This document shows, piece by piece, positions 1-37,871 of a stretch of DNA of 37,871 nt. Both the position numbers and the translations under genes were made by a program. The DNA comes from Candidatus Termititenax aidoneus (lineage in GTDB: Bacteria; Margulisbacteria; Termititenacia; Termititenacales; Termititenacaceae), in contig BGZN01000014.1 of NCBI GenBank assembly GCA_003864455.1, positions 1-37,871 on the forward strand. The letters run 5' to 3'. The notes beneath the pieces are model-generated. The model saw only the letters and a program-made list of their open reading frames with translations, did no database searches and was not told the DNA's origin. The stretch's first letter is position 1. Each line of letters begins with the position of its first letter.

Positions 1-572
1 ATAATATAAAAAAACCATTCGTGTTTTATCCAGCGCAATTTTGGGCGCACAAAAATCATGTTTCTATAATTGAAGCGCTTGCTTGGCTGCGTGATACAAA
101 GAAAATAGTTATTTATGGTTATTTTGTCGGATCTGATAAAGGTAATTTGGAATACGTGAAGCGTATGCTAAAAAAGTACAGTTTAGAAAATCAGATTTTT
201 ATTTTGGGTTTTGTGGAGTATCCGGCGCTTCGCTATTTGTATCAAAATGCTCTGGCGATGACCTATGTTTCACTTATGGGACCGAATAATCTGCCCCCGC
301 TGGAAGCAGCCGTGCTGGGCTGTCCTGTAATAGTATCAAATATACCTGGACATCTTGAACAGATGGAAGATGCCGGTTTTTTTGTGGATGCCTTGAAACC
401 ACAAGATATTGGCGCGGCTATTCATCTTTTGTATAATGATTCTATGGCTAGAGAAAAATTGATTTCCAAAGGCACAAAACTGGCTAGAAAATATAAGAAT
501 TATTCTTATTTTAAACAAATGCTGAGGATAATTGACGAATATGTTTTTTGGCAAAAGACTTGGGTGGATTAA
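1..572 (+). CDS. Glycosyltransferase family 4, C-terminal part (5' end outside window)
   Basis: The reading frame is open from the first complete codon at position 3, so the gene begins before the window. About 190 residues are visible. Seen: a motif FYPAQFWAHKNH, which is the usual opening of the C-terminal Rossmann domain of GT4 enzymes, then a donor-site region (PPLEAAVLGCPVIVSN) with the glutamate that contacts the nucleotide-sugar in this fold. Family knowledge: retaining sugar transferase using a nucleotide sugar, cytoplasmic or membrane-associated, in polysaccharide assembly. The next gene follows after 2 bases and is probably co-transcribed. Sugar specificity cannot be read from the sequence. 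Confidence 0.9.
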   Translation, partial: NIKKPFVFYPAQFWAHKNHVSIIEALAWLRDTKKIVIYGYFVGSDKGNLEYVKRMLKKYSLENQIFILGFVEYPALRYLYQNALAMTYVSLMGPNNLPPLEAAVLGCPVIVSNIPGHLEQMEDAGFFVDALKPQDIGAAIHLLYNDSMAREKLISKGTKLARKYKNYSYFKQMLRIIDEYVFWQKTWVD

Positions 573-574
573 CT

Positions 575-1351
575 ATGCCGAAATTTTCCATCATTACTGT
601 TTGCAAAAATAGCGAGCAGACCATTGAACGTACTATCTGTTCTGTGGCGGAGCAAAATTTTAAGGATTATGAATATATTATTGTGGACGGCGCGTCGACG
701 GATAAGACATTGGAGCTGGCAAAAAAATATAAGCGGCACATAAATAAAATAATATCTGAACCAGATACTGGCATTTACGAGGCCATGAATAAAGGCATTA
801 AACTGACGCAAGGAGAATATTTACTCTTTCTTAATGCGGGCGATCTGTTTTTGCATGAAAATATATTAGATATTGCATGTAATGAACTGCAAAAAAACAG
901 CAGTGATGTTTTTTATGGCAATGTTTTGGTGCTGGATAATAAAACCGGCCGAGCTTATATCAAACGGATTGGATTAACCAATAGGAGAAAATTATTTACT
1001 TACACCATTCCGCATCAAGCTGCGTTTGTTGCCAGAACAGCTTTTATTAAAGCGGGATATTATGATGAGACATTGCGGATTGCCGCGGATTACGATTGGT
1101 TTCTTCGAGCTATTCTTAAATATAAATGCACTTATCGATTTTACGATTTTATCTGTTCCATTTTTTATACAGATGGGATAAGTAATGCCGTTGGAGAAAT
1201 GCCGGCTCAGGTTGTGGAGCGAAAATTAGTGCAAAAGAGATATTATAATTTTATAGAGAGAAAATTTTATAATAACTATATTAGCCGAAAAATAGTATCC
1301 TTGGGCAGGGGTTTTATAGATTTTTGTGTTGGTTGTGGTCTTGGCTCTTAA
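575..1351 (+). CDS. Glycosyltransferase family 2 (WcaA/WbbD-like), 258 aa
   Basis: GT-A fold sugar transferase. The start ATG at 575 is preferred over the in-frame TTG at 548, because GGTGGA lies just upstream of 575 and the protein then begins MPKFSIITVCKNSEQTI, the typical first strand of GT2 enzymes. Visible motifs: VDGASTDKT (nucleotide binding), a DTGIYEAMNKGI segment and LFLNAGD (the DxD-like metal site, here NAGD), and AADYDWFLRA (catalytic-base region). This set matches a GT2 subgroup common in colanic acid and O-antigen loci. It lies 2 bases after the upstream GT4 stop and converges on the next gene with 2 bases between stop codons. Codons are AT-rich. Confidence 0.93.
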   Translation: MPKFSIITVCKNSEQTIERTICSVAEQNFKDYEYIIVDGASTDKTLELAKKYKRHINKIISEPDTGIYEAMNKGIKLTQGEYLLFLNAGDLFLHENILDIACNELQKNSSDVFYGNVLVLDNKTGRAYIKRIGLTNRRKLFTYTIPHQAAFVARTAFIKAGYYDETLRIAADYDWFLRAILKYKCTYRFYDFICSIFYTDGISNAVGEMPAQVVERKLVQKRYYNFIERKFYNNYISRKIVSLGRGFIDFCVGCGLGS

Positions 1352-1353
1352 AC

Positions 1354-2430
1354 TTATCTTGGGTGTCCTGGTTTTAATGATTTTTCAGCAATTTCTTCCA
1401 GGGCAGCGCAATATTTTTTTAAGTAATCATGTATCATCTCCGGAGCTGTGTCCAAAAAACAATTTTGGGCTAGAAAAGTCCGATATTTTTGCTCATCTGC
1501 CCAAAGTTCTTTTACTTGTTTGAGTGTCTGTGTATTGTTGCTGTTTGGCTCGAACCACAAGATAACTTTGGGGTTGATAATGTTGGGTTCCGGATCGGGA
1601 CTGTAGCCATTGTAAATGGGGATACAGCCAGCGTGCAACGCCTGGAATAATTTTTCGGTAACGTATCCATTGCCATGGGAGTTTTCCGGGCAGATATTAA
1701 ATTTGTATTGACGCAGGTAAATAATTTTGTTATCAGCAAATACGGTTTTTAAACTGTCGTCATTATGCAATAATTTTCCAGGGCAATCCACCTGGCCAAT
1801 ACTAGATAGAGTATTATGTATCTCGGCGCGTAGATTGTTTTTATTGTCATGACTGGCTACCAAAGCACAAAATTTCTGTCTCTTCCCGCTATTAGTATTC
1901 CAAAATTCTTTCAACTTATGTCTAATTTTGTCTTTGGACGAGTAAGGGTCAAAAAAATACCATAACCACAAAGGCAGACGTAAATAATTTTCTTTTGCTA
2001 AAAAATTAAAACCTAGGGACAACTTAATCTGATCTAATCTAGTCTGATCTGATACATAGTCATTGTATTGCTTATAGCTGTCTACTCTTGAATTGCCGCT
2101 GACATTTTCGCCAGTATAAAATATTTTATATTTTGCTCGAGATCTTTCAATGACCTGCCTACGGCCAAAAACGGAAAAAAACTGAATGTCTGCAGGAGCA
2201 TAATGAACAATTTGATATTTTTGTTGCGCCTGAATAAATGTTTTAAGTAATGGTTTTAAGAAAAAAGTTGTTTCTGGCGGCAGTTGAGGCGGTTCAAACC
2301 AGAAATTTGTAAAACGGATTTTCACCGCTTTGTTAAAGGCTGATGTAAATTGTTCTGCCAAAGAATTTAATATGCGCACAGCATAGCGGACCAATTTATT
2401 AAAAAAAGACTTAATTTTTGTTTGCAGCAT
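1354..2430 (-). CDS. Glycosyltransferase family 10 (fucosyltransferase-like), 358 aa
   Basis: The C-terminal half carries the GT10 signature: KFNICPEN, then GYVTEKLFQAL and AGCIPIYNG at about residues 243-275. The Glu and Lys of this motif bind the GDP-sugar in alpha-1,3-fucosyltransferases. The N-terminal half has the expected acceptor-side segments (IFYTGENVSG near 103-112). Expected role: inverting transfer of fucose or a related deoxysugar onto a surface glycan in the cytoplasm. No GDP-fucose synthesis gene is in the window, so the donor is unproven. It is transcribed against its neighbours, from a short divergent region shared with the gene at 2525. No ribosome binding site is seen. Confidence 0.85.
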   Translation of the reverse strand: MLQTKIKSFFNKLVRYAVRILNSLAEQFTSAFNKAVKIRFTNFWFEPPQLPPETTFFLKPLLKTFIQAQQKYQIVHYAPADIQFFSVFGRRQVIERSRAKYKIFYTGENVSGNSRVDSYKQYNDYVSDQTRLDQIKLSLGFNFLAKENYLRLPLWLWYFFDPYSSKDKIRHKLKEFWNTNSGKRQKFCALVASHDNKNNLRAEIHNTLSSIGQVDCPGKLLHNDDSLKTVFADNKIIYLRQYKFNICPENSHGNGYVTEKLFQALHAGCIPIYNGYSPDPEPNIINPKVILWFEPNSNNTQTLKQVKELWADEQKYRTFLAQNCFLDTAPEMIHDYLKKYCAALEEIAEKSLKPGHPR

Positions 2431-2441
2431 ATTTTAGGTGC

Positions 2442-2516
2442 ATTATACATTTTTTGGGGCTGGTATAGATAGTTAGCATTTACCAAGTATTTATGTAATC
2501 GAATTTAGTGTATAAT
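2442..2516. promoter_or_regulatory. Divergent promoter region with -10 boxes for the genes at 2430(-) and 2525(+)
   Basis: On the plus strand TATAAT at 2511-2516 ends 8 nt before the ATG at 2525. On the minus strand TATAAT (plus coordinates 2442-2447) ends 11 nt before the ATG at 2430. No Shine-Dalgarno sequence precedes either ATG, and no convincing -35 box is visible for either. Predicted transcripts begin within a few bases of the start codons. Confidence 0.5.
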
Positions 2517-2524
2517 CTAAAATA

Positions 2525-3406
2525 ATGCTTAAAAAACAATCACCTAAAATTTCTGTGATTATTCCGGTTTATAATGTTGAGCGGTATCTTGCTCAATGTT
2601 TAGAAAATGTTATCTATCAGACTTGCAAAAATCTGGAAATCATCGTAGTAGATGATGGCGCTACGGATAATTCTGCCGAGGTATATTCTTATTATGCCAA
2701 ATTGGATAAACGGATAAAAATAATCAAGCAAACCAATATGGGATTGTCTGTGGCTAGAAATACTGGTTTAACGCAAGCTACCGGAACATATATTCATTTT
2801 ATGGACAGTGATGATTATTTAAGTTTGGATTATTATGAAAAAATGCTGACCAATATGTGTCAGACAGATGCCGACATGGCTTGCAGCGGCCTTTACAGTG
2901 ATAGAGTGCAATCCTTTCTTCTGGACAACAATGTTATCCTAACTACACTGGAAGATAAATTAAGACTTAATAAAATGGGCTCAGGAGTGTGTAAATATCT
3001 GTATAGAACTGCTTTTCTGCGGAAACATGAGTTGCAATTTGAATTTGGCCGCTTGGCGGAAGATATTTTTTTTACAATACAAGCTGTATATTACGCCAAT
3101 AAAATAATTACAGTGCCAGGAGTTAAATATTATTATCGATACAATCCGGTTTCTATTATGAATAATAATAAGAAAGCTGTTAAACTCAAAGAAGACATGA
3201 AACATGCCAGACAGCTAGTTCAGAGTTTTGCTGAAAAACATAACTTTGCGCAGTTGTTTAAATTGGCAAAAGAATATGATAATAAAACCTGTGACAAGGT
3301 AGAATATAGACTTTTTGCCACAATACCATTATTAAAAAAGAAAGTATATGCTAATAAAACCAAATATTATTTATTTGGGTTAATTCCTTTTTTGTTAGTA
3401 GATTAA
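2525..3406 (+). CDS. Glycosyltransferase family 2, 293 aa
   Basis: The N-terminal GT-A domain is clear: ISVIIPVYNVERYLAQCL, IIVVDDGATDNS, GLSVARNTGL and the metal-binding HFMDSDDYL (DxD) around residue 98. This is the EpsJ/WcaA-like group that adds single sugars to lipid-linked oligosaccharides in the cytoplasm. A GRLAEDIFFTIQAVYYA segment supplies the ED catalytic-base motif. The C-terminal 60 residues are basic and may bind the membrane. ATG at 2525 is the only sensible start, and it has no ribosome binding site. A run of eight T at about 3066-3073 inside the gene could slip during replication. Confidence 0.93.
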   Translation: MLKKQSPKISVIIPVYNVERYLAQCLENVIYQTCKNLEIIVVDDGATDNSAEVYSYYAKLDKRIKIIKQTNMGLSVARNTGLTQATGTYIHFMDSDDYLSLDYYEKMLTNMCQTDADMACSGLYSDRVQSFLLDNNVILTTLEDKLRLNKMGSGVCKYLYRTAFLRKHELQFEFGRLAEDIFFTIQAVYYANKIITVPGVKYYYRYNPVSIMNNNKKAVKLKEDMKHARQLVQSFAEKHNFAQLFKLAKEYDNKTCDKVEYRLFATIPLLKKKVYANKTKYYLFGLIPFLLVD

Positions 3407-3701
3407 TATATTTGGAGCAACAATAGAGTATTTCTGGCAGGTTTCCAAGACTAGGAAACCAAATAATAACAAATACAAATGTTCCTAATTGTCTAGCCTG
3501 TGTAGTATACTATATTTATAATTATCTTGGGGCAGGATGTCTAGCGGATTAGAGGAAGAGTTGTTTTTTTAGACTGGTTTAGCGCATTTTGTTAAAGCCA
3601 ATTGCGTTTTTGGGTGCTTATGTATAACTATAGTTAATAATTTATTTGTTGGTTTGTCGGATTAAGATATGGAGAACGGATTGGCTGTTTGGAAGTTAAC
3701 A
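3407..3701 (+). other. AT-rich intergenic region with a small hairpin, no clear gene
   Basis: This gap of almost 300 bases separates two glycosyltransferase genes. It holds a 7-bp inverted repeat, GGTTTCC at 3440-3446 and GGAAACC at 3454-3460, without a following T-run, so it is a poor terminator. A TATACT box lies at 3506-3511 without a good -35. A tiny 11-codon ORF (3537-3572) follows a GGGGCAGG stretch. I do not see a longer coding sequence on either strand. Confidence 0.4.
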
Positions 3702-4889
3702 ATGAATATTCTATTTATTTCTCGTCTTTACCCCGCCTATCCTGCTCAGCCTGTGGACGAGACCTCTTATGCGCTGCATTCTTTTGCTAAAGAATGGGTA
3801 AAGGCTGGAAATATTGTGCAGGTTATCCGGCCGTACTATGCGCCGCATAACACACGTAAATTTGCGAAAGTACGTACTGGATTTAAGCAGATAGATAATG
3901 TTCCTGTTCAAGTGGAGCATTTCTGGCGCGTACCGAAAACCAATCAGATTTATTATTTCCCTTTATTCCGGATTTTTAATTTGTTAAGATTTCGCAAAAT
4001 ACTTTCATCTCTTAAAGAAATTAAGTATGATGTGGTTGTCGGACATATGACGGACAGCTTTCTGATCGCCGCGGAAATAGCAGACAGATTAAAGCTGCCT
4101 TTAATTTGCGGCATTCACCAAAACGACACTTTGGAACATTGGCAATCATTTTTTTGCCGCAAACTGATTAAAAAAGTTTTGGCAAAATCCGCCGCTATTG
4201 CCTGCCGGTCTAATGTTTTGTTGTCCAAAATGGCAAAATTGGGTCCGGCTTATTCCGCCAAATTGTTTTTGGCACAGTCAGGCGTGAATGCTTCTTTGAT
4301 TTTGCCGGAGCCGGAATTCATTTCTAAAGCCGTTTCTGCGGCTAAATATCGATTTGTGTCCGCTTGTGTTATGCGGGATACTACGAAAAATATTCACATC
4401 AATCTCGCAGCGCTGGCGCGCTTAAAAAATATTGACTGGCATTACACTGTCATTGGCGATGGCGAGGACCGAGCGCGGTTGGAGCGTCTGACGGCTGAAC
4501 TCGGCTTGCGTCAAAGAGTGGCTTTTACCGGATTGTTGCCTTCTGGAGAAGTGCAGCGGTATTTGCGCGCCGCGGATTTTTATTTGCTGGTCAGCGCGCC
4601 GGAAACTTTTGGCTTGACTTATTTAGAAGCGCTGGCGTCCGGACTTATTGTGGTAGGAGCTAAAGGACAGGGTATAGACGGAGTGATTGTCGATGGGCAG
4701 AATGGTTTTTTGGCTGAAGCAGGTTCGATGGATGAGCTGTATCGGGTTATTGTTAAAATGATTAACCTGACAGCTAAAGAGAAAAAAGAGATTTTAAAAA
4801 ATACATATTCGACTATTCAGTTGTATACTGAAGATAAGCAGGCGGACAAATATTTGGAGCGTATGAAGTATTTTGTTAATAAACTATAG
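3702..4889 (+). CDS. Glycosyltransferase family 4, 395 aa
   Basis: GT-B fold sugar transferase. The chosen start is ATG 3702, because GGAAG lies 6 bases upstream and the protein then opens MNILFISRLYPAYPA, as GT4 enzymes do. The longer form from 3669 adds 11 unlikely residues. Seen: a C-terminal donor domain with VIGDGEDRARLERL, VAFTGLL and APETFGLTYLEALASGL, where the ExxxxxxxE spacing is typical of retaining GT4 enzymes. It is the first gene of a long forward array; the deacetylase-like gene starts 36 bases downstream. Sugar specificity is unknown. Confidence 0.92.
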   Translation: MNILFISRLYPAYPAQPVDETSYALHSFAKEWVKAGNIVQVIRPYYAPHNTRKFAKVRTGFKQIDNVPVQVEHFWRVPKTNQIYYFPLFRIFNLLRFRKILSSLKEIKYDVVVGHMTDSFLIAAEIADRLKLPLICGIHQNDTLEHWQSFFCRKLIKKVLAKSAAIACRSNVLLSKMAKLGPAYSAKLFLAQSGVNASLILPEPEFISKAVSAAKYRFVSACVMRDTTKNIHINLAALARLKNIDWHYTVIGDGEDRARLERLTAELGLRQRVAFTGLLPSGEVQRYLRAADFYLLVSAPETFGLTYLEALASGLIVVGAKGQGIDGVIVDGQNGFLAEAGSMDELYRVIVKMINLTAKEKKEILKNTYSTIQLYTEDKQADKYLERMKYFVNKL

Positions 4890-4925
4890 GAGAAAACTGT
4901 TGCAGTCTAGCGTACAGAGATTTAT

Positions 4926-6251
4926 ATGTTAACTATTAAAATCCCGAATAATTTTCAGCCTGAACGCCAATACATAATAGATGTAATATTTGGCCATTTT
5001 TTTGCTGTAGATTATACAGTACAAACTGCTGGCTGTTCTGTATCTGAAATAAACACTGCCCGGGGAACACTTGTTTTGAATGATAGTTTTTTTGCAGCGG
5101 CGGCGGGCGCTTATATTAAGCGGGAGTATTTGCCCGAAGTTAAATATTATCGGGGGAATTTTATTCCCGAGCCAGATTTGCCGGTATTGTACGGAGAACC
5201 GGAAATAATTGTGCGGGACAAGTATATTGACTGCCGGATAGACATATTTGCCGCTGTGTTTTTTATGTTGGCGCGCTGGGAAGAATGTTTACCTGCTCCA
5301 AAAGATATTTACGGGCGTTTCCCTGCCACCAAATCCGTAGCTTGGCAGAATGATTTTTTGCGCCGGCCGGTGGTTGCAGAATGGCTGGAGCTTTTGTGGA
5401 ATTTATTGCAAAGGATTGCGCCTGAACTTCGGCGCAAAGAAAATAAATTTCAATTGTATATGACGCACGATGTGGATAAATTGGAAAAATGGCCGGAAAC
5501 CAGTCTACCCAAAGAATTATTAAGAGCTGTTCTGGGACGGGCGGAGCAAAATGCCTGGTCTGTACTGCTCAGTTTTTGGCAGGCTAAAAAAGATATAACT
5601 AAAGATCCTTTTTACACTTTTCCGCTGCTCAAAGACAGTCTGCTCAAATATAACCAAGTAAAGGCTGTTTTTTATTTTATTGCCGGAGGCCATACGCAAT
5701 ATGAGCGTTTTTATGATATTCAGTCGGAAAAAATAAAAAATCTGCTTCTCTTTTTGGAAAATGAGCGGGTAGAATTTGGCCTGCATCCGTCTTATGTCAC
5801 TTTTGATAATGCGGCCTTGCTCTCTGATGAGTTGGCTTGTTTGGAACAGGTTATCGGCAAAAAAATAAGAGAGTCCCGCCAGCATTATTTGCGTTTTGCC
5901 GCGCCTGCAACTTGGCGGCATCTTGCACAGTGCGGAATTGAGATTGATTCTTCCGGCATGTATGCTGACAAAGAAGGTTTCCGTTTCGGCACGGGCGCTG
6001 TTTTTCCGGTATTTGATGTAGAGCAAAGAAAAATTCTGCCTTTGCTGGAGCGTCCTTTGCTTTATATGGATCAGCGCGATTATGAATGCGGCGGTTATCA
6101 GGGCACGGCGCAGAACGGCGCGGAAATTTTTGAGATTATTCGGTATTGCCGGAAATATAAAACAGACTGCACCGTGCTTTTTCATAATAATGTCCTGGAA
6201 TCTGCGGAATACAAAAAAACTTATTTTGAGGTTCTCAAATGTGCGGAATAG
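4926..6251 (+). CDS. Polysaccharide deacetylase-like protein with DUF7033-type N-terminus, 441 aa
   Basis: Seen: an N-terminal region with DIFAAVFFMLARWEE (about 106-120), which is characteristic of the domain found before deacetylase folds in capsule loci. A NodB-like barrel follows, starting MTHDVDK (179-185; the Asp pair matches the metal-binding TFDD/THDVD motif), with GLHPSY (His), a SRQHYLRF segment and VLFHNN near the end. In the family such residues bind a divalent metal and remove N- or O-acetyl groups from sugars. There is no signal peptide, so it probably acts on a cytoplasmic sugar or lipid-linked precursor. Its last 13 bases overlap the next gene, indicating translational coupling. 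The exact substrate is unknown. Confidence 0.8.
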   Translation: MLTIKIPNNFQPERQYIIDVIFGHFFAVDYTVQTAGCSVSEINTARGTLVLNDSFFAAAAGAYIKREYLPEVKYYRGNFIPEPDLPVLYGEPEIIVRDKYIDCRIDIFAAVFFMLARWEECLPAPKDIYGRFPATKSVAWQNDFLRRPVVAEWLELLWNLLQRIAPELRRKENKFQLYMTHDVDKLEKWPETSLPKELLRAVLGRAEQNAWSVLLSFWQAKKDITKDPFYTFPLLKDSLLKYNQVKAVFYFIAGGHTQYERFYDIQSEKIKNLLLFLENERVEFGLHPSYVTFDNAALLSDELACLEQVIGKKIRESRQHYLRFAAPATWRHLAQCGIEIDSSGMYADKEGFRFGTGAVFPVFDVEQRKILPLLERPLLYMDQRDYECGGYQGTAQNGAEIFEIIRYCRKYKTDCTVLFHNNVLESAEYKKTYFEVLKCAE

Positions 6252-8089
6252 CAACGATTATTTCCAAACATTCGGAGGCGTCCGCTGGAAGCCTGCGGCA
6301 AATGCTGGAGCTTATCAAGCATAGAGGGCCTGATGATACCGGAATTTTTATCGACGGACGGGTGGCCTTGGGGCATAATCGTCTGGCGATTATTGATCTC
6401 TCTGCGCAAGGACATCAGCCGTTTTTTTACCAGGATAAGTATGTGCTGATTTTTAATGGAGAGATTTATAACTATCTGGAATTAAAACAAGAGCTGGAAA
6501 CAGCAGGGTATAAATTTAACACGCAGACAGACACTGAAGTAATTCCTGCGGCGTATGATTACTGGGGTACAGACTGCCTTCAGCATTTTAACGGCATGTG
6601 GTCATTTGTGCTGTATGATAAACAGAGCAAAAATATTTTTGCGGCGCGGGATCGCTTTGGCGTCAAGCCTTTTTATTATTCTGAAACCGCGGATTGTCTG
6701 GCCTTTGCTTCGGAAATAAAACAATTTACTTGTCTGCCGGGCTGGACGCCGAAATTAAACCGCCGACTGGCCTGGGAGTTTCTGGTTTTTAGTGGACTGG
6801 ATCATTCTCCCGAAACTTTTTTTCAGGACGTATATCAGCTGCGCGGCGGACAGTGTTTACAATATTCGGTTTCAGGTAAACGGCTGCAAATAAAGACCTG
6901 GTATGATTTAGCAGCCAGAGTGAAAAAGAATAAAGTTTTTCCTCAAAAGCGGCCCCAAGAGTATTTGCGGAGATTTCAGGATTCTGTGCGTTTGCGTCTG
7001 CGTTCGGATGTCAAAGTCGGTTCTTGTTTGTCCGGCGGTCTGGATTCTTCCTCGATAGTATTGACGCTGCACAATATTTTGCAAGAGCAGCGCAAACCGG
7101 ATATTCAGGAAACAGTTTCGGCCTGCGCCAAATATAAACAATATGATGAGCAGGAATTTATCGACGAAGTTGTGGCAAGGTCTTCCGTAAAATCACACCG
7201 CATTTACCCGGAGTATGCGGCTTTGCTGGCAGATTTAGACCAAATTATCTGGCAGCAGGATGAACCTTTTGACTCTACTTCTGTTTTTGCGCAATGGACT
7301 GTTTTTGCGGAAGCCAAGCGTAATGAATTGACTGTAATGCTGGACGGACAGGGGGCGGACGAGCAGTTGGCCGGTTATCACGAGTATTACGGGCGGTTTT
7401 TTGCGGGTTTGCTGAGACGAGGCAGGCTGTTGAGATTACGGCGCGAACTAAAAGCTTATAAAAAACTGCACGGTTACACTAATTTTAATATTTTGAAACA
7501 ATTTGCCAATGACCTGCTGCCGTATAAGCTGAAAAGATTTTTTAAGAAACTCTTAAATAAAGAGCGTTTGGACTGGCTTAATGTTTTGGAAAAACAAAAA
7601 AGTGTCTATGAGCAAAATTTTGGTTCAGTGCAAAAGGCGGGACTGGCGCAGCTGCAATACACTAATTTACCACGTTTACTGCATTATGAAGACCGAAATT
7701 CTATGGCGCATTCCATAGAAGCCAGAGTTCCTTTTTTGGATTATAAGTTGGTGGAGTACACAGCCGCTTTGCCGGATGGCTGTAAGATACGCGACGGTTA
7801 CACTAAATATATTCTGCGGGAGGCTATGCGGAGCGCTTTGCCGGAAAAGATTTGCTGGCGCGCGGATAAAAAAGGTTTTGTTACTCCTGAAGAAATCTGG
7901 TTTAAAGAAAATTCGGCAGCCTTGCGCGTTTACTTGCTGCAGACTGTGAACTTGGCCAAAGGGCTGATAAATGACAAGATTGTTGCTATGTATGATGATT
8001 TTGCTGCCGGCCGAGCCGTTTATGATCCGGTCTTTTGGCGGGTGATTTGTTTTGGCCGCTGGCTGCAACTGTTTCAGGTACGAGTTTAA
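6239..8089 (+). CDS. asnB: Asparagine synthase (glutamine-hydrolysing) family amidotransferase, 616 aa
   Basis: Complete two-domain enzyme. The N-terminal glutaminase begins MCGIATI with the nucleophile Cys2 and contains GHNRLAIIDLS, FNGEIYNY and RDRFGVKP. The C-terminal ATP pyrophosphatase domain has the PP-loop SGGLDSSS (265-272) and ends with the usual RADKKGF segment. It can transfer glutamine ammonia to an adenylated carboxylate. Its position between a deacetylase-like gene and an amino-sugar cassette suggests that it amidates a uronic acid sugar, as AsnB homologues do in O-antigen loci (inference), although plain asparagine synthesis is possible. GAGG precedes the ATG, which lies inside the end of the upstream gene. 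Confidence 0.93.
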   Translation: MCGIATIISKHSEASAGSLRQMLELIKHRGPDDTGIFIDGRVALGHNRLAIIDLSAQGHQPFFYQDKYVLIFNGEIYNYLELKQELETAGYKFNTQTDTEVIPAAYDYWGTDCLQHFNGMWSFVLYDKQSKNIFAARDRFGVKPFYYSETADCLAFASEIKQFTCLPGWTPKLNRRLAWEFLVFSGLDHSPETFFQDVYQLRGGQCLQYSVSGKRLQIKTWYDLAARVKKNKVFPQKRPQEYLRRFQDSVRLRLRSDVKVGSCLSGGLDSSSIVLTLHNILQEQRKPDIQETVSACAKYKQYDEQEFIDEVVARSSVKSHRIYPEYAALLADLDQIIWQQDEPFDSTSVFAQWTVFAEAKRNELTVMLDGQGADEQLAGYHEYYGRFFAGLLRRGRLLRLRRELKAYKKLHGYTNFNILKQFANDLLPYKLKRFFKKLLNKERLDWLNVLEKQKSVYEQNFGSVQKAGLAQLQYTNLPRLLHYEDRNSMAHSIEARVPFLDYKLVEYTAALPDGCKIRDGYTKYILREAMRSALPEKICWRADKKGFVTPEEIWFKENSAALRVYLLQTVNLAKGLINDKIVAMYDDFAAGRAVYDPVFWRVICFGRWLQLFQVRV

Positions 8090-8100
8090 TGTACTATAAT
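8072..8100 (+). promoter_or_regulatory. Possible promoter before the amino-sugar cassette
   Basis: TATAAT at 8095-8100, with a weak -35 (TTTCAG, 8072-8077) 17 bases upstream inside the end of asnB. A leader of roughly 33 nt would carry AAGGA (8129-8133) before the ATG at 8140, so this start has a normal ribosome binding site. Confidence 0.4.
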
Positions 8101-8139
8101 AATAATCGTATATATTCTAGCCAAAGTTAAGGATAAATA

Positions 8140-9201
8140 ATGACAGAGCCATTGCGTTTTGCTTTGATAGGGTGCGGGCGTATTGCCTATAGACACGCGG
8201 AAATTTTGCACAATCAGATACCGGAGGCTGAACTGGCGGCTGTTTGTGATATAGCAGAAGACAAGGCTCGTAAGTATGCGGACAAGTATAAAGTGCCTTT
8301 TTACACTGACTACCGAAAAATGCTGGAAAAAGAAAAGATAGATGTGGTCAACATTTTGACCGAATCCGGCAATCACGCCAAACATGCTTTGAATGTTATG
8401 GATTATGGCAAAAATGTTGTGGTGGAAAAGCCGATGGCGCTGAAATTAAATGATGCTGACGCCATGATTGAAAAAGCGGATAAAAAAGGGTTGAAATTGT
8501 TTGTGGTTAAACAGAATCGCTACAATTATCCCGTGCGCAAACTGCGCGCCGCTGTGGAAGAAGGACGCTTTGGTAAATTGGTTTTAGGCACGGTCCGGGT
8601 GCGCTGGTGCCGCGACCAAAAATATTATAATGAAGCTCCTTGGCGCGGTACTTGGGCTATGGACGGCGGCGTTTTTACCAATCAAGCCTCACATCATATA
8701 GATTTGCTGGAATGGATGATGGGAGAGGTGGAATCTGTTTCCGCCAAATCAGCCACCCGTCTGGTTGATATCGAAACAGAGGACACCGGCGCGGCGGTTT
8801 TGAAATTCACCAATGGTGCGCTCGGCATTATTGAGGCCACCACCGCGACCAGGCCAAAAGACCTGGAAGGCTCTATTTCTATACTTGGTGAAAGGGGTTC
8901 GGTGGAAATTGCCGGTTTTGCCGTAAATGAAATGAAAACTTGGAATTTTGCCGAGCAGCGTCCTGAAGACCTTGATGTGCTGGCGGAATACAGACAAAAT
9001 CCCCCCAATGTTTATGGTTTTGGGCATTTAGAATATCTCAAAGATGTTGTGCATTCTATCTTGCACAACAAACCTGCTCCTGTAGATGGCAGAGAGGGAC
9101 GTAAATCTATTGTATTAATCAATGCGTTGTATGAATCTATTGAGACCGGCCAGGATATCAAACTGCATTTTCATCCGGAAAGATCCAGGCTGGGGCAATG
9201 A
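8140..9201 (+). CDS. Gfo/Idh/MocA oxidoreductase, WlbA/WbpB-like sugar 3-dehydrogenase, 353 aa
   Basis: NAD-dependent sugar oxidoreductase. Seen: a Rossmann fold with GCGRIA (11-16), the conserved VVEKPMA (EKP at 96-98, active-site lysine) and the substrate-site segment DGGVFTNQASHHIDLLEW with the catalytic His. The last motif is typical of WlbA/WbpB enzymes, which oxidise C3 of UDP-N-acetylglucosaminuronate. The next two genes, acetyltransferase and DegT aminotransferase, are the remaining steps to a 3-acetamido sugar, and the stop overlaps the next ATG (ATGA). No UDP-GlcNAc 6-dehydrogenase lies nearby, so the substrate could instead be a different nucleotide sugar. AAGGA serves as ribosome binding site. 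Confidence 0.85.
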   Translation: MTEPLRFALIGCGRIAYRHAEILHNQIPEAELAAVCDIAEDKARKYADKYKVPFYTDYRKMLEKEKIDVVNILTESGNHAKHALNVMDYGKNVVVEKPMALKLNDADAMIEKADKKGLKLFVVKQNRYNYPVRKLRAAVEEGRFGKLVLGTVRVRWCRDQKYYNEAPWRGTWAMDGGVFTNQASHHIDLLEWMMGEVESVSAKSATRLVDIETEDTGAAVLKFTNGALGIIEATTATRPKDLEGSISILGERGSVEIAGFAVNEMKTWNFAEQRPEDLDVLAEYRQNPPNVYGFGHLEYLKDVVHSILHNKPAPVDGREGRKSIVLINALYESIETGQDIKLHFHPERSRLGQ

Positions 9202-9803
9202 AAAATTATAAAGTCTATAAGAATGTTAAACTTGGCAAAAATTGCCAAATTGGAGATTTTGTCATAATTGGCCTGCCTCCTGCCGGCAAGAAAAATGGAG
9301 AATTGCGCACCAGCATTGGCGATAACGCGATTATTCGTTCGCATACTGTTATTTATGCCGGCAATGTGATCGGCGTTGATTTTCAGGCTGGACATCATGT
9401 GTTGATCAGGGAGGAGAATAAAATAGGCGAAAAAGTTTCGATAGGCACGAACACAGTTGTGGAGCATCACATTCGGATTGGCAATGGCGTGCGCACTCAA
9501 TCGTCTTGTTTTATTCCAGAGTATTCTACTTTGGAAGACGGAGTCTGGCTCGGTCCCAATGTTGTGCTGACCAATGCCCGGTATCCGCGTTCTAAAAATG
9601 TAAAGAAAAATTTAAGCGGTCCTGTGCTGAAACAAAACGCCAAACTTGGGGCCAATGTAACTGTCCTGCCCGGTGTAAATATTGGCGAAAATGTTTTAAT
9701 CGGCGCTGCCGCGCTGGTAACTAAGGATATTCCAGCCGGTGCAGTCGCTTACGGCGCGCCTGCGGCGGTAAAGAAAAAACTTAAAAATCTGAAAGAGTAT
9801 TAG
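9198..9803 (+). CDS. Hexapeptide-repeat (left-handed beta-helix) N-acetyltransferase, 201 aa
   Basis: Nearly the whole protein consists of hexapeptide turns of the [IV]-G-x-x type (LGKNCQIGDFVIIG, IGDNAIIRSHTVIYAGNVIG, LGANVTVLPGVNIGENVLIG), ending with a basic helix. This forms a left-handed beta-helix trimer that binds acetyl-CoA. EHHIRIGNGV probably holds the catalytic His, and WLGPNVVLTNARYPR resembles the loop of WbpD/WlbB and FdtC/QdtC-type sugar acetyltransferases. Expected role: N-acetylation of the amino group put on the nucleotide sugar by the next gene product. It overlaps the preceding gene by 4 bases and the next gene starts 2 bases after it, so the three are co-expressed. Confidence 0.88.
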   Translation: MKNYKVYKNVKLGKNCQIGDFVIIGLPPAGKKNGELRTSIGDNAIIRSHTVIYAGNVIGVDFQAGHHVLIREENKIGEKVSIGTNTVVEHHIRIGNGVRTQSSCFIPEYSTLEDGVWLGPNVVLTNARYPRSKNVKKNLSGPVLKQNAKLGANVTVLPGVNIGENVLIGAAALVTKDIPAGAVAYGAPAAVKKKLKNLKEY

Positions 9804-9805
9804 GC

Positions 9806-10903
9806 ATGAAAATTCCTTTGGTCAATCTGGAGAGACTGCATCAAGAATTACGCGCGGAAATAGACGCGGCTATTGCGAATGTCATAAATTCTAGCCAATA
9901 CATAAACGGCCCGCAGGTTAAAGAATTTGAAAAAAACTTTGCTCTGGCCAGCGGCCTAAAATATATGATCGGCTGCGCTAACGGCACAGATGCTTTGGTG
10001 GTGCTGTTAAAAGCTTTGGGGCTAGGCGCCGGCGCGGAAGTTATTGTTCCGACGATGACTTTTATTGCCACGGCGGAAGCGGTGGCTGCCGTCGGCGCTC
10101 AAGCGCGTTTTGTGGATATTAGAGAGGACGATTATTGTTTGGATTTTAACGCTTTGCCAAAAGCAATTACAGCCAAAACCAAGGCGGTGCTTGCGGTCAA
10201 TCTGCACGGCAATCCGGCGCACCTTGCGGAATTAAGAGATATTTGCCGGCGGCAGAAAATATTTTTGCTGGAGGACAGCGCTCAAGCTCATCTGGCTAAA
10301 ATAGAAAACCAGCCTGTCGGCAGTTTTGGCCTGGCGGCTACTTTTTCTTTCTTCCCTGGGAAAAACCTTGGCGCTCTGGGAGATGCCGGCGCTATCGGCA
10401 CTAATGATGAAGCTCTCGCTGTGAAGCTAGCTAAACTGATCAATCACGGCCGCTTGAGTAAATATGAGCATGACGTGGAAGGCTACAATATGCGCTTGGA
10501 TACTCTGCAGGCCGCAGTCCTGGACGTTAAGTTAAAATACCTTGCGGATTGGACAGAAAAACGCCGAGCCAGAGCCGACCGTTATGCTAAATTATTGTCC
10601 GGCCTGCCGGTGATTTTGCCGTATAAAAAAGAGAATATATACAATGTTTATCATCTTTATGTGATTCGGGTGAAAAACAGGGATAAAGTATTGCAGTATT
10701 TGCAAGAGCATGGAGTGGAGGCAGGCATTCACTATCCGCTGCCGCTGCACCTTCAGCCGGCTTATAAATATTTGGGTTATCAAAAAGGGGATTTTCCAGT
10801 CGCTGAAAAATGCGCGGAGGAATTTTTGTCCCTGCCGCTTTGTCCGCTGCTGACAGATGAAGAGCAGGATTATGTTGTACAAAAGCTTAAGGAAATATTA
10901 TGA
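9806..10903 (+). CDS. DegT/DnrJ/EryC1/StrS-family sugar aminotransferase, WbpE/WlbC-like, 365 aa
   Basis: PLP-dependent (fold type I) transaminase of the sugar-modifying class. Seen: GCANGTDALVVLLKALG, the cofactor aspartate in LLEDSAQAH (Asp157), the Schiff-base lysine in SFFPGKNLGALGDAGA (Lys186), and the downstream INHGR and YNMRLDTLQAAVL segments typical of this family. It would transfer an amino group from glutamate to the keto-sugar made by the dehydrogenase at 8140; the acetyltransferase then caps it. Length is normal. The stop codon overlaps the next ATG (ATGA). The position of the amino group (C3 as in WbpE or C4) is inferred only from the neighbours. Confidence 0.92.
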   Translation: MKIPLVNLERLHQELRAEIDAAIANVINSSQYINGPQVKEFEKNFALASGLKYMIGCANGTDALVVLLKALGLGAGAEVIVPTMTFIATAEAVAAVGAQARFVDIREDDYCLDFNALPKAITAKTKAVLAVNLHGNPAHLAELRDICRRQKIFLLEDSAQAHLAKIENQPVGSFGLAATFSFFPGKNLGALGDAGAIGTNDEALAVKLAKLINHGRLSKYEHDVEGYNMRLDTLQAAVLDVKLKYLADWTEKRRARADRYAKLLSGLPVILPYKKENIYNVYHLYVIRVKNRDKVLQYLQEHGVEAGIHYPLPLHLQPAYKYLGYQKGDFPVAEKCAEEFLSLPLCPLLTDEEQDYVVQKLKEIL

Positions 10904-12075
10904 GAGTGTGGTCGATTTTTTACGGCAACCTAGCGCTTAACCAGGGGCCGACAACACATTTTACAGAACTGGCCAAAGGACTGACTAAATCTGGAGTAGC
11001 TATAACCGGTTACGCTCCAGCTATTGGCCGCTACAAAGGGTTAAATGCTAATTTTCAACTCAAATACACGCCAACCTTAAATCTGCCTTTGGTGCGGGTG
11101 GTTGTTTACGATTTATTTTTGTTTTTTCGCCTGCTGTTTACTTTTCCCAAACCAGATATTTTTTACGTACGCGTGGCGTATTTTTCATTTTTTACGCCGC
11201 TGCTAGCTAAACTGTGCCGTAAAAAATTGGCGTTGGAGATCAATGGTTTTGTGGTCGATGATGTGATTTCCAAAGGCTGGCCGGCGCCGCTGCGCTGGAT
11301 TTCCATAAGCTGTGAAAAATTTTTGCACAAGATTGCAGATGCTTCGATTATCGTAACAGAGACTATTTATGAAGCGGTGCATAAAGCTTTTCAGATTCCA
11401 AGACAGAAACTTTTTCATATTAAAAACGGCGTGAATATTGAACATTTTAAGCCGCTGGATAAAAATGCCTGCCGGACGGCTTTGGGGCTTGATCCAGATC
11501 GGGAGTATGTTGGCTATGTCGGTTGCTTTACCGGCTGGGACGGGATAGAACATATAGTGAGGGCTTTGCCGGAAATCCAGAAGGATTTTCCTAAAGTTAA
11601 AGTTTTGCTGATCGGCGATGGCAGCCATAAATCTTTGGTAGAAGCGGAAGTCCAGAAGCTAAATTTGGCCAATGAGGTTATTTTTACCGGATCTGTAGCT
11701 TATGAGGATTTGCCAAAATATTTAAATTCTTTGACTGTGGCGGTTGCTCCTTACGGTGGCAGCGATTCCATAGAAACACGCAACAACAAAGGTTTATCTT
11801 CTTTGAAATGCTTGGAATATACCAGCGCTGGTTTGCCGACAGTTGTCGCTGATATTCCCGGCATGGACTATATAGCCAGTAAATCCGGTTTGCTCATACC
11901 GCAGGGCGATGAAAAAGCTCTGGCGGAGCAGGTAAAAATACTGCTGGGTGATCCTGTTTTGCGGGAAAGATTTTCTAAATCTGGGCGGGAGTATGCGGTG
12001 CGGCATTGTTCTTGGCAAGCGGTAGCAGACAGAACAAAAGAAATATTTGAGGAGTTAACCGATGAAAAAAATTAA
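10900..12075 (+). CDS. Glycosyltransferase family 4, 391 aa
   Basis: GT-B fold transferase. The N-terminus starts MRVWSIFYGNLALNQGP and has an acceptor-side helix with hydrophobic patches (VVVYDLFLFFRLLF) that could associate with membrane. The C-terminal donor domain shows YVGCFTGWDGIEHI, LLIGDGSHKSL, VIFTGSV and KCLEYTSAGLPTVVADI. The region SSLKCLE takes the place of the more usual E-x7-E segment. It directly follows the amino-sugar cassette, so it may transfer that sugar (inference). AAGGA lies six bases before the ATG. The end overlaps the next gene by 14 bases. A short remnant resembling its 3' end lies at 12937-13002. Confidence 0.9.
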   Translation: MRVWSIFYGNLALNQGPTTHFTELAKGLTKSGVAITGYAPAIGRYKGLNANFQLKYTPTLNLPLVRVVVYDLFLFFRLLFTFPKPDIFYVRVAYFSFFTPLLAKLCRKKLALEINGFVVDDVISKGWPAPLRWISISCEKFLHKIADASIIVTETIYEAVHKAFQIPRQKLFHIKNGVNIEHFKPLDKNACRTALGLDPDREYVGYVGCFTGWDGIEHIVRALPEIQKDFPKVKVLLIGDGSHKSLVEAEVQKLNLANEVIFTGSVAYEDLPKYLNSLTVAVAPYGGSDSIETRNNKGLSSLKCLEYTSAGLPTVVADIPGMDYIASKSGLLIPQGDEKALAEQVKILLGDPVLRERFSKSGREYAVRHCSWQAVADRTKEIFEELTDEKN

Positions 12076-12919
12076 AAAAGCGCCTATTTTGGGACATATT
12101 GCCTATTCCGTTAAAGGCTCGTACGGCATTAACGTTTTAGAGCCTAAATATTTGGCCTACCGGTTTAATATTTTTAAAAATGTTACCCTGAAAAGTTTTC
12201 AGGCACAGACAGATCAAAATTTTAATATAGTGCTTCTGCATTCCGCGCAGCTGCCTCAAGAGTACAAAGACAAATTTAGCAAATTAGAGCAAGAAAATAT
12301 ATTTTTGCATAATAATTATGTTGACGACTCTCAGCGTAGCAAAGATGAAGTTGCCGCTTTTGTAAAATATGCTGATGATATTGCCATCGATTTTACTATA
12401 GACAATGATGATGCTGTTCCTGTGGATTTTATAGCCAAGCTTAAACCTTATTTGCAAGAAGCTTATCTTAGTCATGTGCTTTCTATTCCCAAGGTGTCCA
12501 CTATCCAGCGTGTAAAATGGGATGTTTTCCTAAAACAAGACAATTATGAAATAGTTAATTCTATCGGTTTGGCTTTGGTTACATCCAGGAAAAATTATAA
12601 GTCTATCTATACGGCGGGTTTTCATTCGCAGGTGCACACGAAATATCCCGTGGTTCTGCTGCTGGGCAGCGGCGGGATTCGCACTATTAACGGCCGTAAT
12701 GCTGAAAATGAATTGGATTTTTTGCCCTGCTTAAAATGTTCCGGCGCGCAATTGAGAAAAAACCTTAAAGACAGCGGTTATGCGGAGTTTGATTTTTCCT
12801 GTCTGGCTGTTTGCCCTGAACGGCAATGGTTAAATTTTCTGATTAAAGGAATTAAATTTATTTGGCGCAGGATTTTTTCGCGCAATAATCGGCAGATTTT
12901 TTACAGGACGGTAAAATAG
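12062..12919 (+). CDS. Putative rhamnosyltransferase family (PF11316-like) glycosyltransferase, 285 aa
   Basis: Seen: a GT-A-like sequence with TLKSFQAQTDQNFNIVLLHS near residues 42-60 and the acidic motif TIDNDDAVPVDFI (about 117-129), which corresponds to the conserved R/T-x-DNDDAx motif of the putative rhamnosyltransferase family. A hydrophobic and basic C-terminus (NFLIKGIKFIWRRIF) may bind membrane. The GAGGAG ribosome binding site lies inside the upstream gene, giving a 14-base overlap. Family function is known only by association with O-antigen loci; the sugar is not certain, though rfbB at the right edge of the window would supply dTDP-rhamnose precursors. It ends the long forward array. 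Confidence 0.7.
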   Translation: MKKIKKAPILGHIAYSVKGSYGINVLEPKYLAYRFNIFKNVTLKSFQAQTDQNFNIVLLHSAQLPQEYKDKFSKLEQENIFLHNNYVDDSQRSKDEVAAFVKYADDIAIDFTIDNDDAVPVDFIAKLKPYLQEAYLSHVLSIPKVSTIQRVKWDVFLKQDNYEIVNSIGLALVTSRKNYKSIYTAGFHSQVHTKYPVVLLLGSGGIRTINGRNAENELDFLPCLKCSGAQLRKNLKDSGYAEFDFSCLAVCPERQWLNFLIKGIKFIWRRIFSRNNRQIFYRTVK

Positions 12920-12936
12920 CTTGAAATATTCTCTAA

Positions 12937-13002
12937 ATGTTAGATACTATACAGAATACGACGGATAGGACAAAAAGAATTTTTGAGGGATTGAAATCTT
13001 AA
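12937..13002 (+). pseudogene. Remnant of a GT4 gene 3' end
   Basis: A 21-codon frame ends TDRTKRIFEGLKS before a TAA. This resembles the end of the GT4 gene two genes upstream (ADRTKEIFEELTDEKN), and the DNA matches at 22 of 30 positions. The rest of the gene is absent. This looks like a scar of a duplicated or replaced glycosyltransferase gene rather than a functional peptide. Confidence 0.45.
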
Positions 13003-13009
13003 AACCAAC

Positions 13010-13038
13010 TTGTGCATATAGACTAAAAAATATAAAAT
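13010..13038 (+). promoter_or_regulatory. Promoter for the GT2 gene at 13050
   Basis: TTGTGC at 13010-13015, 17-base spacer, TAAAAT at 13033-13038. The ATG at 13050 is 11 bases after the -10 box, so the leader would be about 5 nt. No Shine-Dalgarno is present in this A-rich stretch. Confidence 0.45.
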
Positions 13039-13049
13039 ACAAAAAAATT

Positions 13050-13940
13050 ATGCCGGATAAAAACTTCATCCTATCTTTGATAATTCCTTGTTACAACGAG
13101 GAACGAACAATCACCGCATGCCTTGAAAAAGTGCGTGCTATAGCTGAAGGGCAGGATTTTGCCCTAGAATTAATTGTGGTTGACGATGCTTCCACAGACG
13201 GCAGCCAGAGGGAATTGCAGGCGATTGCCAAAAAATATCCAGAAATTAAACTATTAAATCATACGCGGAATCAAGGCAAAGGCGCGGTTTTGCGTACCGG
13301 ACTGCTGCAGGCAACCGGCGATTTTATCGGCATACAAGATGCTGACGACGAATACGATCCTTATGATTATATTGCGCTGCTGCAGCCGTTGTTGCGCGGT
13401 GAGGCTGAGGTGGTTTACGGCTCGCGCTATTTGCAGACAAACACCAGGCGGGTGCTTTATTTTTGGCATACAGCGATGAATAAATTTTTGACCAAATTTT
13501 CCAATATGTTTACCAATCTTGACCTTACGGACATGGAAACGTGCTACAAATTATTTTCCAAAGCGGTTATTCAAAAAATCGCGCCGTCTTTACGGGAAAA
13601 TCGTTTTGGTTTTGAGCCGGAAATCACAGCTAGAATAGCGCAGGCCGGTTATCGGATTTATGAATGCGCGATTTCTTACAATCCGCGTTCGTATGAGGAA
13701 GGCAAGAAAATTGGCTGGTATGACGGCGTGCGAGCTTTGGTTTGTATAATGCGGTACAGTATTAAATCTGTCCCATTCTATCTGCGCTGGTTGTTTTATT
13801 TGCTTATGAGCGGTTTATATGTTTTGGAGTTTTTGGGCAGTTTCCAGCGCCGATTCCGCCGAAAAAATAATCCAAATTCAAGGTCATTCCGATTAGGATT
13901 AAAGCAAAAAACGGTGCGCGAAAGCGGCTGTTGGCCATGA
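13050..13940 (+). CDS. GT2 polyprenyl-phosphate sugar synthase-like (DPM1-like), 296 aa
   Basis: Seen: LSLIIPCYNEERTI, VVDDASTDGS, NQGKGAVLRTGL, the metal motif IQDADDEYDPYDY, AEVVYGSRYL, TDMETCYKLF, and a final ISYNPRSYEEGKKIGWYDG. These are the hallmarks of enzymes that put a sugar onto dolichyl or undecaprenyl phosphate (DPM1/GtrB/AglJ type). The product would feed GT-C membrane transferases such as those encoded just downstream. It is a clear paralogue of the gene at 18952. The domain normally ends near residue 245; the last 45 or so residues are encoded opposite the end of the convergent gene (137-base overlap) and look like read-through. Confidence 0.9.
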   Translation: MPDKNFILSLIIPCYNEERTITACLEKVRAIAEGQDFALELIVVDDASTDGSQRELQAIAKKYPEIKLLNHTRNQGKGAVLRTGLLQATGDFIGIQDADDEYDPYDYIALLQPLLRGEAEVVYGSRYLQTNTRRVLYFWHTAMNKFLTKFSNMFTNLDLTDMETCYKLFSKAVIQKIAPSLRENRFGFEPEITARIAQAGYRIYECAISYNPRSYEEGKKIGWYDGVRALVCIMRYSIKSVPFYLRWLFYLLMSGLYVLEFLGSFQRRFRRKNNPNSRSFRLGLKQKTVRESGCWP

Positions 13941-15090
13941 TCGCGCCAGGAGTTGCTAGATAACCACTGAGCAGAAAAATATATAATTGAAGCAAATTAA
14001 AACTTTTCCGACAGTTTTTTAGTAGTCCGGCAATGTATAGGATATAGACTGAACTCAAATATATTAAATATAAACCGCTTAACAAGTAGGCTGGCAAAGC
14101 AGAGAATGTGCTAAATAAAAATGTTTTTGACACACCGAATAATGTGCCGAACAGACCAAATATAGAAAGCAAAACAAAAGTAGAAAAATGTGTTCTGATA
14201 AACTCAAGGCCGTAGGCTTTTTGTTGCAAACTTAATTCAGCGTTGTTTAATTCAGACGCTTCGGGATATTTTTGAGCGAACACTTTGTCATGGTATTCTG
14301 AAGCGTCTTTTTCACTGATCTTTTCCAGCCAAGCTGTGATTGGCGGACAATTATATTTCAGCATATTGTAATTAGAGATAGTAGAGTAAATAAACACGCC
14401 GGAATGTTTGTAATTGCGGTATGACCAGCCGCCCCAGCACAACAGAAAACACAAAACGAAAATGAGCGGACAAAAGCCGGATATTTTTCGGAACAGCCAA
14501 AATACTGCGAAAACAACAATTACCAACATATTGAAATATACAAGAATTGGCCGTACCAGTAAAGCATAATTGAGAATGATAGTAAAAAATGTGAAGTCGG
14601 AAAAACGGCGACTGCCGTAAAAATAACGAGCAAGAAAGAACAAGGCTAGAGTTAATAAAAAACCAAATAAAAAATCCGGCGCAATATTCCAAGAATATTG
14701 GTAAGAACTCAAATTAAATAATAGTAATCCAGAACCGATAAGCGCGTATTTCTGCGCAGCGCCGGCTTCGATGAGAATACAGTAAAAAAGATATATTTCC
14801 AGCGCGGCGAAAAATATTTGGATAAATACGACAAAGGCGTTGTTGCCCTGGAGTGCATAGATACAGGCTAAAAATAGAGGATAGCCGATAGTTCTGCTGT
14901 AATCGGGTGTTGTTCCGTCTGTGCTGAAGAACTGATGTTGTATCAAGTTTTGGGCTGAACTGACATAGCTATATGTGTCATCGCTGGCTATGCCTTGCCA
15001 GTGAAACAATAAACCAAAAGAAACAAGCGAGATGCTGGCATATAATATGCAAATCAAGATTATTTTATTTTGTTGCAAAGATTTAAACAT
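13804..15090 (-). CDS. GT-C (GT39/ArnT-like) integral membrane glycosyltransferase, 428 aa
   Basis: About ten hydrophobic segments. After the first membrane helix comes GIASDDTYSYVSSAQNL (acidic pair at about 36-37), the position of the catalytic Asp in the first outer loop of GT-C enzymes, followed by RTIGYPLFLACIYAL. A C-terminal NSRFRAPFFALILIG segment matches the SRFRxP motif common in this group. Family role: transfer of a sugar from polyprenyl-phosphate on the outer side of the inner membrane. It is the last gene of a four-gene reverse operon. Acceptor (glycan, lipid A or protein) is unknown. Confidence 0.78.
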   Translation of the reverse strand: MFKSLQQNKIILICILYASISLVSFGLLFHWQGIASDDTYSYVSSAQNLIQHQFFSTDGTTPDYSRTIGYPLFLACIYALQGNNAFVVFIQIFFAALEIYLFYCILIEAGAAQKYALIGSGLLLFNLSSYQYSWNIAPDFLFGFLLTLALFFLARYFYGSRRFSDFTFFTIILNYALLVRPILVYFNMLVIVVFAVFWLFRKISGFCPLIFVLCFLLCWGGWSYRNYKHSGVFIYSTISNYNMLKYNCPPITAWLEKISEKDASEYHDKVFAQKYPEASELNNAELSLQQKAYGLEFIRTHFSTFVLLSIFGLFGTLFGVSKTFLFSTFSALPAYLLSGLYLIYLSSVYILYIAGLLKNCRKSFNLLQLYIFLLSGYLATPGAIMANSRFRAPFFALILIGMTLNLDYFFGGIGAGNCPKTPKHINRS

Positions 15091-15103
15091 CTGCCAATCT
15101 TGC

Positions 15104-16051
15104 CTATGAGTATTTTTTTACGCGTAAAATATAACTCTGATACTCTTTAGCTGGCAAGATGGTATTAATATTGCGCCAGCCGAGTGTCAAAAAAGCAAAA
15201 TTAGCCGCCAAAGCGATAAATTGTACGCAGAGTAAAACAATAATGCCTGCAACAATAGTTGCCCAGCCGGGCGGCGCTACAGGATTGAAAGTAAAACGGG
15301 AAATCAGAATAGCCGACAAAATTAAAACACTGATGATGAAAAATTCAATAAAAAAAATAATTAACCGGACAAACATAATTTCATTGAAGACAGACACAGC
15401 GGATAAGCCGTGAATAACCAATGCGGCAAAATTCATTTTGGAGCAACTGGCATAGCGTGGTGTGCGGTTACAGTCTAAATACTGGATTGGCAGACGTGAT
15501 TTGACAATGCCAGCATAGTAATGATTCCATATTTCATTGAGGTGGACAACTTTATTTAGCAAAACCTGCGGAATTAAACTAAAATTACCGCTTTGTATAT
15601 TATAGCCAGTTAGCAGTTTGAAAATAAATTTGTAGATGCTGTAAAAAAATCGGAAAATCAGCTTCTCTTTTCTTTTGCGCCGTTTAGCAAAAACAATTTC
15701 CTTGGCCGGCAGCTTGCTAATAAGACGAAAAATATCGGCAGGATCGTCCTCTCCATCACAATCCATCACTATGACTCCAGCATAATTTTTGCAGCATTCA
15801 TTGATGTAAGCCAGGCCAATGCTGATAGCGCGCTGATGCCCAACATTGCGAATCAAATCAATTAAAATGATTTCAGAAATATTTGGCAATTTAGACCAAT
15901 CAAAATTGTTTTCCTGTATAGAGCCGTCGTTGACGATGAGCATGTGGATTTTCTGCTTGGCTTGAGCGTTTTTTTTGTCAATATTGATTAACAGCAAAGA
16001 CAAAGCTTCCCAATCATTGTAACAGGGAGTAACGATATATATATCATTCAT
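15104..16051 (-). CDS. Membrane-anchored GT2 glycosyltransferase (GtrB-like), 315 aa
   Basis: Seen: IYIVTPCYNDWEAL, LIVNDGS, RNVGHQRAISIGL, and the metal site VMDCDGEDDPADI, with two strong membrane segments near the C-terminus (IIFFIEFFIISVLILSAIL and IVAGIIVLLCVQFIALA). This is the layout of GtrB and DPMS-like enzymes that make undecaprenyl-phosphate-linked sugars for transfer on the other face of the membrane. The group-typical NFSLIP replaces the more usual FRLMDR segment, so the sugar could differ. It lies between two GT-C genes, 4 bases after the upstream stop and 13 bases before the next ATG. Confidence 0.85.
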   Translation of the reverse strand: MNDIYIVTPCYNDWEALSLLLINIDKKNAQAKQKIHMLIVNDGSIQENNFDWSKLPNISEIILIDLIRNVGHQRAISIGLAYINECCKNYAGVIVMDCDGEDDPADIFRLISKLPAKEIVFAKRRKRKEKLIFRFFYSIYKFIFKLLTGYNIQSGNFSLIPQVLLNKVVHLNEIWNHYYAGIVKSRLPIQYLDCNRTPRYASCSKMNFAALVIHGLSAVSVFNEIMFVRLIIFFIEFFIISVLILSAILISRFTFNPVAPPGWATIVAGIIVLLCVQFIALAANFAFLTLGWRNINTILPAKEYQSYILRVKKYS

Positions 16052-16055
16052 GGAA

Positions 16056-17714
16056 TTATTTTAGCGTAAGAACATAAAAAAATAAATTATTTGAACCGTT
16101 TGTATTCCAGTTATTCGGCTCGATCTCCACATCAGACGTGCTGACTTTTTGATAAATTATTTTATATTGGCCAAAATCCTGCCGCCAAATTGGTTTTAAA
16201 TTATTTTGATTCCAGAGGGCTTGACTGGTTTGAAACCAGTCTTGATTTAAGGGATATTGCGTGCTGACCATAGCTAGCGTTTTATAGCGGATCGGTTGGT
16301 TTAGAAAAGTATTTTCTTGTTCAAAATAATTGAATTTTTGTTTTACTACCTGGAATAAAGCAAAGTTGCGGGTATAGCCGTAGGCAATAATCAGGTCGGG
16401 ATTGTATTGTTCAAGAAGGCGCGTTAATTCTATCTCGTTTATTTTATCCTGCCTTTCTCGTACAAAACCCGGAAAGAAAATTAGAAATACTCCCAGATAA
16501 ATTGATAAACCGAGCAAGAGCGTTTTAGTTTTAAATTTCGGCAGGCTGCTAGCAGTCAGGTAAATAAATAAAGGTAGGTAAACGAGGGCTTGCCTGGTCG
16601 GAGTCAAAGCTAATTTCTGGCCAAATACTAGACCAAGATAAACACCTAAATTAATGATAATAAATAAACCTTCCGGCTGGCAGTAAGTTTTTTTTAAGCC
16701 ATAGAATAGAGCTGGACAGAAAAATAGGCCGAAAAACCAAAATAATAGATTATGAGCGGTAACCGGCGCAAGGGTGTTGGTGACGACTAAAAAAGTGTTT
16801 TTGAGAAAAAATACTAATGGATAAATAAAAATATTCTTTCCGGCTGGCGAAAACAAAAATTCTCCGTATCTGCCGATCGTGTAGCCGCCGTGGCCGGAAG
16901 TGTTCACGAAAAACAAATAATATAAGACCGGCAGACAGAACAATAAATTTAAAAATCCGCTGTAAATTAAGAATTTTGTTTCGCGTTTGTCTAGATATTT
17001 ATAGCGCAAATTGGCTAAATAATAGGCCGGCCAGAAAAAAACTAGTTGATATGACGTGTATGTAAAAAACGTGGTGAGCAGTCCGGAAAAAAGCCAGTGT
17101 TTTTGGAAAAAGTTATTTTTCTGCGCCTGCTGAAATAGCAGCAGTAATCCTGCCGCGGAAAAAGCGGAAATCATGTAACTAGTAGCTTGTTTGGCGTAAA
17201 TAATACTTTCCAGAGATAAAGCGGCGATGAGCAGTCCAAATAAAAGTCCGGCGGTGTTAGTTTTTTTGCGCAAAATGAAATAGAGCAGAACAATAGTCAG
17301 CAGGCCAAAAATAAAAGACGGCAGGCGGCTGAAAAATAAAATGGTTCGGTAATCCATGTTTTTGTTGATCAATAGAGCAATAATAGCAAACTGTGCCGGC
17401 GCAGAAGTGGAATTCAACGGCACGATCAGGAATTTTCCTAGATTTACGCCGCTCTCAAAGATAAATCTGGTTTTAGAGTTTTCGTAAATCTTGCGGACAA
17501 AAATTTTTTGTTTATCGTAATAACTGGATTTAGTTTGGTCGTAAATTCTAGACAATAATTGCTGGCGAAAACCAGCTTCCTGCGCTTTCAAAATATCCAC
17601 TGCAGGAAACACATCATCATAATGCGCAAAATGCGTCCCCAGATCCACAAACCGCACGGCAAAAGCGATGACGAAAATTGCAGCCAGCAGAAAAATTTTA
17701 GTTAGTCTGTTCAT
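16056..17714 (-). CDS. GT-C (GT39-like) integral membrane glycosyltransferase, 552 aa
   Basis: Multi-pass protein with about 11-12 hydrophobic segments. The first helix (IFLLAAIFVIAFAVRFVDLG) is followed by HFAHYDDVFPAV, placing the DD pair of the GT-C catalytic loop at about 33-34. A soluble C-terminal part of about 130 residues (NEIELTRLLEQYNPDLIIAYG onward) would be periplasmic. Expected donor: a polyprenyl-phosphate sugar. Its ATG directly abuts the TAA of the upstream gene (TAAATG), which implies re-initiation and co-expression. Substrates are unknown. Confidence 0.78.
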   Translation of the reverse strand: MNRLTKIFLLAAIFVIAFAVRFVDLGTHFAHYDDVFPAVDILKAQEAGFRQQLLSRIYDQTKSSYYDKQKIFVRKIYENSKTRFIFESGVNLGKFLIVPLNSTSAPAQFAIIALLINKNMDYRTILFFSRLPSFIFGLLTIVLLYFILRKKTNTAGLLFGLLIAALSLESIIYAKQATSYMISAFSAAGLLLLFQQAQKNNFFQKHWLFSGLLTTFFTYTSYQLVFFWPAYYLANLRYKYLDKRETKFLIYSGFLNLLFCLPVLYYLFFVNTSGHGGYTIGRYGEFLFSPAGKNIFIYPLVFFLKNTFLVVTNTLAPVTAHNLLFWFFGLFFCPALFYGLKKTYCQPEGLFIIINLGVYLGLVFGQKLALTPTRQALVYLPLFIYLTASSLPKFKTKTLLLGLSIYLGVFLIFFPGFVRERQDKINEIELTRLLEQYNPDLIIAYGYTRNFALFQVVKQKFNYFEQENTFLNQPIRYKTLAMVSTQYPLNQDWFQTSQALWNQNNLKPIWRQDFGQYKIIYQKVSTSDVEIEPNNWNTNGSNNLFFYVLTLK

Positions 17715-18911
17715 TTAGGCGCGGTCTAACAAGTTATTTACGCCGTAAGCGGCTAGACAAATCAGCAGCGGTTCTATCGGAAATCTATACACCAGTGACC
17801 CGGCAAAAACTAAATGAATGGCATTCAATTGCGCAATGTAAAGTATAGGGTAAGCTAATAATATATAATTTTTATCCTGACGAAATATCCAGAGTGTATA
17901 AATCGAGAGCAAAACCAAGGGCATGAAGGAAAAAAAGATAATGGCGATAGTTAGTGGATTGGTGTATTCCGGCGCGCGCGGATACGGCCGCCAGAAAATA
18001 TACATTTTTTTTGCGGCCAGCAGCAAAACTTGTTTAGGATTTTCGCGCGCGAATTTTTTTACTTCGTCCTTGAACCAGGTCTTTTGTTTTTCCGGCGGCA
18101 GGGCTGCTGTCAGTTTTTCTATTTCCTCAAAACTTGGCGCGTCTTCTCCCCAAATGCCTCCGCCGGTCTTATTTTTGGAATTAAGCCCGATATAGAGATT
18201 GTGGTCAGCATTGCCGCCGGTAAATGTCCATTCTCCGCCGCGGTAATAATTGTAAGAACCCCAGCCGATAATAAAACAACTGACAATCAAAATCACGGCG
18301 GAAATCTTGGCGAACGGAATTTTGCGGATCAGAAAAAACAATGCCGCTAATAAAATATACGGCAAAAAAACTGTGCGTATCCAGAGCGTAAAGCCGAGTA
18401 TAAACCCAAGCTGGATTGCGGTTAAAAAGTCGCGTTTTTGGTCGAAGCGTATAGAATAATAGATCGATAAAGCTACCCAAAAAACAAACCAGTGTTCCAG
18501 AGATAGTTGCGTAGAATAATAAATCAGCCACGGATAAAAAGCGCTAATGCCGGCGGCCAGGCGTCCGGCGGTTTCAGAGTGAAAAATAGAAATAGTAATT
18601 TTGTATAAAACATAACAAAGCAAGAGCGAAACCGCGGACTGCACAAGGATTGCCGGATAAATGTAATGGTTTTGGCCAGACAATTTGATCAGCGCGCCTA
18701 AAAACAAAATGAACCCCGGCGGTTTTCCACCGTAGCCTAAACCAGCCGCGAAAGCCGTTGCTGCCGGTCCGTACTGGCTGTGAAAATCAGGCAGTTGCTC
18801 GTTTTGATAGTACAAACCGGCCAGCGCGCGCAGCAAATAACCACCGCCCAAAATAATTAACCAATAATATTTGCTGTTAACGAAGTTTCTAAATTGCTTA
18901 AAAATAGGCAT
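17715..18911 (-). CDS. GT-C (GT39/PMT-like) integral membrane glycosyltransferase, 398 aa
   Basis: About nine hydrophobic segments. The N-terminal helix (YWLIILGGGYLLRALAGLY) leads into an outer loop with LPDFHSQYGPAATAFAAG and GYGGKPPGFILFLGAL, the usual PMT-family layout, though the aspartate of the first loop stands alone (Asp42) instead of as a pair. A C-terminal VYRFPIEPLLICLAAYG carries the RFP-type motif. First gene of the four-gene reverse operon. Divergent from the GT2 gene at 18952, with a -10 box 7 nt from its ATG and no ribosome binding site. Donor and acceptor cannot be named. Confidence 0.75.
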   Translation of the reverse strand: MPIFKQFRNFVNSKYYWLIILGGGYLLRALAGLYYQNEQLPDFHSQYGPAATAFAAGLGYGGKPPGFILFLGALIKLSGQNHYIYPAILVQSAVSLLLCYVLYKITISIFHSETAGRLAAGISAFYPWLIYYSTQLSLEHWFVFWVALSIYYSIRFDQKRDFLTAIQLGFILGFTLWIRTVFLPYILLAALFFLIRKIPFAKISAVILIVSCFIIGWGSYNYYRGGEWTFTGGNADHNLYIGLNSKNKTGGGIWGEDAPSFEEIEKLTAALPPEKQKTWFKDEVKKFARENPKQVLLLAAKKMYIFWRPYPRAPEYTNPLTIAIIFFSFMPLVLLSIYTLWIFRQDKNYILLAYPILYIAQLNAIHLVFAGSLVYRFPIEPLLICLAAYGVNNLLDRA

Positions 18912-18927
18912 GTGTTAAACTATACCA
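18912..18927 (-). promoter_or_regulatory. Leaderless-type promoter (TGG-TATAGT) for the GT-C operon
   Basis: On the minus strand TATAGT (plus coordinates 18919-18924) is preceded by TGG, an extended -10, and ends 7 bases before the ATG at 18911. No Shine-Dalgarno sequence is present, so the transcript probably starts at or next to the ATG. Confidence 0.45.
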
Positions 18928-18951
18928 CAAAGTAAATAGTGGGAGAAAGAT

Positions 18952-19653
18952 TTGAAGTTAAGCGTTATCATACCTGTGTACAATGAATACAATAACATCG
19001 ATGCGGTTATTCAGGCAATCAAAGCCGCACGTTTGCCGGAGCAAGTCGAGGCCATGGAATTGATTCTGGTTGATGACGGCTCAAACGACGGCACGGCGGA
19101 AAAGTTGGAAAAATATAAGAATGACAAAACTATAATTGTGCATTCTTCGCAGGCCAATTTTGGCAAAGGCACGGCGACACGCACCGGTATCACGTATGTG
19201 ACCGGCGATGTGGTGCTGATCCAGGACGCCGATATGGAATATGATCCCAATGATTACGCGGCTTTGCTTCAGCCGATTATCGAGGGACAGGCGGAAGTAG
19301 TGTACGGTTCGCGGTTTTTGCGCGGCGCGCGGCCGGAAGGCATGGCCTGGCAAAACTGGCTGGCCAATCAATTGCTCAAAATCGCGGCCAATATCTTGTA
19401 CGGCGCGCATTTGACCGACGAAGCCACCGCTTACAAAATGTTTAAAACAGAGATTATTAAAGCGCTCAACTTAAAATCCAGACGTTTTGAATTTTGTCCG
19501 GAAGTAACCGCCAAAGTTTTGAAAAAAGGCTGCAAAATTGTGGAAGTGCCGATTAGTTACAAAGGCCGCACCGTCGAGGAAGGTAAAAAAATCAAATGGC
19601 AGGACGGGTTTTCAGCGCTCTGGACTTTGCTTAAATACCGTTTTGTAAATTAA
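18952..19653 (+). CDS. GT2 polyprenyl-phosphate sugar synthase-like (DPM1-like), 233 aa
   Basis: Starts at TTG 18952, set by a strong GGGAGAAAG ribosome binding site (18941-18949); the protein opens with KLSVIIPVYNEYNNI. Motifs match the paralogue at 13050: LVDDGSNDGT, NFGKGTATRTGI, LIQDADMEYDPNDY, AEVVYGSRFLRG, and ISYKGRTVEEGKKIKWQDG. There is no membrane helix, as in single-domain DPM1-type synthases. It probably charges a polyprenyl phosphate for the GT-C enzymes of the adjacent divergent operon. Its TAA overlaps the TAA of the convergent next gene inside the palindrome TTAA. Confidence 0.92.
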   Translation: MKLSVIIPVYNEYNNIDAVIQAIKAARLPEQVEAMELILVDDGSNDGTAEKLEKYKNDKTIIVHSSQANFGKGTATRTGITYVTGDVVLIQDADMEYDPNDYAALLQPIIEGQAEVVYGSRFLRGARPEGMAWQNWLANQLLKIAANILYGAHLTDEATAYKMFKTEIIKALNLKSRRFEFCPEVTAKVLKKGCKIVEVPISYKGRTVEEGKKIKWQDGFSALWTLLKYRFVN

Positions 19654-20693
19654 TTTTTGCGGCAAAACACCGCTAGTATTTCCCGTCCGAGTAGCGCGAG
19701 AACCGCCGAACTTAAAGGAATTTCCCTGGCGGCTTTTAGGCCCAGAGCGTGCGCTTCGGCTAGAATTTCCGGCGAGCTGTAGGCGATAATTTTTTCCGTT
19801 TTTTTTATTTCCGGCCAGACATAATGACAGGCGTCGGCAAAATTGTTCTCGCGGGCGATCGGCACTAGGCCGGACTGCGCGGTATGCTGAAAGACCGGCG
19901 TAAAATTAAAAAGGTCGAAGGGCTGTTTTTTATTGTTGGGACTGCCGGAAAAAAGCCGCTCTGGAGATTTGACAATGATTATTTCAAAAACAGTTTTTTG
20001 CGCTTCGGCCAAAATAGCTTTGGTTTTTTGCGGCTCGGCCAGGAGCTGCTCTAGATAAAAATTCAAGCCGCCCCATAAATTGGTATTGATGATCTTGAGC
20101 GGCGCGGGCTGCAGGCTTTTTTCGGCAACGCCGGCCGGTTCGTAAGTGTCCCAGATCCGGCGGTCAGGGTGCAGTGAAATGACCTTGCTGTTTTTACAAG
20201 CTGACCTAAAAATTTCGCGGTACTCCGCGCCGGTCGGTTTGGACACGGACGCCAGCAGTCTTTTTTTATTTTCCAATTCGGCAAATTTGAGCGGGTCGAG
20301 CGTGGTGTAATCGGCGTATTTGTAATAGCCAAAATTTATGTTCATCGGCAGGAGGCGCGCACCGGCTTTTTGCAGAATTTGCGGATCCGGCGAGAAAAAT
20401 GAATCGATTAAAAACAGAGTTTTATTTTGGTTCGGGCGCTCTGGCGCGAACTTGGAGCGGATTTCCCGCAAGGACAGACCCTGTCTTTTGGCAGAGGTTA
20501 TCTCCATGAGCAGGCGCAAATGTTTGTCCTGGTAAAGCCGTATGCCGCCGCTGGTGCGCAGCGGCTCGGGCAACAGTCCAGTCTTTTCATAATAACGCAG
20601 CATACGCGGCGTCAGGCCGGAGAGATGACAGATGCGTTCGATCTTGTAGAAACCGCTGCGGAGACCGGAAATACGCGCGTAGGAAGACTTCAT
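19650..20693 (-). CDS. MerR-type HTH fused to a DegV-like fatty-acid-binding domain, 347 aa
   Basis: Start set at ATG 20693, because it overlaps the upstream stop as ATGA; a longer in-frame form from 20750 is less likely. Residues 15-83 are a MerR winged helix (FYKIERICHLSGLTPRMLRYYE, then GIRLYQ, QGLSLREI). Residues 92-345 follow the DegV plan: LIDSFFSPDP, LLPMNINFG, LDPLKFAEL, ASVSKPTGAEYREIF (matching the TSQPS lipid loop), VISLHPDRRIWDTYEPA, then PVFQ and a C-terminal EILAEAHALGLKAA domain. The second lipid-binding loop lacks the usual SSGLSGT. Inference: a regulator that senses an acyl group or lipid. Last gene of the proA-holB-ricT operon. Confidence 0.75.
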   Translation of the reverse strand: MKSSYARISGLRSGFYKIERICHLSGLTPRMLRYYEKTGLLPEPLRTSGGIRLYQDKHLRLLMEITSAKRQGLSLREIRSKFAPERPNQNKTLFLIDSFFSPDPQILQKAGARLLPMNINFGYYKYADYTTLDPLKFAELENKKRLLASVSKPTGAEYREIFRSACKNSKVISLHPDRRIWDTYEPAGVAEKSLQPAPLKIINTNLWGGLNFYLEQLLAEPQKTKAILAEAQKTVFEIIIVKSPERLFSGSPNNKKQPFDLFNFTPVFQHTAQSGLVPIARENNFADACHYVWPEIKKTEKIIAYSSPEILAEAHALGLKAAREIPLSSAVLALLGREILAVFCRKN

Positions 20694-21403
20694 TGGGCTG
20701 CGGCGGATTTTTCCAGCTCGTATTCCAGGCAGCACATCAGCTTGCCGCACACTCCGGAAAGTTTGGGAATATTAATAGCCAGATTTTGTTCCTTGACCAT
20801 TTTGATGGAAACCTGCGCCGGTTTGCGCTGCCAGTGCGTGCAGCAGAGGCCGCAGCCGCAGTGCCCGAGCCCGCCTATCGCGTAAGCGCAGGAGCGTCCG
20901 CCCATTTCACGGACTTCCACAGCCAGCGGCAGCTCTTGATGCAGCAGCCTTTGCACTTCGCGGGAATTGGATTTGCGCGCTGTATTTTTAGTTTTCTTTT
21001 TATTCTTGTCGCTATTTTCTTCCAGCAAATTGCGGTAATAAAAAAAAGCCTTTTTGCGATTGAATAAAAGCTCGACAGAGATTAATTTTATATCCGGCGC
21101 GCTGTGCGCCAAAATTTCATTGGCCTGTTTGAGCAGATTTTGTTCTGCCTCCGCCAGCGCAGCCAAATTTTTTAAATCATCGTCAGTGGCTTTGCGGAGA
21201 ATATGCAGCACACGGATTTCTTCATGCAGGCCGTGCTTCTCACAGTTGGCCGGCAATTTGACCGCCCAGGCCAGCTCTTCGCCGCGGCTGGTTTCCGCGA
21301 TCAGCGCATCACCGTGCTTCACGAAAAAAGATGCCAGCCGTATTTCAAAAGAAATAGCGGAGTTGTGTTTACGCAGTTTGAGAGCGAATTTTCCAGCAGC
21401 CAT
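20690..21403 (-). CDS. ricT: PSP1 domain protein, RicT/YaaT homologue, 237 aa
   Basis: The C-terminal PSP1 domain is unmistakable: HCGCGLCC (181-188), VSIKMVKEQNLAI, and KLSGVCGKLMCCLEYE (214-229). In Bacillus RicT these cysteines help bind an iron-sulphur cluster, and RicT acts with RicA and RicF in RNase Y-dependent mRNA processing. Between the N-terminal part and the Cys motif sits a lysine-rich insert (about 128-148) not typical of the family. holB lies directly upstream (9 bases), the same order as holB-yaaT in Firmicutes. GAGG lies six bases before the ATG. Confidence 0.9.
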   Translation of the reverse strand: MAAGKFALKLRKHNSAISFEIRLASFFVKHGDALIAETSRGEELAWAVKLPANCEKHGLHEEIRVLHILRKATDDDLKNLAALAEAEQNLLKQANEILAHSAPDIKLISVELLFNRKKAFFYYRNLLEENSDKNKKKTKNTARKSNSREVQRLLHQELPLAVEVREMGGRSCAYAIGGLGHCGCGLCCTHWQRKPAQVSIKMVKEQNLAINIPKLSGVCGKLMCCLEYELEKSAAAQ

Positions 21404-21412
21404 ACTATACCT

Positions 21413-22147
21413 CTATAAATCCCGCATTTGCAGCAGCCAGACTTCCAAAGTCAGCCGCAAATTAACGTATTTTTGCAGGATTTTAGCATATTTTAGACAA
21501 AACCTGGCTTTGCGAAAATCCATTTGACCGCGCCAATACTGTGCCAAAGCCAGCAAATAATTTTGCGCGGTCTCGCGGCCGGTTTTTTGTAATTCCTCCG
21601 CGCACTGGCAGATCTGCCAAAAATTTTTGGCTTTCAACGCGCTGGTAAATTCTATTAGTTCCGCTAATTCCGGCGGCTCTTCCCGGGCTGGCGTATAGTC
21701 AAAAACGATAGTCTGGCAGCGCGAACGAATAGTCGGCAGCAGCTCGTCAGGATTGGCGGTTTCCAGAATAAAAACTACGCCGTCCGGCGGCTCTTCCAGC
21801 AGTTTCAAAAAGGCGTTGCCGGAGACGCCGTTGGCGCCGGAAAGTTTTTCAGCTTGCTGCAGCAGCACAACAAGATACGGCAAAACATGCGGTCCATACT
21901 GCACATATTTTTGCAGGTCGCGGATTTGTTCGACAGAGATAACAGTTTTTCCGGCGTTCAATTCGTAAAAATCAACGGCGCGCGCGCTGTCAGTTTTATT
22001 AAGTTTTTGGAAAAATTCCCGCGCCGCCGCGGTTTTGCCGGAACGAGGCGGCCCGGCAAAAATATAAGCGTTGGCGACACGGCCGGTGTTTACTATGCCG
22101 TTGAGAATACCGCGCACTCTTTTTTGCGACACCAGAGTTTCAGTCAT
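21413..22147 (-). CDS. holB: DNA polymerase III delta' subunit (clamp loader), 244 aa
   Basis: Seen: Walker A GPPRSGKTAAA (32-42), VEQIRDLQKYVQY, LLQQAEKL (Walker B-like), GNAFLKLLEEPP (111-122), and the sensor/arginine-finger motif TIRSRCQT. This is the RuvB-like AAA+ fold of delta', which loads the sliding clamp in replication. It is shorter than the usual 310-330 residues, and the four-cysteine zinc module normally found between Walker A and the VEQIR region is missing. The ATG overlaps the proA stop (ATGA) and ricT follows. Confidence 0.88.
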   Translation of the reverse strand: MTETLVSQKRVRGILNGIVNTGRVANAYIFAGPPRSGKTAAAREFFQKLNKTDSARAVDFYELNAGKTVISVEQIRDLQKYVQYGPHVLPYLVVLLQQAEKLSGANGVSGNAFLKLLEEPPDGVVFILETANPDELLPTIRSRCQTIVFDYTPAREEPPELAELIEFTSALKAKNFWQICQCAEELQKTGRETAQNYLLALAQYWRGQMDFRKARFCLKYAKILQKYVNLRLTLEVWLLQMRDL

Positions 22148-23433
22148 TTACGGATCTGGCCTTTGCCGTGCACAAAATATTTGTAAGACATCAGTTCGCG
22201 CAGTCCCATTGGGCCGCGGGCGTGCAGTTTTTGCGTCGAAATGCCAATCTCGCAGCCAAAACCAAATTCGCCGCCGTCAACAAAACGAGTGGAAGCGTTG
22301 ACCAGCGCCGCCGCCGCGTCGACTTTTTGCAGAAATTTCTCCGCGTTTTGTTTATTCTCGGTTACAATGGCTTCGCTGTGTTTAGTGCCGTAGCGGTAAA
22401 TATGCTCGAGCGCTTCGTCAATATCGGCCACTACCTTGACCGCAATTTCCAGATCGAGATATTCCCGGGCGTAATCTTCCGGCGTTGCCGGCAGGACGGC
22501 CGGATTGTATTTTCTGGTTTTGACACAGCCGTGAATTTTGACGCCGGCCTTTTGATAAGCCTGCAGGATTTGCGGCAGAAATTTGGCGGCGATTTTTTCA
22601 TGCACCAGCAGGGTTTCAGCGGCGTTGCAAACCGACGGCCGCGAAAGTTTAGCATTCAGCGCGATATTCAGCGCTTTTTTAAGCCTGGCGGATTCGTCCA
22701 CGTATACGTGGCAATTGCCCGTGCCGGTTTCAATAACCGGAATGGACGATTCCCGCACGACTTTTTGGATCAGCCCTGCGCCGCCGCGGGGTATCAGCAA
22801 GTCTATGTATTCACGCAAATTTAAGAGTTCGCCGACAGCGTGGCGGTCAGCGCTCTCAATATTTTGAATAATATCCGGCGGCAAACCCCTAGCCTGCAAA
22901 GCCTGCCGTAAAGTAGCGGCGATGATTTTATTGGACTCCGCCGCGTCCGAGCCGCCGCGCAAGAGCGACGCTGAGCCGGCTTTGAAGCACAATCCAGCCG
23001 CGTCAGCCGTAACGTTTGGCCGCGCTTCGTAAATCGTAGCGATCACACCCAGCGGCACGGAAATTTTTTCGATGCGCAGTCCGTTGGGACGGCGGATCTT
23101 TTCCAGCACGCGGTTGTTGGGGTCGGGCAGTTTGGTCAACGCGCGCAGTCCCTCGGCCATAGCTTGAACGCGTTTTTCATTTAAAGTCAGGCGGTCGAGC
23201 AGAGCCGCGGAAAGTTTATTTTGCCGCGCTCTTTGCCGGTCGAGAAAGTTGGCCTGTAAAATTTTTGGGGTTTTGGCTTCCAGCGCCGCAGCCATAGCTA
23301 GCAAAGCTTGATTTTTGACCGCGCTGTCCAGCAAAGCCGCAGTCCGCGCGGCGATCTTGGCTTTTTGCGCTTGGCGTAAAATATCGGATTTAACCGAGCA
23401 AGTCGCGGACTTCTTTGATCTTTTGATAGGCAT
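22144..23433 (-). CDS. proA: Gamma-glutamyl phosphate reductase (proline biosynthesis), 429 aa
   Basis: Aldehyde-dehydrogenase fold enzyme that reduces glutamate 5-phosphate to glutamate 5-semialdehyde with NADPH. Seen: PLGVIATIYEARPNVTADAAGLC (family signature, 127-149), LLRGGSDAAESN, LIPRGGAG, ETGTGNCHVYVD, the catalytic cysteine in RPSVCNAAETLLVH (Cys269) and DGGEFGFGCEIGISTQ. I chose ATG 23433 with GAGG upstream; a TTG at 23448 is an alternative. The start lies within the end of the upstream gene (44-base overlap), and the N-terminus has a basic extension. No proB (glutamate kinase) is in the window. Confidence 0.96.
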   Translation of the reverse strand: MPIKRSKKSATCSVKSDILRQAQKAKIAARTAALLDSAVKNQALLAMAAALEAKTPKILQANFLDRQRARQNKLSAALLDRLTLNEKRVQAMAEGLRALTKLPDPNNRVLEKIRRPNGLRIEKISVPLGVIATIYEARPNVTADAAGLCFKAGSASLLRGGSDAAESNKIIAATLRQALQARGLPPDIIQNIESADRHAVGELLNLREYIDLLIPRGGAGLIQKVVRESSIPVIETGTGNCHVYVDESARLKKALNIALNAKLSRPSVCNAAETLLVHEKIAAKFLPQILQAYQKAGVKIHGCVKTRKYNPAVLPATPEDYAREYLDLEIAVKVVADIDEALEHIYRYGTKHSEAIVTENKQNAEKFLQKVDAAAALVNASTRFVDGGEFGFGCEIGISTQKLHARGPMGLRELMSYKYFVHGKGQIRK

Positions 23434-23869
23434 TTTTACAATCCTCAAAAACGGACACCAGTAATTTGTGTTTCAGTACATTGTGCTTGTCGGCCATGGC
23501 GATCTTTTTCGAGATGACCTTTTTAAGCATGACCTGCAGACTGGCCAATTCATAGTCGATTTTAGCCAATGCCGCGGTGTTCTCTTCTTCATCATAAACC
23601 GCGTCGGTTTTTTCCGCGGCTTCCGCGTTGTCCGCGGCCTCTACCGCTTCTGCGCTTTCTGTTTCGGCCGCCTCTGCGGTTTCAGCGCTTTCCACAGGCA
23701 CAGACGGAATGTCGTCGGGTATGTCTTCCAGCCCCAGCCCCTTGTCATCGAGCGCCGGACGTTTGCGCACTTTTTTTTCTTTATTGACCGCGCCTGCCGC
23801 GGCCGCTGCTCCCGCCGCCACAGTGGTGTCCAAACCCAGACTCTGTCCTATGCCGCTGATGTCTACCAT
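23390..23869 (-). CDS. Small Ala/Glu-rich protein of unknown function, 159 aa
   Basis: Not recognised. The start ATG 23869 has a GGGGGG ribosome binding site 7 bases upstream and begins MVDISGIGQSLGLD; a longer form from 23896 is less likely. An Ala-rich stretch (about 18-27) is followed by a basic segment, then a low-complexity acidic region of repeated Glu-Ala units (about 58-98). A C-terminal helical part (NTAALAKIDYELASLQVMLKK to the end) looks like a coiled coil. No signal peptide or membrane segment. First gene of the operon with proA, holB and ricT; its 3' end overlaps proA in another frame. Strong Ala/Glu codon usage fits real coding. Confidence 0.65.
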   Translation of the reverse strand: MVDISGIGQSLGLDTTVAAGAAAAAGAVNKEKKVRKRPALDDKGLGLEDIPDDIPSVPVESAETAEAAETESAEAVEAADNAEAAEKTDAVYDEEENTAALAKIDYELASLQVMLKKVISKKIAMADKHNVLKHKLLVSVFEDCKNAYQKIKEVRDLLG

Positions 23870-23898
23870 AAAATTACCCCCCAGAAAATACTCCATTT

Positions 23899-23904
23899 AT
23901 TATA
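23899..23904 (-). promoter_or_regulatory. -10 box of the proA-holB-ricT operon
   Basis: TATAAT on the minus strand, about 30 bases before the ATG at 23869, giving a leader of about 22 nt that includes the G-rich ribosome binding site. No clear -35 box is seen at the expected distance. Confidence 0.4.
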
Positions 23905-23934
23905 CACGAAATTTAGGTATTGAGGTAGGTTTCC

Positions 23935-23963
23935 TTGTCAGACCAGCGCGGATTTGCTATATT
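23935..23963 (+). promoter_or_regulatory. Promoter of tRNA-Asp
   Basis: TTGTCA (23935-23940), exactly 17 bases, then TATATT (23958-23963), 12 bases before the tRNA 5' end. Good match to a sigma-70 promoter, one of the clearest in the window. Confidence 0.65.
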
Positions 23964-23975
23964 TCGTTTTAGCAC

Positions 23976-24052
23976 GGCCTCGTAGTTCAGTTGGTTAGAA
24001 CGCCTGCCTGTCACGCAGGAGGTCGCCCGTTCGAGTCGGGTCGAGGTCGCCA
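23976..24052 (+). tRNA. tRNA-Asp (anticodon GUC), CCA encoded
   Basis: 77 bases with a complete cloverleaf: acceptor GGCCTCG pairing with CGAGGTC (one G-U pair), D-arm with AGTTGGTTAGA, anticodon arm CCTGC-CTGTCAC-GCAGG with GUC, T-arm CGGGT-type pairing around GTTCGAGT, discriminator G and encoded CCA. It reads aspartate codons. A good promoter lies upstream, and an imperfect copy of its 3' end lies 175 bases downstream. Confidence 0.97.
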
Positions 24053-24059
24053 AGTAGCT

Positions 24060-24079
24060 ACAACCTAAAAGTTGTTTGT
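24060..24079 (+). terminator. Weak hairpin after tRNA-Asp
   Basis: ACAAC (24060-24064), 6-base loop, GTTGT (24071-24075), then TTGTG. A 5-bp stem with an interrupted T-run; it may end tRNA transcription but is weak. Confidence 0.25.
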
Positions 24080-24108
24080 GTTAAAGAAAAGTGAATTCTA
24101 AGCTGAAA

Positions 24109-24210
24109 GACCACGAGCGAACGGAGTGAGCGAAGTAGTCGGGTAACGTCGCCCGCGTAAGCGGGCTTGTTGCTCTCACTTAACTTCGCCGCTGATGCGG
24201 CTTGTTAAGT
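24109..24210. repeat. Cluster of three palindromic units downstream of tRNA-Asp
   Basis: Unit 1: GACCAC (24109-24114) facing GTAGTC (24135-24140) with one mismatch around a GAGCG-rich core. Unit 2: GCCCGC-GTAA-GCGGGC (24151-24166), a perfect 6-bp stem. Unit 3: nested, outer ACTTAAC/GTTAAGT (24178-24184 and 24204-24210) and inner GCCGC-TGAT-GCGGC (24188-24201). Tight loops of 3-4 bases and nested stems recur at 37574-37638. They encode no obvious protein and look like mobile or REP-type palindromic elements inserted beside the tRNA. Confidence 0.6.
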
Positions 24211-24256
24211 TCGAGGCGAGGTCGCCACGCCAAACCCTAGTGTTTATGCGGGTTTG
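24209..24256 (+). repeat. Partial copy of the tRNA-Asp 3' end plus a dyad; att-like
   Basis: Positions 24217-24227 repeat exactly the last 11 bases of the tRNA (CGAGGTCGCCA), and GTTCGAG just before (24209-24215) matches the T-loop, with a small deletion between. Right after it comes CAAACCC (24231-24237), a 12-base spacer and GGGTTTG (24250-24256), a dyad of the type found at tyrosine-recombinase sites. Suggests a decayed integration site; no integrase is nearby. Confidence 0.4.
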
Positions 24257-24359
24257 AGAGGTTTCCACTTCTCCAGTGGTGTCTTATCCAAAAGCAAAAA
24301 AGCCAAAGTACACATAGAAGTACACATAAATTCTCCAGCTAAAGTGCCGCGGTTTAAGA

Positions 24360-24515
24360 ATGAGAAAACTAGCGATTATAAGCACACGCAAGGCCAGCCG
24401 GAAAGAAGCATTGAAAACGGCATGGGACTGGTTCGCCAGTGGCCTGCCACAAAAAGACAGCAAAATAAAAATGGCGCAAGATTGCGATTATGATAATGAC
24501 AGTGGCTGTGATTGA
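24360..24515 (+). CDS. Small ORF of unknown function or gene remnant, 51 aa
   Basis: Not recognised. An ATG-initiated frame encodes MRKLAIISTRKASRKEAL, then a segment with AWDWFASGLPQKDSK, and an acidic end (DCDYDNDSGCD). Composition is protein-like: basic first half, Trp/Phe in the middle, Asp-rich tail. No convincing ribosome binding site. It lies in the repeat-rich region between the tRNA and the lipoprotein gene, so it may be what is left of a cargo gene. A longer ORF in another frame (24254-24493) covers the same DNA but looks less natural. Apart from this, 24257-24530 shows nothing recognisable. Confidence 0.3.
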   Translation: MRKLAIISTRKASRKEALKTAWDWFASGLPQKDSKIKMAQDCDYDNDSGCD

Positions 24516-24531
24516 CGCGCGCACCGCGCTA

Positions 24532-24559
24532 TTTACAAAACAAAAAAACCAGCTATAAT
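24532..24559 (+). promoter_or_regulatory. Promoter in front of a truncated ORF
   Basis: TTTACA (24532-24537), 16-base spacer, TATAAT (24554-24559), then 7 bases to the ATG at 24567. A well-formed promoter of the leaderless type, kept although the gene behind it is broken. Confidence 0.55.
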
Positions 24560-24566
24560 TACACTC

Positions 24567-24682
24567 ATGGCAGATAAAGACAAAATTGTAACTATTACCC
24601 CCCCCATTTTTGGCGTACCTGCGCTAAAAATCTAGCATTTCCTGTATTTAAACATTTAACAAATTTCTCCTGCGTAACGTAA
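24567..24682 (+). pseudogene. Broken small gene with a poly-C tract
   Basis: The ATG frame encodes 22 residues (MADKDKIVTITPPIFGVP and four more) and stops at 24635. A run of eight C (24598-24605) lies inside it. In the frame entered by adding one C, the reading continues as HFWRTCAKNLAFPVFKHLT and ends at 24682. This suggests a frameshift at the tract, by decay or by phase variation. Product not recognised. The promoter just upstream is intact. Confidence 0.35.
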
Positions 24683-24692
24683 GCGCCTGTTA

Positions 24693-24722
24693 GCGGACAC
24701 TGAGCGTAGTCGAAGTGTCCGC
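24693..24722. repeat. Palindrome with constant core GAGCGTAGTCGA, copy 1
   Basis: A perfect 9-bp stem, GCGGACACT (24693-24701) and AGTGTCCGC (24714-24722), encloses the 12-base core GAGCGTAGTCGA (24702-24713). The same core recurs at 24754-24765 with a different stem. Confidence 0.65.
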
Positions 24723-24748
24723 ATCAAGCAACATACACTCGCCGACGG

Positions 24749-24770
24749 TGGCTGAGCGTAGTCGAAGCCA
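24749..24770. repeat. Palindrome with constant core GAGCGTAGTCGA, copy 2
   Basis: TGGCT (24749-24753) and AGCCA (24766-24770) pair around the same 12-base core as copy 1. The core is identical while the stem differs and stays complementary. It lies 27 bases before the start codon of the lipoprotein gene, within its probable leader or promoter region. Confidence 0.6.
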
Positions 24771-24796
24771 TACAACACAACAAAAGGAGAAAAAAT

Positions 24797-26086
24797 ATGA
24801 AAAAAATAATTTTAGCGGTCTTCACAATAATAATCGCGCTGGCGATATTCGGCTGCGGCAAGGTACAGCAGGCGAGCGGAGGGGGCGGTTCGTCTGGCGG
24901 AGGAGGAAATACCCAGGGAACTTTTTCAATAGAGGGACAGATTGGCTGGATTGGAGACAATGTCGATGCACAGTCGCTGACTGTGCAGTCGCAGGAAGAT
25001 GTCAAGTTTGTTGTTTATTCTCTGAAGACTAAGTCCGTGCTGGATAATGTGAGTACTGACTATGATCCTTTGCAGGAAACCTACAAAATTACCGGGATAC
25101 CGGCTGGCAGTGCGTATGTAATTGGAATATCCAAAGGAAAGCAGGAATTACACACGCCGGTCTGGGGAACAGTTGGAGAAACCAAAACTGCGGATATAAC
25201 GCCGACCTCGACTATAGTTACTGCGTTGCTTTTAAACAATGATACGACCGGGGCATTGCTGGAAAATTATTCCGGCGATGAGGCTGTAGCCGCGGCGGTG
25301 GCAGAAGTAAAGAATACGGTGAATGATTATTATGCTGATACAGAGCAACTGATGGCCTTGTTTTATGCTCTGGGAAACGGCGGCAAAATAGAGGGCGGTA
25401 CACTGGCGAGTATCGTCAATGGTGTCCGCAGAGTTGACAATGTTACGCGAAGCACGAAAACTATAGACGGAAATTTTAACGATTGGTCTAGCGGCTACGA
25501 GGTGATATTTGATGGTGATAATCCATTACAAGGATATGATAGAAATCCCCGTAGAGATTACGTGGGAGAGGATGAAATGAAAGTCAAGTCACTAAAAATG
25601 TCCAGAGATAATGAGTATTTATATTTTCTCTGGGAACAGTACAATGATTTCAGCGAAAGCATTTTTCACACTTATGTAATCGCCATCGCTCCCCGAGGTG
25701 TGGATGGTGAAGACGCAATATTAACGGTGTGGGCATGTAATGACGAGTTAAAGAGTAACTACGATTATCCGTGGCTGAGCCAGGGGCGGGATAATAACAA
25801 CGACGGTTTTTACAGCAGAGTTATATATAGTGATTTTTTCGACCGCCATGGGGCTGAGGCAAAGGTAGAAGAGAATGATACCTCCGCTTTTGTGAGTGGC
25901 AATCTCTTTGAGGCGCGGGTACCTATAGCCACAGTGAAAGAAGCATTCCCGTCATATAAAGGTGATGTGTGGGATATAAATCAGTCGATTCATAGGAATG
26001 TCCGTATGGATGATGGTGGTAGCCACGATACTGATGTTGGAGGCGCTGCGACCATTTTTCCAACGCTGGTTACACTGGACATTTAA
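24797..26086 (+). CDS. Lipoprotein with C-terminal CBM9-like domain, 429 aa
   Basis: Begins with a lipoprotein signal: MKK, a hydrophobic stretch and the lipobox IFGC with Cys20. A Gly/Ser linker (26-40) follows. Residues 42-135 look like a small beta domain (TFSIEGQIGWIGDN to GETKTADI). Residues 222-429 start KTIDGNFNDW, the hallmark opening of CBM9-like/DOMON sugar-binding beta-sandwiches, with SLKMSRDNEYLYFLW and an Asp/Asn-rich region that may bind calcium. Expected at the cell surface or periplasmic face of a membrane. AAGGAG before the ATG is a strong ribosome binding site. The GH8 gene follows. No catalytic domain is recognised. Confidence 0.75.
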   Translation: MKKIILAVFTIIIALAIFGCGKVQQASGGGGSSGGGGNTQGTFSIEGQIGWIGDNVDAQSLTVQSQEDVKFVVYSLKTKSVLDNVSTDYDPLQETYKITGIPAGSAYVIGISKGKQELHTPVWGTVGETKTADITPTSTIVTALLLNNDTTGALLENYSGDEAVAAAVAEVKNTVNDYYADTEQLMALFYALGNGGKIEGGTLASIVNGVRRVDNVTRSTKTIDGNFNDWSSGYEVIFDGDNPLQGYDRNPRRDYVGEDEMKVKSLKMSRDNEYLYFLWEQYNDFSESIFHTYVIAIAPRGVDGEDAILTVWACNDELKSNYDYPWLSQGRDNNNDGFYSRVIYSDFFDRHGAEAKVEENDTSAFVSGNLFEARVPIATVKEAFPSYKGDVWDINQSIHRNVRMDDGGSHDTDVGGAATIFPTLVTLDI

Positions 26087-26101
26087 GCGCAAGCGTATAA
26101 A

Positions 26102-26151
26102 GGGCGGTTGGTGAGCCTGTATCCTACGGATACGCTGTCGAACCACCGCCC
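26102..26151 (+). terminator. Nested stem-loop after the lipoprotein gene
   Basis: GGGCGGTTGGT (26102-26112) pairs with ACCACCGCCC (26142-26151) with one bulged T, enclosing a second perfect hairpin GTATCC-TAC-GGATAC (26119-26133). TCGGCTTTT follows, so it may terminate transcription, though the T-run is short. The nested form resembles the palindromes near the tRNA, so it may equally be a repeat element. Confidence 0.45.
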
Positions 26152-26175
26152 TCGGCTTTTCGGCGGGCTAGGCCT

Positions 26176-26400
26176 CTAACCTGTAATCCCTTTCTGTGCT
26201 ATACGATACAAACAACGATGTTGTGCATCCAAAATATTTTCTAAATTTTGTGACCAAACAGAACTCGTACCTGTGCCAGATAAGTCTTTGGCACGCAAAC
26301 AGTCGAGGACTGCTTTTATTTTTGGCTCTTGTAGAAAACGTTCATCCAAAGATAAAGTAACTGCAACATTTTTCCGAAACTTACGATAACTTTGAGTAAG
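26176..26400 (-). pseudogene. Fragment of an unrecognised gene on the minus strand
   Basis: In the 333-base gap before the GH8 gene, the minus strand has one open frame ending at 26176. It reads from about LLTQSYRKFRKNVAVTLS through LDERFLQEPKIKAVLDCLR to ILDAQHRCLYRIAQKGITG. No ATG, GTG or early start codon is present and the open frame runs into the GH8 start. It looks like the 3' end of a gene that lost its 5' part when the GH8 gene arrived. Family not recognised. Confidence 0.35.
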
Positions 26401-26419
26401 TAAATTTTTAGGAGGATTT

Positions 26420-28081
26420 ATGTCGCCGATTACAGATGTTAGAGCATACAGAACTTATGTGGAAAATATAACCGGCGGCAAGGTTACGGAAAGTAATACC
26501 AAAACCAGAATAATTTCTCGCTACACGGAATTATTCAATAGATATGCGCTGCGCACACCTGACGGTGTGTTTATCAAGGACCCGTCGCAGAAAAACCAGA
26601 TAGTTTCAGAGGGCCAGGCTTATTGGCAGATTTTAGCCGCTGACTTGGCGCGTATCGATCCTGCCAAGGCTGCTAAATATCAGGAAAATTTTGACGCGCT
26701 GCTTAAAGGCACGCAATACATGATAAGACTGGCCAAAGCTAGCGGCAGTTGGGGCGAGTTTCCGGCCTGGAAAGTCAAACAATCCGGAAATTCTGTTGTT
26801 TTGGACAGAGATCAATATGGCCCAACGGCAAATAGCGCGGCTGACGCTGATTTGGATATAGCGCGTTCGCTGATTTACGCGCAAAATTTGGTGGAGCAGG
26901 GTCTCTGGGCTAACCGCGGTTATGACAGATTGTTAAATGTTTGGCTGCTGCAGGCGCGCAGTTTATTTGTTGAGCAAAATGGCGTGCTGGTGCTGGGGCC
27001 GTCCGAAGACTGGAACGAGTTTAGTTTTACGGATTATCTTGATCCGGCTGGTTACAAAGAAATTGCCGCATATCTGACCAAACAAGGCAGAGTTGCGGAC
27101 GCGGCTTTTTGGGAAAAAGCGGCCGGCGACAGCATGAAACTTTATGCCGAAACATTGAACGACACGGGAACATTTCCGGCGCAAATCAACGTGCGCGTGC
27201 GTTCTGCCTCGGACATCGAGGTGCTGGCTGCTAACAACACCCGCATGTCTTATGACGGCATTCGTTCGCCGTGGCGCATTGCGCGGTATATTACTATGTT
27301 TGCGGAAAACAATGCCGAAGCGCAAGCCGCCAAAAACGCGCTGGCGCACGGCAGTCAAAATAATTTCAGCCACACGCTCAGCCGAGAAATGGACGCCGCG
27401 ATGTATTTGCCGTTAAGCGTTGCGCTGGGCAGCGTTTCGTCCGCTGATTTGGCAGATAGGATTTTTAGGGGCAGATTGCCGCGGGATAATTATTTTGACA
27501 ATACTCTGGAATTGCTGGGTTTAGTTGATACGGTATTTCCGCGCAAAGTGAATATTAATAATACGCCGTCCGCTGCGCCCGTTGCGCCGCCTCTGCAGCC
27601 GCAAACTGTCATTCCAGCTCCACAGGCCGTTCCTCTCAAAGACAAACCGGTTGCTCTGCCGGTTGTTGTTATGTCTGGCTGGGACAAAGATGTGAGCTAC
27701 ACAGCCAGCAAAAATGTTTTAACTGTGCACGGTATTGGCAGCCGCGGTGATTATGATTCACTGGCTTTGGGCGCTGTCAACGCAGAAGGCTACAGCAAAC
27801 TAGTCGTTACAGTGGAATCTATTAGAGGGAGAATGAACGCCAATAGATATATCGGTATTTCGATAGACAGCAAGAATTATGCCGGCTACGAAGTGGCTAA
27901 CTACGCTGCATTTCCCGCGCCAGTGGGCAAGCGGATTGCAGACAATCTTATAGACGGGCAGTTGTCTGTAGGGGAACAGCTCGTTTATGATATTGCGGGT
28001 AAAGGCCAAATTTATCTGGGCGCTAAAGTTTATGTTGAGCCAAATGTTAGTATAACTTACAGCTTTGAGCTGCAAAAATAG
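26420..28081 (+). CDS. Glycoside hydrolase family 8 with C-terminal beta-domain, 553 aa
   Basis: Seen: VSEGQAYWQIL, with the GH8 proton-donor Glu (Glu64), SAADADLDIARSLIYA (140-154, the DADLDIA signature) and MSYDGIRSPWRIA (about 276-288; Asp279 at the base position). Residues 40-375 form the (alpha/alpha)6 barrel. A Pro/Ala/Val-rich linker (about 382-415) leads to a beta-rich domain (418-553) that may bind polysaccharide. GH8 enzymes cut beta-1,4-glucans, chitosan or xylan; BcsZ of cellulose operons belongs here. A perfect AGGAGG precedes ATG, but the N-terminus (MSPITDVRAYRTYV) has no signal peptide, unusual for the family. Substrate unknown. Confidence 0.88.
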   Translation: MSPITDVRAYRTYVENITGGKVTESNTKTRIISRYTELFNRYALRTPDGVFIKDPSQKNQIVSEGQAYWQILAADLARIDPAKAAKYQENFDALLKGTQYMIRLAKASGSWGEFPAWKVKQSGNSVVLDRDQYGPTANSAADADLDIARSLIYAQNLVEQGLWANRGYDRLLNVWLLQARSLFVEQNGVLVLGPSEDWNEFSFTDYLDPAGYKEIAAYLTKQGRVADAAFWEKAAGDSMKLYAETLNDTGTFPAQINVRVRSASDIEVLAANNTRMSYDGIRSPWRIARYITMFAENNAEAQAAKNALAHGSQNNFSHTLSREMDAAMYLPLSVALGSVSSADLADRIFRGRLPRDNYFDNTLELLGLVDTVFPRKVNINNTPSAAPVAPPLQPQTVIPAPQAVPLKDKPVALPVVVMSGWDKDVSYTASKNVLTVHGIGSRGDYDSLALGAVNAEGYSKLVVTVESIRGRMNANRYIGISIDSKNYAGYEVANYAAFPAPVGKRIADNLIDGQLSVGEQLVYDIAGKGQIYLGAKVYVEPNVSITYSFELQK

Positions 28082-28097
28082 CGGCAAGGGCGGAAAT

Positions 28098-28127
28098 CTG
28101 GCATAATTTTGCCCCTTACGTTAAAAT
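28098..28127 (+). promoter_or_regulatory. Promoter of the ACP-ligase-decarboxylase operon
   Basis: CTGGCA (28098-28103), 18-base spacer, TAAAAT (28122-28127), then 7 bases to the ATG at 28135. No ribosome binding site before the ATG; predicted leaderless transcript. Confidence 0.45.
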
Positions 28128-28134
28128 AGCCGGC

Positions 28135-28377
28135 ATGAGCCTTAACGAGACCATTCAAAAAACGATTAAAGAACATTTTGCCGCTTTTTATAAGAAGCCG
28201 ATCGCGCCCGGTGATAATCTTTTTGCCAAAGGCGTGCTGGACTCGATGGGTATAGTCGGGCTGATTACCTATATCGAGGAAAAATTGCAGGTTGCGTTTG
28301 AGCCGGAAGATATTACCGAGGAAAATTTTGCCACTATCGAAACCATTGCCGTTCTGGTGCAGCAAAAAATCAAGTGA
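28135..28377 (+). CDS. Acyl carrier protein, 80 aa
   Basis: Four-helix carrier protein with the phosphopantetheine site in GVLDSMGIVGL (Ser37). Sequence continues through YIEEKLQVAF and the acidic recognition helix EPEDITEENFATIETIAVL. It would hold an acyl or aminoacyl group as a thioester. It is not the fatty-acid AcpP: the motif is LDSMG and the context is an AMP-ligase whose GTG start overlaps the ACP stop (GTGA). Exosortase-A loci and the butirosin cluster (BtrI) have carrier proteins in the same arrangement. Confidence 0.9.
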   Translation: MSLNETIQKTIKEHFAAFYKKPIAPGDNLFAKGVLDSMGIVGLITYIEEKLQVAFEPEDITEENFATIETIAVLVQQKIK

Positions 28378-29888
28378 AACCATATCTGCTGCAGCATTTT
28401 TTAGAAAACTCCGCCGCGCGGTATCCTGACAAAATTGCGCTCAAACACAAAGACCGCGTTTTGACTTACGCTGAATTGCTGCAAAAAGCTAAAAATTTAG
28501 GCCAGGGTTTGCGGCAAAAAGGCGTGCTGCGCGGCGACCGGGTCGGGATTTATCTCGATAAATCTTTGGAGCAGGTTATCGCCATATTCGGCGCGCTGTA
28601 CGCCGACGCGGTGTTTGTCATCATCAGCAGCGTTCTGCACGCTAAACAGGCGCGGCATATTATTGATGACTGCGGCGTAAAACTGCTGATCACCGAGGAG
28701 AAATATTTGGAAAATCTTGGCGGTATTGCCGCGCCAAAAATTTACGGCGCGGAATTAAGCAAAATACTGGAAACTACGGGCAATCCGGCGCCGCGAAATA
28801 TCGGCGAGGACATCGCCAATATTATTTACACTTCCGGCTCGACGGGACTGCCCAAAGGTATTGTCCTTACGCATCGCAATCTTATTGAGGGCGCGGAAAT
28901 TGTCAGCGCTTATTTGAAAATCACCGCGGACGAAAAAATTTTGGGACTTTTGCCTTTTAATTTTGATTACGGCTTGAATCAGTTGACCACTTCTATATAC
29001 AAAGGCGCGACGCTTGTTTTGTTCCAGTATTTTTTGCCGAACAGTTTATTGAAAATATTGGCCGACGAGGAAATTACGGCTTTGGCCGCTATACCACCGA
29101 TTTGGACTTCGGTTTTCGGCGGTAAAATGGCGGATACCGCCGAGCTTGATTTGCCGAAACTGCGCTACATCACGAATTCCGGCGGCAAACTGCCCGTCCC
29201 GATAGTTCAAAAGATCCGCGCGGCCTTTCCGCAAACTGATTTATATCTGATGTACGGCTTGACCGAGGCTTTTCGCTCGACGTATCTCGATCCGCGCGAG
29301 ATCGACCGGCGGCCGGAATCTATTGGCAAGGCTATACCCAATGTCGAGGTGGAGATTATCAATGCTGACGGCCAGCTTTGCCGGCCGCGCGAGATCGGCG
29401 AGTTGATCCACCGCGGCGCTTGTCTGGCGCGCGGCTACTGGAACGATCCGCAAAAGACCGCCGAAGTTTACCGCCCCAATCCGTTGCTGCCCCGGGACAA
29501 TCAATTTCTCGAAACGGTTGTGTATTCCGGCGATTTGGCTTATCGAGATGAGGAAGGCTATTTATATTTTGTCGGACGCCGGGACAATATGATCAAGACC
29601 GCAGGCTACCGCGTCTCGCCAACCGAAGTCGAGGAAATGATTTTGCAAATGCCGGAAATAAAAGACGCGGTGGTTTTCGGCGCGGCAGACACGGAACTCG
29701 GTTATAAGATCTGCGCTGTCGTAACCCTCAAAACAAAAATTTCCGCCGAAAAAATTAAAGAACATTGCCAGGCCGCCGCGCCGCCGTACTTGACGCCGCG
29801 GGAAATTTTCATCGCGGATAGTTTTCCCCTGACCGCTAGTGGTAAAATAGACCGGCCGCAAGTAATCAAGGAGCACCAGGTAAAATGA
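28374..29888 (+). CDS. AMP-forming acyl/aminoacyl ligase, exosortase-A-associated type, 504 aa
   Basis: ANL-superfamily adenylating enzyme. Seen: core A3 YTSGSTGLPKG (152-162), PFNFDYGLNQL, the A5 motif LMYGLTEAF, A7-A8 YSGDLAYRDEEGYLYFVGRRDNMIKTAGYRVSPTEVE and the catalytic C-terminal lysine in TASGKIDRP. The LPFNFDYGLNQL segment and the neighbours (ACP before, PLP decarboxylase after) match the ligase of exosortase-A gene sets. Expected reaction: activate a carboxylic or amino acid with ATP and load it onto the adjacent ACP. GTG start, 4-base overlaps on both sides. Substrate cannot be deduced by eye. Confidence 0.88.
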   Translation: MKPYLLQHFLENSAARYPDKIALKHKDRVLTYAELLQKAKNLGQGLRQKGVLRGDRVGIYLDKSLEQVIAIFGALYADAVFVIISSVLHAKQARHIIDDCGVKLLITEEKYLENLGGIAAPKIYGAELSKILETTGNPAPRNIGEDIANIIYTSGSTGLPKGIVLTHRNLIEGAEIVSAYLKITADEKILGLLPFNFDYGLNQLTTSIYKGATLVLFQYFLPNSLLKILADEEITALAAIPPIWTSVFGGKMADTAELDLPKLRYITNSGGKLPVPIVQKIRAAFPQTDLYLMYGLTEAFRSTYLDPREIDRRPESIGKAIPNVEVEIINADGQLCRPREIGELIHRGACLARGYWNDPQKTAEVYRPNPLLPRDNQFLETVVYSGDLAYRDEEGYLYFVGRRDNMIKTAGYRVSPTEVEEMILQMPEIKDAVVFGAADTELGYKICAVVTLKTKISAEKIKEHCQAAAPPYLTPREIFIADSFPLTASGKIDRPQVIKEHQVK

Positions 29889-31066
29889 CCGATTGGCGTG
29901 AATATCTGCATTTGCTGCAAACGCCCTGCTATGTCTATGCTTGGGCGGAGATTTTGGCGCGGCTCAAACTGCTGAAAGATAATTTGCCGGAAAATGTCCA
30001 TTTGTACTATGCGGTCAAAGCCAACAGCAACTTGCATTTATTGAAAGCCTTGAAAGATAAGGTCGATGGATTGGATATCAGTTCGGACGGCGAATTTGAA
30101 CAAGCTGTTCTGGCCGGCTACGCGCCGCAGACTTTTAGTTTTGCCGGTCCGGGCAAGACTGACGCTGAAATCGAGCTGGCGATTAACTCGGGCTGCGGCT
30201 CGCTTAGCGCGGAGTCTCTGGACGATCTGGCGCGTATTGAGAATATTGCGCAAAAATTGGGCAAAACGGCTTATGTTTCACTGCGCGTCAATCCAGCCGA
30301 TTTGGTTGAAAAATTTGCTTTGAAAATGGGCGGCAAGCCGACGCAATTCGGCTTTGATGAGGAAGATTTGGCCGGACTGCCCAAATTAAAACAAGCGCAA
30401 ATTATTGGTTTGCATGTCTATGCCGGCACGCAGTGTCTGGACGCCGCCGCGCTGACGGAAAATCTGCAAAATATTTTTAAGCTGGCCAAAAAAATTGGCG
30501 CACCGCTGCGGCAGATCAATGTCGGTGGCGGCTTTGGCGTGGATTATCATATTGGACAAGAGCCGCTGGACGCCGTCGCGGTTTGTCAGGCTTTGCGCAA
30601 AGAAGCGCAAAAATGGCCGCAGACGAAAATAGTTTTGGAGCTGGGACGTTATCTTATCGCGCCGGCGGGGGAGTATCTCTGCCGGGTTATCAATATCAAG
30701 AAATCACGCGGCAAAACTTTCGTCATTGTGGACGGCGGAATGCATCAAAATATTTCCGCGGCGGGCAATCTGGGGCAGATCATTAAGAAAAATTATAAAA
30801 TTCGCAATCTCACCAATCCGGAAAGTGAAAAGTGTAAAGTTGAACTTGTAGGTTGTCTTTGCACGCCGCTGGACACGCTGGCGGTCAATCTGGAATTGCC
30901 CGCGCCGCGGCCGGGTGATGTGCTGTGCGTGGCAAATTCCGGCGCTTACGGCTACACCGCTTCACCGCTGCTTTTTCTCGGTCACCCCACGCCGTCGGAA
31001 TATTTGCTGCAGGACGGGAAAATCACGCTCATTCGCCGCGGCAGGCGTTTGGTGGAATTTAATTAA
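29885..31066 (+). CDS. PLP-dependent (fold type III) decarboxylase, exosortase-A-associated/BtrK type, 393 aa
   Basis: Alanine-racemase-fold decarboxylase. Seen: the PLP lysine in YYAVKANSN (Lys45), GLHVYAGTQ, the phosphate-binding NVGGGFGVDY, ELGRYLIAPAGEY, a CLCTPLDTL segment with the active-site cysteine and NSGAYGYTASP near the C-terminus. The family includes diaminopimelate and ornithine decarboxylases. The closest known context is the decarboxylase next to an ACP and an AMP-ligase in exosortase-A loci, and BtrK, which decarboxylates glutamyl-ACP in butirosin biosynthesis. A role on an ACP-bound amino acid is therefore likely (inference); lysA for lysine synthesis is the alternative. Confidence 0.85.
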   Translation: MTDWREYLHLLQTPCYVYAWAEILARLKLLKDNLPENVHLYYAVKANSNLHLLKALKDKVDGLDISSDGEFEQAVLAGYAPQTFSFAGPGKTDAEIELAINSGCGSLSAESLDDLARIENIAQKLGKTAYVSLRVNPADLVEKFALKMGGKPTQFGFDEEDLAGLPKLKQAQIIGLHVYAGTQCLDAAALTENLQNIFKLAKKIGAPLRQINVGGGFGVDYHIGQEPLDAVAVCQALRKEAQKWPQTKIVLELGRYLIAPAGEYLCRVINIKKSRGKTFVIVDGGMHQNISAAGNLGQIIKKNYKIRNLTNPESEKCKVELVGCLCTPLDTLAVNLELPAPRPGDVLCVANSGAYGYTASPLLFLGHPTPSEYLLQDGKITLIRRGRRLVEFN

Positions 31067-31983
31067 TGGTCAAAATAATTCCGTATTCCAGCGCTTATCT
31101 AAAGTCTTATCAGGATTTTGCGCGGCGCGGCTGGGGGAAAAACTGCTATCAGCAAACGGAAAAATATTTAAACTGGCTGTATCAGAAAAATCCCTATGCG
31201 GATAAAGAAAAACCTTTTTTGCTGGTGATCGAGCCGCAAAAAAATATGGTCGTCGGCGTAATGCACAAAATGCGTTTGCCGTGGTTAATCGACGGACAAA
31301 AAGTTCTGGTTAGTTCTATTCATAATCTGCTGGTCGCTAAAGATTATCGCCAGGGCAGCGGTCTCATGTTGATCACTGCCGCGCTAAAAGATGCGGCGCA
31401 TGCTTTTTGCCCGGGTGTTTTGCCGCCGTTGAGCGACGCTTATAAAATGCTGCGCTGTCAGGAAATAGACGCGCTCTGGTTCCGGAAAATAATCTGGCCG
31501 CTTGGTAGGAAGACAACCACCGCACGAAAGCTTGACTGGCCGGACAACACGCAAATCGCGGCGATGGTCAAAACTCTAAATGCTAAATCAGGCAGTCATA
31601 TTCTTTGGGACGCGGAAATTTTTAACTGGCGTTTTTTGCAGGGGCCGAAACATCTTTTTTTGTGGGTGGACGCGGCCAATTTTTTAATACTTTCCATTGG
31701 CCGGCGCAAAGGTCTGACTGTCGCTAGAATTATTGACGGTCATGTTGAGGATAAAAATTCTACGCTTTGGCGGGACGCGCTGAGCGCCGCACGGTCTTTA
31801 GGCGCTGTTGTCCTGCTTGGCTACACAGCAGACCAAAATCTACGGGAATATTTCTTGATCAGGATTAGGCCGCGCGTCCAGCATCCGCTGGTCTTTTTTT
31901 ATCACAAGGACAAAAAAAATCGGGAAATGAATTTCAGCGCCGCAGCCGGAGATTTTGGGCTGGAGAGTTTTCTAAATAATTGA
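31066..31983 (+). CDS. GNAT-like acyltransferase, 305 aa
   Basis: The first half resembles a GNAT fold: MVKIIPYSSAYLKSYQDFA, VVGVMHKMRLPW and the CoA-loop-like LLVAKDYRQGSGLMLI (about 88-103). The second half (from about 165) may be a second GNAT-like lobe with ILWDAEIFNWRFLQGP. It begins in TAATG, sharing a base with the decarboxylase stop, so it belongs to the ACP operon. Inference: it transfers the group made on the ACP to an amine or hydroxyl. Its last 50 bases overlap the convergent GT4 gene. Family assignment is moderate. Confidence 0.6.
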   Translation: MVKIIPYSSAYLKSYQDFARRGWGKNCYQQTEKYLNWLYQKNPYADKEKPFLLVIEPQKNMVVGVMHKMRLPWLIDGQKVLVSSIHNLLVAKDYRQGSGLMLITAALKDAAHAFCPGVLPPLSDAYKMLRCQEIDALWFRKIIWPLGRKTTTARKLDWPDNTQIAAMVKTLNAKSGSHILWDAEIFNWRFLQGPKHLFLWVDAANFLILSIGRRKGLTVARIIDGHVEDKNSTLWRDALSAARSLGAVVLLGYTADQNLREYFLIRIRPRVQHPLVFFYHKDKKNREMNFSAAAGDFGLESFLNN

Positions 31984-33070
31984 GATATTCCGCATACATT
32001 TTTTGCTCCGTATAATTTTCCGAAACCGTTTGATAGCCTGCCGCGGCTAATTTTTTGGTAAATTTTGGATAAGCCGGCAGGTTGAGTATAATATTGGCCA
32101 GTTCCTGCGGATTTTTCAGCGAAAAAAGCAAACCGTTTTGGCCGTCCACGATCAGGTCGCGTATGCCTGTCGTGTTCGCGCCAATCACCGGCAGGCGGCA
32201 AGCCCAGGCCTGCAATATCGAACTGGAATGACCTTCATATAATGAAGGCAAAACATAAATATCCATAGCCTGGAGATAAGGATAAGGGTCGCTTTGCCAG
32301 CCGGTAAAAATAATTTTGTCAGATATGTTTAACTCCGCAGACAGATGCTCCAATTCTTGGCGCGAAGGACCGTCGCCCACCAGCAAAAGTCTGGCTTCCG
32401 GCAGGCGCGATGCCAACAAAGCAAAAGCCTTTATTAAGAGCTGCTGATTTTTTTCCGGGTACAAACGTCCCAGTGTTCCGATAACAATATTTTTAGATGA
32501 TAACCGCAGAGCGCGGCGCGAGGCTGAACGGCTGGTTTTATGAATACGTTTTTCTGCCGCTAAATCAAGGCCGTTGTTTATCACGGCTACTTTATCCGCT
32601 GGATATTTTTCACGGCGGACAAACACGTCTTTGACATTTTGCGACACGGCAATATGTCCGTCGTAACAGCAGCGCGCGACAATGCCGTCGAGGAGAACTT
32701 TTAGCTTTTTCTTTTTGAGGTCAGGCCCGCGCAAATTGGAGATGAGGCAGGGCACGCTGGCTATCCGTCCGGCAATACCGCCGGTGATAATGCAGGGGTA
32801 CAGCCAGTTGAGCAGAATATCCGGCTTTACTTTTTTTAAGACTTTGACCAAGCGCGGTATTGTCCGCAAAGGATTGTGATCGCTTTGCAGGCGAATGACT
32901 TTTAGGCCGCGCGCGGTCAGGGACTTCTCAAAAGACGGCTCTTCATCAAGCATGCCGCAGACGTAAACTTGCCAGCCTTTTTTGTGCAGAAAGAGCGCCA
33001 GTTTATATAAAACATTTTCCGCGCCGCCGCCGGTGTGCAGGGAATAAATATACATAAAAATTTTTTTCAT
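31934..33070 (-). CDS. Glycosyltransferase family 4, 378 aa
   Basis: GT-B fold. Seen: the N-terminal glycine-rich motif LHTGGGAENVLYKLA, IAVSQNVKDVF, VINNGLD, then IGTLGRLYPEKNQQLLIKAF, LLLVGDGPSRQEL, IIFTGWQ and SLYEGHSSSILQAWACRLPVI with the donor-binding glutamate, followed by GIRDLIVDGQNGLL. Retaining transferase of the capsular/O-antigen type. Its ATG overlaps the stop of the O-antigen ligase/deacetylase gene (ATGA), so the two are translated together. The C-terminus overlaps the convergent GNAT-like gene by 50 bases. Confidence 0.92.
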   Translation of the reverse strand: MKKIFMYIYSLHTGGGAENVLYKLALFLHKKGWQVYVCGMLDEEPSFEKSLTARGLKVIRLQSDHNPLRTIPRLVKVLKKVKPDILLNWLYPCIITGGIAGRIASVPCLISNLRGPDLKKKKLKVLLDGIVARCCYDGHIAVSQNVKDVFVRREKYPADKVAVINNGLDLAAEKRIHKTSRSASRRALRLSSKNIVIGTLGRLYPEKNQQLLIKAFALLASRLPEARLLLVGDGPSRQELEHLSAELNISDKIIFTGWQSDPYPYLQAMDIYVLPSLYEGHSSSILQAWACRLPVIGANTTGIRDLIVDGQNGLLFSLKNPQELANIILNLPAYPKFTKKLAAAGYQTVSENYTEQKMYAEYLNYLENSPAQNLRLRR

Positions 33071-35100
33071 TTTAATCTCGTCTTATGCAAAAACAATTTC
33101 AACCAAAACCGCCCAAAATTGTCATGCGCGTAAATGCCGGTTCGGGGAAAAGCCAAAAAATCGTCCGTGCGCGAGTTGGTTACAAAGCCCAGTCCATACC
33201 CGTCCGCGCGCGCCAGACCTAATACCCGCTTGTCCGCCGAGCCACGGGGATAACAAACTGTATTGATCGAACAGCGTAATTCTTTTTCCAGTATCTGTTT
33301 GGAAAGCCGCAACTCGCGCTGCGCTGCGCTGTCCGGCAGTTGTTTCAATTCGTAATGATTTAAAGTATGCGAGCCGATTGCCCAGCCGGATTTTTGCAGG
33401 CGTTTCAATTCCGGCCAATCCAGCGGCAAATCGTCTTTGCTGAATTTTGTTTGATTCTTAAAATCCCAGTAATACGGCTCCGGGCTGCCTATTTTGTTTA
33501 CAGTCACAAATACAGTCGCTGGAATATTGTATTTTTGCAAAACCGGCCAGGCGTATTTGAGATTGTCGCGGTAACCATCGTCAAAAGTTATTAAACAGAT
33601 TTTATTTAAGATCGGCGCGGCGGATATGATGTGTTTTTGGTAAAAATCTTCCGCGTTCATAAATAAATATTTCCGGCGGCGCAGATAAGCGATTTGTTTG
33701 GCGAAATTTTTTTGCGGCACGGCCAGAGTATTTTTGGCTGTCGGTCGCAGGACACGATGATAGGCCAGAACCAAAACTTTGCGGTACTGCAGACAATTAA
33801 AACCGCGCAAAGATTCTTCCAGTTTCAAAGCCAGCAGGAGATAAAACCAGAGCAAATAAGCCATGATCGGCGCGCGAACCGAGTCCTGAAACAAGCCGTA
33901 AATCGCGAAACCTAAGATGCCCAGAGCCAGACTGTACGCCAAACTGCCGGACAGTCTGCACAGACGCCGCCAGGTAAAAATGACAAGCAAAATAACGCCT
34001 AAAAAACTTAAAAAACCGCATTCCAAAAAATAGCTGAGATACATATTGTGCGGTGAGAAAATATAAATCACGCCGTCGGCCAACGCTTCTTTTTGGACTA
34101 CTTGCATGTTTTCGTAATTGCGGCGCAACTCTTCCGGCGTCTTATATTTACCGCGCAGATCCACCCAACGCTTGTTTTCCTGTTTCAATTTGGCATTAAG
34201 ATGTCCGCCGCCCCAGCCGTTGAACGGGTGCTGCGCGATTTGCCGCAGAGAAATTTCAGCCAGCATATAATGGTCGCGGTTGGAAGCGTCGTTAGGGTCG
34301 AAAAATGAGCGTGTGGTTTTTTGCAGCGGCGCGATAAATAATACGGCCAAAATGCTCAGAATTAAGCCGGTGGCCAGAATCTGTTTCCAGTATTTTGAAT
34401 GGGAAAGTGAGACGATAAAAACGGCGGCTAAGGCTATCAACAAAGCGCGGCTAAAAGAAAAAATTATATTGAAAATAGTTAAAGCAAATATTGAAATATG
34501 CAAAATTTGTTTTAAAACAGCGGAAAGTCGCTGTTTTTTGTTTTGTCCGGCGGCAATATTTTGCCAGAACCAGGCCAGATAAGCCGGCGCGGTCAAACTC
34601 AAAAAAGCGGCGAAAACATTAGTGCCGGAGCGCGCGAGAAAAACAGAGCGTATCCTGTACAAACCGTTGGCGTCCAGCAGAAAAGAGAACGCCGGCAGCT
34701 GCGGCCACGACCAATTGGCCAGGCCGTACTGCAAGAAGCCGCAGACCAGCGTCAAAGCATAGCCCGCGAATGCCGCGCGCAGTAAATAATTGAAATCTTG
34801 GACAGAGCGCACAGCCGCGGCCAGAAAATAAAAAAGTCCAATTAAAACTGTCAGAGACAAAGCGTCGCCGAGCGCCTGCCAGGGCAAATAGGCGTCGCAG
34901 GCTGACCACCATGCCGCAAACAGCATTAAGCCGAACGGCAGTTCATAGCCGGTAATTCTCCGCGTCCAACTCCAGGCCTTTTCTTTGGTGTAAGAAAAAA
35001 ACAGGCCGAGCGCGCCGGCCGCCGCGAGATTGGAGAACCAAAACGGCAAAGCGACCAAATAAACGCCAAACGCAGTAAGGCAGAGAAAAAAAATAGACAT
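33067..35100 (-). CDS. Fusion of O-antigen ligase/polymerase-like membrane domain and NodB polysaccharide deacetylase, 677 aa
   Basis: Residues 1-430: about twelve membrane segments. A large loop with RDHYMLAEISLRQIAQHPFNGWGGG (275-299) and PHNMYLSYFLECGFLSFLG (350-368) is the signature of O-antigen ligase/Wzy proteins (WaaL/PF04932 type). Residues 441-677: a complete CE4 domain with LAYHRV, TFDDGYRDN (505-513, metal Asp), GSHTLNH (577-583, metal His pair) and VCYPRG. The two parts are read in one frame with no stop. The ligase half joins glycan chains on the periplasmic side; the other half would remove acetyl groups. Start at ATG 35100; TTG at 35103 is also in frame. Promoter shared with the divergent gene at 35147. 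Confidence 0.88.
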   Translation of the reverse strand: MSIFFLCLTAFGVYLVALPFWFSNLAAAGALGLFFSYTKEKAWSWTRRITGYELPFGLMLFAAWWSACDAYLPWQALGDALSLTVLIGLFYFLAAAVRSVQDFNYLLRAAFAGYALTLVCGFLQYGLANWSWPQLPAFSFLLDANGLYRIRSVFLARSGTNVFAAFLSLTAPAYLAWFWQNIAAGQNKKQRLSAVLKQILHISIFALTIFNIIFSFSRALLIALAAVFIVSLSHSKYWKQILATGLILSILAVLFIAPLQKTTRSFFDPNDASNRDHYMLAEISLRQIAQHPFNGWGGGHLNAKLKQENKRWVDLRGKYKTPEELRRNYENMQVVQKEALADGVIYIFSPHNMYLSYFLECGFLSFLGVILLVIFTWRRLCRLSGSLAYSLALGILGFAIYGLFQDSVRAPIMAYLLWFYLLLALKLEESLRGFNCLQYRKVLVLAYHRVLRPTAKNTLAVPQKNFAKQIAYLRRRKYLFMNAEDFYQKHIISAAPILNKICLITFDDGYRDNLKYAWPVLQKYNIPATVFVTVNKIGSPEPYYWDFKNQTKFSKDDLPLDWPELKRLQKSGWAIGSHTLNHYELKQLPDSAAQRELRLSKQILEKELRCSINTVCYPRGSADKRVLGLARADGYGLGFVTNSRTDDFLAFPRTGIYAHDNFGRFWLKLFLHKTRLK

Positions 35101-35106
35101 CAAATG

Positions 35107-35117
35107 AGTTTAACATA
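35107..35117 (-). promoter_or_regulatory. Leaderless-type -10 of the ligase-deacetylase gene
   Basis: On the minus strand TGT-TAAACT (box at plus coordinates 35107-35112) ends 6 bases before ATG 35100, with no ribosome binding site. It overlaps the -35 box of the divergent promoter. Confidence 0.35.
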
Positions 35118-35139
35118 TACAAAAGTTTCCTGTTATAAT
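35110..35139 (+). promoter_or_regulatory. Leaderless-type promoter of the gene at 35147
   Basis: TTAACA (35110-35115), 18-base spacer, extended -10 TGT-TATAAT (hexamer 35134-35139), then 7 bases to ATG 35147. No ribosome binding site. The best example of the recurrent pattern in this window. Confidence 0.6.
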
Positions 35140-35146
35140 TTGCCTT

Positions 35147-35872
35147 ATGGTCGACAATTTAGTTGGCGGGATTTACGCCAATGTCAGCAAGATCAATCCG
35201 GAAACTTTGAGTCCGGAAGGCAAATTATTTTTGCGGCGCTACCGCGAGTCCCTGCAGGAAAATCAAGCGATAGACAAAAATATCGGCAATCTTATCGCTA
35301 CGACGCTTATTAAATTTCATAAGGATAAAGGCGAGGATATTACGAAACTGCTGCTGGAGCTGATCACGATTGGTTTTCACGCGATCGAGCCGTACCGCAA
35401 GTACGCTCTGCCTGTGGCTGAATATTTACTGCTGGGCGCGGTCTTTGCTGTGCTGGCTATTACGGAAGATGAAACAGAAATTCAAACTGTTATTGAGCAG
35501 TTAATGGTTGGGATATTTACCAACCCGATTTACGAATTTGACCTGGATGAACGCTTGAAATTAAGCGCGTTGATCCATCAAGTCGGCGCTTATATCGGGA
35601 CTTTGAGTTTTTGGTCGCGCCAATACGGACGCCACACGCGCCTGATAAAAACCGCTTTGCAGCAGGGCTTGATCGAGGGTTTGGAGATTTGCAATGCCGG
35701 CGGCGATGAGTTGCTGGCCGCGCGTGAGCCAAAGCATTATGCGCTGGCGCGCTGGAAAGGCCGCCTGCAGTTTTATTTCAATCTGCTCTGGCCGCTTTTC
35801 GATCTCAACGCCAATATTATAATCCGCTGGCTGAATAAAACGACCGGCCTGGAAATCTGGCCGGTGGAATAA
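35147..35872 (+). CDS. Protein of unknown function, helical, 241 aa
   Basis: Not recognised. The protein seems mostly alpha-helical: an N-terminal part with LSPEGKLFLRRYRESLQENQAI, a hydrophobic stretch (YALPVAEYLLLGAVFAVLAIT, about 85-105) that could be a membrane segment or a buried helix, and a Trp-rich C-terminus (LYNLLWPLF-like segment and GLEIWPVE). No signal peptide or catalytic motif is visible. Codon use resembles the neighbours. It is a single gene, divergent from the O-antigen ligase/deacetylase gene and convergent with the GNAT pair. A role in envelope biogenesis would be a guess from context. Confidence 0.6.
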   Translation: MVDNLVGGIYANVSKINPETLSPEGKLFLRRYRESLQENQAIDKNIGNLIATTLIKFHKDKGEDITKLLLELITIGFHAIEPYRKYALPVAEYLLLGAVFAVLAITEDETEIQTVIEQLMVGIFTNPIYEFDLDERLKLSALIHQVGAYIGTLSFWSRQYGRHTRLIKTALQQGLIEGLEICNAGGDELLAAREPKHYALARWKGRLQFYFNLLWPLFDLNANIIIRWLNKTTGLEIWPVE

Positions 35873-35898
35873 ATTAAAATTTCAAAATTACCCGGACT

Positions 35899-36450
35899 TT
35901 AGCTGCCGGATTTCTTGAGCACATCTTTTTTAAAAATGCCGAAAATATGCAGATTTTCCGGTTTTCCGTCCGCACCGCGCAGATAATTGTAGAGCACTGC
36001 TTCCGGCTCTTGCTTGGCGGCTTTGTAACGCTCCAGTTTTTCCGTGTCGCCGCCGGAAACATAAGTGTAAACTTTGTGCAGATCAAGGTCTTTGAAAATA
36101 TAATTGTAAGCCTGCGTAACGATGATCAAGCCTAGATCGGTGTTGCGAAATTCCGCGGGAATATAAATTTGCAGAACAGCGTTGCGGTTTTGCCAGTTGA
36201 AATTTTGCAAAGCGATGAAAGCCGTCAAAATTTCGCCGTTGGCTTCCGCGATGAGCAGCCGTGTGCGTGCTTCGATCAGTCGTCCGACAGCGATCTCCTT
36301 GAGCAGTTGATTTTGCAGCAGCCGCTTGTTGTTGTAAGGATAGTTGGTCAGATTATGCCGGTAATAATCTTCATTGGTCAGCCAGGCGGCGACTTTGGGT
36401 ATGTCGCGTTTTTCCAGATGCCGCAAGTTGATCGTGATTTTTTCGCTCAT
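35899..36450 (-). CDS. GNAT-family N-acetyltransferase (RimJ/RimL-like), 183 aa
   Basis: GNAT fold: NLRHLEKRDIPKVAAWLTNEDYY at the N-terminus is typical of RimJ/RimL-type enzymes, followed by beta strands with GEILTAFIALQNFNW, AVLQIYIPAEFRNTDLGLIIVTQAYNYIF (CoA-binding region, although the usual RxxGxG/A loop is poorly kept) and LHKVYTYVSGGDTEKLERYKAA. Acetylates an amine, substrate unknown. The ATG overlaps the stop of the next GNAT gene upstream (ATGA). Confidence 0.75.
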   Translation of the reverse strand: MSEKITINLRHLEKRDIPKVAAWLTNEDYYRHNLTNYPYNNKRLLQNQLLKEIAVGRLIEARTRLLIAEANGEILTAFIALQNFNWQNRNAVLQIYIPAEFRNTDLGLIIVTQAYNYIFKDLDLHKVYTYVSGGDTEKLERYKAAKQEPEAVLYNYLRGADGKPENLHIFGIFKKDVLKKSGS

Positions 36451-36962
36451 TTATAATAATCCTCTTTGTTTAAACCGAAAATTTCTTGATCGTGAAATTT
36501 GTTGTTATAGAAAAGATGCTCATTCAACTGGCCTTCTTTTTTGAAAAAACATTCCAGCAGGATTTTTTTTAATTCCAGTTCATGCGGCTGGCAGTGGCAG
36601 TAAACTTTGACCAGATTGGTCTTGCTGAAAAGATTGGTCAGGCCGGCTTCCAGCGCTTCTTGAAGCAACTTGGTGTTGTTTTTAGAAGGCTGCAAAGTCA
36701 GACTGACTTCGGCAATATGCTGCGGATTGTGAATATTGCTGAATAACAGCACGCCAAGCGGCTGGCCGCCGCGGTTGTGTGCCAGATAAAATTGATGATC
36801 CAGCGAACTGACGAGCATCGCCAGATAATCGGTGCTGGCAGTCAGCGTGGTTTTATTCAAAAAAAAAGAATCGCGCGTTTTGGCCGACCACTGGCGGATC
36901 AGCGCGATATTCTGCGGTTTGACTGATTCCAGATAAATATTTTCCCCGTCGAGCCTTGGCAT
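36447..36962 (-). CDS. GNAT-family N-acetyltransferase, 171 aa
   Basis: Similar plan to its downstream partner: IYLESVKPQNIALIRQWSAK, then LAHNRGGQPLGVLLFSNIH, AEVSLTLQP, a region LLQEALEAGLTNLFSKTNLVKVYCHC and a C-terminal KILLECFFKKEG. The acetyl-CoA loop is degenerate (PSKNNTKLLQEAL replaces RxxGxG), so it may be a divergent or non-acetyl transferase. Tightly coupled to the following gene by a 4-base overlap. A -10 box lies 9 nt from the ATG. The substrate could be a sugar nucleotide of the surface glycan (inference). Confidence 0.68.
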   Translation of the reverse strand: MPRLDGENIYLESVKPQNIALIRQWSAKTRDSFFLNKTTLTASTDYLAMLVSSLDHQFYLAHNRGGQPLGVLLFSNIHNPQHIAEVSLTLQPSKNNTKLLQEALEAGLTNLFSKTNLVKVYCHCQPHELELKKILLECFFKKEGQLNEHLFYNNKFHDQEIFGLNKEDYYK

Positions 36963-36971
36963 AATTTTTAA

Positions 36972-36980
36972 ATTATAACA
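36972..36980 (-). promoter_or_regulatory. Leaderless-type extended -10 of the GNAT pair
   Basis: On the minus strand TGT-TATAAT (hexamer at plus 36972-36977) ends 9 bases before ATG 36962, between the 45-codon ORF and the GNAT gene. No Shine-Dalgarno sequence. Confidence 0.45.
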
Positions 36981-36989
36981 TGGAAAAAA

Positions 36990-37127
36990 TTAGTTGAGCG
37001 ACATCGCCACCGTAGCGGTTACTGTACCGAAATCCATGTTGTATTCCAGGGTTTTAATCTTTTGCGCTTTTTTGCAGCCTTCTTCGCCGGCTTTGCGGAT
37101 CAAGTCTTTAATGTCTTTTTCTTTCAT
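36990..37127 (-). CDS. Small protein of unknown function, 45 aa
   Basis: An ATG-initiated frame with AAAGG nine bases upstream. The first 27 residues are highly charged and helical (MKEKDIKDLIRKAGEEGC, KKAQKIK), and the last 18 are beta-prone (LEYNMDFGTVTATVAMSLN region). No similarity recognised. It fills most of the gap between the GNAT pair and the gene at 37255; a TATAAA box lies upstream. The clean start, stop and composition support a real small gene, but this cannot be proven here. Confidence 0.5.
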   Translation of the reverse strand: MKEKDIKDLIRKAGEEGCKKAQKIKTLEYNMDFGTVTATVAMSLN

Positions 37128-37209
37128 GTTGGCCGCCTTTCGCTGACAGACATACCCAGATTTGCGGAATTTATACCTGACGATAGATTGAAAGTTTTTG
37201 CTGTATAAC

Positions 37210-37237
37210 TTGGGGGAAAATTGTTTTGTGTTATAAT
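37210..37237 (+). promoter_or_regulatory. Promoter of the gene at 37255
   Basis: TTGGGG (37210-37215), 16-base spacer, extended -10 TGT-TATAAT (37232-37237). AAGGGGAG (37245-37252) before the ATG gives a normal ribosome binding site within a short leader. Confidence 0.5.
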
Positions 37238-37254
37238 TATTTTTAAGGGGAGCT

Positions 37255-37602
37255 ATGAAACTCGATCATCTACAGCAGGCGCAGACCCAGCAGGCGCAGC
37301 AGGCGCAAAAAGCTTTGCAGGCCAGCAAACCGCAGCAAAACCGCGATGAGCTGGCCAAGGCTTTTTTGGCTTCCTGGGCACTGGCCGACAAAGCAGCGGA
37401 GGTCGCGCAGGCGGACAAAAAACAAAAACAAGAAGAGCAAAAAAAACGCCAGAGGCATTTTACGAAAGAAGATTACGAGGGCTACAACGAGTTGGACGAC
37501 ATTTTGGCGGAAATCGACGCGCGGCTGGAAAAAATGCTGGAAATCGCCAAACAAATGGAAACCGCGGAGTCGAACTTCACAAGCGATAGCGAAGTGAAGT
37601 GA
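37255..37602 (+). CDS. Small Gln-rich coiled-coil protein of unknown function, 115 aa
   Basis: Not recognised. N-terminal Gln/Ala repeats (QAQTQQAQQAQKALQA, about 8-23), a helical middle (DELAKAFLASWALADKAAEVAQ), a Lys/Gln/Glu-rich run, then a likely coiled coil (DDILAEIDARLEKMLEIAKQM, 80-100). No signal peptide or membrane segment. The last ten codons (about SNFTSDSEVK) lie inside a palindromic repeat (37574-37600), so the original C-terminus may have been replaced by repeat insertion. Resembles, in style only, the low-complexity protein at 23390. Confidence 0.6.
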   Translation: MKLDHLQQAQTQQAQQAQKALQASKPQQNRDELAKAFLASWALADKAAEVAQADKKQKQEEQKKRQRHFTKEDYEGYNELDDILAEIDARLEKMLEIAKQMETAESNFTSDSEVK

Positions 37603-37638
37603 GACCCACAAGGCCGCATAGCGGCCGACGTGTGAAGT
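37574..37638. repeat. Nested palindromic repeat pair
   Basis: Unit 1: ACTTCAC (37574-37580) and GTGAAGT (37594-37600) enclosing GC-GATA-GC; it covers the stop codon of the gene at 37255. Unit 2: GGCCGC-ATA-GCGGCC (37612-37626). A further GTGAAGT copy lies at 37632-37638. Same nested design and outer consensus ACTTnAC/GTnAAGT as the unit at 24178-24210. Confidence 0.55.
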
Positions 37639-37662
37639 GGCAATAACGGAACAAAAATTTTA

Positions 37663-37671
37663 TGTTAAAAT
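37663..37671 (+). promoter_or_regulatory. Leaderless-type extended -10 of rfbB
   Basis: TGT-TAAAAT (hexamer 37666-37671) ends 7 bases before ATG 37679. No ribosome binding site. Confidence 0.5.
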
Positions 37672-37678
37672 CTGGCTT

Positions 37679-37871
37679 ATGAAAAAAATCCTCATTACCG
37701 GCGGAGCAGGGTTTATCGGCTCTTGCTTTGTCCGGCAGACTTTGCAAAAACATCCCGATTATCAGGTTATTAATCTTGACGCGTTGACTTACGCCGGCAA
37801 TCTGGAAACGTTGGCAGACCTTGAGAAAAATCCTAATTACCGTTTTGTCAAAGGAGACATCGGTGAAAAAA
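37679..37871 (+). CDS. rfbB: dTDP-glucose 4,6-dehydratase, N-terminal part (3' end outside window)
   Basis: 64 residues are visible. Seen: the NAD-binding [17 protein letters not shown] and [18 protein letters not shown], the second being highly characteristic of RmlB/RfbB. This short-chain dehydrogenase converts dTDP-glucose to dTDP-4-keto-6-deoxyglucose, the second step towards dTDP-L-rhamnose and other deoxysugars. The gene runs off the right edge; rest of the rml set is not visible. A leaderless-type promoter lies directly upstream, after the palindromic repeats. Confidence 0.93.

Follow-up and report, generated by a model that had tools for sequence, protein, structure and literature searches.

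A four-gene operon of Candidatus Termititenax aidoneus that may build beta-alanyl-ACP for surface-glycan decoration

Introduction

Decarboxylation of an amino acid on an acyl carrier protein (ACP) is known from antibiotic biosynthesis. In the butirosin pathway, BtrK decarboxylates glutamyl-BtrI (PMC7857480), and in the vicenistatin pathway VinO acts on aminoacyl-VinL (PMC11284099). The vicenistatin ligase, VinN, adenylates a beta-carboxylate and prefers 3-methylaspartate, and the product starts a polyketide. Within its active site, Asp230 recognizes the alpha-amino group of beta-methyl-aspartate, and Ser299 and Arg331 recognize the alpha-carboxyl group (PMC7756342). The AfcQ/AfcK/AfcP proteins of Burkholderia AFC-BC11 and the BolO/BolC/BolN proteins of the bolagladins combine a VinN-type ligase, which places L-Asp on a free-standing ACP, with PLP-dependent decarboxylation to beta-alanyl-ACP, and both systems feed lipopeptides. 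AfcQ activates L-Asp, not beta-Ala, and AfcP decarboxylates the carrier-bound L-Asp (PMC12186527).

A ligase/decarboxylase pair of this kind, TIGR03098/TIGR03099, is named by NCBI only by its exosortase A company ('hypoth_equivalog'), and no substrate is given. A literature search returned nothing usable on the function of the exosortase-associated ACP and decarboxylase, and nothing usable on beta-alanyl surface glycans. For the A-LPS linking sugar of Porphyromonas, a deacetylase, VimE, exposes an amine, and an amino acid is added by VimA, a putative N-acetyltransferase-type protein (PMC7468200).

Here we analyze an operon of Candidatus Termititenax aidoneus that shares features with each of these systems. 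The operon is predicted to share beta-carboxylate adenylation, ACP loading and decarboxylation on the ACP with the vicenistatin pathway, and the type of ligase, the aspartate substrate and the beta-alanyl-ACP product with the afc and bol systems. Unlike the latter, it lies within a polysaccharide locus, its fourth gene encodes a GNAT-like protein, and a KAS III was not recognized. Among PDB entries, BtrK is the nearest to the operon decarboxylase, with which it shares the CTPxD motif; BtrK itself works on a glutamyl-ACP. Relative to the exosortase A-associated set, the ligase is a member by score and the decarboxylase is nearest to TIGR03099, but no exosortase was found in the genome, the decarboxylase scores 69 bits under the cut-off, and the fourth gene has no NCBIfam match. 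The logic that we propose is that of VimE and VimA, although the consulted parts of that source describe VimA without a carrier protein, a decarboxylase or a beta-amino acid (PMC7468200), and the fourth gene matches no NCBIfam model.

Results

The window, which is the whole stretch of 37,871 nucleotides that was analyzed, is one contig (C14, BGZN01000014.1) of a 2.26-Mb, 93%-complete assembly of 233 contigs (G000). The operon comprises four forward-strand genes whose reading frames overlap successively by 4, 4 and 1 bases (Table 1), as an earlier note on this DNA had reported. The interval given there, 28098-31983, starts 37 bases 5' of the ACP gene and out of frame. A promoter and terminator scan gave results barely above chance. 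Among NCBIfam models, the ACP matches AmcB best (39.6 bits, below its cut-off) and then DltC, and D36 and S37, which are invariant among seven family sequences, likely form the phosphopantetheine site. Upstream, a GH8-like protein (26420-28081) stops 54 bases 5' of the ACP gene; it is similarly placed in loci L021 and L024 and is absent from the second genus.

Table 1. Genes of the operon and the adjoining convergent genes
Feature	Position	Strand	Remarks
ACP	28135-28377	+	80 aa; PF00550, 26.6 bits (cut-off 20.8)
AMP-forming aminoacyl-ACP ligase	28374-29888	+	GTG start; passes TIGR03098; predicted substrate L-aspartate, activated at its beta-carboxylate
PLP fold-III decarboxylase, BtrK type	29885-31066	+	predicted to convert beta-aspartyl-ACP to beta-alanyl-ACP
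Gene 4, GNAT-like	31066-31983	+	305 aa; may serve as an ACP-dependent N-(beta-alanyl)transferase
GT4 glycosyltransferase	31934-33070	-	convergent with and overlapping gene 4; best model TIGR03088, 167 bits (cut-off 409)
Wzy_C/O-antigen ligase-type membrane protein fused to polysaccharide deacetylase	33067-35103	-	PF04932 and PF01522 above cut-off

The complete set, with gene order kept, occurs in seven genomes from two genera of one family (Ca. Termititenax/Margulisbacteria). In an eighth genome, G005, the contig breaks off within the decarboxylase, leaving its 109 C-terminal residues and gene 4. Across the seven genomes, identities are 72-95% for the ACP, 77-91% for the ligase, 69-92% for the decarboxylase and 66-88% for gene 4. 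Such conservation of both the proteins and their order across two genera shows that the set is not a chance arrangement. The set was not found in the remainder of the sampled phylum. TIGR03099 scores reach at most 226 bits in 47 sampled genomes outside the family, versus 404-421 bits for the family's operon copies. Gene 4 itself was found, in a search of 74 genomes of the phylum, in the eight family genomes and as one distant homologue in genome G054 (E 3.9e-8). A scan of genome contigs gave matches confined to the same family, the named close relatives being Candidatus Termititenax persephonae and other Margulisiibacteriota MAGs, and a scan of plasmids gave no match.

The ligase scores 618.5 bits against TIGR03098, above the cut-off of 592.35, so that the membership proposed in the earlier note holds for this protein. 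Its substrate-binding core has VinN (3wv4/3wvn) as its top PDB match (E 7.6e-27). In the alignment, D198, S269 and R301 of the ligase correspond to Asp230, Ser299 and Arg331 of VinN, and the ligase shares the two-residue deletion that VinN has at the position before R301; it thus carries the Asp/Ser/Arg equivalents expected of VinN-type beta-carboxylate adenylating enzymes. All three residues are invariant in the seven family ligases. The same triad (D, S or T, R) and the deletion are found in seven plasmid-borne TIGR03098-type ligases and in an AfcQ-like protein, and the triad is absent from two LgrA domains and from an A domain of 25% identity. The ligase is also 43-46% identical to a Burkholderia afc-like ligase (43% over 368 aa). 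By our reading, the Burkholderia cenocepacia locus that encodes the 43%-identical ligase also encodes KAS III-like and citrate synthase-like proteins and therefore fits afc; we infer that it is an afc cluster.

BtrJ of the butirosin pathway is an ATP-grasp ligase and does not belong to the AMP-ligase family of the operon enzyme. The resemblance to BtrI/BtrJ/BtrK drawn in the earlier note holds for the decarboxylase and fails for the ligase, which is VinN/AfcQ-like, and it is on this ground that L-aspartate and beta-alanyl-ACP are predicted. Given the VinN triad, the two-residue deletion and the identity to the afc-like ligase, the product of ligase and decarboxylase is probably beta-alanyl-ACP. 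At position 199, the ligase has Tyr where the AfcQ-like protein has Ala, so 3-methyl-aspartate or another beta-carboxylate is a possible alternative substrate. A search for glutamate mutase, which would supply 3-methylaspartate, gave no match, and its control was likewise silent.

TIGR03099 is the highest-scoring of all NCBIfam models for the decarboxylase, as had been anticipated, but its 409.2 bits fall short of the cut-off of 478.45. The lysA model gives 254.6 bits, also below its cut-off (297.9). The top PDB match is BtrK at 313 bits, and the best entry annotated as a diaminopimelate (DAP) decarboxylase reaches 196 bits. In a maximum-likelihood tree with 16 sequences on the BtrK/TIGR03099 side and 14 LysA sequences, the genome's own LysA among them, the decarboxylase, BtrK and the TIGR03099-type proteins are split from LysA with 100/100 support; since BtrK is a long branch, the exact position within the clade is unsure. 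The motif of the decarboxylase is CTPLD, matching the C-T-P-x-D of BtrK, versus C-E-S-x-D in all 14 LysA sequences. Grouping with the free DAP decarboxylases, which the earlier note had considered as a counter-case, was thus not observed, and we rejected that identity for a protein that lies outside the LysA clade, lacks CESxD and scores below the lysA cut-off. The BtrK match, the clade and the CTPxD motif instead support the idea that the amino acid is decarboxylated on the ACP in the manner of BtrK. Identity between the operon decarboxylase and the afc-like one is just 26%, and the latter reads TCSRAD at the CTPxD position. The aspartate assignment therefore leans mainly on the ligase.

The window copy of gene 4 has no family match below 1e-3 and no NCBIfam match at E up to 5, TIGR03019 (VimA / FemAB XrtA-associated) included. 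Against PF13527 (cut-off 25 bits), it scores 11.9 bits and its relatives in L025 and L026 score 20.5 and 17.5 bits; E-values of 5e-4 and 4e-3 were obtained for two relatives, both below the bit cut-off. The distant homologue in G054 exceeds the PF13527 cut-off, and the gene immediately after it encodes a polysaccharide deacetylase. A low-confidence structure model (pLDDT 50) matches mostly GNATs and also N-myristoyltransferases, none at E < 0.001, and weakly suggests a GNAT-like fold. An unnamed protein of ~285 aa lies beside the same module in Shinella, Rhizobium, Sinorhizobium and Aureimonas. Profile comparison of gene 4 with this protein gives E 3e-4 at just 38% probability; the ~285-aa profile ranks gene 4 first among 35 window proteins, and across the eight genomes its sole match is gene 4 of G002 (E 0.47). 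Gene 4 and the rhizobial partner are likely homologous. In the middle of gene 4, an insertion of ~15 aa appears and disappears among close relatives (the window, L021, L023 and L025), a pattern that suggests recombination.

The polysaccharide setting recognized in the earlier note is borne out by the linked genes. The GT4 gene adjoins the operon in all eight genomes, and the Wzy-deacetylase fusion does so in seven; in G001, the contig stops before reaching it. The deacetylase part beside the operon forms a separate frame of 280 aa in G002. Two small GNAT genes (PF13302) stand in tandem at 35899-36962 and are retained near the operon locus in several family genomes. In Sinorhizobium, Aureimonas and Rhizobium, polysaccharide loci that contain polysaccharide deacetylases hold the same set together with the ~285-aa partner, and an exosortase is not annotated in the vicinity.

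The earlier note had also pointed to an amino sugar made by the genes at 8140-10903 as a possible acceptor, and here the search for orthologues gives a different answer. The genes at 4926-10903 encode a VimE-like deacetylase (173 bits, below cut-off), an AsnB-type amidotransferase, a Gfo/Idh dehydrogenase, a hexapeptide acetyltransferase and an aminotransferase, and from these assignments they look like a Wbp/Vim route, as described in PMC7468200, to a uronamide linking sugar bearing an amino acid. Within the family, however, the VimE-like and WlbA-like genes occur in this genome only. None of the seven operon-carrying relatives has an orthologue of the genes at 8140-10903, and we therefore rejected these genes as a conserved acceptor pathway. 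The 4926-10903 genes could supply an acceptor in this genome alone.

No exosortase was found in the window, as noted earlier, or in the rest of the genome, and the control matched in M. jannaschii. No exosortase was found in seven of the eight operon-bearing family genomes, the 93%-complete genome studied here among them. The exception, G007, belongs to another genus and has a solitary gene beside secA (L063, 43-975 of contig C53), on a contig other than that of its operon; it scores 65 bits against TIGR02602 and exceeds the PF09721 cut-off, and reaches no subtype cut-off. An exosortase set that could explain the operon, a prospect also raised in the earlier note, was thus not encountered, the G007 gene being unlinked. 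PEP-CTERM proteins had no match in the eight genomes with a model that also matched no control.

Discussion

We consider it likely that the operon holds a module that converts aspartate to beta-alanyl-ACP. Whether this carrier-built beta-alanine is then used to N-acylate an amino sugar in a surface glycan is, in our estimate, evenly balanced. In the proposed pathway, AcpS would produce the holo-ACP. The ligase would then adenylate the side-chain carboxylate of L-aspartate, with D198 holding the alpha-amine and S269 and R301 the alpha-carboxylate, and load the ACP. Removal of the free alpha-carboxylate by the decarboxylase would leave beta-alanyl-ACP, whose acyl group ends in an amine. Gene 4 would pass the beta-alanyl group from the ACP to a nucleotide- or lipid-linked sugar in the cytoplasm, onto an amine probably freed by the deacetylase domain of the adjoining gene, and the neighboring GT4 and Wzy-type proteins would assemble the glycan, followed by export. 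Loading and decarboxylation are predicted from clade membership, active-site residues and characterized relatives; transfer and assembly we infer from gene linkage and weak fold evidence. AcpS (PF01648) was not found in the 233 contigs of this genome and is present in five of the eight family genomes; its absence is probably an assembly gap. The deacetylase domain is assumed, by analogy, to lie in the cytoplasm and could instead face the periplasm.

Of the picture drawn in the earlier note, the BtrK-type chemistry, the missing exosortase and the polysaccharide context survive, and the acceptor made at 8140-10903 is not supported. Transfer of beta-alanine to a glycan amine by gene 4, a predicted transferase, seems to us plausible and could fall either way. 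The usual acyl donor of GNATs is acetyl-CoA, and a hexapeptide-type acetyltransferase occupies the position of gene 4 in Paracoccus sets, so gene 4 might simply acetylate the amine of the beta-alanyl group, as an ordinary acetyltransferase, while another enzyme carries out the sugar transfer. We regard this as unlikely, as the operon conserves no other candidate transferase. A similarly modest chance is given to beta-alanyl-ACP or oligo-beta-alanyl-ACP going into a small lipopeptide or lipid that is secreted, as in Burkholderia afc and bol, with gene 4 acylating or releasing the product and the glycan neighbors being incidental. The closest characterized ligases, AfcQ and BolO, do act in making lipopeptides, and repeated loading by AfcQ yields (beta-Ala)3 (PMC7756342, PMC12186527), but no KAS III, NRPS or fatty-acyl ligase was recognized among the neighbors of the operon, and the constant neighbors in two genera are instead the GT4 and Wzy-deacetylase genes.

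The set could also be an exosortase A ligase/decarboxylase module, and the operon a remnant of, or partner to, exosortase protein sorting. The TIGR03098 and TIGR03099 results agree with this origin, glycosyltransferases and the amidotransferase show below-cut-off similarity to XrtA-associated families, and one relative, G007, has an exosortase. We nevertheless think it quite improbable, given that none was found in the other seven operon-bearing genomes and that the gene in G007 is next to secA on a separate contig and falls under every subtype cut-off. That the decarboxylase is a second DAP decarboxylase for lysine synthesis is very improbable: its lysA score of 254.6 bits is set against the missed cut-off, the 100/100 placement outside the LysA clade, the lack of CESxD and the separate LysA in the genome, by which lysine synthesis is covered.

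Taken together, the chemistry of the predicted module is already known from antibiotics; what is most likely new is its use for a glycan without the usual exosortase, together with the fourth gene. We tentatively suggest, as a possibility on the weaker side, that TIGR03098/TIGR03099 sets in general, those with exosortase A included, make beta-alanyl-ACP or oligo-beta-alanyl-ACP for N-acylation of surface glycans, and that gene 4 and the ~285-aa rhizobial proteins together form a new family of transferases that move beta-aminoacyl groups from ACP to sugars. The match to the VinN residues and a biochemically solved pathway would extend the prediction of L-Asp conversion to beta-alanyl-ACP to this operon, the rhizobial loci and the exosortase A systems together. 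If the transfer step is true, it would be a tRNA-free and CoA-free route for placing a positively charged beta-amino acid on a bacterial surface glycan, and this route would belong to an uncultured lineage of termite-gut symbionts.
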